DNA of 64,000 nt from Pseudactinotalea sp. HY158 (GTDB lineage: Bacteria; Actinomycetota; Actinomycetes; Actinomycetales; Beutenbergiaceae): assembly GCF_009660225.1 (NCBI RefSeq), contig NZ_CP045920.1:186001-250000 (forward strand), written 5' to 3'. Each line of letters begins with the position of its first letter. Within the stretch, counting starts at the first letter, position 1. The notes below the pieces were generated by a model that had not been told where the DNA came from, searched no databases, and was given only the letters and a program-made list of their open reading frames with translations. The translations under genes and the position numbers were made by a program. Below, piece after piece: positions 1 through 64,000 of this stretch.

Positions 1-1385
1 TCGGCGGTGGCGAGCTCGTCGCGCAGCACGAGGTCGACGAGGCTGGCGCCCGTGGCGAGCGCCTCCTTCGCCAGGGTCGCGGCGGCCGAATATCCGATGA
101 GGGGCGTCAGGGCCGTGGCGAGCCCGACCGAGCGGTGCACGCGGCCGAGAAGCTGCTCCTGGTCGGCGGTGATCCCGCGCACGCACCGCTCGGTGAGGGT
201 CCGGATGGCGCGGGTCAGCTGGGTGATCGACTCGTACAGCTTCGCGATGATCACCGGCTCGAAGGCGTTGAGCTGGAGCTGACCGCCCTCGGCGGCCATG
301 GAGATGGTCACGTCGTTGCCGATGACCACGAAGGCGACCTGGCTCACGACCTCGGGGATGACCGGGTTCACCTTGCCCGGCATGATCGAGGAGCCCGCCT
401 GCATCGCGGGCAACTGCACGTCGCCCAGGCCGGTCTGCGGGCCCGAGGACATGAGGCGCAGGTCGTTGCTGATCTTCGAGACCTTGACCGCCGTGCGCTT
501 GAGCGCGCCGGACAGCTCCACGAACGAGCCCAGGTCACTCGTGGCGTTGATCATGTCGTCGGCCGAGCGCAGCTCGATGCCCGTGATCTCGCGCAGCAGC
601 TCGGTCACGCGGGCGGTGTAGCCCGCCGGGGTGTTGATCTGGGTGCCGATCGCGGTGCCGCCGAGGTTGATCTCGGCGAGGTTCTCCCGCGCCGTGGTCA
701 CCCGGGCGCGGTCGGTCGCCAGGCCGGCGGCGAAGCCGGCGAAGGTCTGCCCGAGCGCCATGGGCACCGCGTCCTGCAGCTGCGTGCGCGCCATCGTGAG
801 CACGGTCGCGAACTCGGCCGCCTTCTCCTCGAAGGCGAGTTCGAGCGCGGACATCGCCTCGAGCAGCCGGCCCGTGGCACGGTACGCGGCGATGTGCAGC
901 GCCGTGGGGAACACGTCGTTCGTGGACTGGCTGCGGTTGACGTCGTCGAGCGGGTGGAGCTCGTCGTAGGCGCCGAGGGGGTGGCCGAGCAGCTCGAGCG
1001 CCCGGTTCGCGATCACCTCGTTCGCGTTCATGTTGGACGACGTGCCCGCGCCCCCCTGGATGCAGTCGACGACGAACTCCTCGTGCCACCGCCCCGCGAC
1101 GATCTCCTCGCACGCCTGGACGATCGCCGGGACCTTCTCCGCGCTCAGCGCGCCCAGTTCGCCGTTCGCCAGCGCGGCGGCCTTCTTGACCTCCGCGAGG
1201 GCGATGACGAGCTCGGGGATCGTGTGCGTGGGGCGGCCGGAGATCGGGAAGTTCTCGAGGGCGCGGGCCGCGTGGGCGCCGTAGTAGGCGGTCGCCGGAA
1301 TCTCGACCGGGCCGAGGGAGTCGCGATCGGTTCGGGTCGCTCCCGCGGACTCGACGAGCACGGGATCTTCGGTTGCAGAGGTCAT
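1..1385 (-). CDS. aspA: Aspartate ammonia-lyase (C-terminus cut by window edge)
   Basis: Reversible deamination of L-aspartate to fumarate and ammonia in the cytoplasm. The reading frame starts at ATG 1385 and stays open to the window edge, giving about 461 residues against roughly 470 in the family, so only the last few residues are missing. Seen: an N-terminal substrate-side segment reading IPATAYYGAHAARALENFPI (the ENFPIS form is AspA-like, not the FumC form), GGAGTSSNMNANEV, and the fumarase/aspartase superfamily loop GSSIMPGKVNPV encoded near 360-400. The alternative is class II fumarase, disfavoured by the ENFPISG signature. A 110-bp gap separates it from the next minus-strand gene, and a weak promoter lies upstream. 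Confidence 0.93.
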   Translation of the reverse strand, partial: MTSATEDPVLVESAGATRTDRDSLGPVEIPATAYYGAHAARALENFPISGRPTHTIPELVIALAEVKKAAALANGELGALSAEKVPAIVQACEEIVAGRWHEEFVVDCIQGGAGTSSNMNANEVIANRALELLGHPLGAYDELHPLDDVNRSQSTNDVFPTALHIAAYRATGRLLEAMSALELAFEEKAAEFATVLTMARTQLQDAVPMALGQTFAGFAAGLATDRARVTTARENLAEINLGGTAIGTQINTPAGYTARVTELLREITGIELRSADDMINATSDLGSFVELSGALKRTAVKVSKISNDLRLMSSGPQTGLGDVQLPAMQAGSSIMPGKVNPVIPEVVSQVAFVVIGNDVTISMAAEGGQLQLNAFEPVIIAKLYESITQLTRAIRTLTERCVRGITADQEQLLGRVHRSVGLATALTPLIGYSAAATLAKEALATGASLVDLVLRDELATA

Positions 1386-1411
1386 GTTTCAGCCAATCAC
1401 AGTCGCGTGCA

Positions 1412-1440
1412 GTGCAAAAACGCAACCGCCATCATGTCAA
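1412..1440 (-). promoter_or_regulatory. Possible aspA promoter
   Basis: On the minus strand there is a perfect TTGACA (1435-1440) and, 17 bases downstream, a poor -10 candidate TTGCAC (1412-1417). It lies 27 bases before the aspA ATG. The -35 match is good and the -10 weak, so this is a tentative call. Confidence 0.3.
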
Positions 1441-1496
1441 GTTCTCGCGTGGTGGTCACGCGGAGTCCGGTTAGTGGAATGAAGATCACTGCGAGT

Positions 1497-2588
1497 TCAG
1501 GGCCCGACGATGCCGGCCACGAGGGCCGGGTCCACCTCGGCGAGGTCCGCGTGCTCCCAGCGCGGGGCGCGGTCCTTGTCGACGAGCAGGGCCCGGACCC
1601 CCTCGTTGAAGTCCGGCCGATCCATGAGCGCCCGCGCGATCCGCAGGTCCCGCTCGATCACGCCCTCGACGCCGCGGCAGTGTGCGGCCCGGCGCAGCGC
1701 CGCCAGGGCCACCGCGACCGAGAGCGGCGACCGGGTGTCGAGCACCTCGGCCGCGGCCCGGGCTCCGGGGTGCGGGTGGGAGCGGAGTCGGTCGCGGATG
1801 GCGACCGGGTCCCCGCCCCGGTAGCACTCGCCGATCCACGTCGCCTCGACGAGCGGGGCGGCGGCCCCGGGTTCGGACGGTTCAGATGGTTCAGATAGTG
1901 CGGCGGGTTCGGATGATTCCGAGGGTTCGGATGGTTCGGACGGTTCGGCGGACACGAGCTCGGCGCGCACCTGCGCGACCGCCGCGCCGCCCGCCAGACG
2001 CGCGCACACGTCGTCCCATATCGATGCGGGAACGAGCGCATCGGCCAGGCCGAGCGCGATCGCGTCGGCGCCCGTGGCGACCTCACCGGTCATCGCCAGG
2101 TGCGTGCCGATCTCCCCGGGCGCGCGAGAGAGCGGGAAGAGGGTGCCGACGTCGGGGAACAGGCCGATCCCCGTCTCGGGCATGGCCAGGCGGGTGCGGC
2201 CGGTCACGAGCCGCAGCCCGGCGTACGCGGAGAGGCCGACGCCGGCGCCCATGACGATGCCGTCCATGAACGCGACCAGCGGCGTCGCCGGCGTGAGCAG
2301 GGATCGGATGAGCGCGTACTCGCGCTCCCAGAACGCCACCGGATCGGCGCTGCCGTCGAGGGCGCCCGCGCGGATCGATCGCACGTCGGCGCCCGCGCAC
2401 AGCCCGCGCTCCCCGGCGCCGTCGAGCGCGACGGCACGGACCCGATCGTCGGCGTCGAAGCGGGCCAGGGCGGCGGAGACCTCCTCGACCATCGCCGACG
2501 ACACCGCGTTGAGCGCTCGCGGCCGGTTGAGGCGGATCCGGCCCAGGTGGCCCTCGGTCCAGTGGAGTACGTCGCCGTCGCCCGTCAT
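1497..2588 (-). CDS. Enoyl-CoA hydratase/isomerase family, 3-hydroxyisobutyryl-CoA hydrolase-like
   Basis: A 363-residue crotonase-fold protein. Seen: GLCAGADVRSI (oxyanion-hole segment), VMGAGVGLSAYAG, and MPETGIGLFPDVG, the form typical of 3-hydroxyisobutyryl-CoA hydrolases of valine catabolism, with the Glu of MPET and the Asp of FPDVG in the expected catalytic places. ATG 2588 is preferred over the upstream in-frame ATG because homologous sequence begins here and AAGGA lies directly before it. Odd feature: about 27 residues of Ser-Glu-Pro repeats (1870-1950) interrupt the region between the crotonase core and the helical C-terminal part, encoded with codons rare in this DNA (CTA, TCT, TCA, CCA). 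An ordinary enoyl-CoA hydratase is the alternative. Confidence 0.8.
   Translation of the reverse strand: MTGDGDVLHWTEGHLGRIRLNRPRALNAVSSAMVEEVSAALARFDADDRVRAVALDGAGERGLCAGADVRSIRAGALDGSADPVAFWEREYALIRSLLTPATPLVAFMDGIVMGAGVGLSAYAGLRLVTGRTRLAMPETGIGLFPDVGTLFPLSRAPGEIGTHLAMTGEVATGADAIALGLADALVPASIWDDVCARLAGGAAVAQVRAELVSAEPSEPSEPSESSEPAALSEPSEPSEPGAAAPLVEATWIGECYRGGDPVAIRDRLRSHPHPGARAAAEVLDTRSPLSVAVALAALRRAAHCRGVEGVIERDLRIARALMDRPDFNEGVRALLVDKDRAPRWEHADLAEVDPALVAGIVGP
1870..1950 (-). repeat. In-frame Ser-Glu-Pro 9-nt repeat
   Basis: About eight imperfect 9-nt units reading TCN GAA CCN on the minus strand, interrupted once by a Pro-Ala-Ala-Leu stretch. It sits inside the hydrolase gene and keeps the frame. 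Confidence 0.85.
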
Positions 2589-2754
2589 TCCTTCAGTATC
2601 CCCCGGCGTCTGCGCGCCGGGTCGCGGTATCACCCGCCGGCTTCGGCGAGCGCGTGGGCCGTGCAGGTGCCCCGCGGCCCATGGTGACGGTCCGCTGGGA
2701 GTCCCCGTGCCGAACGACTCCCGGGGGCGATGGCGAGGTGCTCTCCCGCGATCG

Positions 2755-2778
2755 TGCGCAGTCGGCTACGATTGCGCA
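2755..2778 (+). promoter_or_regulatory. Promoter and twin TGCGCA operator of the toxin-antitoxin pair
   Basis: Two copies of the 6-bp palindrome TGCGCA (2755-2760 and 2773-2778) lie 18 bp apart and flank a TACGAT -10 box (2767-2772). The antitoxin ATG is at 2780, so the transcript would start at or next to the start codon. Phd-family antitoxins commonly bind paired short palindromes over their own promoter; that this one does is an inference. Confidence 0.5.
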
Positions 2779-2779
2779 C

Positions 2780-3040
2780 ATGGCAAACGTCGCGTCCCGA
2801 GACTTGCGAAATCACACCGGTGACGTGTTGCGGCGCGTGACCGAGGGCGAGCGCATCACGGTGACACAGCACGGTCGTCCGGTGGCCGAGATCAGCCCCG
2901 CCGCCCCCACGCGGCCCGCATTCTTCTCCCGTGCCGAGCTGGCGGAGTTGCTCCTGGCCGGCCAGGCCGATCCCGCTCTCCGCGACGAGCTCTCGATCCT
3001 CGCAGGCGAGACCACCGACGACCTCGGACCGATCGCGTGA
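2780..3040 (+). CDS. Phd/YefM-type antitoxin
   Basis: An 86-residue protein. Its N-terminal part (MANVASRDLRNHTGDVLRRV, then GERITVTQHGRPVAEISP) is the DNA-binding Phd/YefM fold; the C-terminal 40 residues, including a helix reading SRAELAELLLAG, would wrap and neutralise the toxin. ATG 2780 is chosen because the conserved fold begins there and the -10 box ends 7 bases upstream. A longer in-frame extension from 2654 has no family support. It overlaps the next gene by 4 bases (GTGA), the usual antitoxin-toxin arrangement, and probably autorepresses through the TGCGCA pair. Confidence 0.9.
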   Translation: MANVASRDLRNHTGDVLRRVTEGERITVTQHGRPVAEISPAAPTRPAFFSRAELAELLLAGQADPALRDELSILAGETTDDLGPIA

Positions 3041-3465
3041 TCGTGAAGCAACCCGGTGTGCCCGATCGAGACGAGCGGGGCCTGCTCGACACGAGCGTCC
3101 TGATCGCGCACGAGTCGGGGCGCCGGCTCGAGGCGTCGTCACTCCCGGAGGAGGGGTACGTCTCCGTCATCACACTCGCCGAATTGGAGGCCGGAGTCCT
3201 CGCAGCAGGCGATCAGACGATCCGGTCCCGCCGGCTGGCGACCCTGACACGGGTCTCGGCGCTCGTGGCGCTCCCGATCGACGCGGCCGCAGCGGCGCAC
3301 TGGGCGCGGATGAGGGTTCGGCTGGCCGAGAGCGGACGGCGCGTCAACGTGAACGACCTGTGGATCGCCGCGGTCGCGCGGGCGAACGGACTCGCCGTCT
3401 ACACACGGGATGCGGACTATGGGCCGCTCGCCGAACTGGGAGAGCTTCGCGTCGTCACCGTGTGA
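3037..3465 (+). CDS. vapC: PIN-domain ribonuclease toxin, VapC family
   Basis: A 142-residue PIN-domain protein, the toxin partner of the preceding Phd/YefM antitoxin; VapC toxins cleave structured RNA with Mg2+. Seen in order: LLDTSVLIA with Asp18, LAELEAG with Glu49, VNVNDLWIAA with Asp107, and YTRDADYG with Asp125/Asp127, so the acidic tetrad is present and the enzyme looks active. The GTG start at 3037 overlaps the antitoxin stop (GTGA), which decides the start and implies translational coupling. Phd-like antitoxins paired with PIN toxins are common in actinobacteria. Confidence 0.9.
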   Translation: MIVKQPGVPDRDERGLLDTSVLIAHESGRRLEASSLPEEGYVSVITLAELEAGVLAAGDQTIRSRRLATLTRVSALVALPIDAAAAAHWARMRVRLAESGRRVNVNDLWIAAVARANGLAVYTRDADYGPLAELGELRVVTV

Positions 3466-3597
3466 CCGGGGTCGGCCGGCAGGGCGGCCGGTCCACCGAT
3501 CCTGCCCTCCCCCGGCCTGGCCGCCCCGATTCCAGATGGCGAGACGGTTTCGTCCAGGCGCGATGGTCGCGGATCGGGCACGTACGCTCGAGACATC

Positions 3598-3684
3598 CCA
3601 TCCAGAGCGGCGGAGAGTCCTGGCTCGCTGATGCCGCAGCAACCACCCCGTGCCCGGGGCAGGTGCTAACGCCAGGTTCGATGG
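3598..3684 (+). promoter_or_regulatory. SAM riboswitch (S-box-like, SAM-I/IV clan)
   Basis: Core elements appear in order. P1 5' strand CCATC (3598-3602) is followed by CAGAGCGGCGGAGAG, a P2 arm with CTGGCTC, GATGCCGC, the conserved AGCAACC, a P3 hairpin (CCCCG/CGGGG), GGTGCTAACGCC, and the P1 3' strand GATGG (3680-3684). This matches the S-box pattern AGAG-GG-GGAG...GCAACC...GGTGCTAA. It sits directly before metF, as expected for a SAM sensor of methionine synthesis. P1's 3' strand shares bases with the Shine-Dalgarno GGAGGA (3683-3688), suggesting control of translation initiation. SAM-I and SAM-IV cannot be separated by eye. Confidence 0.85.
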
Positions 3685-3692
3685 AGGAATCG

Positions 3693-3740
3693 ATGTCGAC
3701 CGACGCCCGACCTGCCCGCCGCTGCCCGGGGGATCGATGA
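3693..3740 (+). CDS. Leader ORF (15 codons) coupled to metF
   Basis: MSTDARPARRCPGDR. It has the best Shine-Dalgarno of the locus (GGAGGA, 3683-3688, 4 bases before its ATG), and its TGA overlaps the metF ATG as ATGA (3737-3740). The peptide is too short to judge by homology; the role proposed is to carry ribosomes from the riboswitch-gated site to metF. metF also has its own GGGGGA just upstream. Whether the peptide is made is an inference. Confidence 0.5.
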   Translation: MSTDARPARRCPGDR

Positions 3741-4690
3741 GCACCGCCGGCCTCTTCAGCGTGCCCGGGACCACGCCGCGGGTCTCCTTCGAGCTCTACC
3801 CCCCGCGCAGTCCGGCCGCGCAGGAGCGCCTCACCCGCACCGTGGCCGAGCTCGCCGCCGCGCGTCCGGACTTCTTCTCCGTGACCTACGGCGCCGCAGG
3901 CCGCACGCATGCGACCTCCCGCGGGCTCATCCGTCAGATCCTCGCCGAGACCGACGTCACCCCGATCGCCCACCTCACCTGCGTCGGGGCCAGTCGCGAG
4001 GAGCTGCGGGTGACCGTGGAGGAACTGCTCGAGGACGGCGTTCGCGACGTCCTCGCACTCCGGGGGGATCCGCCGACCGGCGGCGCGCCGTGGGAGCCGC
4101 ACCCGCGCGGGCTCACCCGCGCGGCCGAACTCGTCGGCCTGCTGCGGGAGATCGAATCGGAGCGGTTCGAACTGGCCGAAGGGCAGCCCCGGCCGTTGAG
4201 CATCTCCGTGGCCGCCTACCCCGCCCGCACGTTCCAGGCGGCCCAGGGCAGCGTGCTCGCCGCGCCCCGCGACCTCGAGGCCCTCCACGCCAAGCAGGAG
4301 GCCGGGGCGGACTTCGCGATCACCCAGCTGTTCTACTCGGCGCCGGAGTACGCCGCCCACGTCGAGGCGGCCCGCGCTGCCGGGATCCGGCTGCCGATCG
4401 TGCCCGGGGTCATCCCCCTGACCGACCTGGCCCGGCTGCAGCGGCTGACCCAGCTGACCGGGGTGCCCGTTCCCGAGGCGCTCGAGCTCCGGCTGAGCGC
4501 CGCCCGGGACGCCGACGAGCAGTACCGCATCGGGCTGGCCGCGAGCATCGAACTGGTCGAGGAACTCCTCGCCGTCGGCGCACCGGGCCTCCACCTGTAC
4601 ACCTTCAACACCTCCCGCGCGGCCCTCGACCTCCTTCGAGGTGCGGGCCTGCGGGAACCGGCCCCGTCCACGAGCGCCGCCCACCGGTAG
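3737..4690 (+). CDS. metF: 5,10-methylenetetrahydrofolate reductase
   Basis: FAD-dependent reduction of 5,10-methylene-THF to 5-methyl-THF, the methyl donor for the MetE product encoded next. 317 residues, a bacterial MetF of normal length. Seen: RVSFELYPPR near the N-terminus with the catalytic-type Glu, FFSVTYGAAG, VLALRGDPP, LHAKQEAGADFAITQLFY, PIVPGVIPL and the terminal GLHLYTFN. ATG 3737 is chosen because homologous sequence begins within a few residues, GGGGGA precedes it, and it overlaps the leader ORF stop. It lies under the SAM riboswitch and 96 bp before metE, with no terminator between, so the two are probably cotranscribed. Confidence 0.95.
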   Translation: MSTAGLFSVPGTTPRVSFELYPPRSPAAQERLTRTVAELAAARPDFFSVTYGAAGRTHATSRGLIRQILAETDVTPIAHLTCVGASREELRVTVEELLEDGVRDVLALRGDPPTGGAPWEPHPRGLTRAAELVGLLREIESERFELAEGQPRPLSISVAAYPARTFQAAQGSVLAAPRDLEALHAKQEAGADFAITQLFYSAPEYAAHVEAARAAGIRLPIVPGVIPLTDLARLQRLTQLTGVPVPEALELRLSAARDADEQYRIGLAASIELVEELLAVGAPGLHLYTFNTSRAALDLLRGAGLREPAPSTSAAHR

Positions 4691-4786
4691 CCGCTCGCGC
4701 GCACCGCCCACACCCACCACCCCCCGATCAGCCACTGATCACCCACTGATCACCCACCGTTCACACCGAGTCACCGAGGTCGACGA

Positions 4787-7138
4787 ATGTCCCAGCAGCC
4801 CCAGCCCACCACCCCGTTCCCGGCGGCCACGATCCTTGGCTACCCCCGGATCGGGCCCCGCCGCGAACTCAAGCGCGCCCTCGAATCCTTCTGGGGCGGG
4901 CGCAGCAGCGCCGAGGACCTGACCGTCACGGCCGCCGGGCTCCGGGAGGGCACGCGCCGGCGCCTCCAGGCCGCGGGCCTGAGCGAACCGGCCGCGATCC
5001 CCGCGGACTTCGCCTACTACGACCAGGTGTGGTCGGCCGCCTCCCAGCTCGGCGCGATCCCGTCCCGGTTCGCGCACCTGCGCGCCGGCGACTCCCACAC
5101 GGGCGCGCTCGACCTCGCCGGCCACTTCACCGTGGCCCGCGGCGCGGGCGACCTCGCCCCCCTCGAGATGACCAAGTGGTTCGACACGAACTACCACTAC
5201 CTCGTGCCCGAGGTCGGCCCGGACACCGAGTTCGCGCTCGTGGCGAGCGACTCGGCGGACGCCGTCGCCGAGGGGATCGCCGCCGGCGTGGCCCAGCGCC
5301 CCGTCGTGGTCGGCCCGCTCACCTTCCTCCTGCTGGCCAAGGCAGCGGACGACGCCCCCGAGGGCTTCGCCCCGCTCTCCCGCCTCGACGACCTCGTGGC
5401 CGCCTACGCCGCCTGGCTGCGCTCCTTCGCCGCCGCCGGGGCGCAGTGGGTCCAGCTGGACGAGTCCGCCCTGGTCTCGGACACGTGGGACGCCGACCGG
5501 GCCGAGGTGCTCGCCGCCGCGGAGGAGGCCTATGCCACCCTCGCAGCGATCGAGACGACCGAGCGGCCCGCGCTGTTCGTGTCCACCTCCTACGACACGC
5601 TCGGCCGGGATGCGCTCGCGGCGCTCGCCCGCACCGGGGTCGAGGCCATCGGGCTCGACCTCGTCAAGGGCGGCCTGCCGGAGATCGACGCGGACCTGCG
5701 GGCCGCGCTCGCCGGCACGACGCTCGTGGCCGGCCTCGTCGACGGCCACAACGTGTGGCGCACCGACCTCGACGCCGCCCACGCGAAGCTCACCGCACTC
5801 CGCTCGGCCGCAGGGGACGGCGTCCCGGTCGCCGTGAGCACGTCGACCTCCCTGTTCCACGTGCCGCACACGACGACCGACGAGCCCGACCTGCCCGAGC
5901 AGCTGCGCAGCTGGCTCTCCTTCGCCGACGAGAAGGTGGGCGAGGTGCTCGCACTCGCCGCAGGCCCCGAGGCCGCGGCATCCGAGTTCGCCGCCGCGCG
6001 GGCCGCCCGGGACGACCGCGAGGCCGCCGCGGGCGTGCACGTGCCCGCCGTGGGGGAGCGGCTCGCGAACCTCACGGACGCCGACTTCGACCGCACCCCG
6101 TACGCGAGCCGCGTCGTCGTCCAGGATCAGACCTGGGACCTGCCGGCGCTGCCGACGACCACGATCGGCTCCTTCCCGCAGACCACCGAGCTGCGCCAGG
6201 CGCGCGCCAAGCTGCGCAAGGGCGAGATCACCGAGGCCGAGTACACCGACGAGATGCGCGCGGAGATCGGTCGCGTGATCGAGCTGCAGACCCAACTCGG
6301 CATCGACGTGCTCGTGCACGGTGAGCCCGAGCGCAACGACATGGTGCAGTACTTCGCCGAGCACCTCGACGGCTTCGCGGTGACGCAGAACGGCTGGGTG
6401 CAGTCCTACGGTTCGCGCTGCACCCGCCCGTCGATCCTGTGGGGCGACGTGTCGCGGCCGGCGCCGATCACGACCGAGTGGTCGAGCTACGCCGACTCCC
6501 TCACGGACGCCCCGGTCAAGGGCATGCTCACCGGCCCGGTGACGATCCTCGCGTGGTCGTTCGTGCGCGACGACCAGCCGCTCGCCGAGACCGCGAACCA
6601 GGTGGCCCTCGCCCTGCGCGACGAGATCGCCGATCTCGAGACCGCCGGGATCGGCATCATCCAGGTGGACGAGCCGGCGCTGCGTGAGCTGCTGCCGCTG
6701 CGGGAGGCCGCCCAGGCCGACTACCTCGACTGGTCGGTGCGCTCGTTCCGGCTCGCGACCGCGGGCGCCGCGGACGCCACCCAGATCCACACCCACCTGT
6801 GCTATTCCGAGTTCGGCGAGGTGATCGGCGCGATCGACGGCCTCGACGCGGACGTCACCTCGATCGAGGCGGCCCGCTCGAAGATGGAGATCCTCCCGGC
6901 GATCGCCGGCTCCGGCTTCGGTCGCGGCATCGGCCCGGGCGTGTACGACATCCACTCCCCGCGCGTGCCCTCCGCCGAGGAGATCGAGGGATTGCTGACG
7001 GCGGCGCTCGCCTCCGTGGGTGAGCGGAAGCTGTGGGTCAACCCGGACTGTGGCCTCAAGACCCGCGGCTACGCCGAGACGGTCGCCTCCCTCGAGCACC
7101 TCGTCGGTGCCACGAAGGCGGTCCGGGCGCGCCTATAG
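4787..7138 (+). CDS. metE: Cobalamin-independent methionine synthase
   Basis: Transfers the methyl group of 5-methyl-THF-triglutamate to homocysteine. 783 residues in the usual two-barrel form: N-terminal domain from ILGYPRIGPRRELKRALESF, C-terminal catalytic domain from TTTIGSFPQT. The zinc ligands are all visible: His670 and Cys672 in THLCYSEF, Glu694 in VTSIEAARSKME and Cys755 in NPDCGLKTRG. ATG 4787 precedes a conserved N-terminus. The 96-bp gap after metF contains two copies of an 11-bp unit, CACTGATCACC (4733-4754). It is presumably repressed by SAM with metF when they are read as one transcript. Confidence 0.97.
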   Translation: MSQQPQPTTPFPAATILGYPRIGPRRELKRALESFWGGRSSAEDLTVTAAGLREGTRRRLQAAGLSEPAAIPADFAYYDQVWSAASQLGAIPSRFAHLRAGDSHTGALDLAGHFTVARGAGDLAPLEMTKWFDTNYHYLVPEVGPDTEFALVASDSADAVAEGIAAGVAQRPVVVGPLTFLLLAKAADDAPEGFAPLSRLDDLVAAYAAWLRSFAAAGAQWVQLDESALVSDTWDADRAEVLAAAEEAYATLAAIETTERPALFVSTSYDTLGRDALAALARTGVEAIGLDLVKGGLPEIDADLRAALAGTTLVAGLVDGHNVWRTDLDAAHAKLTALRSAAGDGVPVAVSTSTSLFHVPHTTTDEPDLPEQLRSWLSFADEKVGEVLALAAGPEAAASEFAAARAARDDREAAAGVHVPAVGERLANLTDADFDRTPYASRVVVQDQTWDLPALPTTTIGSFPQTTELRQARAKLRKGEITEAEYTDEMRAEIGRVIELQTQLGIDVLVHGEPERNDMVQYFAEHLDGFAVTQNGWVQSYGSRCTRPSILWGDVSRPAPITTEWSSYADSLTDAPVKGMLTGPVTILAWSFVRDDQPLAETANQVALALRDEIADLETAGIGIIQVDEPALRELLPLREAAQADYLDWSVRSFRLATAGAADATQIHTHLCYSEFGEVIGAIDGLDADVTSIEAARSKMEILPAIAGSGFGRGIGPGVYDIHSPRVPSAEEIEGLLTAALASVGERKLWVNPDCGLKTRGYAETVASLEHLVGATKAVRARL

Positions 7139-7171
7139 CGCCGGCCACGGGTCGCCGGCGGTGGCGCCGCG

Positions 7172-7204
7172 CCCCGGGGCGGGCCATCGCGGTCCGCCCC
7201 GGGG
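7172..7204 (+). terminator. Hairpin terminator after metE
   Basis: Perfect 11-bp stem CCCCGGGGCGG (7172-7182) and its complement (7194-7204) around an 11-base loop, 33 bases after the metE stop. No U-tract, as is common in high-GC actinobacteria. Confidence 0.6.
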
Positions 7205-7216
7205 GCCCCGCTGGAC

Positions 7217-7400
7217 CTATCGCGGTCGGCCCCCGCTGCGCCTATCGCGGTCGACCAGGGTGAAACCCGGGGTTTCCCCACCGACTTCCCGGGTTCGGCC
7301 CTGGTCGATCGTGGCAGTGCGGGTTTGGCCCTGGTCGATCGCTGTAGTGCGGGTTCGGCCCTGGTCGATCGCAGGATCGACGGTTGTGCCCTGGTGGCGG
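7217..7400. repeat. 30-bp tandem repeat tract with an inverted copy
   Basis: The 301-bp gap between metE and the YigZ gene holds no gene. After the terminator come two copies of CTATCGCGGTC (7217-7227, 7242-7252), then a segment TCGACCAGGG-TGAAACCCGG (7251-7270). Three direct units follow, starting at 7291, 7321 and 7351, each opening GGGTTCGGCCCTGGTCGATC (7321 has one T change), plus a degenerate fourth from 7381. The 7251-7270 segment is an inverted version of the unit head, so it could pair with any of the three. Function unknown. Confidence 0.75.
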
Positions 7401-7439
7401 GTCGGCCCGGTTGGGTTCAGCCGGCCTGCCCGGGCCGGC

Positions 7440-8081
7440 TCAGCGGTCGACCCAGGTGGTGCGGCGCACCCGCGTGTTCGCCGTGCCCGCGGTGAGCCCG
7501 GCGATCTGGGCGGCCAGCTCGCCCGGCTCACCCGGGGTTCCGAGCAGGAACGTGACCCGCTCCGCGTAGGCCACGTCGAGCACCGCGATCCCGCGGGCCC
7601 GCAGGTCGGCCTCGAGGCGGCCGGCGCGCACGTAGCCGTCCTCGCCCAGGGTCACCTCGACCTCGGTCACGAGTTCCCGGCGCTGAATCGGGGCGACCTC
7701 GACCGCGGCCCGCACGGAGTCCGAATAGGCGCGCACGAGCCCGCCGGCCCCGAGCAGGGTGCCACCGAACCACCGGGTCACCACGGCGACGACGTCGCGC
7801 AGTTCCGCCCCGCGGAGCACCTCGAGCATCGGGGCGCCCGCGGTGCCGGCGGGTTCGCCGTCGTCGCTGCTGCGCTCCATCGAGTCCGGGTCGCCGGCGG
7901 GGCCGAGGACGAAGGCCGAGCAGTGGTGGCGGGCATCCCAGAACTCGGCGCGGGCCCGGGCGATCGCCTCCCGGGCCGCCTCCTCGGTCGCCACCCGGGT
8001 GAGGTCGCAGCGGAACCGGGACCGCTTCACCTCGATCTCTGCCGAGGCCTCCCCGGAGATCGTGCTGTACTGCCGGCTCAT
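7440..8081 (-). CDS. YigZ/IMPACT family protein
   Basis: 213 residues. Seen: the family signature SSDDGEPAGTAGAPML around residues 70-85, then VVTRWFGGTLLGAGGLVRAY, both diagnostic of the UPF0029/IMPACT N-terminal fold, and a smaller C-terminal ferredoxin-like half. Eukaryotic relatives (IMPACT/Yih1) modulate translational control through GCN1; the bacterial role is unsettled, with suggested links to proline peptidase or ribosome function. ATG 8081 starts MSRQYSTISGEA, a typical N-terminus. Transcribed divergently from the HNH gene across 166 bp. Single gene, convergent with metE across the repeat tract. Confidence 0.9.
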   Translation of the reverse strand: MSRQYSTISGEASAEIEVKRSRFRCDLTRVATEEAAREAIARARAEFWDARHHCSAFVLGPAGDPDSMERSSDDGEPAGTAGAPMLEVLRGAELRDVVAVVTRWFGGTLLGAGGLVRAYSDSVRAAVEVAPIQRRELVTEVEVTLGEDGYVRAGRLEADLRARGIAVLDVAYAERVTFLLGTPGEPGELAAQIAGLTAGTANTRVRRTTWVDR

Positions 8082-8247
8082 CGGTGGATCACAGGCGGTT
8101 CGTCGGCGGCGCGGCGTCGGTGGTCATGAACCCATTGTGCCGTGCTCGCGGGCTCCGGGACGCGGCGCGATCCCCAGGCTGCGGGGCAATCCACAGGTGC
8201 CCGCACCGGCCGCGCACCCGCCGGGGAAGGCCGCGCACACTGGCCCG

Positions 8248-9339
8248 ATGGCGCAGGAATCCCGCTCCGGAGCGCGCACGGCCGGGACCGTGATCGCCGC
8301 GGCCCTGCTCGCCTGCGCACTCGCGCTCGTGATCCCGCGCTGGTGGATGCTCGTTCGCCCCCACGGCGCCACCCCGGTGGCGCAGGAACAGCTGGCGGTC
8401 GCGGAGGAGGCGCTCGGGCGGCTGCCCGTCGTGGTCCCGCTCGACCTCGACGACTACGAGCGGGACTTCTTCGGCCCCGCCTGGCAGGACCCGGACGGCG
8501 CGGTCTGCGATACCCGCAACCGGGTGCTCGCCGCCTGGCTCGAAGACGTGACCGTCGATCCGAGCAATCCCTGCCTCGTGGACTCAGGCTGGTTCGTGGA
8601 CCCGTACACCGGCGCCATGCTCACGTTCGAGCGCGGTCCGCGGACGAGCCGGGAGGTGCAGATCGATCATCTCATCGCGCTCGCCGACGCCTGGCGCAAG
8701 GGCGCCCATGCCTGGCCGCGCGGGCGTGCGCAGCGCTTCGCCAACGACGTGAGCAACCTCATTCCCACGGACGGCGCAGCGAACCAGGCCAAGGGGGCCG
8801 CCGACGCGTCGGGCTGGCTGCCGCCCGCGCGCGGATACCGGTGCGCGTACGTGGTCCAACAGATCCTCGTCAAGGAGGCGTACGGGCTCGGCGTCAGCTC
8901 CGAGGAGGTCGGGGCGATGGGGGAGGAACTGCGCGACTGCCCGGTCGCGAGCGGCCCGACGCCCGCGCCCGTGTCGGTCGCCGGCGGGTCGGCCTCCGGC
9001 GGCGCGGCCGGGCGGCGGAGCGGGTCCGTGGGAACGTCTCGGGGCAGCTGTCGGGGCGGGTCACGGGCCACGGCCAGGAGCACGTCTCTGCGCGGGCCTC
9101 GGGCCAGGGGCGGACGTGTCTCTCGGCACGGGGGCACGCGTCGTGGTGGCGGTCGTGGTCGTGGTCGTGTCGGTCGGGCGGGATACGTTGTGTCCACTCC
9201 CCGAACCGACCCGGGACCCCAGCGGTCCGGAAAGCAGAGACACCGTGTTCGTACTCGACCAGACGCTGGTGCTCACCGCCGCCGACCTTGCGGAGGAGTG
9301 CGAATATGGCCTCCTCCACCAGGCGGCGGCACTGCATGA
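8248..9339 (+). CDS. Membrane-anchored DUF1524/HNH endonuclease with long Arg/Gly tail
   Basis: 363 residues. One N-terminal hydrophobic helix (about residues 12-34, ending PRWWML) suggests a membrane anchor or uncleaved signal. Residues about 55-235 are a DUF1524 (GmrSD C-terminal-like) nuclease domain: VQIDHLIALADAW with the catalytic-type His, and NDVSNLIPTDGAANQAKGA. The conserved part ends near 8942 (LRDCP). The remaining 130 or so residues are low-complexity, Ser/Gly then Arg/Gly rich (for example RGGGRGRGRVGRAG), and run 95 bases into the next gene. Either the tail is real and the genes overlap, or a frameshift has removed the native stop. Similar proteins in actinobacteria are often secreted or surface-exposed nucleases. 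ATG 8248 puts the hydrophobic helix at the N-terminus. Confidence 0.75.
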   Translation: MAQESRSGARTAGTVIAAALLACALALVIPRWWMLVRPHGATPVAQEQLAVAEEALGRLPVVVPLDLDDYERDFFGPAWQDPDGAVCDTRNRVLAAWLEDVTVDPSNPCLVDSGWFVDPYTGAMLTFERGPRTSREVQIDHLIALADAWRKGAHAWPRGRAQRFANDVSNLIPTDGAANQAKGAADASGWLPPARGYRCAYVVQQILVKEAYGLGVSSEEVGAMGEELRDCPVASGPTPAPVSVAGGSASGGAAGRRSGSVGTSRGSCRGGSRATARSTSLRGPRARGGRVSRHGGTRRGGGRGRGRVGRAGYVVSTPRTDPGPQRSGKQRHRVRTRPDAGAHRRRPCGGVRIWPPPPGGGTA

Positions 9340-11734
9340 TCGGCTGCGGGGCGGCAATGCCGGTCGTGCGGGTGCGGCCGGCAGCGCTGGTCGTGCAGGC
9401 CGTGCTGCTGGGGCCGCTCGGGCCGCTGGGGTTGGTGAGGCTGGTGGGGCCGGACGTGGCGGCCGGCCCGAGCGCGGCCGCACGATCGGGGAGCGGATCG
9501 GCGCCCTCGCCCGCGAGCGCCGCGAGGAGGTGGCGACCCGACTCGTCGAGGAGGCGGGCGGCGCGAAGCCCGCCCTCACCCGGATCGGGCGGGCAGAACG
9601 CACCCGACGCGGCTACGTCGAGCAGCAGGAACGAACGATCGCCGCGATTCGTTCGGGCGCCGCCGTCGTCGCGGGGGCCGCCTTCTTCCACGACGGACTC
9701 CAGGTGAGTGCCGACTTCCTCGTGGCCACGCCGCGGGGTCATCGGATTCAACTCGTGACCACGGCCCGGCAGACCCGGGTCAAGGACCTCGTGCGCGTCG
9801 GCGCCATCGCGGCCGCGGCCCGGGCGGCGGGCATCGTGCTCGACCCGGAGGCCGTCGTGGAATCCACCGGCCCGGCCACGACCCACGCCCTCGAGGATCT
9901 CGAGGTCGTGGCCGGGCTCCGCCGGGAGCGGCTCGAACGACTCCTCGCGACCGGCGCCGGGGCGGATGTGGGGCCCGAATGGGGCGACGAGACCTGGTGG
10001 TCCTGCGGCTACTGCTCCCCCTGTCGCCGGGGCATCGAGGAGCATCGGGACGTCCGCCTCGTCTGGGGCCTGCGCCGCCACCATCGCGCCGCCCTCCTCG
10101 GTGCGGGCATCCGCACGATCGACGAGCTGGCCGCCACGGACGGGCCCGTGCCCCACCTCGACCATGCCGATCTCGACCGCCTCCGCGGCCAGGCCCGGCT
10201 GCAGCTCCGGCAGGAGCGGGCGGAGGCCGCCGGCGCCGACGTGACCGTGTTCGCCGAGGTGCATTCCCCCGGCGTGCTCGCGCGGCTTCCGATGCCCGAT
10301 CCAGGCGACCTCTTCTTCGATTTCGAGGGGGACCCGTGGTGGCACGACGGCCGGGAGTGGGGACTCGAATACCTCTTCGGGATCAGGGAAGCCGATACGA
10401 GCGACTACGTGACCTTCTGGGCTCATTCACTCGCTGAGGAGAAGCGCGCGCTCCTGGGATTCCTCGACTATGTACGGGAGCGGCGACGGGCCCGTCCCGG
10501 GATGCACATCTACCATTACGCGTTCTACGAGCCCGCCACGCTCCGACGGCTCACGCAGCGCCACGGGGTCGGCGCGGAGGAGGTGACCGACCTGCTCGAC
10601 GCCGGGGTCTTCGTGGATCTCTACGACGTGGTCAAGCACGGCGTGCACGTCTCGCAGCGCTCCTTCTCCCTCAAGAAGCTCGAACCGCTCTACATGGGCG
10701 AGGAGCTGCGCACCGACTCGGCCGTGACCGACGGGGGAGCATCGATCCTCGTCTACGAGGAGGCAACCCGCGCCAGGCAGCGCGGGGACGGGCAGACCTG
10801 GCGCGAGCGGCTGGCCGACCTGGCCGAGTACAACGCCTACGACTGCCGCTCCACCGAACGGCTGCGCGATTGGCTGCTCGCCCATCGCGACGACCCGGCT
10901 GAGCTGGGAGACCCGGGCGAACCGGGTGGACCAGGCGAACTGGGTGACCCGGGTGGACCAGGCGACCCGGGTGAACCGGGTGAGTCGGGTGGACCAGGCG
11001 ACCCGGGTGAACCGGGTGGACCAGGCGACCCGGGTGAACCGGGTGAGTCGGTCGAACCGGGCGAACCGGGCGCGAGGCTCGAGAGCGCGGCGGTCGACGG
11101 CATGCCCGAACCCCGGCGCCTCGGGGGCGGGTCGGGGTGGGCGGCCTCCGCGTCGCGCCCGCGGATCGAGTCGGAGGAGGTGGCGCACCGTCATCGCAGC
11201 GCGACCGCCCCGGAGGAGGCCGCGGCCATCCGCGACCGGCTGCTCGGACCGGAGGGTGGGGCCGCAGTGGGGCAGGATTCGGGCCGACATTCGGGTGGGG
11301 GTTCGGATCAGCGTTCGGGCCGCGAGCCCGCCGGGGAGTTGGGCCGGCATGCGGTGCGAGACTCGGGACCGAGGCCGGCGGACGTGCTCGTGGTGGCGTT
11401 CACGTCGGACCAGGCGGACCTCCTGCGAGATGAGCTCGCGGCGGCGGGAATGCCCTCGGTCCGGGTCGAGGCGGTCGCCGAATCCGGCACCGAACCGGCC
11501 GATGCGGTGATCGTCAGCGTCGTCGCCTCGACCCTGGCCGAGGCGGTCGGCGGACCGGCCTCCATCCTCGATCGCGAGGTGTGGGAGCGCCTGGTGGGCC
11601 GGGCGCGGGAGGTGATCCGCGTCGTCCATTCGGATCAACTGCTCCAGACCATGCCACGCGAGGCCGACGTGCTCCCCGGCGTCGCGGCGCTCGCGCGACT
11701 GCTCCGGCCACTCGAGACGAAACGCGGGCGGTGA
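9245..11734 (+). CDS. TM0106-family RecB-like protein, degenerate: RNase H-like domain kept, nuclease motif and helicase lost
   Basis: 829 residues from GTG 9245, chosen because VFVLDQTLVLTAADLAEE matches the family N-terminus; GGAAAG lies upstream and a TACGTT -10 candidate at 9184-9189. Order: Ala/Gly/Arg-rich insert (residues 35-80); RecB-like nuclease region with SADFLV; a cysteine cluster SCGYCSPC; an RNase H-like (DEDD-type) domain with LFFDFEGDP, HIYHYAFYEP and YNAYDCRST; then a collagen-like Gly-Pro repeat; then a remnant (DVLVVAFTSDQADLLRDELA, VIVSVVASTLAE) that resembles the last part of an SF1 helicase. Family members usually carry a D-x-K nuclease motif after DFL and a Walker-A helicase of several hundred residues. 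Here the D-x-K position reads VTTARQT and no Walker A is seen. Confidence 0.75.
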   Translation: MFVLDQTLVLTAADLAEECEYGLLHQAAALHDRLRGGNAGRAGAAGSAGRAGRAAGAARAAGVGEAGGAGRGGRPERGRTIGERIGALARERREEVATRLVEEAGGAKPALTRIGRAERTRRGYVEQQERTIAAIRSGAAVVAGAAFFHDGLQVSADFLVATPRGHRIQLVTTARQTRVKDLVRVGAIAAAARAAGIVLDPEAVVESTGPATTHALEDLEVVAGLRRERLERLLATGAGADVGPEWGDETWWSCGYCSPCRRGIEEHRDVRLVWGLRRHHRAALLGAGIRTIDELAATDGPVPHLDHADLDRLRGQARLQLRQERAEAAGADVTVFAEVHSPGVLARLPMPDPGDLFFDFEGDPWWHDGREWGLEYLFGIREADTSDYVTFWAHSLAEEKRALLGFLDYVRERRRARPGMHIYHYAFYEPATLRRLTQRHGVGAEEVTDLLDAGVFVDLYDVVKHGVHVSQRSFSLKKLEPLYMGEELRTDSAVTDGGASILVYEEATRARQRGDGQTWRERLADLAEYNAYDCRSTERLRDWLLAHRDDPAELGDPGEPGGPGELGDPGGPGDPGEPGESGGPGDPGEPGGPGDPGEPGESVEPGEPGARLESAAVDGMPEPRRLGGGSGWAASASRPRIESEEVAHRHRSATAPEEAAAIRDRLLGPEGGAAVGQDSGRHSGGGSDQRSGREPAGELGRHAVRDSGPRPADVLVVAFTSDQADLLRDELAAAGMPSVRVEAVAESGTEPADAVIVSVVASTLAEAVGGPASILDREVWERLVGRAREVIRVVHSDQLLQTMPREADVLPGVAALARLLRPLETKRGR
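10903..11073 (+). repeat. Collagen-like Gly-Pro repeat inside the RecB-like gene
   Basis: Nineteen or so 9-nt units coding Gly-Asp/Glu-Pro or Gly-Gly-Pro, with a higher-order 27-nt block (GGACCAGGC, GACCCGGGT, GAACCGGGT) repeated. It lies exactly where the helicase domain would begin in relatives. Confidence 0.9.
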
Positions 11735-11806
11735 CGCGCGCGGGCGGCGCAGCCCGGGAGGTGACGCGCCCGGTGAGCCCCAGCGGGTCCGACGCGCCGG
11801 CCGGCG

Positions 11807-12076
11807 TCAGCCCGCGGGCGTGTCCGGGCGGCGCGGCGGCGCCATCCCGAGGGTGTCCTTCGCGGCGTGCACGGCGCGCTCGGTGAGGGAGGCACGCTGT
11901 TCCCGGACCGTCTCGGCGATTCGCTCGCTCGCCCGGCCCCACTGCTCCTGCACGGCCGGGGTCTCCCAGGCCTGCCGTAGTGCCGCCGACATTCGATCGA
12001 ACTTCTCCCGGCCTGCGCGGGTCCCGAGCACGTAGCCCACCCCCGCCCCGAGCGCGAACGTCAGCGTGGATCTCAT
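11807..12076 (-). CDS. YtxH-like small protein
   Basis: 89 residues. N-terminal hydrophobic stretch with the motif FALGAGVGYVLGTRAGREKF, found in many small actinobacterial proteins, followed by a charged helical region and a Pro-rich end. Likely membrane-associated; function unknown. ATG 12076 is preceded by GGAGGAGGACGACC, a strong ribosome-binding site, which rules out the longer reading frame. Divergent from the ferritin-VIT1 gene 88 bp away and convergent with the RecB-like gene. Confidence 0.8.
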   Translation of the reverse strand: MRSTLTFALGAGVGYVLGTRAGREKFDRMSAALRQAWETPAVQEQWGRASERIAETVREQRASLTERAVHAAKDTLGMAPPRRPDTPAG

Positions 12077-12164
12077 GGTCGTCCTCCTCCTCGGCGGTGG
12101 CCGGTGTGCCGGCCCGCCCAGTGTGGCAGACGAGGCGCGCCGCGGAACTGGCAGACTAGGCACA

Positions 12165-13229
12165 GTGACCACGTCTTCCGTCGGGCCGAGCGCCAGTCAG
12201 ATTCGCCGGTGGCGCCGTTACCTCGCCGAGGAACGGGCCGAGGCCGCGCTCTACCGGGAACTGGCGATGCGCCGTCACGGCGAGGAACGTGACATCCTGC
12301 TCCAGCTCGCCGAGGCCGAGGGCCGGCACGCGGCGCACTGGGAGGACCTGCTCGGCGTCAACATCGGCCTGCCGCTGCGCCCGAGCCTGGCCTCGCGGAT
12401 GCTCACCTTCATGGCGCGTCGCTTCAACGGCGTCGTCGTGCTCACCCTCGCGCAACGGGCCGAGTCCCGGTCGGCCTACGCCGAGGACGAGCACGCCACG
12501 CCGACCATGGCGGCCGACGAGCGGATCCACGAGGAGGTCGTCCGCTCCCTCGCGGCCCGGGGCCGGCAGCGCATGTCCGGCTCGTTCCGGGCCGCCGTCT
12601 TCGGCATGAACGACGGGCTCGTCTCCAACCTCGCGCTCGTGCTCGGGGTCGGGGCCGCCGGTGTCGACACCGTCGCCATCCTCCTCGCAGGCATGGCCGG
12701 CCTGCTCGCCGGGGCCCTGTCGATGGGGGCGGGGGAGTACGTCTCCATCCGGTCGCAGCGCGAACTGCTCGCCGCCTCCAGCCCGAGCCCCACCGCGAAC
12801 GAGGCGCTGCCCGGCCTCGACGTCGACGCCAACGAACTCGCCCTCGTCTACCGCGCCCGGGGGATGCCCGCGCACGAGGCGGACGCCCACGCCGAGGACG
12901 TGCTCGCCCGGCTCGACTTCGCCGGCGACCACGAGGCGGACGATCACGAGGAGATCGGCTCCGCCTGGTCGGCGGCGCTGTCCTCGTTCCTGCTGTTCTC
13001 GATGGGGGCGATCATCCCCGTGCTGCCCTACCTCGTGGGGATGACCGGCATGGCGGCCGTGGTCGTCTCGGCCGCGCTCGTGGGCCTGGCGCTGGTGATC
13101 ACCGGCTCGATCGTCGGGCTGCTCTCCGGGGCGCCGCCGGCGCTGCGCGCGCTGCGGCAACTGGCGATCGGCTGGGGCGCGGCGGCGGCGACCTACGCGC
13201 TCGGGCTGCTGTTCAACTCGGGAGCCTGA
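12165..13229 (+). CDS. Ferritin-like/VIT1 fusion, iron or manganese transporter
   Basis: 354 residues. Residues 1-140: a rubrerythrin/ferritin-like four-helix domain with Glu and His metal ligands visible (EERAEAALYREL, EAEGRHAAHWEDL, ADERIHEEVVR). Residues 145-354: a VIT1/CCC1 membrane domain with GMNDGLVSNLALVLGV, GALSMGAGEYVSIRSQREL and a C-terminal pair of hydrophobic helices. VIT1/CCC1 proteins move Fe2+ or Mn2+ out of the cytoplasm; the fused ferritin domain is thought to capture or sense the metal. GTG 12165 is chosen as the first start before conserved sequence; CAGACT (12152-12157) could be a -10 of a leaderless transcript. A hairpin terminator follows. Confidence 0.88.
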   Translation: MTTSSVGPSASQIRRWRRYLAEERAEAALYRELAMRRHGEERDILLQLAEAEGRHAAHWEDLLGVNIGLPLRPSLASRMLTFMARRFNGVVVLTLAQRAESRSAYAEDEHATPTMAADERIHEEVVRSLAARGRQRMSGSFRAAVFGMNDGLVSNLALVLGVGAAGVDTVAILLAGMAGLLAGALSMGAGEYVSIRSQRELLAASSPSPTANEALPGLDVDANELALVYRARGMPAHEADAHAEDVLARLDFAGDHEADDHEEIGSAWSAALSSFLLFSMGAIIPVLPYLVGMTGMAAVVVSAALVGLALVITGSIVGLLSGAPPALRALRQLAIGWGAAAATYALGLLFNSGA

Positions 13230-13245
13230 GCGCGCCGTCGTGCCC

Positions 13246-13269
13246 GAGCGAGGCCCTGACAGCTCGCTC
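13246..13269 (+). terminator. Hairpin after the ferritin-VIT1 gene
   Basis: Stem GAGCGAG (13246-13252) with CTCGCTC (13263-13269), loop of 10 bases, 17 bases after the stop codon and before the narK leader. Confidence 0.5.
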
Positions 13270-13307
13270 TGGGACCTATAGCCTAGGGCCAGGCAACAGA
13301 GCGTAAC

Positions 13308-13313
13308 TAGCGT
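13308..13313 (+). promoter_or_regulatory. Possible -10 of narK
   Basis: TAGCGT followed by GAG, 52 bases before the narK ATG. The same TAGCGTGAG string occurs before the surface-protein gene (51570-51578). Another box, TAGCCT, is at 13279-13284. I see no FNR-type TTGAT-N4-ATCAA site in the 135-bp leader. Confidence 0.3.
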
Positions 13314-13364
13314 GAGTCCTCAGTGCTCTGATCGAGCGCGTTCCTGTTTTCCCCTGGAGAGTCG

Positions 13365-14657
13365 ATGTCCTCGAGCGGAACCACCACCCCAGACTCCACG
13401 CATTTACGCAATCGTCGCGTCGCATTAATTATGGCGACGCTCGGATTCGGTGTCAACTTCTGGGCGTGGGCGCTGCTCAGCCCGCTCGGGCCGCTCTTCG
13501 TGAGCGAGGGCATGGTCTCCAGCCCCGCCCTCATCGTCGCGGTGCCGGTGATCGTCGGCTCGCTCGGGCGGATCCCGATCGGCGCCCTGACCGACCGCTT
13601 CGGCGGCCGGGTCATGATGCCGCTGCTGTCGATCATCACGATCGTGCCCGTGCTCTTCGTGGGATTCATCGGGCAATACACCTATGGCACGCTCCTCGTC
13701 GGCGGATTCTTCCTGGGAATCGCCGGGGCGACCTTCTCGATCGGGGTGCCGTACGTCAATAGCTGGTTCCCCCCGGAAAAGCGCGGAATGGCCACGGGGG
13801 TATACGGGATCGGCATGGGCGGAACCGCGATCAGCGCATTCGTCACGGTGCCGCTGTTCAAGAACGTCGGCTCGGTCGCCCCGTTCGTGCTCGTCGCCGT
13901 CGTGCTCGCGGTCTACGCCCTGGCCGCCTGGACCATGATGCGCAACGCGCCCACCTGGGCGCCCGCGACCAAGTCGATGATCTCCCAGCTCGCCCACGTC
14001 GCGAGGATCCGGCTCACCTGGCAGGCCTGCTACCTCTACGCGGTCGCCTTCGGCGGGTACGTGGCGTTCTCGGTGTACCTGCCGACCCTGCTCCACAACT
14101 GGTACGACGTCTCGATCGGCGACGCGTCGCTGCGGATGGCGGGCTTCGTCATCGTCGCCGTCGCGATGCGACCCCTCGGCGGCATCCTCTCCGACCGGAT
14201 CGGCGCCACGACGACCCTGCTCGTGGGGTACGCGGTCGTGGCCGTCATGGCGATCGTGGTGATCGTGCTGCACATGTGGCAGGACGCGCCCTCGCTCATC
14301 CCGGTCGGCACGGTCGGCTACATCGGGATGGCCGCGGGCCTCGGGCTCGGGTCCGGCGGGGTGTTCGCGCTCATCGCCAAGCGCTCCGATCCCGCCGACG
14401 TCGGATCCATCACGGGCTTCGTCGGCGCCGCCGGCGGCCTCGGCGGCTTCGTGCCGCCGCTCCTGCTGGGCTTCATGTGGGTCCAGCGGGGCGACTACTC
14501 CACGGGGATCGCCCTGCTCGCCATGGCCACCGTGTTCGCGATGCTCGTCGCCGTGTGGGCCGGTCAGCCGGCCGCTGCGACCGCCCGTCCCGCCCGTTCC
14601 GCCGGGGCTCCCGCCGAGGAGACCCCGGACTCTGCCGCTGAGGAGGCACTCTCATGA
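13365..14657 (+). CDS. narK: Nitrate/nitrite transporter, MFS NarK family
   Basis: 430 residues with about 12 membrane segments. Brings nitrate in and/or exports nitrite for the adjacent membrane-bound nitrate reductase. Seen: NFWAWALLSPLGPLF in helix 1, GRIPIGALTDRFGGR (MFS loop 2-3 motif), and Gly-rich nitrate-signature-like segments GMGGTAISAFV and VGAAGGLGGFVPPLLLGF. The C-terminal tail after the last helix is Ala/Pro-rich. CTGGAGAG precedes ATG 13365. Its TGA overlaps the narG ATG (ATGA, 14654-14657), so it is the first gene of the nar operon and translationally coupled. Confidence 0.93.
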   Translation: MSSSGTTTPDSTHLRNRRVALIMATLGFGVNFWAWALLSPLGPLFVSEGMVSSPALIVAVPVIVGSLGRIPIGALTDRFGGRVMMPLLSIITIVPVLFVGFIGQYTYGTLLVGGFFLGIAGATFSIGVPYVNSWFPPEKRGMATGVYGIGMGGTAISAFVTVPLFKNVGSVAPFVLVAVVLAVYALAAWTMMRNAPTWAPATKSMISQLAHVARIRLTWQACYLYAVAFGGYVAFSVYLPTLLHNWYDVSIGDASLRMAGFVIVAVAMRPLGGILSDRIGATTTLLVGYAVVAVMAIVVIVLHMWQDAPSLIPVGTVGYIGMAAGLGLGSGGVFALIAKRSDPADVGSITGFVGAAGGLGGFVPPLLLGFMWVQRGDYSTGIALLAMATVFAMLVAVWAGQPAAATARPARSAGAPAEETPDSAAEEALS

Positions 14658-17600
14658 CCACCACCGAATCGGCCGGACCCGACAACGCGTTGGTCGACGC
14701 GCTCATCGGAACCCGGAAGCTCTTCCAGCCCCGGGCGCGGATCACCGAGGACAACCGGGAGATCCACCGGCAGGGTGGCCGCGAGAGCGACGCGTTCTAC
14801 CGGAACCGGTGGAGTCACGACAAGGTGGTCCGCTCGACCCACGGCGTCAACTGCACGGGCTCGTGCTCATGGAAGGTGTACGTCAAGGACGGCATCATCA
14901 CGTGGGAGTCGCAGCAGACCGACTACCCCACGGCCGGTGCCGACCTGCCCGAGTACGAACCGCGCGGCTGCCCGCGCGGGGCGTCGTTCTCCTGGTACAC
15001 CTACTCGCCGACCCGGGTGCGGTACCCGTACGTCCGGGCCGAACTGCTCCGGCAGTTCCGCGAGTCGAAGAAGCGCCTCGGCGACCCCGTCGACGCCTGG
15101 GCGGCCGTCGTCGCCGATCGCGCGGGCGCGGCCCGCTACAAGGCCCAGCGAGGCAAGGGCGGCCTCGTGCGGGCCCGGTGGGAGGAGGTCACGGAGATCA
15201 TCGCCGCGGCCTACGTGCACACGATCAAGGAGTACGGCCCCGACCGGATCGCCGGCTTCTCACCGATCCCGGCGATGAGCCAGATCTCCTTCTCCTCCGG
15301 CGCCCGGTTCCACCAGCTCATCGGCGGGCCGATGCTCTCGTTCTACGACTGGTACGCCGACCTGCCCCCGGCCTCCCCGCAGGTCTTCGGCGACCAGACC
15401 GACGTGCCCGAGTCGGGCGACTGGTGGAACGCGGCCTACCTGATGATGTGGGGCTCGAACGTCCCGCTCACCCGGACCCCGGATGCGCACTGGATGACCG
15501 AGGCCCGCTACCGGGGGCAGAAGGTCATCGCGGTCGCCCCGGACTACGCCGAGAACGTCAAGTTCGCCGACGAGTGGCTGCGCCCGCACCCCGGCACCGA
15601 CGCGGCGCTCGCCCTCGGGATGGGTCACACCATCCTCAAGGAGTTCTACGTCGAGAACCCGAACGAGTACTTCGTCTCCTATGCCAAGCAGTACACCGAC
15701 CTGCCGTTCCTCGTCGAGGTGAGCCGCGACGACGCGGGCGCCTACCGCCCGGGCAAGTTCGTGGTCGCGGCGGACCTCGACCCGGCCGCCGTGCCGGAGC
15801 AGGCGAGCGAGCACGCCGACTTCAAGCCGGTCATGATGGATACGCGCACGAACGCACCGGTCGTGCCCCCGGGCACCCTCGGGCACCGCTTCAACGACGA
15901 GGGCATCGGCCGCTGGCACCTCGACCTCGGCGGGATCGAGCCGGCGCTCAGCCTCCTCGACAGCACAGCCGATACAGCCGATACAGCCGATACGGTCGAG
16001 ATCCTCATGCCGCGTTTCGACACGACGGGTCAGGGAGGGCGTGGGGACGTCGTCCGCGGCGTTCCCGTTCGGCGTCTCGGCGAGCGGCTGGTCACCACCG
16101 TCTACGACCTCATGCTCGCCACGTTCGGCGTCGGTCGCCCGGGCATGCCCGGTGAGTGGGCGCGCGGCCTCGACGACGCCGATGCGCTCTACACCCCGGC
16201 CTGGCAGGAGGCGATCACCGGGGTGCCGGGCGGCATCTGCGCCCGCATCGGCCGGGAGTTCGCCCAGAACGCCATCGACTCGGGTGGGCGCTCCATGATC
16301 ATCATGGGCGCCGGCACGAACCACTGGTTCCACTCCGACCTCATCTACCGCGCCTTCCTCACCCTCACGACCCTGTGCGGCACGCAGGGGGTCAACGGCG
16401 GCGGCTGGGCCCACTACGTCGGGCAGGAGAAGGTGCGCCCGCTCACCGGCTGGGCCCACCTGGCCAACGCGCTCGACTGGTCCCGCCCGCCCCGGCAGAT
16501 GACCCAGACCACCTACTGGTACATGCACACCGACCAGTGGCGCTACGACCAGTTCGGGGCCGACACCCTCGCGGCGACGACCGGGGCCGGCTCGTTCGCC
16601 GACATGACGACCGCGGACGCGGTGGCCCTGTCGGCCCGGCTCGGCTGGCAGCCGTTCTTCCCGCAGTTCGACGTCAACCCCCTCGAGATCGCCGACCGGG
16701 CGGCCGCCGCGGAGCGCCCGACGGTCGAGTACCTCGTGGACCAGCTCAAGAGCGGCGGGATCAACTTCGCCGTCGAGGATCCGGACGCGGAGCAGAACTT
16801 CCCGCGGATCTGGTCGATCTGGCGGGCCAACACCCTCGGCTCCTCGGCCAAGGGCGACCAGTACTTCTTCAAGCACCTCCTCGGCGTGGACAACACGGTC
16901 GGCGCCGAGGAGACCGCGCCGCAGTTCCGCCCCAAGGACGTGCGCTGGCGCGAGGAGGGACCCACCGGCAAGACCGACCTCGTGCTCACCCTCGACTTCC
17001 GGATGACCACCCACACGCTCCACTCGGACATCATCCTGCCGGCGGCGACCTGGTACGAGAAATACGATCTCAACACCACGGACATGCACCCGTTCATCCA
17101 CTCGTTCAACCCGGCGATCTCCACCCCGTGGCAGTCGCGCACGGACTGGCAGACGTGGGCGACGATCGCCGAGAAGTTCTCCGAACTCGCGGCCACCCAC
17201 CTGGGGGTGCGCACCGACGTCGTCGCGGCGCCGCTGCAGCACGACAGCATCGGCGCGCTCGCCACGCCCCGCGGGAGGGTGCGGGACTGGAAGAAGGGCG
17301 AGTGCGAGCCGATCCCGGGCATCACCCTGCCGAACCTGGTCGAGGTGGAGCGCGACTACGCCGCGGTCTACGACAAGTACGTCTCCGTGGGCCCGCTGTT
17401 GGAGAAGCTCGGCATGACCACGAAGGGCCTCACCTTCGACGTGCGCAAGTACGTGGACGAGCTGCGCGGACTCAACGGCGTCGTCGCGAGCGGCGTGGGG
17501 GCGGGGCAGCCCCGCCTCACCGACGATCTGCACGCCTGCGAGTTCATCCTGCGGCTGTCCGGAACGACGAACGGGGAGATGGCCACCGACGGGTTCAAGA

Positions 17601-18388
17601 CCCTCGAGAAGCGCACCGGGCACCTGATGCACGACCTCGCCGCCGAGCACGAGGGCAAGAAGATCGCCTTCTCCGACACCCAGAACGCGCCCGTGCCGGT
17701 CATCACCTCCCCGGAGTGGTCGGGATCGGAGGCCGGCGGGCGCCGGTACTCCCCGTTCACGATCAACGTCGAGCGCAAGAAGCCGTGGCACACGCTCACC
17801 GGCCGACAGCACTTCTATCTCGACCACGACTGGATGCTCGAGATGGGCGAGGAGCTGCCCGCGTTCCGGCCCCCGCTCGACATGACCGCGCTGTTCGGCG
17901 AACCCGCGATCGGCGACGGGAACGCGCAGACGGGCATCTCCGTGCGGTACCTCACCCCGCACCAGAAGTGGGCGATCCACTCGATGTACCAGGAGAACTT
18001 CTTCATGATGAACCTGTCCCGCGGCGGGCAGACCATCTGGATGAGCGTCGAGGACGCCGAGGCCGTGGGCATCGCCGACAACGACTGGATCGAGGCCACG
18101 AACCGCAACGGCGTCGTCTCGGCCCGCGCGATCGTCTCCCACCGGATGCCGAAGGGCACGGCGTTCATGTACCACGCGCAGGACCGCACGGTGAACACGC
18201 CGATCTCCGAGACGTCCGGCCAGCGGGGCGGCATCCACAATTCGCTCACCCGGATCATGCTCAAGCCGAGCCACCTGATCGGCGGCTATGCCCAGCTGGC
18301 GTTCGCATTCAACTACTACGGGCCCACGGGCAACCAGCGCGACGAGGTCACAGTGATCCGCAAGCGCACCAGCCCGGTGACCTACTGA
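14654..18388 (+). CDS. narG: Respiratory nitrate reductase alpha subunit
   Basis: Molybdo-bis-MGD catalytic subunit reducing nitrate to nitrite on the cytoplasmic side of the membrane. 1244 residues, normal length. The N-terminal [4Fe-4S] (FS0) ligands are His63, Cys67, Cys71 and Cys106 (THGVNCTGSC...GCPRG), matching the spacing in E. coli NarG. SFYDWYADLPPASPQ carries the Mo-ligand Asp. ATG 14654 overlaps the narK stop, with GAGGAGG 8 bases upstream. Odd feature: at residue about 437 a 9-nt unit ACAGCCGAT is repeated three times, adding Asp-Thr-Ala repeats in an otherwise canonical protein. Next gene: narH after 26 bp. Confidence 0.97.
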   Translation: MTTTESAGPDNALVDALIGTRKLFQPRARITEDNREIHRQGGRESDAFYRNRWSHDKVVRSTHGVNCTGSCSWKVYVKDGIITWESQQTDYPTAGADLPEYEPRGCPRGASFSWYTYSPTRVRYPYVRAELLRQFRESKKRLGDPVDAWAAVVADRAGAARYKAQRGKGGLVRARWEEVTEIIAAAYVHTIKEYGPDRIAGFSPIPAMSQISFSSGARFHQLIGGPMLSFYDWYADLPPASPQVFGDQTDVPESGDWWNAAYLMMWGSNVPLTRTPDAHWMTEARYRGQKVIAVAPDYAENVKFADEWLRPHPGTDAALALGMGHTILKEFYVENPNEYFVSYAKQYTDLPFLVEVSRDDAGAYRPGKFVVAADLDPAAVPEQASEHADFKPVMMDTRTNAPVVPPGTLGHRFNDEGIGRWHLDLGGIEPALSLLDSTADTADTADTVEILMPRFDTTGQGGRGDVVRGVPVRRLGERLVTTVYDLMLATFGVGRPGMPGEWARGLDDADALYTPAWQEAITGVPGGICARIGREFAQNAIDSGGRSMIIMGAGTNHWFHSDLIYRAFLTLTTLCGTQGVNGGGWAHYVGQEKVRPLTGWAHLANALDWSRPPRQMTQTTYWYMHTDQWRYDQFGADTLAATTGAGSFADMTTADAVALSARLGWQPFFPQFDVNPLEIADRAAAAERPTVEYLVDQLKSGGINFAVEDPDAEQNFPRIWSIWRANTLGSSAKGDQYFFKHLLGVDNTVGAEETAPQFRPKDVRWREEGPTGKTDLVLTLDFRMTTHTLHSDIILPAATWYEKYDLNTTDMHPFIHSFNPAISTPWQSRTDWQTWATIAEKFSELAATHLGVRTDVVAAPLQHDSIGALATPRGRVRDWKKGECEPIPGITLPNLVEVERDYAAVYDKYVSVGPLLEKLGMTTKGLTFDVRKYVDELRGLNGVVASGVGAGQPRLTDDLHACEFILRLSGTTNGEMATDGFKTLEKRTGHLMHDLAAEHEGKKIAFSDTQNAPVPVITSPEWSGSEAGGRRYSPFTINVERKKPWHTLTGRQHFYLDHDWMLEMGEELPAFRPPLDMTALFGEPAIGDGNAQTGISVRYLTPHQKWAIHSMYQENFFMMNLSRGGQTIWMSVEDAEAVGIADNDWIEATNRNGVVSARAIVSHRMPKGTAFMYHAQDRTVNTPISETSGQRGGIHNSLTRIMLKPSHLIGGYAQLAFAFNYYGPTGNQRDEVTVIRKRTSPVTY
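15965..15991 (+). repeat. Asp-Thr-Ala 9-nt repeat inside narG
   Basis: Three exact tandem copies of ACAGCCGAT with codons ACA and GAT that are unusual in this GC-rich gene. Flanked by conserved NarG sequence on both sides. Confidence 0.95.
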
Positions 18389-18414
18389 AGCGTCGGAAGA
18401 AGGAGACTGAAGAC

Positions 18415-20003
<1,589 letters not shown>

Positions 20004-20007
<4 letters not shown>

Positions 20008-20828
20008 GCATGCTCAAGGCCCTGCTGGACCGGCGCCGCAACACCGAGCTCGCGCTGCCCGACGTCCGCGCCGCCCACGCCTGCGCCTCCTGGCTCGTGG
20101 GCTATCCGGGCGACGATCTGATCGAGCGGCTGCCGCAGCTCGGCGAGATCGCCGCGGGACTCGACCCGCGCCTGGGCGAGCCGCTGGCACGCACGGCGCG
20201 CGCGTTGGCGAGCTCCGACGTCCTCGAGCTGCGCAGCCTCTACGTGGACACGTTCGACACGCGCCGGCGCGGCTGCCTGTTCCTCACCTACTACTCGAAC
20301 GGCGACACCCGCCGGCGCGGGATGGCGCTCGTGCGGATCAAGGACACGTACCGGCGCGCCGGGCTCGAGGTGCCCGAGACCGAACTGCCCGACCACCTGA
20401 CCCTCGTGCTCGAGTTCGCCGCCGGGCACGACGCGGCCGGCGGCATGAAGATCCTCACCCAGAACCGCCCCGGGGTGGAGCTGCTGCGGATGCACCTCGA
20501 GGCGATCTCCTCGCCGTGGCACGGCGCGCTCGAGGCGATCTGCGCCACGATGCCCCCGCTCGGCGACGTCGACATCGAGCAGATGGCCCAGCTCGCCGCC
20601 GACGGCCCCGAGACCGAGGAGGTCGGCCTCGACGGCTACGGGGCCGACGCCCACAACCTGCATCCCGCCTCGCGCCCGGGCCCGACGGGCTGCGGTTCCG
20701 CCACGGAGCAGCCCGGGTACGGACCCGGCACCGTGCCCGGCACCGGCCCCACCCAAGGCCGCACCGTTCCCGAGGGTATGCGCGAGTTCCCGCTCACCCC
20801 GGCCCGATCAGAAGGAGCGAGCTCATGA
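20004..20828 (+). CDS. narJ: Nitrate reductase assembly chaperone (delta)
   Basis: Cytoplasmic chaperone that holds apo-NarGH until molybdenum cofactor is inserted and the complex docks on NarI. 274 residues. Seen: WLVGYPGDDLIERLPQL, LYVDTFDTRRRGCLFLTYY and ELPDHLTLVLEFAA (the NarJ/TorD-family patch). The last 50 residues are Gly/Pro/Thr-rich low complexity, longer than usual. The start overlaps the narH stop (ATGA); a second Met at 20010 is an alternative. The stop overlaps the narI start. Confidence 0.93.
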
Positions 20829-21544
20829 CGACGACCTGGGAGACCATGCTGTGGGTCGCCTTCCCCTACGTGGTGCTCGCCATCTTCATCGGCGGGCACA
20901 TCTGGCGGTGGCGCTCCGACCAGTTCGGCTGGACCACCCGTTCGAGCCAGATGTACGAGTCGAAGCTGCTGCGGATCGGCTCGCCGGCCTTCCACTTCGG
21001 CATCATCGGCATCTTCTTCGGCCACGTGGTCGGCCTGGGGGTCCCGAACACGTGGACCCGGGCGATCGGGCTGTCCGACCACTGGTATCACATCATGGCG
21101 ATCACGATCGGGCTCGCGGCCGCGGTCGCCTGCGTCGGCGGGCTCATCCTGCTCATCTACCGCAGGCGCACCAACCGGCGCGTGTTCGGCGTGACGACCG
21201 TGATGGACAAGGCGATGTACCTGTTCCTGGCCCTCGTCATCGTGTTCGGGGTGCTCGCCACGGTCGTGCACACGGCCATCGGCACCTACGACTACCGGGA
21301 GGGGGTCTCGCTCTGGTTCCGTGAGTTCTGGAGCTTCCAGCCCGACCCGGCGCACATGACCAGCGCGCCGGTCTTCTTCCAGCTGCACGTCATCAGCGCC
21401 CTGCTCATCTTCGCGATCTGGCCGTTCACGCGCCTCGTGCACGTGTTCAGCGCGCCGATCGGCTACCTCACCCGCCCCTATATCGTCTACCGCAGCCGGG
21501 GCGCGCAGCGGGAGCGCCGGGGCTGGGAGAAGGTCGGCTTCTGA
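20825..21544 (+). CDS. narI: Respiratory nitrate reductase gamma subunit (cytochrome b)
   Basis: Membrane dihaem subunit that oxidises menaquinol and feeds electrons to NarH. 239 residues and five hydrophobic helices. The haem ligands fall at the expected spacings: His57 and His67 (FHFGIIGIFFGH) and His188 and His206 (LHVISALLIFAIWPFTRLVH). ATG 20825 overlaps the narJ stop and follows GAAGGAGCGAG. mobA starts only 2 bases after the stop, so the operon continues into cofactor genes. Confidence 0.96.
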   Translation: MTTTWETMLWVAFPYVVLAIFIGGHIWRWRSDQFGWTTRSSQMYESKLLRIGSPAFHFGIIGIFFGHVVGLGVPNTWTRAIGLSDHWYHIMAITIGLAAAVACVGGLILLIYRRRTNRRVFGVTTVMDKAMYLFLALVIVFGVLATVVHTAIGTYDYREGVSLWFREFWSFQPDPAHMTSAPVFFQLHVISALLIFAIWPFTRLVHVFSAPIGYLTRPYIVYRSRGAQRERRGWEKVGF

Positions 21545-21546
21545 CG

Positions 21547-22230
21547 ATGCGGTGCGCGGCGGTCATCCTCGCCGGCGGCCGCGGCTCGCGGCTCGGCGGG
21601 GTGCGCAAGGCCGAACTGCGTGTGGACGGCGACGCGCTCCTCGCGTACGTCCTCGCCGCCGTCGAGGCGTGCTCGGAGCGGGTGGTGGTCGGCTTCCCGG
21701 ACCTGGACGTGCCCGCGGGGGTCGTGCTCACCCGCGAGGATCCGCCCGGGTCCGGGCCCGCGGCGGGAATCGCCGCCGGGATGGCCCGGGTCGGGGCGGG
21801 CGCCGACTGGGTGCTCGTGCTCGCGTGCGACCTGCCCGGGGCGGGGGAGATCGTGCCGGAGCTCCTCGCGGCCGCCGCGGCGGCGCCGGCGCAGGTGGAG
21901 AGCATCCTCGCCCGGACCCCCGCGGCGGACCTGCCCCCCGGCGACCGTGGCGGCGATCGGGGCGGCGATCGGGCCGGCGACCGGGCCGGCGCTCGGGCCG
22001 GCGACGTCGAGGGCCGCACCGAATGGCTCACCGGCATCCACCGGGCCGGGGCCCTGCGGCGGGTGATCGCAGCGCGCGGGGAGGGGCTGATCGACGGATC
22101 CGTGCGTCGTCTCTTCGCCTCGATGCGGCAGGCGACGATCGCGGCACCACCCGGATCCACGCGGGACGTCGACACGTGGGAGGACCATCGGTACTGGCTC
22201 GCGCGAGCCGGGGAAGGACGGGAGAGATGA
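21547..22230 (+). CDS. mobA: Molybdenum cofactor guanylyltransferase
   Basis: Attaches GMP to molybdopterin to form the MGD cofactor needed by NarG. 227 residues. Seen: nucleotide-binding loop AAVILAGGRGSRLGGVRKAEL at the N-terminus (the MobA LAGG-x-SRR/L-G-x-x-KA pattern), PGSGPAAGI, and LVLACDLPGAG with the metal-binding Asp. Odd feature: a run of Gly-Asp-Arg repeats (GDRGGDRGGDRAGDRAG, 21940-22004) in the middle. Starts 2 bases after narI and overlaps the next gene by ATGA. Confidence 0.85.
   Translation: MRCAAVILAGGRGSRLGGVRKAELRVDGDALLAYVLAAVEACSERVVVGFPDLDVPAGVVLTREDPPGSGPAAGIAAGMARVGAGADWVLVLACDLPGAGEIVPELLAAAAAAPAQVESILARTPAADLPPGDRGGDRGGDRAGDRAGARAGDVEGRTEWLTGIHRAGALRRVIAARGEGLIDGSVRRLFASMRQATIAAPPGSTRDVDTWEDHRYWLARAGEGRER
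21940..22004 (+). repeat. In-frame 12-nt GGCGATCGGGCC-type repeat in mobA
   Basis: Five imperfect 12-nt units coding Gly-Asp-Arg-Gly/Ala, frame kept, between the NTP-transferase core and the C-terminal helices. Confidence 0.85.
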
Positions 22231-22535
22231 GCACGAACGGCGACATGGGCAGCGACGTCTGGCGGCCGTGGATCGAGCGGGCGGCCGCGGCGGCCGGGGT
22301 CGACCCGGCGTGCGTCGACGTGCCGCTCATCCACGACCTGACCAAACAGGTCGCGCACCGGTACGACCGGCCGATGGCACCCGTGTCCTCCTTCCTCCTC
22401 GGCGTCGCGCTGGGACGCGCAGCGGGTGACGGCGGCGCCGACCAGGCCGCGCTCGCCCGGGAGCTGGTCGACCGGATCGTCGCCACCCTGCCCGAGGAGG
22501 CGGCCGACCCGCGTGCGGGCGGCGACCGGGCGTGA
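22227..22535 (+). CDS. DUF6457-type small protein
   Basis: 102 residues, soluble, mainly helical by eye: WRPWIERAAAAAGVD, IHDLTKQVAHRYDRPMAPVSSFLLGVALGRA. Proteins like this are commonly found next to molybdopterin genes in actinobacteria, and here it lies between mobA (4-base overlap, GGGAGAGATG) and moeA. The position suggests help in cofactor maturation, which is inference; no catalytic motif is visible. Confidence 0.75.
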   Translation: MSTNGDMGSDVWRPWIERAAAAAGVDPACVDVPLIHDLTKQVAHRYDRPMAPVSSFLLGVALGRAAGDGGADQAALARELVDRIVATLPEEAADPRAGGDRA

Positions 22536-22542
22536 GCGGCCG

Positions 22543-23824
22543 ATGACCACCCCGACCGGCACCGGCGAACGGGTTCCCTACGAGGACTACCTCGCCGGGA
22601 TCCTCGCGGCCACGGGTCCGCTCCCGTCCGAGGACGTCGGGCTCGGGGATCCCCTGGCGGCGGCCGGGCTCGTGACCGCCGCGCCCGTGCGCTCGCGCTT
22701 GCCGGCCCCGGTGTTCACGAACTCGGCGATGGACGGCTTCGCCGTGCGGGCCGCGGATCTCGTCGCGGCCGCCGCCGGCGGGGAGGTCGGGGCCGCCGAC
22801 GGGTCGACCGTCCGACTCGAGGTGAGCGCGGACCTTCCCGCGGCGCGTGCGTGCCGGCACCGCCGTGGCGGCCGGGGACCGCGGTGCGGATCATGACGGG
22901 TGCGCCGCTGCCGTCCGGTCCCGACGGTCCCGACACGGTCGTCCCGGTGGAGTTCACCGATCAGCCCCTCATGCGCGCCCCGCTGCCCGCCCGCGTTCGG
23001 ATCCCCGCGGACTGGCCGGCCGGCCGCAACGTGCGCGCCGGGGCTCCGACGTTCCGGCCGGGGCCGAGATCCTCGCGGCCGGCACCCGGCTCGACGGCGC
23101 GGCGCTCGCCGCGCTCGCGGCCGTCGGGGTGGGGTCGGTGCGCGTGCATCCGCGCGTGCGGGTGGCGATCATCGTCACGGGTGACGAGCTGGCGGCCACG
23201 GGGGCCGACCTGGCCCCGGGGCAGGTGCCCGATTCCAATGGGATCCTGCTGCGGGCCACCCTAAGCGACTTCGGTGCCGACGTGCGCCGGCACCACACCT
23301 GCAGCGACTCCCCGGAGGCCTTCGGCGCCCTGATCGACGACGCCGCGGCCGATGTCGACCTCGTGATCACGACCGGCGGGGCCTCGGTCGGCGCGCACGA
23401 CGTGGCCCGGCAGGTGCTCACCACCCGGGGCGTGCGGTTCGCCGCGGTCGCGATCCAGCCCGCGAAGCCCCAGGGCTTCGGGATCGTCCGCGGCGTGCCG
23501 GTGCTCGCACTCCCGGGTAATCCGGGCGCCGTGCACGCGAGCCTGCACGCGCTCGTGCGGCCCGTGCTCGCCCGTCTCGGCGGGGTGCGCCTTCCCGCGC
23601 CGCTGCGATTGCCGGTCGCCCGGGGCTGGACGGCGCGCCCGGGCCTGCGCCAGTTCGTGCCCGTGACGATCGGGCCCGAGGGGATCTCCCCCGTCATCCC
23701 CGGCGGCGTGGCCGCCCACCGGGTGAGCTCGATGGCTCACGCCGATGGGCTGGCCAGTGTGCCGCCCGGGATGGCTCAGGTGTGCACCGGAGACATCCTC
23801 TCCGTGCTCGTCACCCGCGCCTGA
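22543..23824 (+). pseudogene. moeA: Molybdopterin molybdenumtransferase, two frameshifts
   Basis: Would insert molybdate into adenylylated molybdopterin. The product is readable only by joining three frames. Frame A runs from ATG 22543 (PVFTNSAMDGFAVRAADL) to about 22849; frame B (WRPGTAVRIMTGAPLPSGPD, then NVRAG) to about 23041; frame C (DVPAGAEILAAG, IIVTGDEL, DSNGILL, TTGGASVGAHD, KPQGFG, LALPGNPGAVHA) to the TGA at 23822. Both breaks fit loss of a single base, at about 22849-22851 and about 23040-23044, in GC-rich runs. All family motifs survive on either side, so the change is recent or a sequencing error. It overlaps the GH92 gene tail by 14 bases. If truly broken, another moeA elsewhere would be needed for NarG activity. 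Confidence 0.85.
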
Positions 23825-26800
23825 CCCGCGCGCGACGCAGGGCCGCGCCGCCCAGGAGCAGGCCCGCCGCGAGGAGTAGTCCCGCCGCCGTTGTGACTCC
23901 GGTGACGGGGAGCGCGGGGGCGCGGCCGTCCTCCTCGGAATCCGGCCCCGGAGAGGAATCCGTCGGCCCACTCGACCCGCTCGGTTCACTCGGCTCACCC
24001 GGGTCCGTGGGATCGGTCGGCTCACTCGGGTCCGTGGGGTCCGTGGGCTCGGCCGGCTCCGTGGGGTCGGTCGGGTCCGTGGGCTCCGTGGGGTCGGTCG
24101 GGTCCGTGGGCTCCGTGGGCTCCGTGGGGTCCGTCGGCTCGGTCGGGTCCGTCGGGTCCGTGGGCTCCGTCGGGTCCGTGGGCTCCGTGGGGTCGGTCGG
24201 GTCCGTGGGGTCCGTCGGCTCGGTCGGGTCCGTGGGCTCGGGAACATCGGTCGCCATGGCGAAGACGTGCAGCTGATTGTTCTCGGGGAACGTGACCGCC
24301 GTGATCAGCAACCCGTCGGGGGCCTCGAAGCGGTCCGTGGCGAACACGAAGGCCCGGTCCCTGTCGCCGTTTCGCCGGTCCATCCTGGCCACCACCGAAT
24401 TGCCGTCGATCGGCTCATCGGTCTCGGTGGGATACATCCAGTCGCCGAAGGCGAGCGGCGCGCGGACCACGGATCCGTCGGAGAGGGTGAGTTCGACCTC
24501 GCCCCGCTGGGTGCCGTTCGTGGCGGTGCCCACGAACGAGATCGCGGTCGACTCGTGGGCCAGGGTCACCTGCTGGCCTGCCGCCGTGATCGTGTTCGGC
24601 AGCCCTGCGGGAACATCCGGCCACGTGTAGTCGAGGCCGTGCACGCTGCGCTCGGCCCCGGGGGTGAGCCCCACGTCCGCCAGCGCCTGCTGCGAGAGGC
24701 TGTTGCCCACGCTGTCGAGGTTTCCGAGCCCCGAATTGAACTCGTCGGCGCTGCCGACGGTGTTGTATGCGGCGAGCAGGCTGCCGGGGCGCGCGATGCG
24801 GATGGAGACGGGCATGGTCGCCGGGGAGCCGGTGCCCGTCGCCGACACGGTCAGGAGCGAGTATCCCTCGGCGGAGTCCGCAGGGATCTCGAGCGGGATC
24901 GATGCGTGAGCGCGACCGAAGTCGTCGAGGCTCACGTCCTCGGCGCCCAGCTCGGTTCCGGCGGAGTCGGTCACCCGAACGTCCACGCGCTCGCCACCGT
25001 CACCGAAGGATTGCACCGTGACGTCGACCTCCGCCGACGCGCCGGGCTGCGCCGTGATCTGCGGGCTCATCGTTCCGATGATCACGTCCGCGCTACCCGC
25101 GGTGAACGAGGGCGGTGCCGACGACGGGGCCGTTCCCCATTCGGCGTCGGCCTCCTGCGCGAGCGTCATCTCCACGACCCCGCCCTCGGTCCACAGGTCG
25201 CTCGGGAGATAGGTCCGATCCCATGCCTCTCCGTTGACCGTCATGCCCGAGATATAGCGCTTCCCGTCGGCCGCACCCGGGGCCTTGATCTCGATCGAGT
25301 TGGCGCCGTCGCGTTCGAAAAGCACGCGGTCGAACCGGGGGGTGTTGACGCTGACGACGTCGGTCCCGGGGGTGACGGGGTACATTCCGGTCGCCGCCCA
25401 GACGTACCAGCCGGCCATCGCACCGAGGTCGTCGTTGCCGGGCTTGCCGTCGGGGCGGGGTTGGAACGAACTGGCGATCACGGCGTCCACCAGTTCGGAG
25501 GTGCGCCACGGTTGCCCGGTGTAGTTGTACAGCCAGGGCACGCCCAGGCCGGGCTGGTTGCCGATCCACAGGTGGTCGCTGTTTCCGCCGGCGTTGTGCT
25601 CGGACGTGAACTCGTCGAGCAGCGCGACCGTGGCGTCGTCTCCTCCGAGGGCCTGAATGAGCGCGGTCACGTTCTGAGGAACGAGCCAGGTGTACTGAAC
25701 GTCGCTGCCCTCGTCGAAGCCGGCCTGCCCGAATCCGCTGCCCCCGGGCATGACGAACGCGCCCTGGGCGGTGCGGGCGGAGCTGAGCCGGGTGGCGGGG
25801 TTGAACACGTTCTGCCAGGACTGGCCGCGCTCGGCGAACTCGGTGGCCGTCGCTGACTCGCCCAGCGCCTGCGCGAACTGCCCGATCGCGAAGTCGGAGA
25901 TGGCGTACTCCAGTGTGACCGAGGCCCCGACGACCTGATGGTCGCCGCGCAGCTCCTCGGTCTGCGGGGCATAGCCCAGGTCGAGGTAGGCCTCGACCCC
26001 GGGCCGCTGGCGGTAGCCGTTGCTCGCCTGGCCCGCCGTGGTGGCGCCCTTGATCATGTATTCCAGCGCGGTGTCGGTATCGAAGTCGGTGGCGCCGAAG
26101 GCGTGCATGCTTGCGATCAGGGGCGGGATGGGGTCTCCGGTCATCTGCCCGCTGTAGCTGTTGGCCACGGGCCACTTGGGGAGCCAACCGCCCTGGACGG
26201 CGTCGTTGACGAGCGACTGCGCCATGTCGGATGCCCGATCGGGTGCGATGAGCGCTTGCAGGGCTCCGAGCGAGCGGTACGTGTCCCAACCGGCGAAGTT
26301 CGCGTACTGGGTGTGTCCGGGCTCGACCTCGTGGATGGCGTCGTCGAAGCCGATATAGCGGCCGTCGACGTCGTTGAACGTGTTGGGGAACAGGAGGGAC
26401 TGGTACAGGGAGGTGTAGAACATCGTCAGGTCGTCGCTGTCACTGCCCTCGACCTTCACGCTCCCGAGCAGGTCGAGCCAGGCGTCCCGGTTCTGCTGTT
26501 CGACGGCGTCGAAGTCCCATCCGGGGATCTCGGCGGCGAGGTTCGCCTGGGCGCCGGCGACGCTCACATAGGAGATGCCGACCTTGCTCTTCACGGTGGC
26601 CTCGGGCGCGAACGTGAACCAGGCTCCGGCGCGGCGGTCCCGCACCGACGCCCGGCCCACCTCGAGGTCGGTTCCCTCCCAGGTTCCGAACTCTTCGAAG
26701 TCCTGGTCGAACTCCATCGCGTAGTAGAGCGTGTGCTCGTTGTTCTTCCCGCAGAAGCCGCCGGTCGTGATCGATCCGGTGACCGTTCGTGTTCCCGAGA

Positions 26801-27413
26801 CGGTCAGCTCGGCGTCGCGGACGTCGGCGAGCGACCCGCCCGCGTCGACGATGACCTGGGAGGCCTCCGCCTGCTTGGAGTAGTCGAAGCTCAACCCGCC
26901 GGCACGGGTGGCGGATACGAGGTCGACGTCGGTGCCCGCGGCGTCGAGACGCACCTGGTAGCGGCCGACCGCAGCGGTCTCGTCGTCGTGCGAGAAGTGC
27001 TCCGTCAGGTTCCAGGGCTCGTCGCCGACATCGCCCGTGACCGGCAGGATCGGCAGGTCGCCGAAGATCCAGCAGCCGGCCGAGGCGTGCGTCATGCTGA
27101 AGCCGCGGATCTGGTCGTGGCCATAGCGATAGCCGGCATACGCCCCGAGCGTGTCGGGCGAGAGCTGCATCATCCCGAAGGGCATCGACACCCCGGGAAA
27201 GTTGTTCACCTCGGTCACCGCGGCGCCGGAGGCCTCACCGGTACCGATGAGCGGGTCGACGTAGTCCAGGGGCGCCTCGACGTAGGACGCGCTCGTCGGG
27301 GGAGCGTCGATGGGTGCGGCGATCGCGCCGCCGGCGCCCACCAGACTTCCCGCCCCGACGATCGCGGCGACGGCCGCGACGCGTCGCGGCCGTGTGGTCC
27401 ACGTTGAACTCAT
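23811..27413 (-). CDS. Cell-wall-anchored GH92 alpha-mannosidase
   Basis: A 1200-residue secreted exo-alpha-mannosidase, probably alpha-1,2 acting, of GH92 (Ca2+-dependent, inverting). Order: signal peptide (residues 1-34, ending GAIAAP); GH92 N-terminal domain (YVDPLIGTGEASG, PFGMMQLSPDT, GFSMTHASAGC); catalytic domain (GGWLPKWPVANSYSGQMTGD, GNDDLGAMAGWYVWAATGMYP); an NPCBM/NEW2-like C-terminal region with beta-rich sequence; a Thr/Asp/Glu-Pro wall-spanning repeat; then the sortase motif LPVTG, a hydrophobic helix and an RRARVRRG tail. ATG 27413 has AAAGGAG 6 bases upstream. A LacI-type palindrome lies about 100 bp upstream, fitting sugar-induced expression. Likely role: trimming external mannans or glycoproteins. 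Confidence 0.92.
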   Translation of the reverse strand: MSSTWTTRPRRVAAVAAIVGAGSLVGAGGAIAAPIDAPPTSASYVEAPLDYVDPLIGTGEASGAAVTEVNNFPGVSMPFGMMQLSPDTLGAYAGYRYGHDQIRGFSMTHASAGCWIFGDLPILPVTGDVGDEPWNLTEHFSHDDETAAVGRYQVRLDAAGTDVDLVSATRAGGLSFDYSKQAEASQVIVDAGGSLADVRDAELTVSGTRTVTGSITTGGFCGKNNEHTLYYAMEFDQDFEEFGTWEGTDLEVGRASVRDRRAGAWFTFAPEATVKSKVGISYVSVAGAQANLAAEIPGWDFDAVEQQNRDAWLDLLGSVKVEGSDSDDLTMFYTSLYQSLLFPNTFNDVDGRYIGFDDAIHEVEPGHTQYANFAGWDTYRSLGALQALIAPDRASDMAQSLVNDAVQGGWLPKWPVANSYSGQMTGDPIPPLIASMHAFGATDFDTDTALEYMIKGATTAGQASNGYRQRPGVEAYLDLGYAPQTEELRGDHQVVGASVTLEYAISDFAIGQFAQALGESATATEFAERGQSWQNVFNPATRLSSARTAQGAFVMPGGSGFGQAGFDEGSDVQYTWLVPQNVTALIQALGGDDATVALLDEFTSEHNAGGNSDHLWIGNQPGLGVPWLYNYTGQPWRTSELVDAVIASSFQPRPDGKPGNDDLGAMAGWYVWAATGMYPVTPGTDVVSVNTPRFDRVLFERDGANSIEIKAPGAADGKRYISGMTVNGEAWDRTYLPSDLWTEGGVVEMTLAQEADAEWGTAPSSAPPSFTAGSADVIIGTMSPQITAQPGASAEVDVTVQSFGDGGERVDVRVTDSAGTELGAEDVSLDDFGRAHASIPLEIPADSAEGYSLLTVSATGTGSPATMPVSIRIARPGSLLAAYNTVGSADEFNSGLGNLDSVGNSLSQQALADVGLTPGAERSVHGLDYTWPDVPAGLPNTITAAGQQVTLAHESTAISFVGTATNGTQRGEVELTLSDGSVVRAPLAFGDWMYPTETDEPIDGNSVVARMDRRNGDRDRAFVFATDRFEAPDGLLITAVTFPENNQLHVFAMATDVPEPTDPTEPTDPTDPTDPTEPTDPTEPTDPTDPTEPTDPTEPTEPTDPTDPTEPTDPTDPTEPAEPTDPTDPSEPTDPTDPGEPSEPSGSSGPTDSSPGPDSEEDGRAPALPVTGVTTAAGLLLAAGLLLGGAALRRARVRRG
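23988..24243 (-). repeat. Thr/Glu-Pro-Thr-Asp-Pro wall-spanning repeat of the GH92 protein
   Basis: Some 28 imperfect 9-nt units coding (Asp/Glu)-Pro-Thr over about 255 bp. The product is the extended Pro-rich stalk expected between a surface enzyme and its sortase motif. Confidence 0.9.
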
Positions 27414-27511
27414 CAACTACTCCTTTGGTCGTGACGATCTGGCCGGGCACGCCATGGTGCGCCGGCCTATACCAGCGTCGATGCGGTATGTCAGTCATAG
27501 TGGTCCACGTC

Positions 27512-27525
27512 TGGCAACGTTGTCA
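27512..27525. promoter_or_regulatory. LacI-family-type operator upstream of the GH92 gene
   Basis: TGGCAACGTTGTCA: a perfect 8-bp palindrome CAACGTTG with the central CG of LacI/GalR operators, and near-symmetric flanks TGN/NCA. On the minus strand it overlaps a TTGACA that could serve as -35. It lies 99 bases before the GH92 start codon. No LacI gene is in the window. Confidence 0.6.
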
Positions 27526-27603
27526 AAGTGAGGATGTCGTCATGTCGACCGGCGGCGCGAGCGGGGAGGAGCGCCCGGCGCCGGGGCGGAGAAGTCTCCC
27601 CGC

Positions 27604-28893
27604 TCAGCCGGTGGGGTGGGTGGAGTCGGTGGGGCGCGTGAACTCGGCGGGGTGGGTGGCATCGGCGGGATCGGCGGGATCGGCCGGATCGGCTGAGCCC
27701 GCGAGTCCCGCGAGGCCGGCGAGGTGCTCCCCGATCGGGAACGCGGCCGTCGCCGCGGGGGAGGGGGCGTTGAGCACGTGCACCATCCGTTCGGTGCGGG
27801 CGAGCAGGAAGTCCTCCACGAGGCGGCCGTCCGGGCGTAGTGCCTGGGCGCGGATCCCCGCCGGGAACGGCCGCAGGTCCGCCGTGCGCAGCGAGGGGGC
27901 GTAGCGGCGCACCCGGGCGGCGTAGGCGTGCTTCGACGCCGAGCCGCGGGCCTCGTCCCAGCCCACGTGAAGGTGCCGGGCCGCGAGGTGCCAGAGACCC
28001 GGATAGGTGAGGTAGTCCGCGATGTCGCGCAGGTTCACGCTCGCCTTGCCGTAGCCCTCCCGGGCGCGGCCGAGGACCGCCGAGGGCCCCACGCTCGTCC
28101 CGCCGCCGATGAGCGGGCTGATGTGGACGCCCAGGAACGGCAGCTGCGGATCGGGCACCGGGTAGATGAGCGAGCGGGCGAGGGGCGGTCCGGCCAGGCG
28201 GTGGTACTCGCCGCGGAAGGGCACGATCCGAACCCCGGGATCGAGCCCGGCCAGGCGAGCGAGCCGGTCGCTCTGCAGCCCCGCACAGGCGAGGAGCCGG
28301 CCCGCCTCGATCCGCCGCCGGCCCGTGCCGGATCCCGCGACCACCTCGACGCGGCCGGGGCGTTCGTCGACGGCCGTCACCTCCACGCCGAGCACGAGCC
28401 GGACGCCCCGGCGGACGAGGTCCATCGCCAGGCGACGGGTGAGCAGGCCGTAGTCGAGGATCCCGGTGCTCGGGATGTGCAGGGCGCACACCCCGACCAG
28501 GGCGGGTTCCCGACGCCGCAGCTCGGCGCCGTCGATGAGCTCGTGGGGCAGGCCGATCGCCGCCGCGTTCGCGGCCAACTCCTCGAGGCCGGCGACCTCG
28601 GCGGCGTCGACGGCGACGATGTGCTTTCCGCAGCGGCGCATCGGCACCCCGTGGGCCCGGGCGAACTCCTCGGTGGCGCGGGCACCGGCGAGGCAGAATC
28701 GGCTCTTGAGGCTTCCGGGCGGGTAGTACACGCCCGAATGGACGACCCCCGAGTTGTGCCCGCTCTGGTGTGCGGCGACCGAGCGCTCCTTCTCGAGCAC
28801 GACGATCCGGGCGCCCGGATCGTGGCCGAGCACGGCGTGGGCCGTGGCGAGCCCGACGATCCCGCCACCGACGATGCACACGTCCGCCTGCAC
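27604..28893 (-). CDS. lhgO: L-2-hydroxyglutarate oxidase, FAD-dependent
   Basis: Oxidises L-2-hydroxyglutarate to 2-oxoglutarate, a metabolite-repair or lysine/glutarate-pathway step at the membrane quinone pool. 429 residues. Seen: N-terminal dinucleotide-binding motif VCIVGGGIVGLATAHAV, then HNSGVVHSGVYYPPGSLK, IPSTGILDY, PFRGEY and FLGVHISPLIGGGTSVGP, all typical of LhgO/L2HGDH. GTG 28893 is chosen because AGGAGG lies 5-6 bases upstream. The C-terminus carries an extra tail of about 35 residues made of Ala-Asp-Pro then Thr/Pro/His repeats (27607-27722), absent from relatives as far as known. Divergent from the ABC transporter operon. Confidence 0.88.
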   Translation of the reverse strand: MQADVCIVGGGIVGLATAHAVLGHDPGARIVVLEKERSVAAHQSGHNSGVVHSGVYYPPGSLKSRFCLAGARATEEFARAHGVPMRRCGKHIVAVDAAEVAGLEELAANAAAIGLPHELIDGAELRRREPALVGVCALHIPSTGILDYGLLTRRLAMDLVRRGVRLVLGVEVTAVDERPGRVEVVAGSGTGRRRIEAGRLLACAGLQSDRLARLAGLDPGVRIVPFRGEYHRLAGPPLARSLIYPVPDPQLPFLGVHISPLIGGGTSVGPSAVLGRAREGYGKASVNLRDIADYLTYPGLWHLAARHLHVGWDEARGSASKHAYAARVRRYAPSLRTADLRPFPAGIRAQALRPDGRLVEDFLLARTERMVHVLNAPSPAATAAFPIGEHLAGLAGLAGSADPADPADPADATHPAEFTRPTDSTHPTG

Positions 28894-28936
28894 GGCCACC
28901 TCCTCTGCGCCGGGGCGGGCCCGCGGGCCGGCGTCG

Positions 28937-28976
28937 TGAAACCGGGCCGGGGCAACCGATGAAACTGCGGTGAAAC
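28937..28976. repeat. Three TGAAAC repeats in the lhgO-ABC intergenic region
   Basis: TGAAAC at 28937-28942, 28960-28965 and 28971-28976, spaced 23 and 11 bp (about two and one helical turns), inside the 105-bp divergent promoter region. Possible regulator half-sites; no proof. Confidence 0.4.
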
Positions 28977-28998
28977 CCCACGGTCGCACACTGAGGTC

Positions 28999-30024
28999 AT
29001 GACAGCCACACCAACGAACGACCGGACATCTGCACCCGCGGTCCGTGCCCGCGGCCTCGTCAAGGCCTTCGGGAGCCACCGCGCCGTCGACGGCATCGAC
29101 CTGGACATCGAGCCCGGGGAGATCTTCGGAGTGCTCGGACCCAACGGCGCCGGGAAGACGACCATGATCCGCATGCTGGCCACCCTCCTGCGCATCGACG
29201 CGGGCCGGGCCGAGATCTTCGGCGTGGATGTGGCCACCTCGGCGCATCGCGTGCGTCAGCTCATCGGGGTCACCGGTCAGTACGCCTCCGTGGACGAGGG
29301 ACTGACCGCCCGGGAGAACCTGCGGCTCTTCGCCGGACTTCAGGGCCTGAGCTCGGCCCGTGCCCGGCGGGTCAGCGGCGAACTGCTCGAGGAGTTCGGG
29401 CTGTCGGAGGCCGCCGACAAGACGCTCGCGAAGTTCTCGGGCGGGATGCGCCGACGCCTCGACCTGGCCGCCAGCCTCATCACCAGGCCGCCCCTCATCT
29501 TCCTGGACGAGCCGACCACCGGGCTGGATCCGCGCACGCGAAACCAGATGTGGAGCACGATCCGCTCGCTCGTGGCGGGCGGGGCGACCGTGCTGCTCAC
29601 GACCCAGTACCTGGAGGAGGCCGACGAACTGGCCGACCGGATCGCCGTGATCGACGACGGACGCCTCGTGGCCCAGGGAACCCCCGCGCAGCTCAAGGCC
29701 TCGATCGGCGGCTCGAGCCTGCAGCTCGTGCTCACCGACCCCGCCCAATCGGAGTCGGCCCGCCGGCTCGCAGGCGCGGTCATGGGAGCCGATGTCGTGT
29801 ACGAGCCCCGACCGGGTGAGCTCCGCGTCGGGCTCCGGGCGGCCGACGAGGCGGCCGGGGTGCTCGTGGCCCTGCGTGAGGCCCACGTCGGCATCGACAC
29901 CATGACCGTGCGGGAGCCGAGCCTCGACGAGGTCTTCCTGACGATCACCGGCTCGCCCACCCGCCCCGGATCGCCCACCCGCACCGAGTCGCCCACCCGC
30001 ACCGACGTTCTCGAGGAGGTCTGA
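28999..30024 (+). CDS. ABC exporter ATPase, DrrA type
   Basis: 341 residues. ATPase of a two-gene ABC-2 exporter of the daunorubicin-resistance class; substrate unknown. Seen: Walker A GPNGAGKTT, Q-loop GVTGQYASVDEGLTARENL (the DrrA-type form), signature FSGGMRRRLDLA, Walker B LIFLDEPTTGLDPRTR, and switch TQYLEEADELADRI, followed by the DrrA C-terminal domain (REPSLDEVFLTITG). Odd feature: the end is three Ser-Pro-Thr-Arg units, again a short repeat tail. TGAGGTC precedes ATG 28999. The permease starts 3 bases after the stop. Confidence 0.92.
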   Translation: MTATPTNDRTSAPAVRARGLVKAFGSHRAVDGIDLDIEPGEIFGVLGPNGAGKTTMIRMLATLLRIDAGRAEIFGVDVATSAHRVRQLIGVTGQYASVDEGLTARENLRLFAGLQGLSSARARRVSGELLEEFGLSEAADKTLAKFSGGMRRRLDLAASLITRPPLIFLDEPTTGLDPRTRNQMWSTIRSLVAGGATVLLTTQYLEEADELADRIAVIDDGRLVAQGTPAQLKASIGGSSLQLVLTDPAQSESARRLAGAVMGADVVYEPRPGELRVGLRAADEAAGVLVALREAHVGIDTMTVREPSLDEVFLTITGSPTRPGSPTRTESPTRTDVLEEV

Positions 30025-30027
30025 GCC

Positions 30028-30867
30028 ATGACGACCCTGACGACAACCGATTCCGGCCCGGCACGCACCCGGCCGCCCGTACCCACCGAGCTGCCCCCGC
30101 GCGTGAGCCTGGCCGACGCGTGGAGCCAGACCCTCGGATTCGCCTCCCGCGCGATCAAGAAGATGTTCCGCAACCCGGAGCAGTTCTCGGACGTGACCGT
30201 TCAGCCGCTCCTGTTCACGGCGATGTTCGCGTTCATCTTCGGCGGGGCGATCAGCGGGGACGTGGCGAGCTACCTGCCCATCATGATCCCGGGGATCCTA
30301 GCAATGACCTGCCTGACGGCCTGCATGGCCACGGGGGTGCAACTGCGCGAGGACATGGACACCGGAGTCTTCGACCGCTTCCGCTCCCTCCCGGTCGCCC
30401 GGATCGCACCCCTGGCCGGCCCGATGGTCGCCGACCTGCTCCGTTACGCGATCGCGGGGTCGCTCACCTTCGCCGCGGGCATGGCGATGGGCTACCGCCC
30501 GGGCGGCGGCGCGGCCGGCGTGCTCGCGGCGCTCGCGCTCGTCGTGCTCACCGGGTGGTCGCTCTCGTGGGCGTTCACCTATATCGGCACCATCGCCCGG
30601 TCCGCCCAGAGCGTCCAGGGCATCTCGATGATGGTCCTGTTCCCGCTCACGTTCCTCTCGAACGCGTTCGTTCCGGTCGACACCCTGCCGGGCTGGCTCC
30701 AGGGATTCGTCCGGGTCAACCCCATCTCGCACGTGGTCTCGGCCGTGCGGGACCTGGCCAATACCGGCTCCGTCACCGCCGAGGTCGGGTGGGCGTTGCT
30801 CGGCTGCGCCGTCGTGGTGGCGATCTTCGCCCCGCTGTCGGTCAGGAGCTACCAGCGCGAGCGATGA
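30028..30867 (+). CDS. ABC-2 type exporter permease, DrrB type
   Basis: 279 residues, about six membrane helices: PLLFTAMFAFIFGGAI, IMIPGILAMTCLTACMATG, SLTFAAGMAMG, VLAALALVVLTGWSLSWAF, and MMVLFPLTFLSNAFVP, the conserved ABC-2 segment before the last helices. GAGGAGG lies 8 bases before ATG 30028. Works with the upstream ATPase. Its 3' end overlaps the convergent BTAD regulator by 26 bases. Confidence 0.92.
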   Translation: MTTLTTTDSGPARTRPPVPTELPPRVSLADAWSQTLGFASRAIKKMFRNPEQFSDVTVQPLLFTAMFAFIFGGAISGDVASYLPIMIPGILAMTCLTACMATGVQLREDMDTGVFDRFRSLPVARIAPLAGPMVADLLRYAIAGSLTFAAGMAMGYRPGGGAAGVLAALALVVLTGWSLSWAFTYIGTIARSAQSVQGISMMVLFPLTFLSNAFVPVDTLPGWLQGFVRVNPISHVVSAVRDLANTGSVTAEVGWALLGCAVVVAIFAPLSVRSYQRER

Positions 30868-33800
30868 GCCCGATCCGCTCGTGCATGAGCGGCACGAGGT
30901 CCGCGCCCCGGTGCCCGGCGAGGGCCCGCGTGGCCGCGGGCAACGCGAGCGGGTCGCGCGCGGCCACGGCGCCGGCGAGCGGCTCCCGGGCGAGCGAGGG
31001 GAGGAACCTGTTGTAGCCGAAGGCGTCCGCGAGGGCGAGCAGTCCGGCGACGTCGACCGGCTCGAGCCGGTCGTGCAGCATCCCGGCGGCGGCGAGGGCG
31101 AAGCAGACGGTCCCCAGCACGGGGAAGTCGTAGTCGCGGCGCACCGGATCCGACGCCCGCCGGGCCCGCCGCACGAGGTCGTCGAAGGCGTCTTGACAGA
31201 CGTCGGGGGTGTCGGGATCGTGCCGGGTGCGCACCGCGAGCGTGGCCGCGCGCGTGACCAACGCCCACGGATCGAGGCCGTCCGGGGCGGGCAGGGAGAG
31301 GGCCCGCGCGTCGTCCCCGCGTCGCCCCACCTCGACGAGGAGGGCCCGTGCCGACGAGACCTCGCCCCGGGCGTAGGAGATCTCCGCGAGGCCGAGCAGG
31401 ACGGCGACCTGGGCGCCCAGCCCGCGGCCCCGGCGCTGCTGCGCGGCGATCTCCCGCAGCGCGGACTCGGCCGCGGCCAGATCACCCGCGGCGAGGGCGG
31501 CCGCGGCGATCACCGCCCGGCACTGGAGCACGTCCTCGACGGCCCCGAGCCGCTCGAGCACCGGCAGGGCCCGGCGGGCCTCCGCGCGGCTGGCCTCGAA
31601 CTGACCGAGCTGGCCGTGCAACTGAGCCAGGATCGCGTGGTGGTTCGCGAGCAGCCACGGCGGATCCTCGGGTGCCATCCGCCCGAGCGATCGCTCGAGC
31701 GTGTGGACGGCGCCCGCGGGGTCGCCCGCGTTCTCGAGGTGCAGCGCGAGGAACGGCGCGGCGACGACGGCGGTGAGCCGGTCCGGGTCGGCGGCGAGGC
31801 CCCGGAGCCGGATCGGCACGAGGGGCGCCATCCGGCCGGGCGCATCCGCAAGCTGTCCGGCGATGCGGGTCAGGGCCGAGACGACCGGATCGCGGCCCGG
31901 CTGCCGCCGCAGGTCCGCGAGCACCCGGTGTGTCTGCGTCAGCGGGCTCGAGACCGGCAACATCGCCCACGTGACGGCGAGGATCGACAGCCCCGCCCGG
32001 GCCTCCTCCTCGAGCTCGGGCGGGACCGATCTGCCGGTGAGGAGCCGTTCGACGGGCCCGAAGGAGTCGACGATGCGGAGGTGCTCGCCGCAGATGAGCC
32101 AGGAGGAGACGAGGGCGGCGAAGACCGGCACCGCGACGTCCATCTCGCCGCGCTCGAACGCCTCGCGGAGCACGTCGGCCAGCGTCGCCTCCTCCCGGTG
32201 GAGGGCATCGAGGACATCGAGCTGCCCGGGCCCGTACACGCCGCGCAGGTACTCACGGCAGGCGCCCGCGGCCCATGCGCGCACCGATGCGCGGGCCTCG
32301 GCGTGGCGACCCGCCCGGGCGAGGCGGCGGGCACCGTACTCGCGGATGGTCTCGAGCATGCGATAGCGCGGGAGCCCGCGTGACTCGTCGATTCCGAGGA
32401 GGGACTGGTCGACCAGCGCGGCGACCGCACCGGGCGCATCGGCACCGAGCATCGACTGCGCGGCCTCCGCGGTGAAGCCGTCGGGCCAGGCCGACAGCCG
32501 CGCGAGCGCGTCCTGCGCGCCGGCGTCGAGGAGCTGCCAGGACCAGTCGATGACCGCCTCGAGGGTGCGGTGCCGCCGGGGCGCACTGCGGTCCCCGCCC
32601 TGGAGCAGGGCGAATCGGTCGGGCAGCCTCGCGAGGATCTGGGGCACCGACATCGTCCGCACCGTCGCCGCCGCGAGTTCGATCGCCAGCGGGAGGCCGT
32701 CGAGTCGCTCGACCAGGAGCGCGACGTCGGACTCCTCGACGACGGCGCCGGGCCGGACCGCCGTCGCGCGATCCCGGAACAGCCGCGCGGCGTCGTCCGC
32801 GCCGAGGCCGCCGAGGGCATAGACGTGCTCGGCCGTGAGCCGCAGCGGCGCCCGCGAGGTCGTGAGCACCCGCAGGTCTCGCACCTGTGAGAGCAGGAAC
32901 GCGACGAGATCCGCGACGGCACCCGCGACGTGCTCGCAGTTGTCGAGCACGAGGAGGCTCGGGGCGCCCTCGAGCTGCCCGGCCACCCGTGACGGCAGGT
33001 CCGCGGGCAGGCCGCGCCTGCCGGGACGGGAGACCGATTCGCGCATATTCAGGGCCGTGGCGACCGCCCCGGCGACCTCCCCCGGCGCGGAGACGCCGGC
33101 GAGCTCGACGACGTGTACGGCCGGGCGGGTGCTCGTGGCCGCGATCTCCTGGGCCAGCCGGGTCTTGCCGAGACCGCCGGTGCCGATGATCGACACGAGC
33201 CGGGCCGTCGTGAGCATCCCCCGCACCGCCTCGAGATCCGCGCGGCGCCCGAGCAGGCTCGTGGCGGCGTGGGCGACGCCGGAGCGCACCGGCCGATCGG
33301 ATGCGAGCAGCTCCCGGTGGACGGCCTGCAGCGCCGGTCCGGGGCCGGTTCCCAGGTCCTCGCTCAGCCCGCGCCGGATCGCCTCGAACCGGGCCAGCGC
33401 GGCGCCGGGGCCGCGGGTCGCCGCCAGCTCGCGCAGGAGGGCGGCCTGCAGCTCCTCGTCGCGCGGCTCGGCCGCCACGAGCTCCTCGAGGTCCTCGAGG
33501 TCGTGTCCGAACCGGCCCAGCCGCGAATCCGCCAGCGCCAGCACGCGCCGGGCACGCGGCTCGGGGCCCAGGGCCAGCGCGGCCCGGGCGTGTGCACCCG
33601 CCCGGACCGGCTCGCCGGCGGTGAGGGCCGCATCGGCCGCGCGGGCGAGCTCGGCGCGGGCGAGCACGTCGACCGAGCCGGGGGCCAGCCCGAGCCGGTA
33701 TCCCGCCGGGGTCCGCTCGATCACCTCCGGTGCGGTCGCGCCGCGGGCCCGCGAGACGAGGATCTGCAGCGCCTTGAGGGGATGGGCCGGAAGGTCCTCG

Positions 33801-33946
33801 CCCCAGACCGCCCGGATGAGCGCTGCGGAGCCGGCGCCGTCGGGATGCGCGGCGGCGAGCGCCGTCAGCAGGCTGCGGAGTCGGTCCCCGGGCACGGGGC
33901 GGCCCTGCCAGGACACCCCGCCCTCGACTCGCAGCCTGATCTCCAC
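30842..33946 (-). CDS. BTAD/NB-ARC transcriptional regulator (AfsR/SARP-like)
   Basis: 1034 residues. Residues 1-90: OmpR-type winged helix (LIRAVWGEDLPAHPLKALQ, then a wing ending RTPAGYRLGL). Residues 90-220: bacterial transcriptional activator domain of TPR-like helices. Residues 235-480: NB-ARC-type ATPase with Walker A SIIGTGGLGKTRLAQE, Walker B LLVLDNCEHVA and GLPLAIELAA. The rest is helical repeats that sense or scaffold. Such regulators control secondary metabolism, export or development; the neighbouring DrrAB-type exporter is a natural candidate target. GTG 33946 has TAGACT 6 bases upstream, so the mRNA is probably leaderless. An alternative class is LuxR/HTH ATPase, excluded by the N-terminal BTAD. 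Confidence 0.88.
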   Translation of the reverse strand: MEIRLRVEGGVSWQGRPVPGDRLRSLLTALAAAHPDGAGSAALIRAVWGEDLPAHPLKALQILVSRARGATAPEVIERTPAGYRLGLAPGSVDVLARAELARAADAALTAGEPVRAGAHARAALALGPEPRARRVLALADSRLGRFGHDLEDLEELVAAEPRDEELQAALLRELAATRGPGAALARFEAIRRGLSEDLGTGPGPALQAVHRELLASDRPVRSGVAHAATSLLGRRADLEAVRGMLTTARLVSIIGTGGLGKTRLAQEIAATSTRPAVHVVELAGVSAPGEVAGAVATALNMRESVSRPGRRGLPADLPSRVAGQLEGAPSLLVLDNCEHVAGAVADLVAFLLSQVRDLRVLTTSRAPLRLTAEHVYALGGLGADDAARLFRDRATAVRPGAVVEESDVALLVERLDGLPLAIELAAATVRTMSVPQILARLPDRFALLQGGDRSAPRRHRTLEAVIDWSWQLLDAGAQDALARLSAWPDGFTAEAAQSMLGADAPGAVAALVDQSLLGIDESRGLPRYRMLETIREYGARRLARAGRHAEARASVRAWAAGACREYLRGVYGPGQLDVLDALHREEATLADVLREAFERGEMDVAVPVFAALVSSWLICGEHLRIVDSFGPVERLLTGRSVPPELEEEARAGLSILAVTWAMLPVSSPLTQTHRVLADLRRQPGRDPVVSALTRIAGQLADAPGRMAPLVPIRLRGLAADPDRLTAVVAAPFLALHLENAGDPAGAVHTLERSLGRMAPEDPPWLLANHHAILAQLHGQLGQFEASRAEARRALPVLERLGAVEDVLQCRAVIAAAALAAGDLAAAESALREIAAQQRRGRGLGAQVAVLLGLAEISYARGEVSSARALLVEVGRRGDDARALSLPAPDGLDPWALVTRAATLAVRTRHDPDTPDVCQDAFDDLVRRARRASDPVRRDYDFPVLGTVCFALAAAGMLHDRLEPVDVAGLLALADAFGYNRFLPSLAREPLAGAVAARDPLALPAATRALAGHRGADLVPLMHERIGLIARAGSS

Positions 33947-33952
33947 GCCCGC

Positions 33953-33958
33953 AGTCTA
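33953..33958 (-). promoter_or_regulatory. Leaderless promoter -10 (BTAD gene)
   Basis: TAGACT, 6 bases (GCGGGC) before the GTG. The transcript would start at the start codon. Confidence 0.6.
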
Positions 33959-33978
33959 GGTCGCCGCGGCCGGGATCC

Positions 33979-35046
33979 TCAGGGGGCCGTGCGCCCGGCG
34001 AGCAGCACCCGGAGCCTCGGCCCGAGGGCCACCCCGTCGGCGCCGTGGATCTCGGGCACGTCGGAGGTCGGCGGGGTCCACAGGGTGTCGAGGTTGGCGG
34101 TCGGGGTGCCGTGGGCGAGCACCTGCTGGCCGGGGGTGAGCTCGCGGATGACGATCGCGCAGACATGCTCGGGGTGGTCGGCGGCGAACTCGCGGTAGAT
34201 CATCGGATCGTGCTGACCGTCGTCGCCGATGAGCACCCAGGAGATGTCCGGGAACTCGCGGTGCAGGCGCCCCAGGGCATTGCGCTTGTGCTCCTGACCG
34301 GACCGGAACCAGCCCGTGTTCGTGGGCCCCCAGTCGGTCATGAGCATCGGCCCGGCCGGGTAGGCCCCGGCGGCGAGGGAGTGGGTGAGCGCCGGGGTGA
34401 TGTTCCATGCCCCGGTCGAGAGGTAGAACACCGGGGCGCCGGGGTGCTCGGCCAGGAGGTCGGAGTACATCCGGGCCATCCCGGGCACGAGCCGGCGCGC
34501 GCGCACGTGCCGCACGAACGTGTTCCACAGCGCGATGAGCGGGCGCGGCACGGACGTGATCATGACCGTGTCGTCGATGTCCGAGACGAGTCCGAAGCGT
34601 GCCCGCGCGCCGATGATCTGCACCCGGGCGGTCGCGGGCTCGGCGGCCTTGGTGAGCACCTCGACCGTGTGCCACCCCGGTGCGAGGTCGTGGCCGCGGA
34701 TCGTGTGGTCGATATAGCCCGAGCGGTCGGTCTTCGTGCGGAACTCCCGCGCCCCGATCCGGATGGTCACCGGGATGTAGCCGACCGGGGCGGTGACGTA
34801 GGAGCGCCAGCCCCGCTGGTTGAACACCGCGTGCGCCAGCTCCTCGCTCGTGCTCGCCCGCTCCACGTTGGCCTCGGCGGCGAACCGCCGTCCGAGGACC
34901 ACCCGGCCGAGGACGCGCACGAAGCTCTCGCTGCCGTAGCCGGTATAGCTGATGGTGCGCGGGCGCCAGCCACGTCGGCGCAGGTAGGGAGTGAGGCGCC
35001 GGTGGACGCCGTCCTCGATCCGTGCTGCCACGTGGGTACCGGCCAT
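33979..35046 (-). CDS. App1-family phosphatase (phosphatidate phosphatase-like)
   Basis: 355 residues. The central HAD-type motif DIDDTVMIT (DxDxT) and downstream YLSTGAWNITPAL, WGPTNTGWFRSGQEHKRNAL and LIGDDGQHDPMIY are the App1/DUF2183 pattern; yeast App1 dephosphorylates phosphatidate. Residues 1-145 are a beta-rich N-terminal domain. Mg2+-dependent lipid phosphate hydrolysis is the expected reaction. TAGCCT lies 6 bases before ATG 35046, giving a leaderless mRNA. Confidence 0.88.
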   Translation of the reverse strand: MAGTHVAARIEDGVHRRLTPYLRRRGWRPRTISYTGYGSESFVRVLGRVVLGRRFAAEANVERASTSEELAHAVFNQRGWRSYVTAPVGYIPVTIRIGAREFRTKTDRSGYIDHTIRGHDLAPGWHTVEVLTKAAEPATARVQIIGARARFGLVSDIDDTVMITSVPRPLIALWNTFVRHVRARRLVPGMARMYSDLLAEHPGAPVFYLSTGAWNITPALTHSLAAGAYPAGPMLMTDWGPTNTGWFRSGQEHKRNALGRLHREFPDISWVLIGDDGQHDPMIYREFAADHPEHVCAIVIRELTPGQQVLAHGTPTANLDTLWTPPTSDVPEIHGADGVALGPRLRVLLAGRTAP

Positions 35047-35052
35047 GTGTGC

Positions 35053-35058
35053 AGGCTA
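35053..35058 (-). promoter_or_regulatory. Leaderless promoter -10 (App1 gene)
   Basis: TAGCCT, then GCACAC, then ATG: same geometry as the BTAD, zinc-ribbon and patatin genes. Confidence 0.6.
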
Positions 35059-35097
35059 CCGAGTCCGGCCCGAACGGACGAACCCCGTCTCCCCGGG

Positions 35098-35349
35098 CTA
35101 CGAGGCCGGGGCCACGCGACCGTCGTGGAGGATCTGCCGGGCGACCGGCTTCTCCAGATCCTGCGCCACGCCGCAGCCGACGCACTCGAGGCGGTAGCGG
35201 CGCGAGACCGGCACGGTCGGGATGAAGAACAGCGTCAGCTTCGTCAGGTGCTCGATCAGTCGGTGCGGCGCGGCCTGCCGGCAGCTCCAGCACACCATGG
35301 TCAGGGTCCGCAGGATCCGCAGGTACCCCTTCGAGCCGAGAATGATCAC
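35098..35349 (-). CDS. Small zinc-ribbon protein
   Basis: 83 residues. Two Cys pairs 36 residues apart, CWSC and CVGC, form a split zinc ribbon; between them is a hydrophobic segment (LTKLTLFFIPTVPVSRRY), typical of small zinc-ribbon domain proteins of unknown function. GTG 35349 has TATCCT 6 bases upstream, overlapping the stop of the GH13 gene, so it can be read from its own promoter as a leaderless mRNA or together with that gene. Confidence 0.75.
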   Translation of the reverse strand: MIILGSKGYLRILRTLTMVCWSCRQAAPHRLIEHLTKLTLFFIPTVPVSRRYRLECVGCGVAQDLEKPVARQILHDGRVAPAS

Positions 35350-35353
35350 GGGA

Positions 35354-37771
<2,418 letters not shown>

Positions 37772-37782
37772 GTCACTCCATA

Positions 37783-40700
37783 TCAGCGGGTCAACGAACG
37801 CAGCTTCCTCAACGCTACCGACACCGTGGCGATGCCGGGCTCATCCACGGCCGCGATCGCCTCGAGAGATTCGAGCGCGCGCGTGCTCGTCACGCCGCCG
37901 GCCTCGAGCCAGTCGGCGATCGCGGCGGTCACGGCGTCGGCGTCGGCCTCGGCATCGGCCGGGATCGCGCCGCCCGCGAGCACCGAGACCGTGAGCGCGA
38001 TCATCACCCCGTACAGGTCGTCCCGCAGCGCCGAGCGGGCCAGCGCCGTCCACCGGTCCCCGAGCGGGAGCGAGGACGCCTTGCCGAGCAGGTCGGCGAA
38101 CCCGACCCGATCCGCGAGCGCGTAGTAGACGCGGGCCACCGTCGCCGCCGGCCGGCCGTGGGCCCGCGCGGCCTCGGCGATGTCGAGCAGCGGAACGGAG
38201 GCGAGCAGCCCCGCACCCCATTCGGCGAGCTCCGCGTCCGCGCCCGCCGCCCGGTACGCGGCGACCGCGTCGGTGTACTCGGCCAGCTCCCGGCCCCGCA
38301 GGAAGTCGGCGATGCGTGGGCGCAGCTCGGTGAGCACCGGGCCGAACGCCTCGACCTCCGCCCCGATCCGCACCCGGTCCCGGTGGTGCAGGAACCAGCG
38401 CGAGGCCCGGTCGAGGACCCGCCGGAAGTCGAGGTAGAGCCGGGTCTGCACGTCGGTGGCCACGACCGTGTCCGTGGCCTCGACCGCGGCCGTGAACTCC
38501 GTCAGCGAGAAGATCTCCCGGGCGGCGACGAACGCGCGCGCGATCTCGCCCGGTCCGGCGCCGGTCTCGTCCGCGGCCCGGTACGGGAAGGAGACCCCGC
38601 CGCGGTTGATCATCGAATTGGCCACCGCGTTGACGATGATCCGCGAGCGGAGCGGATGGTCCGCGAGGTGACCGGCGAACCGCTCCCGCACCGCCGAGGG
38701 GAAATACGACGACAGGGCGGCGGCGAACCACGGATCCGCCGCCATGTCGGTCGCCGCCAGATCCTCCTTGAGGGCGAGCTTGACGTAGGCCATGAGCACC
38801 GCGAACTCCGGGCGCTCGAGGCCCCGGCCGTGGTCGATCCGGGTGGCGATCTCGGCGTCCTCCGGCAGGAACTCGAGGGATCGGTCCAGGTCGCCACGGG
38901 CCTCGAGGGACTGGATGAGCCGCTGATGCAGCGGCAGCATCCGGGCGGCGTTCACCCGCGAGTTGCCGAGCAGCACGTTCTGCTCGTAGTTGTCGCGGAG
39001 CACCTGGGCGGCGACCTCGTCGGTCATCGCGGCGAGCAGGTCGTTGCGCTCGGTCAGGGTCATCGCCCCCGAGCGCACGAGTTCGGTGAAGCCGATCTTG
39101 AGGTTCACCTCCTTGTCCGAGGTGCCCACGCCGGCGGAGTTGTCGATCGCGTCGGTGTTGATCCGCACCCCCGCCTGGGCCGCCTCGATCCGGCCGCGCT
39201 GGCTCACCCCCAGGTTCCCGCCCTCGACCACGACACGGGCGCGCAGGTCGGCGCCGTCGACCCGCACCGCGTCGCCGAGCCGGTCGCCGATCTGGGCATG
39301 GGTCTCCGACCGGGCCTTGACATAGGTGCCGATCCCGCCGTTGTAGAGCAGGTCGACCGGCGCGAGCAGGCAGGCCCGGATGAGTTCGGACGGCGTCAGC
39401 TCGCCCACGTCGTCCGCGATGCCGAGCGCCGTGCGCACCTCGGGCGTGATCGGCACGGACTTGGCGGTGCGGGGGTGGATCCCGCCGCCCGCCGAGAGCA
39501 GGGAGCGGTCGTAGTCGTCCCAGGAGGAGCGGGGCAGGTGGAAGAGCCGCTCCCGTTCGGCGAACCCGGTCGCCGGATCGGGGTCGGGGTCGAGGAACAC
39601 GTGCCGGTGGTCGAAGGCCGCGACGAGCCGGAGATGGCGCGAGCGCAGCATGCCGTTGCCGAACACGTCCCCGCTCATGTCGCCGATCCCCACCACGGTG
39701 ACGTCCTCGGACTGGATGTCCACGTCGAGCTCGCGGAAATGGCGCTTCGCCGACTCCCAGGCGCCCCGGGAGGTGATCCCCATGCCCTTGTGGTCGTAGC
39801 CGGCCGAGCCGCCGGAGGCGAAGGCGTCGTCGAGCCAGTAGTCGTAGGAGCGGGAGATCTCGTTCGCGAGATCGGAGAAGGAGGCGGTGCCCTTGTCCGC
39901 CGCCACCACGAGGTAGGGGTCGTCGCCGTCGTGGCGCACCACCCGATCCGGCGGCTCGACCCGGTCCCCGACCCGGTTGTCGGTCAGGTCGAGCAGGCCG
40001 CGGATGAACGAGGCGTACGCGCTGCGCCCCTCGGCCAGCCACGCGGCCCGGTCGCTCGCGGGCGGCAGCTGCTTGGCCACGAAGCCGCCCTTCGACCCCG
40101 TCGGGACGATGACCGCGTTCTTGACCATCTGCGCCTTGACCAGCCCGAGCACCTCGGTGCGGAAGTCCTCGCGCCGGTCGCTCCAGCGGAGCCCGCCCCG
40201 GGCCACCTCCCCGAAGCGCAGGTGCACGCCCTCGAGCTGCGGGGAGTACACCCAGATCTCGGCCATCGGATGCGGCTTCGGCAGCCCCGGCACCCGGGTG
40301 CAGTCGATCTTCGCCGACAGCCACGGCCGGCGCTGCCCGGAGGCGTCCACCCGATAGAAGTTCGTGCGCCAGGTCGCCTGCACGATGGCGACCAGCGACC
40401 GCAGGATCCGGTCGTGGTCGAGGCTGGCGACGTCGTCCAGGCGCTCGTGCAGGTCGGCCGCGAGCTCGTCCTCACGCTGCCTCCTCGACTCGCGGTCGCC
40501 CTCGAGGTCGGGGTCGAAGCGGGTGTGGAAGAGGGCCACGATGCCGGCCGCGAGGGCGGCGTTGGCGAGCAGGGCGACCTCGATGTACTCCATCGAGAAC
40601 GCCGTGCCGCCCTGGCGCAGGTAGCGGCCGAGGGCCCGCAGGATCACGATGTCGCGCCAGCCGAGGCCCGCGGTGAGCACGAGCGAGTTGAGGGTGTCGT

Positions 40701-42663
40701 TCTCGCACGTGCCGGTCCACGTCGCGCGGAAGGCCTCCTCGAAGGCCGTGGCCTCCTCCTGCCCGCCCCAGCGGGCCGGCCGCTGCGGGTCGGCGCCGGC
40801 GGGGAGGGTGAGACCGAAGTCGGAGATGTGCCGGGTGGTGCCGTCGGCGAGCGTGAGCCGATAGGGGCGCTCGTCCACGACGTCGACCCCGAGCGCGGTG
40901 AGCACGGGCATCACCTGGGTCAGGGGGTACTCGCGGAACGTGACCATCTTGAACCGGCGCATCCCACCCGGGTGCGCTGCGCCGTCCTCGAGCTCGCCGG
41001 CGGCGGAGCCCGGATCGCCCTCGGCGGGGGCGTACAGGTGCAGGCGCACGTCCGAGTCGCGTTCGAGGGAGGCGAGCCGGGTGATGTCGGCGGCGGCTTC
41101 GGCCACGTCCGTGAACTCGGTGTAGGCGGTGGGGAACGCGCGCCCGTACCGGCTGAGGACGGCGGCGGCCTCGTCGTCGTCGAGCGTGTGCTGCAGGTGA
41201 TCGACGAGCCGGTCCTGCCACGTGCGGATCGCGGCGGCGAGGCGATCGTTCAGGGCGCCCTCGTCGACGTCGGGCACCGGCGTGCCCTTCGGGAGCCGGA
41301 CCACGAAGTGGAGCTGGGCGAGCGGGGCGTCGCTCACCTTCGTCGTGTGATCGATCGCGTCCGAACCGAACGTCTGCCGCAGCAGCGCCTCGATCGCGAG
41401 GCGCACCGTGGTCGTGTACCGGTCGCGCGGAAGGTACACGAGCGCGGAGACGAAGCGGCCGAACTCGTCGGGGCGCAGGAACACCCGCGGGCGGCGCCGC
41501 TCCGTCAGCAGCACCACCTCGCCCGCGACGGCCGCCAGGTGCTCGAGGGAGTCCTGGAACAGCTCGTCGCGCGGGTAGTTCTCGAGGACCTGGTGCAGGT
41601 CCTTGCCCGAATGGGAGGTGGGCGAGAGGTGGGAGCGGGCGAGGATCTCGGCGACCTTCGCCCCGACGATCGGGAGCTCGGTGACCGAGGAGGCGTACGC
41701 CGTCGAGGTGAACAGGCCGAGGAAGCGGCGCTCGCCGGTCACGTTCCCCGCGGCGTCGAACGTGCGCACCCCGATGTAGTCGAGGTAGGCGTCGCGGTGC
41801 ACCGTCGCCCGCGAATTGGCCTTGGTGATCGTCAGGAGCCGGGCCGCGCGGGCGCTCGCGCGGGCCTCGGGGCGCAGGTGCACGACCGCCGCCGACTCCG
41901 CGTGCAGGATCCCCAGGCCGGAGCCGGCCACCGGCACGAGCACGTCCTCGCCGTCGCGCTCGGTCAGCTCGTACTCGCGGTAGCCGAGGAAGGTGAAGTG
42001 ATCGTTCGCGAGCCACGCGAGGAAGTCGATCGTGGGCTCGACCGTCTCCGGCGGAACCGTGGTCGGGGCGCCGGCGCGCAGGCCGGTGACGATGTCACGG
42101 CAGGCCGCGCGCATCGCCTGCCAGTCGGTCACGGCGGCGTGGACGTCGCCGAGCACCGCGCGCATGCGCGCGCCGACCTCCTCGTGATGGGCAGCGGTCG
42201 TGAGGCGTGAGACCTCGAGATGCATCCAGGACTCCGACCGGGTGTGCTCGGTGGGGCCCGGGTGCACCCGGACCAGCTCCCCGCCCGCGTCCCGCTCGAC
42301 GTCGAGGATCGGGTGCACGAGCAGGTGCAGCGAGCAGCCCAGCGCGACGACGGCCGCCGTGATCGAGTCGACGAGGAACGGGGCGTCGTCGATGCAGATG
42401 TCGACGATCGTGCGCCGCGAGGTCCAGCCGTGCTCGCTCACGGTCGGGGTGAACACGTGCACGAGGGCCTCGCCCGGCCGGCGGAGGGCGGCCAGTTCGC
42501 GCAGGGATCCCGCGGCGCCGACGAGCCCGGCGGGGGAGCGGTCGAGGAGGTCCTCGGTCGCGACGTGGGCCACGACCTGCTCCAGCAGGGGGTGCAGCCC
42601 CGGATCGAGACGCTCGGTCTCCGCGAGGAGGGCGCGTCGGCGCGCGGCGAGATCGGTACTCAT
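37783..42663 (-). CDS. gdh: NAD-specific glutamate dehydrogenase, large (180-kDa) class
   Basis: Oxidative deamination of glutamate to 2-oxoglutarate with NAD+. 1626 residues, the size of the GdhB/L_180 class, with N-terminal ACT-like regulatory regions (about 1-700), a catalytic domain and a C-terminal helical domain. Seen: [42 protein letters not shown] (given here only in part), [43 protein letters not shown] and [21 protein letters not shown] 42663 is chosen because family sequence begins at MSTDL; GGAGG is only 1 base upstream, closer than usual, and an in-frame ATG at 42681 is the alternative. Divergent from deoD. Confidence 0.93.
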
Positions 42664-42751
42664 GCCTCCAGGGTTACCCATCGGGAGCCGTGCTGTCAGC
42701 TTGGTCCGCGGGTCGGGCGGGTTTTCCCGTCCGGGGGAGGCCGTCGATGCC

Positions 42752-42757
42752 TATGCT
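42752..42757 (+). promoter_or_regulatory. Leaderless promoter -10 (deoD)
   Basis: TATGCT, then GGGGCG, then ATG at 42764. Confidence 0.6.
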
Positions 42758-42763
42758 GGGGCG

Positions 42764-43513
42764 ATGAGCACTCACATCGGGGCGCCCGAGGGCGCCATCG
42801 CCCCCGTCGTCCTGCTGCCCGGTGACCCGATGCGCGCGAAGTGGATCGCCGAGACCTTCCTCACCGACGCCACCTGCTACAACGAGGTGCGCGGCATGTA
42901 CGGCTTCACCGGCACGTGGAACGGGCGGCGGGTCTCCGTGCAGGGCACCGGCATGGGCCAGCCCTCCGCGGCGATCTACATCACCGAGCTCATCGAGCAC
43001 TACGGCGCGAGCACCCTCGTGCGGGTCGGGTCCTGCGGCTCGATGGTCGAGGACGTGCAGATCCGCGACGTCGTCCTCGCCAGCGGGGCCTGCACGGATT
43101 CGGCGATGAACCGGCTGCGCTTCTCCGGCCTCGACTACGCGCCCGTGGCCGACTTCTCCCTCCTGCGTGCGGCCGCCGACGCCGCCGACGCGATGGCGGA
43201 GGTGCGTTCCCACGTCGGGCTCATCTACTCCTCCGACTCCTTCTACCCGGCCCGCCCGGAGCTGCCGAAGCGGCTCGCCGACTACGGCGTGCTCGGGGTG
43301 GAGATGGAGGCGAGCGCCCTCTACACGATCGCCGCCGGGCACGGGGCCCGGGCGCTGGCCGTGTGCACCGTGTCCGACCACCTCGTCACGGGGGCGGAGA
43401 CCACCTCCGCCGAGCGCGAGCAGTCCTTCTCGGCGATGATCGAGATCGGACTGAGCGCCGCCTTCGCCAGCCAGCATCAGGCGCCGCCGACGTTCAGCGT
43501 GAGCGGCTCGTAG
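42764..43513 (+). CDS. deoD: Purine-nucleoside phosphorylase, DeoD type
   Basis: Phosphorolysis of purine (deoxy)nucleosides to base and pentose-1-phosphate; hexameric trimer-of-dimers family. 249 residues, slightly longer than E. coli DeoD. Seen: APVVLLPGDPMRAKWIAE (phosphate loop), YNEVRGMYGFTG, GTGMGQPSAAIY, LVRVGSCGSM, LGVEMEASALYTIAA and CTVSDHLVTG with the catalytic Asp. The start follows a TATGCT box at leaderless spacing. Convergent with the GlcD-type gene, 12 bases away. Confidence 0.94.
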   Translation: MSTHIGAPEGAIAPVVLLPGDPMRAKWIAETFLTDATCYNEVRGMYGFTGTWNGRRVSVQGTGMGQPSAAIYITELIEHYGASTLVRVGSCGSMVEDVQIRDVVLASGACTDSAMNRLRFSGLDYAPVADFSLLRAAADAADAMAEVRSHVGLIYSSDSFYPARPELPKRLADYGVLGVEMEASALYTIAAGHGARALAVCTVSDHLVTGAETTSAEREQSFSAMIEIGLSAAFASQHQAPPTFSVSGS

Positions 43514-43525
43514 GGCCCGTCCCGA

Positions 43526-44923
43526 TCACAGGATCGCGCCCGGGTTGAGGAGCCCGTGCGGGTCGAGGGCGTCCTTGACCGTCTTGTTCAGGCGCATGAC
43601 GTCGGGGCCGACGTAGCCGGGCAGCCACGCCTTCTTCGTGCGGCCCACGCCGTGCTCGCCCGTGATCGTGCCGCCGAGCCCGATCGCCAGGTCCATCACC
43701 TCGCCGTAGGCCGCCTCGGCGCGCGCGGCCTGGGAGGAGTCGGCCGGATCGAACACGACGAGTGGGTGGGTGTTGCCGTCGCCGGCGTGCGCGATGACGC
43801 TGATCGTCACCCCGTTCCGGGTCGCGATCGCGTCGATGCCGGTGACGAGGGCTCCCAGCTGCGGCAGCGGCACGCCCACGTCGCCGAGCAGCAGCCGGCC
43901 CGTCCGCTCGACCGCCGGGATCGCCGCCCGTCGCGCGGCCGTGTACGCCTCGCCGGTCTCGGCGTCGTCGGTCACGAGTACCTCCGTGGCCCCGAACTCC
44001 CGGAATATCGCGGCGATCTGCTCGATCTCGCGGGTCCCGGCCTCGCCGGGCTGGTCGGACTGGGCGATGAGCATCGCCTGTGCCGCGCGGTCGAGCCCGT
44101 AGGCGTGGACGTCCTCGACGGCCTCGATCGCCGCGTGGTCCATGAACTCGAGCATCGAGGCCCGAACCGCCCCGGCGACCCGCAGGACCGCCGCGCATGC
44201 GGCCTCGAGGTCGGCGAAGGTGGCCACCGCCGTGCACGCCGGCGGGGGCGGGGGCACGAGCCGCAGCACGATCCCGGTGATGATCCCGAGGGTGCCCTCG
44301 CTGCCCACGAACAGCTTCGTCAGGGACAGCCCGGCGGCCTCCTTGAGCCGCGGCCCGCCCAGGTCGACCGCCGTGCCGTCGGCGAGCACGACGGTCAGGC
44401 CGAGCACGTAGTCGGTGGTCACGCCGTACTTGACGCAGCACAGGCCGCCGGCGTTCGTGGCCACGTTGCCGCCGATCGTGGAGAATTCCACGCTCGCCGG
44501 ATCCGGCGGGTACCAGAGTCCGACCTCGGCGCAGGCCCGCTTCAGGTCGGCGTTGATCACGCCGGGTTCCACGAACGCCATCCGGGTGACCGGGTCGATC
44601 TCGAGCCCCGTCATCTCCGCCATCGACACCACGAGGGCGCCGTCGACGGCGGACGCGCCCCCGGACAGGCCCGAACCCGCGCCGCGCGGGACGATCGCAA
44701 TCCCCGCACCGGCCGCGTGGCGCACGATCTGCTGCACCTGCTCGGTGGAGCGGGGCAGCAGCACGGCCGCCGGCATGCCCGCATTCGGGTCGAGGGCGCG
44801 ATCCCATCGGTGGGCCTCGCGGGCGGCGAGATCGCCCAGCACCGTGACGCCCGGCAGCGCCCGTCGAAGCGCCGCGAGTCGATCGTCGGGCCGGTCCTCG
44901 GTGCCCGCGCCGGACGTCGTCAT
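43526..44923 (-). CDS. FAD-linked oxidase, GlcD/D-lactate dehydrogenase type
   Basis: 465 residues. FAD-binding PCMH (type 4) N-terminal half: AIVPRGAGSGLSGGASAVDG, PPDPASVEFSTIGGNVATNAGG, LFVGSEGTLGIIT; C-terminal FAD-oxidase C half with VIAHAGDGNTHPLVVFD and LGGTITGEHGVGRTKKAW. These fit the glycolate oxidase GlcD, D-lactate or D-2-hydroxyglutarate dehydrogenase group; substrate not assignable from sequence alone. ATG 44923 is preferred over GTG 44932 because AAGGGTGGGG is then well spaced. No GlcE/GlcF partner is adjacent, which argues against a glycolate oxidase complex here. Confidence 0.85.
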   Translation of the reverse strand: MTTSGAGTEDRPDDRLAALRRALPGVTVLGDLAAREAHRWDRALDPNAGMPAAVLLPRSTEQVQQIVRHAAGAGIAIVPRGAGSGLSGGASAVDGALVVSMAEMTGLEIDPVTRMAFVEPGVINADLKRACAEVGLWYPPDPASVEFSTIGGNVATNAGGLCCVKYGVTTDYVLGLTVVLADGTAVDLGGPRLKEAAGLSLTKLFVGSEGTLGIITGIVLRLVPPPPPACTAVATFADLEAACAAVLRVAGAVRASMLEFMDHAAIEAVEDVHAYGLDRAAQAMLIAQSDQPGEAGTREIEQIAAIFREFGATEVLVTDDAETGEAYTAARRAAIPAVERTGRLLLGDVGVPLPQLGALVTGIDAIATRNGVTISVIAHAGDGNTHPLVVFDPADSSQAARAEAAYGEVMDLAIGLGGTITGEHGVGRTKKAWLPGYVGPDVMRLNKTVKDALDPHGLLNPGAIL

Positions 44924-44960
44924 CGGCCCCACCCTTCGTTCGGAGACGACCCGACCCTAC

Positions 44961-44975
44961 CGGCCCCGCGGGCCG
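44961..44975 (-). terminator. Short hairpin at the end of the ABC importer operon
   Basis: CGGCCC (44961-44966) pairs with GGGCCG (44970-44975), loop of 3, immediately after the stop codon of the ATPase gene. Confidence 0.4.
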
Positions 44976-45767
44976 TCAGGCGAGGAGCGCCCGGTCGTCC
45001 AGGGCGGCGCCCTTGACCTTGCCGAATTCGGCCAGCAGCCCGGCCACCGTGAGCTTCTTCTTCGCCTCGTCGCCCGCGGAGAACACGATCCGGCCCTCGT
45101 GCATCATGACGAGCCGGTTGCCGAGCTCAAGGGCCTGCTCCATGTTGTGGGTGACCATGAGGGTGGTGAGGCCCTCGGCGGCGACGATCCGGGCCGTCAG
45201 CTCCGTCACGAGCTTGGCGCGCTGGGGGTCGAGGGCCGCGGTGTGCTCGTCGAGGAGCAGGATCCGCGGATGGGTGAACCCCGCCATGAGCAGCGAGAGC
45301 GCCTGCCGCTGCCCGCCCGAGAGGAGCCCGACCCGCGCCTTGAGCCGATCCTCCAGCCCGAGGTCGAGCGTGCGCAGCTCCTCGCGGAATTGGGCGCGGC
45401 GGGCCGCCGTCACGCCCCAGCGGAGCGTGCGGGGCCGGCCGCGGCGCAGCGCGAGCGCGAGGTTCTCCTCGATCGTCAGGTCGGGGGCGGTACCGGCCAG
45501 CGGGTCCTGGAACACCCGCCCCAGGAAGCGGGCCCGCTGGTACTCCCGGAGCCTGCGCACGTTCGTGCCGTCGATCTCGATCGTGCCCGAGTCGATCGGC
45601 AGCCGGCCCGAGATCGAGTTGAGGAGCGTGGACTTGCCGGCGCCGTTGGAGCCGATGATCGTGACGAAGTCGCCCTCGGCCAGGTCCAGGCTCAGCTCGC
45701 GCAGGGCCCGGCGCTCGTTGATCGTGCCGGGGAAGAAGGTCTTGGAGATCGAGTCGATGGTGAGCAT
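44976..45767 (-). CDS. ABC importer ATPase (ABC_sub_bind-type system)
   Basis: 263 residues. Walker A IGSNGAGKSTLLNSISG, Q-loop GRVFQDPLAGTAPDLTIEENL, signature LLSGGQRQALSLLMA, Walker B ILLLDEHTAALDP (Glu then His rather than the usual Glu-Pro), and switch VTHNMEQALELGNR. The DEHTAALDP form is typical of ATPases paired with ABC_sub_bind/TrpX-like binding proteins. GAGGGGA precedes ATG 45767. Third gene of a binding protein-permease-ATPase operon; 9 bases after the permease. Confidence 0.9.
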   Translation of the reverse strand: MLTIDSISKTFFPGTINERRALRELSLDLAEGDFVTIIGSNGAGKSTLLNSISGRLPIDSGTIEIDGTNVRRLREYQRARFLGRVFQDPLAGTAPDLTIEENLALALRRGRPRTLRWGVTAARRAQFREELRTLDLGLEDRLKARVGLLSGGQRQALSLLMAGFTHPRILLLDEHTAALDPQRAKLVTELTARIVAAEGLTTLMVTHNMEQALELGNRLVMMHEGRIVFSAGDEAKKKLTVAGLLAEFGKVKGAALDDRALLA

Positions 45768-45776
45768 GGCGTCCCC

Positions 45777-46817
45777 TCAGTGCTTCGAGTCCGTGGCGGC
45801 GACGTGCGACGCGCGCGCGTCCGAATCGGTCGCCGAACCGATCCCGGAACCGGTCGCCGAACCGGTCTTCGGGCCCGTCACCGCATCGGTGCCCGGACCG
45901 TCCGGCGCCGGCGACCCGGGTCCGGCGAAGACGACCCGCCCACCCCGGCTCCGCAGCGCGGGAAGACGCTTGAGGAAGCCCCAGCGGGGCAGCAGCAGCG
46001 CCGCGATGACGAGCAGCGCCGTCACCAGTTTCATGTCGTTCGGATTGAGCCCGACCTCGAGCGCGAGGAAGATGATGATCCGGTAGAGCGCGGCGCCGGC
46101 CACGACGGCGAGCGCGGCGATGAGGATGGTCCGCTGCCCGAACACGGCCTGGCCGAGGATGACCGAGGCGAGGCCGATGAGGATGAGCCCGATCCCCATC
46201 GAGATGTCGGCGTAGCCCTGGTACTGCGCCACGATCGCCCCGCAGAGCGCCACGAGCATGTTCGACAGCGCGAGGGTGAGGATCGAGGTGCGGTCGGTGT
46301 TGACGCCGAACGAGCGGATCATCTGCCCGTTGTTGCCGGTGGCCTGGATGGCGAGCCCGAGGTCCGTGCGGAGGAACCACGTGACGATGACGGCGAGCGC
46401 GATGCCCACGCCGGCGAAGATGGCGATGCCCACGACGCCGTGGCCCAGGTAGCCGCCGTCGCGCAGCGGGGAGATGAGGGTCTGCTCGCGCAACAGCGGC
46501 AGGTTGGCCTTGTCCATGATCCGCAGGTTGATCGACCACAGGGCGATCATCGTGAGGATCCCGGCGAGCAGGCCGTCGATCTTGCCCTTCGTGTGCAGCA
46601 CCCCGGTGAACGCGCCCGCGAGCAGGCCCGCGCCGCCGCCCGCGAGGGTGGCGAGCACGGGGCTCTGCCCCGACGTGATCAGAGCGGCCGCCGTGGCGGC
46701 GCCGGTGGTGAAGCTTCCGTCGACGGTCAGGTCGGGGAAGTTGAGAACTCGGAACGTCAGGTACACGCCCAGTGCCATGACGCCGTAGATGAAACCGAGC
46801 TCGAGTGCTCCGATCAT
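45777..46817 (-). CDS. ABC importer permease (branched-chain-type fold)
   Basis: 346 residues with about eight hydrophobic helices; LNFPDLTVDGSFTTGAATAA, GVLHTKGKIDGLLAGILTM, LGLAIQATGNNGQMIRSFGV and LALSNMLVALCGAI are the LivM/RbsC-like permease pattern of ABC_sub_bind systems. The hydrophilic C-terminus (45797-45905) carries a Gly-Ser-Ala-Thr repeat, another of the low-complexity tails of this window. AAGGATCGGTC precedes ATG 46817. Confidence 0.88.
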   Translation of the reverse strand: MIGALELGFIYGVMALGVYLTFRVLNFPDLTVDGSFTTGAATAAALITSGQSPVLATLAGGGAGLLAGAFTGVLHTKGKIDGLLAGILTMIALWSINLRIMDKANLPLLREQTLISPLRDGGYLGHGVVGIAIFAGVGIALAVIVTWFLRTDLGLAIQATGNNGQMIRSFGVNTDRTSILTLALSNMLVALCGAIVAQYQGYADISMGIGLILIGLASVILGQAVFGQRTILIAALAVVAGAALYRIIIFLALEVGLNPNDMKLVTALLVIAALLLPRWGFLKRLPALRSRGGRVVFAGPGSPAPDGPGTDAVTGPKTGSATGSGIGSATDSDARASHVAATDSKH

Positions 46818-46865
46818 GACCGATCCTTCGGGTGGGGGCCCGGCCGGTGGCTGTGCCGGTCGGTG

Positions 46866-46896
46866 CGGGCGGCCGCGAACAGGTCGCGGCCGCCCG
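46866..46896 (-). terminator. Intra-operon hairpin between binding-protein and permease genes
   Basis: Perfect 13-bp stem CGGGCGGCCGCGA (46866-46878) with TCGCGGCCGCCCG (46884-46896) around a 5-base loop, 6 bases after the binding-protein stop and 48 bases before the permease start. No U-tract. Probably partial termination or mRNA end protection that favours the binding protein. Confidence 0.65.
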
Positions 46897-46902
46897 GGAC
46901 GA

Positions 46903-47934
46903 TTACTCGATGACCTTATCGGCCCGGTCGACCACGGAATCGGGCAGGGTGACGCCCATCCGCTCCGCCGCGGCCGGGTTGATCACGAGCTGGAGCGTCT
47001 TGAGGGTCTCGACCGGCATCGTGGCGGGGTCGGCGCCGTCGACGATCGCCACGCCCATCTCACCGGTCTGCAGACCGAGCGCCTCGTAGTCGATGCCGAC
47101 GGTGGCGATGGCCCCGCCCTCGACCGTTCCGGCCTCGGCGCCGATGAGCGCGATGCCCTTGGACTCGGCCAGCTGCACGAGCGCGGCGATGCCCGAGACC
47201 ACGGCGTTGTCGGTGGGCACGTAGATCGCGTCGACGTCGCCGAGGGACTCGGCGCTCTGCTGGATCTCGGAGGCGTTCGTGATCGTGGCCTCGACGATCT
47301 CCAGGCCGAGGCCGCCGGCGGCCTCCTTCGCGAGCTCCACCTGGACCTCGGAGTTCACCTCGCCGGAGGAGTAGACGATGCCGACCTTGGTGGCATCCGG
47401 CAGGATCTCCTTGAGGAGTGCGAGCTGGTCGGCGACCGGGTTGAGGTCGGAGGTGCCGGTCACGTTCGCGCCCGGTGCCTCGTTCGAGGCGACGAGGCCG
47501 GCGGCGACCGGGTCGGTCACGGCCGTGAAAAGCACGGGCACGTCCGTGAGCGCCTGCGCGGCGGCCTGGGCCGACGGGGTCGCGACGGCGAGCACGAGGT
47601 CGAGGTCGTCTCCGGCGAAGGTCGAGGCGATCGTCGTGGTGTTCGCCACATCGCCCGCGGCGTTCTGTTCGTCGAAGGTGACGGTCTCACCCTCGACGTA
47701 GCCGGCGTCGAGGAACGCCTGCTTGAAGCCGGTGGTGGCCGCGTCCAGGGCGGGGTGCTGCACGAACTGGCTGATGCCCACGGTGATCGGGGTGAGTCCG
47801 TCCCCGCCGGCGGCGTCGCCGTCGGGCGTGCCGGCGGCCTCGCCGGAGGAACCGCAGGCGGCGAGCGCCAGGGCGGCGGCTCCGAGGACACCCGTGAGCG
47901 CCAGTGCTCGGCGGCGGGGAAGTACGTTCGTCAT
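46903..47934 (-). CDS. ABC_sub_bind-family lipoprotein (TrpX-like binding protein)
   Basis: 343 residues. Lipoprotein signal with lipobox LALAAC at about residues 22-27, then a Gly/Asp-rich linker. Body: GISQFVQHPALDAATTGFKQ, VLAVATPSAQAA, VPVLFTAVTDPVAAGLV, GIVYSSGEVNSEVQ, DAIYVPTDNAVVSG and ATVGIDYEALGLQTGEMGV are the PF04392-type pattern. Relatives bind aromatic amino acids (TrpX) or other small molecules; ligand here unknown. AAGGA precedes ATG 47934. A TAAGAT box at 47983-47988 would give a leader of about 42 bases. Confidence 0.9.
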   Translation of the reverse strand: MTNVLPRRRALALTGVLGAAALALAACGSSGEAAGTPDGDAAGGDGLTPITVGISQFVQHPALDAATTGFKQAFLDAGYVEGETVTFDEQNAAGDVANTTTIASTFAGDDLDLVLAVATPSAQAAAQALTDVPVLFTAVTDPVAAGLVASNEAPGANVTGTSDLNPVADQLALLKEILPDATKVGIVYSSGEVNSEVQVELAKEAAGGLGLEIVEATITNASEIQQSAESLGDVDAIYVPTDNAVVSGIAALVQLAESKGIALIGAEAGTVEGGAIATVGIDYEALGLQTGEMGVAIVDGADPATMPVETLKTLQLVINPAAAERMGVTLPDSVVDRADKVIE

Positions 47935-47982
47935 GCTTCAATCCTTCGATCGTCATCCGAGGGTATTCGGAAGGCTCCGGAC

Positions 47983-47988
47983 ATCTTA
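47983..47988 (-). promoter_or_regulatory. Possible -10 of the ABC importer operon
   Basis: TAAGAT on the minus strand in a local AT-rich patch (AATTAAGAT), 49 bases before the start codon. Confidence 0.4.
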
Positions 47989-48050
47989 ATTGCCCGGCCG
48001 CACTTCCCGCGTTCTTCCTCGGTTCCACCCGCGTGATCTCACCTTGTGGT

Positions 48051-48100
48051 CGCGGGCGGTCGCGGGCGGTCGCGGGATGTCGTGGGTGGTCGCGGGATGT
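48051..48100. repeat. Five 10-bp tandem units upstream of bioY
   Basis: CGCGGGCGGT (48051 and 48061), CGCGGGATGT (48071 and 48091) and CGTGGGTGGT (48081) in exact 10-bp register, ending 13 bases before the bioY -10 box. One helical turn per unit. Confidence 0.8.
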
Positions 48101-48113
48101 CCGTGCCACGCTG

Positions 48114-48119
48114 TATACC
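48114..48119 (+). promoter_or_regulatory. Possible -10 of bioY
   Basis: TATACC, 28 bases before ATG 48148; the last base departs from TANNNT. A -35 would fall inside the 10-bp repeat tract. Confidence 0.4.
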
Positions 48120-48147
48120 TAAGGCACCGATGGAAACGAGGATCACG

Positions 48148-48732
48148 ATGACCACACCGACGTTGAGCGCCCCCGTCCTGGCCGAATACATCCCCGGCCG
48201 CAGGGTCCGCGCGGTCGCGCTCGTGCTGACCGGCACGATCCTGCTGACGATCGCGGGCCAGGTCGCCGTTCCGCTTCCGTTCACGCCCGTGCCGGTCTCG
48301 CTGGCCACCGGCGCCGTGGTGCTCATCGGCGCGGCAATGGGTCCGGCGCTCGGGGCGAGCAGCGTGCTGCTCTACCTCGTGGCCGGCCTCGCGGGCGCCC
48401 CGCTGTTCGCCGATCAGGCCTCCGGCTGGGCGTTCGCCTCGTTCGGCTACATCCTCGGTTACATCCCCGCCGTCGTGCTCGCCGGAATGCTCGCGCGGCG
48501 CCGCGCCGACCGCAGCGTCGGGCGCACGATCCTGCTGACGGCGCTCGCCTCCCTGGCCGTGTACGCGCTCGGTCTCCCGTGGCTCATGGCGTTCCTCGGG
48601 GTCGACCTCGGCACCGGGCTCGCCCTCGGAGTCACCCCCTTCCTCATCGGCGACGCCGTGAAGATGGCCGCCGCCGCGATCGTGCTGCCCGGGGCGTGGA
48701 AGATCGCGCAGCGGGTCCGCGGCGAGGGGTAG
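48148..48732 (+). CDS. bioY: Biotin transporter substrate-binding subunit
   Basis: S component of an ECF biotin importer. 194 residues, six hydrophobic helices. Seen: VAVPLPFTPVPVSLATGAV, the BioY signature, then LGASSVLLYLVAGLAGAPLF, GYILGYIPAVVLAGML and LGVTPFLIGDAVKMAAAA. ATG 48148 is chosen for the GAGGA 7 bases upstream; ATG 48130 in the same frame is possible. No bioM/bioN energising genes are adjacent, so it either works alone or with a shared ECF module elsewhere. Its upstream region is the 10-bp repeat array. I see no BioQ/BirA-type palindrome. Confidence 0.92.
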   Translation: MTTPTLSAPVLAEYIPGRRVRAVALVLTGTILLTIAGQVAVPLPFTPVPVSLATGAVVLIGAAMGPALGASSVLLYLVAGLAGAPLFADQASGWAFASFGYILGYIPAVVLAGMLARRRADRSVGRTILLTALASLAVYALGLPWLMAFLGVDLGTGLALGVTPFLIGDAVKMAAAAIVLPGAWKIAQRVRGEG

Positions 48733-48750
48733 CCCGCCGACTCGAGCCCC

Positions 48751-48768
48751 GGCCGGGCCCACCCGGCC
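48751..48768. terminator. Bidirectional hairpin between bioY and the MarR gene
   Basis: GGCCGGG (48751-48757), loop of 4, CCCGGCC (48762-48768), in the 42-bp convergent gap. Confidence 0.5.
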
Positions 48769-48774
48769 CCGCCC

Positions 48775-49533
48775 TCAGCACTCCTCGTCGTCGGCGTGGA
48801 GCTTGCTCAGCAGGGCGTGCAACTGCTCCCGTTCGCGCTCGCTCAGCGGGGCGAACAAGTCCGCGGCGTTCGGGCGGCGCGCGGCCAGATCCTCGTGCAG
48901 CCGCGCGCCCGCCTCGGTGAGCTCGACCGCGGTCGCCCGCCGGTCGGTCGGTGAGGGGCGGCGCTGCACGAGCCCCTTCTCGCACAGCGCGTCGACGACC
49001 TCCGTGACGGAGCGGGCGGCGATCCGCAACCGGGCCGCCAGGTCCGAGAGCCGCAACTCACCCGTGCCGCGCCCGTGCTCGCGACAGTCGCCGCCTGGGC
49101 CCGCGTCGGCGCCGTCCCCGCGTGCCCGGCCGAGCCCATAGCCGCGCCCCTGATGCCCGGGCCCGCCGCCCTGATGCCCAGGCCCGCCGCCATGATGTCC
49201 GGGCCCGCCGCCGTGGCGGGCGATCATGAGGAACGCCCCCGCCTGGTGCGGCGTGAGCCCGTACGGCTTGAGCGCGGCCATCCGCGCCCGCCGGAGCCGG
49301 CGGGCGGTCGCCATGACGAGCCCGGCCAGGTCGGAGCGCGCCTCACCGGCGTGATCGGGCCCGCCGGCCTCGCTGGCGTGATCGGACCGCCCGGCCTCGC
49401 TGCGTGCGTCGGACCGACCGGCCTCGCCGTGTGCGTCGGAGCGCCCGGCCTCACTGTGTGCGGCGGACCGACCGGGTTCGCTGTGTGCGTCCGGCCGATC
49501 GGCCTCGTCCGATGTGCGGCTCGGCTCGCTCAT
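48775..49533 (-). CDS. MarR-family regulator with His/Gly-rich insertion
   Basis: 252 residues against about 150 in the family. Core: DLAGLVMATARRLRRARM, LTPHQAGAFLMIARHG, then after an insert RLSDLAARLRIAARSVTEVV (helix-turn-helix), LVQRRPSPTDRRATAVELT (wing with the conserved DRR) and a C-terminal dimerisation helix. The insert, about 55 residues between helices 2 and 3, begins with three GGGPGH units and has several His and one Cys. The N-terminus (residues 1-65) is a degenerate repeat of an EAGRSDA-type unit. GGAGGAG lies 9-15 bases before ATG 49533. Divergent from the ABC exporter, with a strong palindromic operator between, so it is the likely repressor of that exporter. Confidence 0.85.
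   Translation of the reverse strand: MSEPSRTSDEADRPDAHSEPGRSAAHSEAGRSDAHGEAGRSDARSEAGRSDHASEAGGPDHAGEARSDLAGLVMATARRLRRARMAALKPYGLTPHQAGAFLMIARHGGGPGHHGGGPGHQGGGPGHQGRGYGLGRARGDGADAGPGGDCREHGRGTGELRLSDLAARLRIAARSVTEVVDALCEKGLVQRRPSPTDRRATAVELTEAGARLHEDLAARRPNAADLFAPLSEREREQLHALLSKLHADDEEC
49147..49218 (-). repeat. Gly-Gly-Gly-Pro-Gly-His repeat in the MarR gene
   Basis: Three tandem 21-nt units coding GGGPGH followed by His or Gln, in the loop before the DNA-reading helices. Confidence 0.85.
49337..49510 (-). repeat. N-terminal EAGRSDA-type repeat in the MarR gene
   Basis: Five to six imperfect 24-nt units coding (H/R)SEAGRSD, before the conserved MarR core. Confidence 0.8.
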
Positions 49534-49594
49534 GCCCGGCTCCTCCCGCCTGATGTCGCACGTGTCACGCTCACCCTAGCCCATTGCCTGGTCG

Positions 49595-49615
49595 CCTCAT
49601 AGTGAGGTAGCCTCA
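49595..49615. promoter_or_regulatory. Interlocked palindromic operator and exporter promoter
   Basis: Three 5-bp arms alternate: CCTCA (49595-49599), TGAGG (49603-49607) and CCTCA (49611-49615), each separated by TAG. This makes two overlapping inverted repeats. The exporter -10 TAGCCT (49608-49613) lies inside, so a bound dimer would block transcription. A TAGGGT box on the minus strand (49573-49578) could serve the MarR gene. Confidence 0.75.
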
Positions 49616-49642
49616 CCAATGTTCCAGGAAGGGAGCACGCGC

Positions 49643-51562
49643 ATGCCCAGCACCACAGATCGACGAGCCGGTCGCCCCGACGCGCCCGCGGCTCCGCCGG
49701 ATGCCGGCCCCGGCCACAGGTCCCACGGCGCCGCGCGGGTGAGTGCGGCCGACCGCGAGCAGCTCGCCGAGCACCCGGTCTCGCTGCGCCGCGTCACCGC
49801 ACTCTTCCGGCCCTACCGCGGGCGCGTCGCCCTCGTCACCGTGCTCATCGCGCTCACCTCGCTCGTCGGCCTCGCCACCCCGTTCCTCATCAAGCGGGCC
49901 ATCGACGAGGCGATCCCCGGCCAGGACGTTCCCCTGCTCGTCGGCCTCGTCGCCGGGATGATCGGCGTCACGGTCGTCGCCGCCGTCTTCGGGATCCTGC
50001 AGACCTGGATCGCGACCGACATCGGCCAGCGGATCATGCACGCCCTGCGCACCGACGTGTTCACCCACCTGCAGCGGATGCCGCTCGGCTTCTTCACCCG
50101 CACCCGCGGCGGCGAGGTCCAGTCCCGCCTGACGAACGACATCAACGGCATGCAGTCGGTGGTGACCAACTCCGCCACCTCGATCGCCTCGAACGTGACC
50201 ACCGCGGTCGGCACGGCGATCGCCATGGCCGCGCTCTCGTGGCGCCTCTCCCTGCTCAGCCTCGTCGTGCTCCCGCCCGCGATCCTCATCACCCGCCGGG
50301 TCGCCCGCATGCGTCGCCGCGTCGCCGGCGCGGCCCAGCGCTCGCTCGCCGACCTGCAGACCCAGATCGAGGAGTCCCTCTCCGCCGGCGGCGTCCAGCT
50401 GTCGAAGACCCTCGCCTCGGGCGAGCAGCTCTCGGAGAGGTTCGCTGCGACGTCCCAAGGCCTGACCGAACTCGAGGTGCAGTCCCAGGTCGCCGGCCGC
50501 TGGCGGATGGCGAGCCTGTCGATGATCTTCGGCGCGATCCCCGCGCTCATCTACCTCATCGCCGGGCTGCCGGCGACGTCGGGCGGCATGACGATCGGCA
50601 CGCTCGTCGCCTTCGCCGGACTGCAGCAGAGCCTGTTCCGCCCCCTCATGGGCGTGCTCGGCGTCGGCGTGCAGGTCACCACCTCGATGGCGCTGTTCTC
50701 GCGCGTGTTCGAGTACCTCGACCTGCCGATCGAGCTGACCGACCCGGCCCACCCCGTGCCCGTGCCGCCCGGCCGCGGCCGGCTGCGCTTGGACGACGTC
50801 CGGTTCCGTTATCCGGGTGCGCTCACCGACGCGCTGGATCAGGTGGGCATGGACGTGCCGGCGGGCGCCACGGTCGGGATCGTCGGGGCCACCGGCTCGG
50901 GCAAGTCGACCCTCGCGGCGCTGCTGTCGCGCCTGCACGACCCGGACCGGGGAGCCGTGAGCATCGACGGGGCCGACCTGCGCGACCTGCGCCTGGCCGA
51001 CGTGGCGAGCCTCGTCGGGGTCGTCTCCCAGGACACCTACCTGTTGCACACCTCGATCGCGGAGAACCTCCGCTACGCCCGGCCGGACGCGAGCGACGCG
51101 GACCTCGTGGCGGCCGCGCGGGCGGCCCAGATCCACGACCTCATCGTCTCCCTGCCCGAGGGGTACGACACGGTGGTCGGCTCGCGGGGCTACCGCTTCT
51201 CCGGCGGGGAGCGCCAGCGGATCGCCCTCGCCCGCACGATCCTGCGCGACCCGCGCGTGCTCGTGCTCGACGAGGCCACGAGCGCCCTCGACACCGTGAC
51301 CGAACGGGCCGTCCAACGCGCGCTCGACGTCGTGAGCGCCGGCCGCACGACGGTGGTCATCGCCCACCGGCTCTCGACGATCCGCGCGGCCGATCAGATC
51401 CTCGTGTTCGATCACGGTCGAATCCTCGAGCGGGGGACCCACGACGAACTCCTCGCCGCCGCCGGCGCCTACGCCCGGCTCGTGGCGGAGGCGGAGATCG
51501 CCGGCACGGATCGCGTGCCCGATCGGGCAGTGCTCGCCGGAACCTCTGGCCGAGCCGGATAG
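49643..51562 (+). CDS. ABC exporter, fused membrane and ATPase domains
   Basis: 639 residues, homo- or heterodimeric half-transporter of the MsbA/Bmr type. Residues 55-330: six-helix exporter domain (LVTVLIALTSLVGLATPFLI, GGEVQSRLTNDINGMQ). Residues 365-615: ATPase with Walker A GATGSGKSTLAALLSRL, Q-loop VGVVSQDTYLLH, signature YRFSGGERQRIALAR, Walker B VLVLDEATSALD and switch VIAHRLSTIRAADQ. ATG 49643 is chosen over ATG 49619 because AGGAAGGGAG is 8 bases upstream and the predicted transcript start falls near 49619. Likely drug or toxic-compound efflux derepressed through the neighbouring MarR protein. Confidence 0.92.
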   Translation: MPSTTDRRAGRPDAPAAPPDAGPGHRSHGAARVSAADREQLAEHPVSLRRVTALFRPYRGRVALVTVLIALTSLVGLATPFLIKRAIDEAIPGQDVPLLVGLVAGMIGVTVVAAVFGILQTWIATDIGQRIMHALRTDVFTHLQRMPLGFFTRTRGGEVQSRLTNDINGMQSVVTNSATSIASNVTTAVGTAIAMAALSWRLSLLSLVVLPPAILITRRVARMRRRVAGAAQRSLADLQTQIEESLSAGGVQLSKTLASGEQLSERFAATSQGLTELEVQSQVAGRWRMASLSMIFGAIPALIYLIAGLPATSGGMTIGTLVAFAGLQQSLFRPLMGVLGVGVQVTTSMALFSRVFEYLDLPIELTDPAHPVPVPPGRGRLRLDDVRFRYPGALTDALDQVGMDVPAGATVGIVGATGSGKSTLAALLSRLHDPDRGAVSIDGADLRDLRLADVASLVGVVSQDTYLLHTSIAENLRYARPDASDADLVAAARAAQIHDLIVSLPEGYDTVVGSRGYRFSGGERQRIALARTILRDPRVLVLDEATSALDTVTERAVQRALDVVSAGRTTVVIAHRLSTIRAADQILVFDHGRILERGTHDELLAAAGAYARLVAEAEIAGTDRVPDRAVLAGTSGRAG

Positions 51563-51616
51563 ACGAAGGTAGCGTGAGCGCCTTCATCAGCCTTGCGATG
51601 GTGGAAGGGGCCGACG

Positions 51617-53335
51617 ATGGCGCTCACCTGGAGGAACCCCGCGAGTGGTCGCGGCCGCGGCATGATCGACACGCAGCTCGGCCCAGTCGGCCCGGAACTC
51701 GGCCCGGAACTCGGCCCGGAACTCGGCACGCAGTTGCGGCGCCGACCGCCGCGCGCGACGGGCGTGCTGGCCACGCTCTCTCTCCTCTCCATGCTGTTCG
51801 TGCTCGCCGGGGCATCGACGGCGACAGCCGCCTCGTCGGACATCACGAGCGCCGGCCCGCTCACGACCATCACGATCACGGACGACCTCAACTGCGCGGT
51901 CAACCACGCGGCCGACACCCGTCCGGAGTGGTATGAGGCCACCGCGTGCGGCACGCTCGTCGCGGTCGACGGCCACCTGTACGGTCCCGCCGCCATCCCG
52001 GCGGGCGGGTCGGCCACGGGCGTGGCGGGGTACGTGGCGTTCACGCCCGTGAGCCAGTCCGGACCGACCGGCTCCGGGAGCGCGGCCTCCCCGTATGCAG
52101 TCACCACGGTCGTCGATCTGGGGGAGACCGGGATCCGCCTGACCCAGACCGACAGGTACGTCGTGGGCGAGGAGACCTACCGCACCGACGTCTCGCTCGC
52201 GAGCACGAACGGAAGCGCCTACTCCGCGATCGTCTACCGGGCCGGGGACTGCTACCTCCAGAACGACGACGTGGGCCGGGGCCGGATCGACTCCGGCGGC
52301 GTGCCGGTGTGCCAGGCGCGGGCAGGGTCGGACAACCCCGACCGGATCGAGGCGTTTTATCCGCTCACCGCCGGCAGCAACTACATCGAGGCGTTCTACG
52401 ACGACATGTGGGCCGCGGTCGGTGCCATGACGAACCTGCCCGACACGTGCGTGTGCACCGGAGAGCACGACAATGCGGTCGCGATCAGCTGGCCCGTCGA
52501 GCTCGCGGCCTCCGGGACCGCGACGACCCTGTCGAGCCTGACGATCTTCTCCCCGCTCGGGGCCACCCCGGTCCGGTTCGCGAAGACGGCCGACGACGAC
52601 GCCGTGACCGTGCCCGACCAGGCGACGAGCGGCTACACGATCACCATGTCAAACGAGGGCGCCGTCGAGCGGACCCTCACGAGCATCACCGACACCCTGC
52701 CGGCCGGCTTCGCCTACGACCCGGGATCGACCACCGGGGCCACGACGACGGATCCGGCGGTCTCCGGACAGGAGATCACGTGGACCGGCACGTTCACGGT
52801 CCCGGCCGCCACCGAGGCCGGGCCGGGCACGCTCACCCTGCACTTCGGCGTGACCCTGCCGACCGTCGCGGGCACCTACACGAACTCCGTCGGCGGCACG
52901 GGCGAGGGCGTGACCGTCATCGCGGCCGACGGAACCGCGCCGATCACGATCACCGTCGCGGGCGAACCGACCGAGTCGCCCACCGAGACGCCGACGGAGA
53001 CCGAGTCGCCGACCGAGCCGCCCACGGAGACGGAGTCGCCGACGGAATCGCCGACCGGGACCGAGACGCCCACGCAGTCCGAATCGCCGACGGAATCGCC
53101 GACCTCGACGGGCGGCGGGTCCGGCACGGGTGGCACGGAGGGCACGTCGACTGGCGCCTCCGGCACCTCGTCCGGCACACACGCCTCCGGCACGGCTGGG
53201 ACATCCGGAACGCCGATGCCCGACACGGGCACCTCGCCCGACGCGGCGCTCATCGCGGCCGGCACGCTCCTACTCGGCGGGGCCGCGGCGATGACCCTCG
53301 CGCGGGTGCGACGCGCGCGCTCGATGGGCCGCTGA
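51617..53335 (+). CDS. Sortase-anchored surface protein with DUF11-like domain
   Basis: 572 residues. N-terminus: a 12-nt repeat coding Gly-Pro-Glu-Leu before a signal segment (TGVLATLSLLSMLFVLAGAS). Body: a Cys-containing beta-rich domain (residues 85-330, function not recognised), then a DUF11-like repeat (FAKTADDDAV, YTITMSNEGAVERTLTSITD, LPAGFAYDPGS). Next a Pro/Thr/Glu/Ser stalk (52965-53110), a Gly/Ser/Thr linker, a sortase-like MPDTG, a hydrophobic helix and RRARSMGR. GGAAGGGG lies 6 bases before ATG 51617. TAGCGT at 51570-51575 may be its -10. Probably adhesin or wall structure; no enzyme motif seen. Confidence 0.82.
   Translation: MALTWRNPASGRGRGMIDTQLGPVGPELGPELGPELGTQLRRRPPRATGVLATLSLLSMLFVLAGASTATAASSDITSAGPLTTITITDDLNCAVNHAADTRPEWYEATACGTLVAVDGHLYGPAAIPAGGSATGVAGYVAFTPVSQSGPTGSGSAASPYAVTTVVDLGETGIRLTQTDRYVVGEETYRTDVSLASTNGSAYSAIVYRAGDCYLQNDDVGRGRIDSGGVPVCQARAGSDNPDRIEAFYPLTAGSNYIEAFYDDMWAAVGAMTNLPDTCVCTGEHDNAVAISWPVELAASGTATTLSSLTIFSPLGATPVRFAKTADDDAVTVPDQATSGYTITMSNEGAVERTLTSITDTLPAGFAYDPGSTTGATTTDPAVSGQEITWTGTFTVPAATEAGPGTLTLHFGVTLPTVAGTYTNSVGGTGEGVTVIAADGTAPITITVAGEPTESPTETPTETESPTEPPTETESPTESPTGTETPTQSESPTESPTSTGGGSGTGGTEGTSTGASGTSSGTHASGTAGTSGTPMPDTGTSPDAALIAAGTLLLGGAAAMTLARVRRARSMGR
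51675..51737 (+). repeat. Gly-Pro-Glu-Leu 12-nt repeat
   Basis: Three exact units GGCCCGGAACTC with flanking degenerate ones, in frame, before the signal segment of the surface protein. Confidence 0.9.
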
Positions 53336-53354
53336 CCCGGCGTAGGCGGCAACA

Positions 53355-53390
53355 GGCAGGGCCCCGATGGATCGCCGCCGGGGCCCTGCC
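53355..53390. terminator. Strong bidirectional terminator
   Basis: 12-bp perfect stem GGCAGGGCCCCG (53355-53366) with its complement (53379-53390), loop of 12, in the convergent gap between the surface protein and S4 genes. Confidence 0.75.
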
Positions 53391-53432
53391 CGCTGTGTGA
53401 CGGTGGGTCGGGGCGTCGAATGGCGCTGCGGA

Positions 53433-53648
53433 TCAGCCCTCGGTGCGCACCGAGTACGTCTCGCCCTCGACGCTCACCCGTGCGCCGGAGCGGACCTGCG
53501 CTCCCCGGCGGACCTCCACCGCGCCGTTGACGAGCACGTGACCGGACTCGACGAGATGGCGGGCGTGCGCGCCGTCCTGGGCGGCGCCGGCGAGCTTGAG
53601 GAGTTGCCCCAGGCGGATGGACTCATCGCGGATCGTGATCTCGGGCAT
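53433..53648 (-). CDS. S4-domain RNA-binding protein
   Basis: 71 residues consisting of a single S4 fold: IRLGQLLKLAGAAQDGAHAR, HLVESGHVLVNGAVEVRRG and ARVSVEGETYSVR. Small proteins of this type (YbcJ/YaaA-like) bind structured RNA or ribosome intermediates. ATG 53648 has TAGGCT 6 bases upstream (53655-53660), whose first three bases double as the patatin stop codon, so it can be made from a leaderless transcript. Confidence 0.88.
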   Translation of the reverse strand: MPEITIRDESIRLGQLLKLAGAAQDGAHARHLVESGHVLVNGAVEVRRGAQVRSGARVSVEGETYSVRTEG

Positions 53649-53654
53649 GGGCTC

Positions 53655-53660
53655 AGCCTA
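53655..53660 (-). promoter_or_regulatory. Leaderless promoter -10 (S4 gene)
   Basis: TAGGCT, then GAGCCC, then ATG. The TAG is also the stop of the patatin gene. Confidence 0.55.
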
Positions 53661-55211
53661 GGTCGTGGCCGAGCCGGTCGGCCACGTCGGGGCGAGCTCG
53701 ATCGGGTACGGGTGACGCTCCCATTCCCGCCACCAGCGGTCGGCGTCGTGCGGCAGCTCGCTGGCCGGGGCACTCTCGAGGAGCGTACGTAGGTGCAGCT
53801 TGAGCTCGCCGATGCGGAGCAGGTCGTCGTCCAGTTCCTCCGGGTCGAGGACCACCTCGTCGTCGTCCTCGGGTGGGGCGAACAGTCGATCCTCGAGCGC
53901 CCACAGCTGGCGCCGCAACTCGATCACGTCGTGCGTCGTGCTCTGTCGATGCGCACCGGCCCCGGTCATGACGTCCCGGGCGCGCAGGTACCCGTAGTCG
54001 GTCGCAATGCGGATGAGGCCCGGATCGACGGTGAGCATGTCGTGCACCTCGATGAGCGGGGCGATGACGGTCGCGCCGCGGGCGCGGGCGGCGTCGACCT
54101 GCAGCCGCTGGAGCTCATCGGGCAGGATCCCGCTGGCGGTGCGCATGATGATCGAGAGGATGTCCCGCTCCGCATAGGACTCCTCGGGTGCGGGCCCCGG
54201 CGGGCTGGAGACGATCGCGATCACCTCGTCCGCGCCCATCTCGTAGGCGATCGCGACCGGCAGGTTCTCACGCATGCCGCCGTCGACGTAGTGCTCCCGG
54301 CCGAGCTTGATCGGAGGGAAGATCCCCGGGATCGCGCAGGAGGCCGTCAGGGCGTCGACGATGTCGACCGGGCCGAGGCCGGCGAGCGGCCGGTCGTCGC
54401 GGTCGTGCAACTCCCCTCGGCCCGTGATGTAGTGCAGCTCGCCGCTCTCCAGGCTCACCGCGGTGATCCGCAGCTTGACCCGGGAGGCCGCGAGCCGGAC
54501 CGGGTCGAACACCTGCGGCTCGAGCAACGCCTCGACGATCGGTCCGGGCCGGAAGGCCGAGCGCTCCCGGCCCACCCCGCGGATGATCATCTCCAGGTCG
54601 GATGTGGCCCGGGCGCCCTCCCACAGCGCCGTGAGCGTCTCGACCGGGGAGATCGTGTGGTTCTTCACGGCCACCTCGGCCGCGGGCGTACCGGCCGTGC
54701 GGGCGGTGCCGGCAGTGGCGGCGATGTCGTTGTCGGTGGGGCCGCGGCCGAAAGCGTGGCTCAGGGCGGAGGAAAGCGTCTGGGTCAGGCTCGCCCGTCC
54801 AGGCCTGGCCTGCCGCAGCGCGATCACCCGCATCCACGTGGGCAGGTGGGCACGCAGCCGGGCGTACCAGGCCAGTTCCGTGAAGATGTCGGAGGAGGAG
54901 GTCATCCCCGACCAGATCCGGTCGACCTCCGCCAGCGCCCGGCGCTGCCCTTCGTGGGTGCCATGCTGGGCCAGGGCCGCCGCGAGGATCGAGCCGGCCG
55001 AGGTGCCCGAGACGACGTCCGGGGTGATGCCCTCGACGTCGTAGAGGTAGCGCAGGGCCCCGAGCTGGAAGCTGGCGCGCGCGCCGCCGCCCGAGAGCGC
55101 GAGACCGAGGACGCGCCGGTGGTCGTGGCGGTGCCGCAGGTTCGATCGGGCTCCCTCGACCGCTCCCGCTGAGGCGGTCCGGACGGTCGACAGCCAGCGC
55201 GGGACCTTCAT
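53658..55211 (-). CDS. Patatin-like phospholipase
   Basis: 517 residues. Patatin fold with oxyanion loop LSGGGARASFQLGALR (residues 40-54), nucleophile elbow GTSAGS with Ser71, and catalytic Asp in the DGG motif (YVDGGMRENLP). Predicted serine acyl hydrolase acting on phospholipids. No signal peptide or membrane helix, so probably cytoplasmic or peripheral. The middle holds a short Thr-Ala-Gly stretch (near 54680-54715); the acidic C-terminus (residues 430-470) lies outside the fold. TATCCT precedes ATG 55211 at leaderless spacing. Confidence 0.9.
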   Translation of the reverse strand: MKVPRWLSTVRTASAGAVEGARSNLRHRHDHRRVLGLALSGGGARASFQLGALRYLYDVEGITPDVVSGTSAGSILAAALAQHGTHEGQRRALAEVDRIWSGMTSSSDIFTELAWYARLRAHLPTWMRVIALRQARPGRASLTQTLSSALSHAFGRGPTDNDIAATAGTARTAGTPAAEVAVKNHTISPVETLTALWEGARATSDLEMIIRGVGRERSAFRPGPIVEALLEPQVFDPVRLAASRVKLRITAVSLESGELHYITGRGELHDRDDRPLAGLGPVDIVDALTASCAIPGIFPPIKLGREHYVDGGMRENLPVAIAYEMGADEVIAIVSSPPGPAPEESYAERDILSIIMRTASGILPDELQRLQVDAARARGATVIAPLIEVHDMLTVDPGLIRIATDYGYLRARDVMTGAGAHRQSTTHDVIELRRQLWALEDRLFAPPEDDDEVVLDPEELDDDLLRIGELKLHLRTLLESAPASELPHDADRWWREWERHPYPIELAPTWPTGSATT

Positions 55212-55217
55212 GGTGTG

Positions 55218-55223
55218 AGGATA
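55218..55223 (-). promoter_or_regulatory. Leaderless promoter -10 (patatin gene)
   Basis: TATCCT, then CACACC, then ATG. Confidence 0.6.
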
Positions 55224-55280
55224 GGCGCTCCGGGGCCCGGTCGCCCAGGGGATGGCCGCTGCGCCGGCGGGCGCGCCAAC

Positions 55281-56600
55281 TCAGTCCGCGGCCGGGCGGG
55301 CCTCGTAGTGCCGCCGGAGGGTCGGCGCGCCGGCGAGGGCGAGGAGCGCGCCGAGGACCGCCGCGGCCACGACCACGAGGTAGCCCGAGTGGGCACCGAC
55401 CCGGTCGACGATCAGCCCGGACATCGAACTCCCCGCCGCGACCCCCACGCCGATCGCGGTCGAGACCCACGTGAGGCCCTCGGTCAACCGTGCCCGCGGA
55501 ACGAGCTCCTGCACGAGCGAATTGCCCGCGATGATCGTGGGGGCGATCGCCAGCCCCGTCACGAGCATGACCGCGAACACCGCCACGAGGTGATGGGTCA
55601 CGATGAGCAGTCCGCTGCCGAGCGCGAGCGCGCCGAGGCTGATCACGAAGCGCTTCCACACCGGGGTCACGAAGGCGTGCGTGCCGTAGAGCAGTCCCGC
55701 GACGAGCGAGCCCGTCGCCAGCGCCCCCAAGACCACCCCGGCCCACGACTTCTTCCCCAGTTCCTCGGTGTAGCCCACGGTGGCGACGTCCGCCGCACCG
55801 AAGACCACCCCGAGGAAGACGAACACGACGCTCACGAGCAGGATCGGCGCCGACCGGATGACGCTCCGGCCCGCAGACCCCGGAGCCGCCATGCCCCGCG
55901 TGTCTGCCGTGTCCGCAGTGTCCGCAGTGCCTGCCGTGTCTGCCGTGTCCGCCGGGTCCGCGTCTGCTTTGCCCGATCCGCCCGATCCGCCCGATTCGCC
56001 GCCGCCGGCCGGTGGCTCGGTGCCGCGCTGGGCGAGGAACCAGTAGCTGCCGATCCCGGCGGCGACGATCCCGGTGACCAGCCCGAACACGGGCGAGACC
56101 TCGGTCGCGAGGAACGTGGCCACGACCGGCCCGAGCGCGAACGTCAACTCGTCGAACACGGACTCGAGCGAGTACGCGGTGTGCAGTTCCCGCGGATCCG
56201 ACACGAGTGCGTTCCAGCGTGCCCGCACGAGCGCGGGCACCGAGCCCACGGCCGCCCCGGCGAGGGCGGCCGTCACGAAGAGCCACGCCGCGGGCGCGCG
56301 GATCGCCGCGAGGTAGGTCAGCGCCGTGAGGCCGAGGAGCGCGAGCGTGATCGCCGGCCGCATGACGCGCGCCTGACCGTGCCGGTCCACGAGGACCGCG
56401 AGCCGCGGGGCGCACAGCGCCTGGGCGATCGTGTACACGGCGGCCACCCCGCCGGCCACCGCGTAGCGATCGTAGGCGGAGGAGATGAGCAGCACGATCG
56501 CGATCGTGACCATCGAGATCGGCAGCCGCGCCAGCACCCCGGCCGCCGAGAAGCCCGCGGCGCCCGGATGGCGCAGAATGGTCCGGTACGGTCGAAGCAC
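55281..56600 (-). CDS. MFS transporter
   Basis: 439 residues, 12 predicted membrane helices, substrate unknown (often labelled sugar or drug efflux). Seen: AAGFSAAGVLARLPISMVTIA in helix 1, LAVLVDRHGQARVMRPAI (MFS loop 2-3), GLAIAPTIIAGNSLVQELVP and LTEGLTWVSTAIGVGVAAGS. Between helices 6 and 7 a 45-residue cytoplasmic loop is Gly-Ser then Asp-Thr-Ala repeats (55891-55990). GTG 56600 follows GGGAGTGACACC. Divergent from the GT4 gene across 88 bp. Confidence 0.85.
   Translation of the reverse strand: MLRPYRTILRHPGAAGFSAAGVLARLPISMVTIAIVLLISSAYDRYAVAGGVAAVYTIAQALCAPRLAVLVDRHGQARVMRPAITLALLGLTALTYLAAIRAPAAWLFVTAALAGAAVGSVPALVRARWNALVSDPRELHTAYSLESVFDELTFALGPVVATFLATEVSPVFGLVTGIVAAGIGSYWFLAQRGTEPPAGGGESGGSGGSGKADADPADTADTAGTADTADTADTRGMAAPGSAGRSVIRSAPILLVSVVFVFLGVVFGAADVATVGYTEELGKKSWAGVVLGALATGSLVAGLLYGTHAFVTPVWKRFVISLGALALGSGLLIVTHHLVAVFAVMLVTGLAIAPTIIAGNSLVQELVPRARLTEGLTWVSTAIGVGVAAGSSMSGLIVDRVGAHSGYLVVVAAAVLGALLALAGAPTLRRHYEARPAAD
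55891..55990 (-). repeat. Asp-Thr-Ala 9-nt repeat in the MFS central loop
   Basis: About nine units coding Asp-Thr-Ala or close variants (GAC ACG GCA, GAC ACT GCG), preceded by Gly-Gly-Ser units. Confidence 0.9.
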
Positions 56601-56688
56601 GGTGTCACTCCCGACGTCATGATGGATCAGGCCGGCGGCGGGAACCCCATCTCATCGGCGGCGACCCGACCCGGAACGAGGAGGAGCG

Positions 56689-58344
56689 GTGCGCATCGCA
56701 GATCTTATCGCCAGTGCGTTCAAGCTGCGCGCCGTGCGCGGCGCGGGCCGGCTCGCGTGGCAGGGCCACACGTGGATACCGGCCCGGGCGGCCGACCGCG
56801 TCGAGGCCTCCCGCCACTTCGCCCAGCTCTACGCCGACCACGGCTATCACGGCGACGCCGCCCGCATCTACGGGCTCGCCGCGGCCCGGGCCGGGGACTC
56901 GGCGAGCCGAACCCAGCTCGAGGCCGGCCGCGTGCTCGCCGAACTCGACGCCGGCCTCGTGCCGGCCGATCTCCCGGCGGTGCAGCGGCGCGTGCTCGGG
57001 GCGGCCGACGCGGCGCTCGCGGGCGGTGACGTCGACGTGACGGCCCGCCGCCTCACCAGCGCCCTCGCCATCGCCTTCCACCCCACCCGGCACCTGCTCA
57101 CCGAGCCCTCCCCGCTGCTCGTGGACACCGAGGCGTTCCTGCGTCCCCTGCACGACAGCGTCGCACTCACCACCCTCACCTCGGACGCACCCGGCCCCGC
57201 CACGGAGCGCGCCGGCGCGCGGGAACGACCCGAGCCGACCGCGCGGCTGCTCGTGCTCGTCGCGGACCAGCCCTCGATGGTCCGGCCCATGGTGGAGCGC
57301 CATCGCGCGGCCGGGCGGGAGGTGCGCCTCATCGACCTGGGCGCGATCGAGGAGGCCGACCTCACCCTCGCGGCGCTCGTGGCGGCCCGGCTCGACCACA
57401 GCCTCACCGGCGCCCGCATCCCGGTCCCCGCGGCCCTGGCGGACTCCCTCGCCTGGGCCGACACGATCTTCGTGGAGTGGGGGCACCGCGCCCTCGTGTG
57501 GGCCAGCCTGCTCGACACCCGCCTGCCCATCGTCACCCGCGTGCGCAAATACGAGGCGATGACCCCGATGCCGCTGCTCACCGCCTGGCAGCACGTGGGC
57601 CGCTCGGTGTTCGTGGCCACCCCGATCCGCGACCTCGTGGCCGCCACCGCCCCCGGCTTCGGCTCGGACGTGCACGTCGTGCCGGACGCCGTGGACCTGC
57701 CCCGCTGGGACCGCGGCAAGCGCGCCGAGGCGGATCGAACGATCGCACTCGTCGGCTGGAACAAGGTGAGCAAGGATCCGGCGTGGGCGCTCGAGGTGCT
57801 CCGGCTCCTGCGCGAGGAGGACCCGACCTGGCGGCTGCTGCTCGTCGGCGAGACCGTCCCCGCCGATTCCGGGGCGGACCCGTACTACGAGGCGCTGACC
57901 CGGCGCATCCTGGGCTTCAAGGACGCCGTCGAGGTCACCGGCTTCACCGACGACCTCGCCGCCACCCTCACCCGGGTCGGGGTCATCCTCTCCTCGAGCC
58001 GGGTCGAGGGCCAGCACGACTCCCTCATCCAGGGCGTCGCCTCGGGCGCGCTGCCCGTCGTGCGCGACTGGCCGGACCTGGCCGCCTGGGGCGGGGCCGC
58101 GGCCGTCTACCCGGCCGAATGGGTCGTCGGGACGCCGCAGCTCGCCGCCGAACGAATCCTCACCGCCGCGCCCACCCCCGCTCGGAGCGAGGCGACCCGC
58201 CTCGCCCGGGAATGGGTGCGGCGCGAGTACGACCCGGCCGCCCTCACGGCGACGTTCGACGGCGTGGTGCTCGACGGCGACCGGCCCGCGCGACGCACGC
58301 GACGTCGTCCACACGCTCGCCGGGCCGCCACCGACCGCACCTGA
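56689..58344 (+). CDS. Glycosyltransferase, GT4-like
   Basis: 551 residues. Residues 1-140: helical N-terminal region of TPR-like character (FAQLYADHGYHGDAARIYGL). Residues 185-520: GT-B fold with IALVGWNKVSKDPAWALEVL, LLLVGET, VEVTGFTDDLAATL and SSSRVEGQHDSLIQGVASG, where the E of VEGQ is in the GT4 C-terminal position. Sugar and acceptor unknown; cell-surface glycan synthesis is the natural guess. GGAGGAGC precedes GTG 56689. The C-terminus ends in an Arg-rich tail. Convergent with pgm. Confidence 0.8.
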   Translation: MRIADLIASAFKLRAVRGAGRLAWQGHTWIPARAADRVEASRHFAQLYADHGYHGDAARIYGLAAARAGDSASRTQLEAGRVLAELDAGLVPADLPAVQRRVLGAADAALAGGDVDVTARRLTSALAIAFHPTRHLLTEPSPLLVDTEAFLRPLHDSVALTTLTSDAPGPATERAGARERPEPTARLLVLVADQPSMVRPMVERHRAAGREVRLIDLGAIEEADLTLAALVAARLDHSLTGARIPVPAALADSLAWADTIFVEWGHRALVWASLLDTRLPIVTRVRKYEAMTPMPLLTAWQHVGRSVFVATPIRDLVAATAPGFGSDVHVVPDAVDLPRWDRGKRAEADRTIALVGWNKVSKDPAWALEVLRLLREEDPTWRLLLVGETVPADSGADPYYEALTRRILGFKDAVEVTGFTDDLAATLTRVGVILSSSRVEGQHDSLIQGVASGALPVVRDWPDLAAWGGAAAVYPAEWVVGTPQLAAERILTAAPTPARSEATRLAREWVRREYDPAALTATFDGVVLDGDRPARRTRRRPHARRAATDRT

Positions 58345-58347
58345 CCG

Positions 58348-58382
58348 CCGGCCCGGCGCCCCGAGCGGAGCGGCGCGGCCGG
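58348..58382. terminator. Hairpin between the GT4 gene and pgm
   Basis: CCGGCC plus GCGCC (58348-58360, two-base bulge) pairs with GGCGCGGCCGG (58372-58382), followed by TTT. Confidence 0.5.
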
Positions 58383-58402
58383 TTTACCCGAGGCGGGCGG
58401 CG

Positions 58403-60070
58403 TCAGGAGAGGGAGTCGCTCACGAGCGAGCGGGCGGCCTCCTGCACCTGGGTCAGGTGATCGGCGGAGGTGAAGGACTCGGCGTAGATCTTGTACACGT
58501 CCTCGGTGCCCGAGGGGCGGGCGGCGAACCAGGCGGCGTCGGTCGTCACCTTGAGCCCGCCGATCGGGGCGTCGTTGCCGGGGGCGCGCACGAGCCGGCC
58601 GGTGATCGGGTCCCCCGCCAGCGAGGTCGCCGCCACGTCCTCGGGGCTGAGCCGGCCGAGGGCCGCCTTCTCCTCCCGGGTGGCCGCGGCGTCGATCCGG
58701 GCGTACCAGCTCTCGCCGTGGGCGGCGGTGAGCTCGGCGTGCCGGCGCGACGGCGTCTGGCCGGTGACCGCGGTGATCTCGGCCGCGAGCAGGGCGAGCA
58801 GGATGCCGTCCTTGTCGGTGGTCCACACGGTGCCGTCCGTGCGCAGGAACGAGGCGCCGGCCGACTCCTCCCCGCCGAAGCCGATCTCGCCGGTGAGGAG
58901 CCCCGGCACGAACCACTTGAAGCCGACGGGCACCTCGACGAGGCGGCGCCCCAGGGCGGCCGCGACCCGGTCGATGAGCGCCGAGGACACGAGGGTCTTG
59001 CCCACGGCGGAGCCCTCGCCCCAGCCGGGGCGGTGGGTGAACAGGTAGTCGATCGCCACCGCGAGGTAGTGGTTCGGGTTCATCAGACCGTCGGCGGTCA
59101 CGATGCCGTGCCGGTCCGCATCCGCGTCGTTGCCGGTGGCGATGTCGTAGGGTGCGGCGGCCTCGGGCCCGGCGGAGTGCATCGCCTGCACGAGCGAGGC
59201 CATCGCGTACGGGCTCGAGCAGTCCATCCGGATCTTGCCGTCCCAGTCGAGGGTCATGAACGACCATGTGGGGTCGACCCGCTCGTTCACCACGGTCAGG
59301 TCGAGCCGGTGCCGGTCGGCGATCTCGGCCCAGTACGCCACGGACGCCCCGCCGAGCGGGTCGGCACCGATCCGCACCCCCGCCTCGCGGATCGCGGCCA
59401 GGTCGAGCACCTGGCCCAGGTCGTCGACGTAGGTGAGCAGGAAGTCGTGCTTGTGCGCCTCGGCCCGGGGGTCGGCGTGCCGGGGGATACTCGCGACGCC
59501 GGCGCGCAGCAGCTCGTTCGCGCGGTCGGCGATCCAGCTCGTGGCGTCCGAACCGGCGGGGCCGCCGTCGGGCGGGTTGTACTTGAATCCGCCGTCGCGG
59601 GGCGGGTTGTGCGAGGGGGTGACCACGATGCCGTCCGCCCGCCCCGGCCCCTGCGTGCGCACCCCGGCGCCGCTGCCGGCGCCGTTGTGACGCAGGATCG
59701 AGTGGGAGAGGGCCGGGGTGGGGGTGTAGCCGTCGCGGGCGTCGATGAACACCTCGACCCCGGCGGCCACGAGCACCTCGAGCGCGGTCGTGGTCGCCGG
59801 CCCGGAGAGCGCGTGCGTGTCGCGGCCCAGGTAGAGGGGGCCGTCGATGCCCTGGGTGCGCCGGTACTCCACGATCGCGGCGGTGGTGGCGAGGATGTGC
59901 GCCTCGTTGAAGGCCCCGTCGAGGGAGGAGCCGCGGTGCCCGGACGTGCCGAAACTGACCCGCTGGCCCGGATCGTCCAGGTCCGGGGCGCGGTCGTAAT
60001 AGGCGCCGATCACGGCGTCTGCATCGATCAGGTCCTCGGGACGCGCGGGGCTTCCGGCTCGCTCATGCAT
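58403..60070 (-). CDS. pgm: Phosphoglucomutase (alpha-D-glucose specific)
   Basis: Interconverts glucose-1-phosphate and glucose-6-phosphate, linking glycogen/trehalose and wall-sugar pools. 555 residues. Seen: [20 protein letters not shown], active-site phosphoserine loop [20 protein letters not shown], metal-binding [11 protein letters not shown], and [13 protein letters not shown] 60070 is chosen because family sequence follows directly; an upstream in-frame ATG has none. CAGGAT lies 7 bases before it, a weak leaderless-type box. Confidence 0.95.
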
Positions 60071-60132
60071 GCCCCCGATCCTGCCACCTGTGGCGCGGTC
60101 GTGGGGCGGATCCGGTCGCCGACCGCCTGCAT

Positions 60133-60138
60133 TACAGT
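60133..60138 (+). promoter_or_regulatory. Leaderless promoter -10 (DUF5926 gene)
   Basis: TACAGT, then GCAACC, then ATG at 60145. Confidence 0.6.
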
Positions 60139-60144
60139 GCAACC

Positions 60145-61017
60145 ATGGCAAAACGGAGCAAGAAGAGCGCCCCCAACGAGAAGGTCGCCGCGCGGCGGGC
60201 CGCCCGCAAGGCCGCGGTCGCCGCGCCGTCCCGTCCGTTCGAGGGCCTGCCCGGGGAGGTCGACTGGGTCGCGCTGCGCGAGGTCGTGCCCGCGGCGAGC
60301 GCCCGCGTGCGCACGACGGCCGCCTATGGCGGCCAGGACGTCACGATCGTCACGCTGTTGCCGATGATCTGGCCGGCGATGAAGCGTGAGGACGGCGAGG
60401 TGCTCGTCGCGCTCCAGGTCGTCACCTCCTCACAGGATCCGTCGCGCGACGCGGCCGCGGCGCTCATCGCCGCCCTCGACCTCGACCCCGGCGAGTCGCT
60501 CCACCTGCCCGGCCTGCCCGGGCCTGGGCCGCGACTCCAGGACGTGCTCGAGCTCGATCGGCCGTTCGAGGTCACCGTGCACGACGACTTCGGCTACGCC
60601 ACGACCGAGGCGTCCGACCCCCAGGTCAAGGCCGCCCTCGAGGAGTCCGCCGGATCGATCGTTCCGACCGTCAAGGTCGCGGGCGTGGACGGTGCCTACT
60701 GGTGCCGGATGGGTGAGCGCGAGTTCCTGCGCTGGGCGCGCCCCGAGCCGGAGGAGGCCCTGCTCGACGGGCTCGCCCGATTGCACGCACGGCGCGAGTC
60801 CGCGGTCTCCGACGCCGCCCGGCTCATCGGCACGTTCCGGTCGAACGGCATCGTCATGCCAGTGTGGGAGCTGGCTCAGGGGACCGAGGCCGACGAGCTC
60901 GATCTCGGTGCCTTCGAACCGAGGCTCGCGGACGCCGTCGCGGTGACCGACCCGCTCGATGCCGACGAGCGTCGCGCCCGGGCGGGACTCGTCTCCCGCC
61001 AGGTAACGCTCCGGTAA
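60145..61017 (+). CDS. DUF5926 family protein
   Basis: 290 residues, an actinobacterial family without known function. Lys/Arg-rich N-terminus ([20 protein letters not shown]) that could bind nucleic acid or SecA-like partners, then a soluble domain with [40 protein letters not shown] and [20 protein letters not shown]. No catalytic motif recognised. Probably leaderless. It ends next to an AT-rich hairpin. Confidence 0.85.
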
Positions 61018-61039
61018 AGAGTGATCTAAATAAAACTCT
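61018..61039 (+). other. AT-rich hairpin after the DUF5926 gene
   Basis: AGAGT (61018-61022), loop GATCTAAATAAA, ACTCT (61035-61039), starting right after the TAA. The most AT-rich patch I see in the window. It could be a weak terminator or an RNase site. The rest of the 146-bp gap up to the GT2 gene contains several GACGGCG strings and the GT2 -10 box. Confidence 0.45.
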
Positions 61040-61150
61040 AGCGGAGGTTTCGGCTCGATCTCGCGGGTTCTGGCGGGTCGGGGCGCTCCGCGCGGCGGCC
61101 GGCGGGCCGGAAACGCCGTGGACGGCGCACGGACACGCCGGACGGCGTAC

Positions 61151-61156
61151 TAGGCT
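61151..61156 (+). promoter_or_regulatory. Leaderless promoter -10 (GT2 gene)
   Basis: TAGGCT, 7 bases before GTG 61164. Confidence 0.55.
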
Positions 61157-61163
61157 TGACGGC

Positions 61164-61982
61164 GTGAGCACGCAGGACCGGCCCGAATCGCAACCCCTCC
61201 GCGTCGTCCGCCGTGGACCCGTGCATGCTCGTGCCGGCCATGCCGCGGACGCCGGCCAGCGCGTGGCCGCGATCATCCCGGCCAAGGACGAACAGGACCG
61301 GGTGGCCGCGACCGTTCGTGCCGCCCGGGCGATCCCGCACGTGGACCTCGTGCTCGTCGTCGACGACGGATCGAGCGACGACACCCAGCACCGGGCCCGC
61401 GCCGCGGGGGCGGTCGTGGTGCGGCACTCGGTCAACCGCGGCAAGGCCTCCGCGATGGAGACCGGCGCCTCGGTCGTCGCGATGCGCGACAATCCGGGCG
61501 CCTCGCCGCGGATGCTGCTCTTCCTCGACGCCGACCTCGGGGAGACGGCCGTCAACGCCGCCCCGCTCGTGCCGCCGGTGCTCTCGGGGAGCGCGGACCT
61601 GTCGATCGCGACCCTGCCGCCCCAGCAGGGCGCCGGGGGCCGCGGCATCGTGACCGGATTCGCCCGGAGGTCCATTCACAACGCGACCGGCTGGTCGCCG
61701 GATCAGCCGCTCAGCGGTCAGCGCTGCCTCACCCGCGAGGCGTTCGACGCGGCGACCCCGCTCGCGCACGGCTGGGGGGTCGAGACGGGCATGACGATCG
61801 ACCTGCTCATGCAGGGCTACGGCGTGGTCGAGGTGCCCTGCGACCTGCGGCACCGCCCCTCCGGGAACGACCTCGCTGGCAACCTCCACCGGGCCGCGCA
61901 GCTGCGTTCCGTCATGGCGGCCGTGACCGCCCGCAAGTTCCGGCGGTACGAACTCACCGCCTCCCGCGCGCAGCCGAGCTGA
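61164..61982 (+). CDS. Glycosyltransferase family 2
   Basis: 272 residues, GT-A fold. Seen: VAAIIPAKDEQDRVAATVRA, LVVDDGSSDDTQ (nucleotide-binding Asp), SVNRGKASAMETG, and the metal-binding motif LLFLDADLG, then GWGVETGMTIDLL. No membrane helix. This resembles the glucosyl-3-phosphoglycerate synthase/dolichyl-phosphate transferase group; the product cannot be fixed by eye. GTG 61164 is chosen from the -10 spacing and the absence of family sequence upstream. Confidence 0.85.
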   Translation: MSTQDRPESQPLRVVRRGPVHARAGHAADAGQRVAAIIPAKDEQDRVAATVRAARAIPHVDLVLVVDDGSSDDTQHRARAAGAVVVRHSVNRGKASAMETGASVVAMRDNPGASPRMLLFLDADLGETAVNAAPLVPPVLSGSADLSIATLPPQQGAGGRGIVTGFARRSIHNATGWSPDQPLSGQRCLTREAFDAATPLAHGWGVETGMTIDLLMQGYGVVEVPCDLRHRPSGNDLAGNLHRAAQLRSVMAAVTARKFRRYELTASRAQPS

Positions 61983-61993
61983 GCGCCCCGCGA

Positions 61994-62010
61994 GCCGAGG
62001 CCCGCTCGGC
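61994..62010. terminator. Hairpin between the GT2 and membrane-protein genes
   Basis: GCCGAG (61994-61999), loop of 5, CTCGGC (62005-62010), 12 bases after the GT2 stop in a 105-bp convergent gap. Confidence 0.45.
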
Positions 62011-62087
62011 GACCGAGGCCTGCGGAGGGTCCTCGGGGCGGGGGAGTCGGGGCAACCCGGTGCGCGTCCGCGCGAGCCCGGGCGAAT

Positions 62088-64000
62088 TCAGCGCGAGGTG
62101 GAGGGACCCGAGGGGCCTGAGTGCTCCGAAGGCTCCGAGTGCTCCGAAGGCTCTGGGTGGACTGGGTGCTCTGAGTCGTCTGGGTGCTCTGAGTGCTCTG
62201 AGTCGTCTGGGTGCTCTGGGTGCTCTGAGTTGCCTGAGTGATTCGGGTGGCCCGGTGTGCTCGCTGTCCCCCCGGCGTCCGGCGACTCGAGGGTGAGCAT
62301 CCACGTCGCGCAGGCCGCGAGCAGCAGCGGCACCGTGATGGCGACCATGTTCGCGGGGATCGCGACGCCGGAGTCGTTCACCGCCATCCCGATCGCGCCG
62401 GCGACCCCCGAGGCCACGATCCCCGCGCCGAGCAGCGGGCTGCGCTCGCCCATGCGGCTGATCGGCGTGCCCTGGGAGAGCCAGGCGAAGCGCCCGCCGT
62501 GCGGATCGATGATCGCCCCGCGGATCGGCCGGGCGAGCACGAACACGACCGTGAGCACCCCGCAGATTGCGAGCAGAGTGAGGGGCCGATTCCCGAACAG
62601 GATCGTCAGGTTCTGATCCAGCTTGCGCCAGATCACCGGGAAGACGTCCCCACTGAGGAGGGTCTCGAAGAACATGCCCAGGTGGGTGCGCTCCGAGGGC
62701 GGGCGGAGCCAGTCCATGAAGGAGATCGCGAGCGTGACCACGCCGGCCACGACGAGCACCCCGATCACCCGCCTCCACGTGAGCCGCACGCCGAGGGTGA
62801 TGAGCGCCATGATCGCGAACGCGGGCAGCAGGGCGGGCGGGCCGCCGAAATCGGCACCCAACGCCGGGGCGCCGTCGATGATCGTGGCCACGAGGCCGAC
62901 GACGGCGATGACGCCCACGGCCGCCCACCGCCGTCCGCGGCGCGCAAAGGGCTGCGCGAGGGAGATCGTCACGATGAGGATCGAGGCGGTGAACAGCGCG
63001 AAGGCCGTGTTGTTCATGCCGTAGAAGCGGCCGGCCACGAGGGCCGGACTGCCCATGATCGCCCCGATCTGGAGGGCCGCACCGAAGTAGATGTCGATCG
63101 CCAGTACCCCCGCGGTCACGGCGGCGATCACGGTCGCCGAGCCGAGCACGTGCCTGCGCCACGGGCCCGCGAGCGCGATGACGGCGAGGAGTGCCATCCA
63201 GCCGAGGGTCGCGGCGGCGAGGGCCAGCCCGGGTGCGCTCGCGCGCCACCAGGGCAGCAGATCGGCGAGGAACGAGGCCACGGGCAGGGCGCTGATGGAG
63301 ATCGCGGCGGTCCGCAGCACCCGCAGCACCCAGGTGCGCGGGGGCAGCCAGGCATCCACCGAATCGTCGGCATCAGCTGATCCGACTGAACTGCCTGAGC
63401 CGACTGATCCGGCTGAACCGCCTGATCCGGCTGATCCGGCTGATCCGCCTGATCCGGCTGAACCGCCTGATCCGGCTGATTCGACTGAACCGCCTGCATC
63501 CTGTGCGCCCTGTGCTCCCTGGGGGCCCTGTGCCCCATGGTGTGCGCCGCCGGCGGGGCCGTGGGAGCGGGAGAAGCGCTTGCGCCACCACTTGGTCATG
63601 CGGGCGATGGTCGGCCGTTTGAGCCCGAGGGCGACGACCGCGAACAGGGCCAGGTTGATGACCACCATGACGAGGAAGAAGGTGCTCGTCAGGGGGGAGG
63701 CGGCCTGCGCATGCATGTTGCGGTCGATCGCGGCGGCCACGAGCTCGGTGCTCGGCTCGTCGGACGGAAGAAGCGTGGCGGGCGCCCCGGGGAGCTCGGC
63801 CGGCAACGTCGAGCGCACCCCGAGGAGTTCGAAGATCGTCGGCTGCAGGTCGGTCGCGAGCACGAAGCCGGGCTGCCGGGTGGAGGCGGAGACGAGCTCT
63901 CCCGTGCCCCACCCCGGTCCGGAGATCGCGAGCGTGCGCAGACCCGGAGAGTCGGTGTCGGCGATCCCGGCGAGCAGGATGACCGGATCGGTGCCCGCGG
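62088..64000 (-). CDS. Large membrane protein, alkaline-phosphatase-like N-terminal part (N-terminus beyond window)
   Basis: The frame is open to the right edge, so the start is missing; 637 residues are visible. The first visible 60 residues (GTDPVILLAGIADT, SGPGWGTGELVSA, ATDLQPTIFELLGV) look like the end of an alkaline-phosphatase-superfamily extracellular domain. Then come a helix (FFLVMVVINLALFAVVALG), a cytoplasmic-type Gly/Ser repeat loop (63372-63500), and about ten further membrane helices including GSPALVAGRFYGMNNTAFALF. The protein ends in a His/Glu/Pro/Ser/Asp repeat tail. Function unknown; position beside glycosyltransferases suggests envelope work. Confidence 0.7.
   Translation of the reverse strand, partial: AGTDPVILLAGIADTDSPGLRTLAISGPGWGTGELVSASTRQPGFVLATDLQPTIFELLGVRSTLPAELPGAPATLLPSDEPSTELVAAAIDRNMHAQAASPLTSTFFLVMVVINLALFAVVALGLKRPTIARMTKWWRKRFSRSHGPAGGAHHGAQGPQGAQGAQDAGGSVESAGSGGSAGSGGSAGSAGSGGSAGSVGSGSSVGSADADDSVDAWLPPRTWVLRVLRTAAISISALPVASFLADLLPWWRASAPGLALAAATLGWMALLAVIALAGPWRRHVLGSATVIAAVTAGVLAIDIYFGAALQIGAIMGSPALVAGRFYGMNNTAFALFTASILIVTISLAQPFARRGRRWAAVGVIAVVGLVATIIDGAPALGADFGGPPALLPAFAIMALITLGVRLTWRRVIGVLVVAGVVTLAISFMDWLRPPSERTHLGMFFETLLSGDVFPVIWRKLDQNLTILFGNRPLTLLAICGVLTVVFVLARPIRGAIIDPHGGRFAWLSQGTPISRMGERSPLLGAGIVASGVAGAIGMAVNDSGVAIPANMVAITVPLLLAACATWMLTLESPDAGGTASTPGHPNHSGNSEHPEHPDDSEHSEHPDDSEHPVHPEPSEHSEPSEHSGPSGPSTSR
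62095..62235 (-). repeat. Ser-Glu-His/Pro repeat tail of the membrane protein
   Basis: About fourteen 9-nt units (GAG CAC TCA / GAC GAC TCA type) coding the last 45 residues or so. Confidence 0.85.
63372..63500 (-). repeat. Gly-Ser/Gly-Gly-Ser-Ala repeat in the membrane protein
   Basis: Units coding Gly-Gly-Ser-Ala-Gly-Ser in 9- and 18-nt registers, between the first membrane helix and the main membrane domain. Confidence 0.85.

Follow-up and report, generated by a model that had tools for sequence, protein, structure and literature searches.

Within the window, the whole 64,000-nucleotide stretch of Pseudactinotalea sp. HY158 DNA analysed here, lies a gene of the TM0106 family whose product lacks both a helicase motor and most of its nuclease motifs. 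An earlier note had left two readings of this locus, a pseudoenzyme in decay or a specialised exonuclease with a disordered tail, and the question is which of them the evidence favours.

Family membership and domain layout

The reading frame, whose stop codon ends at 11734, is open over 829 codons, a stop-free length with a chance probability of about 1e-6 at the local base composition, and its GTG start agrees with the start position in relatives (Table 1). Profile searches, as proposed in the earlier note, gave 134.8 bits for TIGR03491 against a curated cut-off of 97.45 (residues 120-544 on model positions 53-462) and 54.9 bits for RNase_H_2 (PF13482) against a cut-off of 22; the protein has no match to AAA_11 or AAA_30 and none above threshold to AAA_12. 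The product is a TIGR03491 member by descent, degenerate and not a TIGR03491-type nuclease, and a bacterial relative of the DNA-repair enzyme DNA2 that lacks the motor and one of two cutting sites. No second TM0106 copy was found in the HY158 genome, and literature searches for TM0106/TIGR03491 gave nothing relevant.

Table 1. Features of the TM0106-family gene, in window coordinates.
Feature	Residues	Position	Strand	Basis
Motorless member of the TM0106/TIGR03491 family, GTG start	829 aa	9245..11734	+	ORF, profile score, alignment
RecB/Cas4-like 'iron-staple' nuclease domain, catalytically dead by motifs (pseudonuclease)	1-230	9245..9934	+	motif loss, dN/dS, fold prediction
Presumed N-terminal Fe-S ligand, kept	C19	9299..9301	+	97% conserved in relatives
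Gly/Ala/Arg low-complexity insertion of ~40 aa in dead nuclease	~38-78	9356..9478	+	partly disordered in model
Former nuclease motif I, GxxHE to AxxRR	89-93	9509..9523	+	alignment
Former nuclease motif III, DxK to LVT	170-172	9752..9760	+	alignment
Former nuclease motif IV, QxxxY to RxxxI	184-188	9794..9808	+	alignment
CxxCxxC, presumed other Fe-S ligands, kept	C254, C257, C260	10004..10024	+	alignment
DnaQ-like 3'-5' exonuclease (RNase_H_2) domain	346-548	10280..10888	+	Pfam, fold match, dN/dS
Exo I, DxE	D359, E361	10319..10327	+	alignment
Exo II, HYAFYE; third acid invariant in family	E429	10514..10531	+	alignment
Exo III, YxxxD, DEDDy signature	Y529, D533	10829..10843	+	alignment, fold
Gly-X-Pro (collagen-like) tandem-repeat linker, disordered in model		10889..11074	+	Pfam, repeat search, fold model
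First strand-helix piece of RecA2	639-668	11159..11248	+	best alignment to intact sister-genus protein
Low-complexity insertion within RecA2 remnant		11249..11368	+	alignment, fold model
Remainder of RecA2 remnant, motifs V/VI lost	709-822	11369..11710	+	alignment, dN/dS, fold

Three of the four RecB-nuclease motifs (GxxHE, DxK and QxxxY) are destroyed, leaving the motif II aspartate (D157), and 16 of the 41 family-conserved residues of the nuclease domain are kept (25 lost). The loss of the nuclease, read earlier from the D-x-K position (VTTARQT, here L170-V-T172), thus extends to GxxHE and QxxxY. The domain was modelled with high pLDDT and matches Cas4 in fold; the model leans on the alignment of relatives and is therefore no independent proof that the dead nuclease still folds. 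The CxxCxxC cluster described earlier is kept, as is a fourth cysteine, C19, completing the C...CxxCxxC arrangement of the iron staple (each cysteine at least 97% conserved in relatives), and 20 of 22 conserved residues of the Fe-S/hinge region remain. The four cysteines presumably bind an Fe-S cluster.

The exonuclease domain keeps 70 of 72 conserved residues, with the DxE, the Exo II acid and the YxxxD of DnaQ/DEDDy exonucleases all present. Retention of the DEDD acids, as claimed before, holds for D359/E361 and D533; the third acid is glutamate family-wide, so the signature is strictly D-E-E-D. The predicted fold matches B-family polymerase 3'-5' exonucleases (Z 12.9, rmsd 3.5 over 168 residues), and the model is of their DEDDy type with glutamate as third acid.

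The SF1B helicase is represented by its RecA2 remnant alone. Walker A is absent from the protein and motifs V and VI are lost; the remnant starts at about residue 639, is broken by low-complexity sequence, keeps 17 of 44 conserved residues and matches Ighmbp2/Dna2 in predicted structure. The earlier description of a collagen-like tract followed by a short helicase remnant stands in outline and is refined by the interruption of the remnant, by the additional insertion in the N-terminal domain and by the Pfam Collagen score of 25.2 bits, below the cut-off of 27.2. A triple-helical collagen role was rejected, the Gly-X-Y tract being coded by a DNA tandem repeat (10891-11072) and predicted to be disordered. 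A complete helicase gene, split off or relocated, was found neither in the whole HY158 genome, a single contig in which the RecA2 remnant was the sole match, nor in five helicase-less genomes of another genus of the family (g8).

Relatives and the parallel loss of the motor

Within the family, the metE/VIT1 neighbourhood of the HY158 gene also holds the gene in relatives whose protein is intact, about 1200 residues long and DNA2-like in architecture, and intact orthologues are present in the sister genus. The orthology of the HY158 gene is backed by this synteny and by the tree, and the gene has been inherited vertically. An anti-phage assignment was considered and rejected: the PADLOC matches of an intact relative (MkoA/MkoC, DpdJ) lie mainly over its helicase part, and the 829-residue protein has none.

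Motor loss is also seen in five species of g8 (L066-L070), whose proteins lack RecA1/1B at the same boundary as in HY158, carry a variable linker and keep a dead RecA2 lobe, without motifs V/VI, under purifying selection. Their nuclease is intact (39-40 of 41 conserved residues, omega 0.056), whereas that of HY158 is dead, and the origins of the two forms appear separate. That the two losses are instead one, the truncated C-terminal half having been shared through recombination or transfer, is what a tree restricted to the RecA2 remnant would suggest, since HY158 there joins the helicase-less g8 proteins (93/95, below what the tool counts as significant). That tree is unreliable because of its very long end branches (3.05 and 2.48), which suggest attraction together with common loss of motif residues. 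A single helicase-less clade is rejected by the AU test on nuclease+exonuclease columns (p=0.003) and again on Fe-S+exonuclease columns, which are constrained and give HY158 a short branch (p=0.004); the first RecA2 piece also aligns with higher scores to G011 and G013, which are intact proteins from the sister genus (53 and 50), than to the g8 helicase-less proteins (32-35). A shared truncation is therefore unlikely, and the motor appears, from these alignments and trees, to have been lost independently in the HY158 lineage and in g8.

Short frames were individually inspected in wider class surveys (G028, G107, G153). The 581-residue frame in G107, a helicase-less TIGR03491 member, shares with HY158 the two-domain core and the match to the family; its nuclease motif is intact (GDVKLHK) and it lacks a helicase remnant. 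In HY158 the nuclease is dead, and the RecA2 remnant still present there shows that loss of the helicase was secondary.

Selection on the separate domains

By per-domain codon ML on the HY158 gene branch, a single long branch (one genome of the genus) with saturated synonymous sites and a length that ran to the limit of 12 for two of the domains, dN/dS is 0.070 for the exonuclease, equal to background (omega=1 rejected, p=9e-10), 0.056 for the Fe-S/hinge region (p=8e-6), 0.165 for the RecA2 remnant (p=7e-4) and 0.53 for the nuclease, the last not different from 1 (p=0.26) and different from background (p=2e-9). Together, the eroded nuclease and the three low-complexity insertions show relaxed constraint over about half of the protein.

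An early-stage pseudogene, with motor and nuclease gone first and decay of the exonuclease still to come, would fit the nuclease omega near 1, the insertions at three sites and the degraded RecA2. The same branch, however, cost the nuclease 25 of 41 conserved residues and the exonuclease 2 of 72, omega=1 is firmly rejected for the latter, and there are zero stops in 829 codons, so that a gene caught early in decay seems distinctly improbable. Decay as the earlier note put it is contradicted by the strong purifying selection on exonuclease and Fe-S/hinge, and its other reading, the specialised exonuclease, is favoured. Its expectation that intact orthologues would signify simple decay fails as well: such orthologues exist in the sister genus, and constraint was measured domain by domain.

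Fe-S/hinge constraint as tight as that of the exonuclease, together with a dead nuclease, a dead RecA2 lobe and a long disordered linker, would suit a mainly non-catalytic DNA-binding or scaffold protein whose exonuclease residues serve metal or nucleic-acid binding and not cleavage; the Exo I-III residues are all invariant, the DEDDy tyrosine included, and this account is given little credence. Sequencing or assembly error, with frameshifts concealing an intact nuclease or helicase, is hardly credible: a sister-family record (G005) is frameshift-split and a member of the order (G028) truncated, but tblastn with intact relatives gave in-frame matches only, with nothing convincing for a nuclease or a helicase in the other frames, and the search of the single-contig genome yielded the remnant only.

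Proposed function and significance

The 829-residue protein is probably a functional and specialised exonuclease for which an Fe-S pseudonuclease serves as the platform; it would descend from an actinobacterial protein of the DNA2-like (TM0106) type. This reading is preferred because of the per-domain omega values, the conserved-residue counts, the folds, the orthology, the absence of a relocated helicase and the open frame, and because a second lineage (g8) tolerates the same motor loss. That ancestor would have combined a RecB nuclease of the Fe-S 'iron-staple' kind with a 3'-5' exonuclease of DEDDy type, followed at the C-terminus by an SF1B motor (UPF1/Ighmbp2/DNA2-like). RecA1 and its insertions were deleted between the exonuclease end and the RecA2 start, with a disordered Gly-X-Pro linker in their place; RecA2 persisted as a lobe without activity, and the nuclease lost its active site but would have retained its Fe-S fold. 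The Fe-S pseudonuclease and hinge could bind single-stranded DNA or a DNA end, position it and pass it to the exonuclease domain, which would degrade the delivered DNA 3'-5'. A motor, if required, might come from another helicase in trans, the role proposed for MrfA alongside MrfB.

The degenerate or Fe-S nuclease domains of RecC and AddB type are a precedent for a non-catalytic RecB-type nuclease fold, or for a structural or DNA-binding role of an Fe-S cluster, although they belong to multi-subunit helicase complexes. MrfB is RNase_H_2-like and resembles the proposed HY158 enzyme as a stand-alone DnaQ-superfamily exonuclease working with a separate helicase. In Bacillus subtilis, MrfB (YprB) is a DEDDh exonuclease with a TPR domain, paired with the MrfA helicase (PMC11194089), whereas the HY158 protein is DEDDy-like (YxxxD), has an Fe-S pseudonuclease and is without a known partner helicase. 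With Bad, a bacterial DNA2-like helicase-nuclease, and the actinobacterial DNA2-like class (PMC7430649) it shares, as orthologous parts, the N-terminal Fe-S RecB nuclease, the central conserved domain and the RecA2 piece; it differs in the absence of RecA1/Walker A, in its dead RecA2 and in the loss of nuclease motifs I, III and IV. From their architecture and taxonomy, the intact orthologues with an SF1B motor would be the second (actinobacterial) class of PMC7430649, and the HY158 protein is best read as a previously undescribed variant of this TM0106 / actinobacterial DNA2-like kind.

More tentatively, and with the balance somewhat against it, the exonuclease may be the functional core of actinobacterial DNA2-like proteins, with motor and endonuclease as dispensable accessories, RecA1/1B removed at least two times at the same boundary, RecA2 kept by selection as a scaffold lobe without motor function and the endonuclease also switched off in the HY158 lineage. 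If so, the HY158 protein would be a natural separation-of-function form revealing the purpose of an unexplained central domain. For Bad proteins, the central domain has been described as one whose structure and function are unknown (PMC7430649). The central domain of the actinobacterial form is predicted to have a polymerase-type proofreading exonuclease fold. Selection in the HY158 lineage kept this domain and discarded motor and endonuclease, so its role can be tested directly in a protein that is small and has no motor. That RecA1 was lost in parallel while a dead RecA2 lobe was retained amounts to a natural experiment, of an unusual kind, in the dismantling of helicase-nuclease fusions.

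The TM0106 gene and its intact relatives

The window gene is a single open frame of 829 codons, and its GTG start coincides with the start position in relatives. The genus is represented by one genome, a single contig of 3.65 Mb, in which no second TM0106-family member was found, so that this gene is the sole copy. Consistent with the domain membership proposed in the earlier note, the product scores over cut-off against TIGR03491 (TM0106 family RecB-like putative nuclease; 134.8 bits, cut-off 97.45) and RNase_H_2 (54.9 bits, cut-off 22). The upstream gene matches a GmrSD_C/HNH-type domain in Pfam at 40.1 bits. At its C-terminal end it has an Arg/Gly-rich extension of more than 100 aa, overlapping the TM0106 gene start by 95 bases; its usual end seems to be read through.

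A TM0106 gene is present in 24/24 family genomes examined and lies near metE and/or VIT1 in most members whose region was examined; the genes are therefore orthologues inherited in place. The closest intact relative is L058 from the sister genus g7. Counted from its start it is 1190 aa long, and it combines TIGR03491 and RNase_H_2 with a complete SF1 helicase (AAA_12 at 92 bits, AAA_30, AAA_11) whose nearest named helicase family is IGHMBP2. Among PDB structures, the helicase part matches SMUBP-2/UPF1/DNA2; none was matched by sequence for the N-terminal half. Genome G002 holds, in addition to its orthologue (L059), a second, divergent full-length TM0106-helicase protein (L081). In G005 the gene lies in two overlapping frames of 749 and 962 codons, apparently due to a frameshift.

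Loss, retention and selection by domain

Of the residues strongly conserved in 31 intact relatives, 16/41 persist in the nuclease domain of the window protein, 20/22 in its Fe-S/hinge part, 70/72 in its exonuclease and 17/44 in its RecA2. Nuclease motifs I and IV are lost along with the D-x-K of motif III; motif II Asp157 and the cysteines C19, C254, C257 and C260 are retained. The motor segment between the exonuclease end and the RecA2 start is absent. RecA2 resumes at about aa 639 (best score 53, with G011; shuffled mean 27, P ~0.003) and, after an insert, continues over aa 709-822, where helicase motifs V and VI are missing. The earlier note had described the D-x-K loss, a Gly-Pro tract and helicase remnant in place of the motor, and retained exonuclease acids and CxxCxxC cysteines, all of which are borne out. 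A complete helicase gene split off nearby was also looked for, and no helicase fragment was found elsewhere in the genome; the window gene itself holds no convincing out-of-frame nuclease or helicase pieces. GC-rich Gly/Pro/Glu/Ser low-complexity expansions occur in more than one gene of this genome, and the protein of L004 has a similar GESADAGESVEPGEAG-like stretch.

Features of the window gene, its surroundings and compared loci
Feature	Position	State or remark
GmrSD_C/HNH-type gene	8248-9339 (+)	upstream gene
TM0106 gene	9245-11734 (+)	
Low-complexity expansion	9356-9478	
Gly-X-Pro tandem repeat + spacer	10891-11072 (repeat)	in place of motor; low-complexity expansion
Low-complexity insert	11249-11368	interrupts RecA2 remnant
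Nuclease motif I, GxxHE		AxxRR; lost
Nuclease motif III, DxK		LVT; lost
Nuclease motif IV, QxxxY		RxxxI; lost
Exo I	D359/E361	invariant in family
Exo II position	E429	invariant in family
Exo III	Y529xxxD533	invariant in family
L004	G000:C1:2261306-2264373	window's genome
L067 (G020)	7051-9318 (-)	helicase-less, genus g8
L077 (G005)	5186-9186 (-)	two overlapping frames
L081 (G002)	5923-9225 (-)	second full-length protein
L124 (G028)	3998-6694 (+)	short frame

Selection was estimated for 14 orthologues with a GY94/F3x4 codon model, the gene tree supplying the topology; the window branch, the helicase-less clade of genus g8 and the background were each given their own omega. On the window branch, where point values are rough because synonymous sites are saturated, omega is 0.53 for the nuclease (omega=1 not rejected, p=0.26; background omega rejected, p=2e-9), 0.056 for the Fe-S/hinge part (omega=1 rejected, p=8e-6), 0.070 for the exonuclease, equal to background (omega=1 rejected, p=9e-10), and 0.165 for the RecA2 remnant (omega=1 rejected, p=7e-4; relaxed versus background, p=1e-5). 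Saturation does not account for this contrast between domains. A stop-free frame of this length has a chance of ~1e-6 at this composition, which together with the per-domain omega values speaks against a pseudogene and argues for a putative selected exonuclease on a folded, catalytically dead nuclease platform. The copy had earlier been considered a possible pseudoenzyme in decay, and merely decaying if its genus had orthologues with intact helicase and nuclease; intact orthologues do exist in the sister genus, yet the exonuclease, taken domain by domain, remains under selection.

Motor loss in other lineages

Five g8 species (L066, L067, L068, L069, L070) have TM0106 frames of 755-792 codons, with the nuclease intact (VVD[TS]KLARS; 39-40/41 conserved residues), the exonuclease intact, RecA1/1B absent and a RecA2 lobe that lacks motifs V/VI. 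Omega for RecA2 in this set is 0.128 (omega=1 rejected, 2e-42). The model of the G018 protein (pLDDT 90.2) aligns its RecA2 to the Ighmbp2 RecA2 domain (4b3g; Z 17.1, rmsd 2.7, 163 residues). The RecA2 remnant of L067 has degenerated much further than those of its four sisters, possibly through ongoing erosion, while nuclease and exonuclease remain intact.

The set forms one clade in both the rpoB and gene trees, adjoining full-protein g8 species, and the window protein groups with intact g7 proteins (95/93). Motor loss in g8 is very probably independent of that in the window lineage. A much less likely reading is that the C-terminal parts of the two are related by recombination: a tree of the RecA2 remnant only puts the window protein with the helicase-less g8 set (93/95). 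However, end branches there reach 3.05 and, for L067, 2.48, and a single helicase-less clade is rejected with nuclease and exonuclease columns (AU p=0.003) and with well-conserved Fe-S and exonuclease columns only (AU p=0.004).

Of 149 genomes sampled across the order, 52 have a TIGR03491-family match above cut-off, and nearly all remaining frames run to ~1100-1480 codons. Short frames outside the window's family are those of G107 (581 codons), an ordinary short TM0106 protein with intact nuclease motif, and G028 (898 codons), in which nuclease and exonuclease are intact and the helicase ends after its N-terminal part, which may reflect either a third case of helicase loss or a fault in the assembly. 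In G153 TM0106 is split across two frames, and short stand-alone TM0106 frames are found elsewhere in the class as well.

Fold and proposed function

The window protein was modelled with an overall pLDDT of 78.5, reaching 87-98 in the exonuclease blocks and staying below 50 in the linker, in agreement with the disorder proposed earlier. Residues 352-553 align to the 3'-5' exonuclease domain found in B-family DNA polymerases (168 residues, Z 12.9, rmsd 3.5), and the residues listed for Exo I-III form a DEDDy-like set in which the third acid is Glu. Foldseek also matches Ighmbp2/Dna2, over about the length of the RecA2 remnant, as well as Cas4, which fits the nuclease; the dead-nuclease fold is not independent proof of folding, because relatives' sequences were used for the model.

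By architecture and taxonomy, the intact relatives fit the second class of Wilkinson et al. 2020 (PMC7430649), actinobacterial DNA2-like proteins. That study describes the structure and function of the central conserved domain of Bad proteins as unknown; the intact relatives' own central domain is the exonuclease. The Fe-S pseudonuclease and hinge would most likely hold single-stranded DNA or a DNA end, which the exonuclease would most likely trim 3'-5'. Unwinding, if any, would fall to another helicase, by analogy with MrfA-MrfB, for which a helicase partner for the exonuclease has been proposed (PMC11194089).

By descent the window protein belongs to the TM0106 family, but in function it would be neither a nuclease nor a helicase of the TM0106 kind. 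The earlier reading as a specialised exonuclease stands as regards preservation and selection, and exonuclease activity itself is a prediction. The protein is a real, selected and unusual variant, a motorless DNA2-like protein best preserved in its exonuclease.
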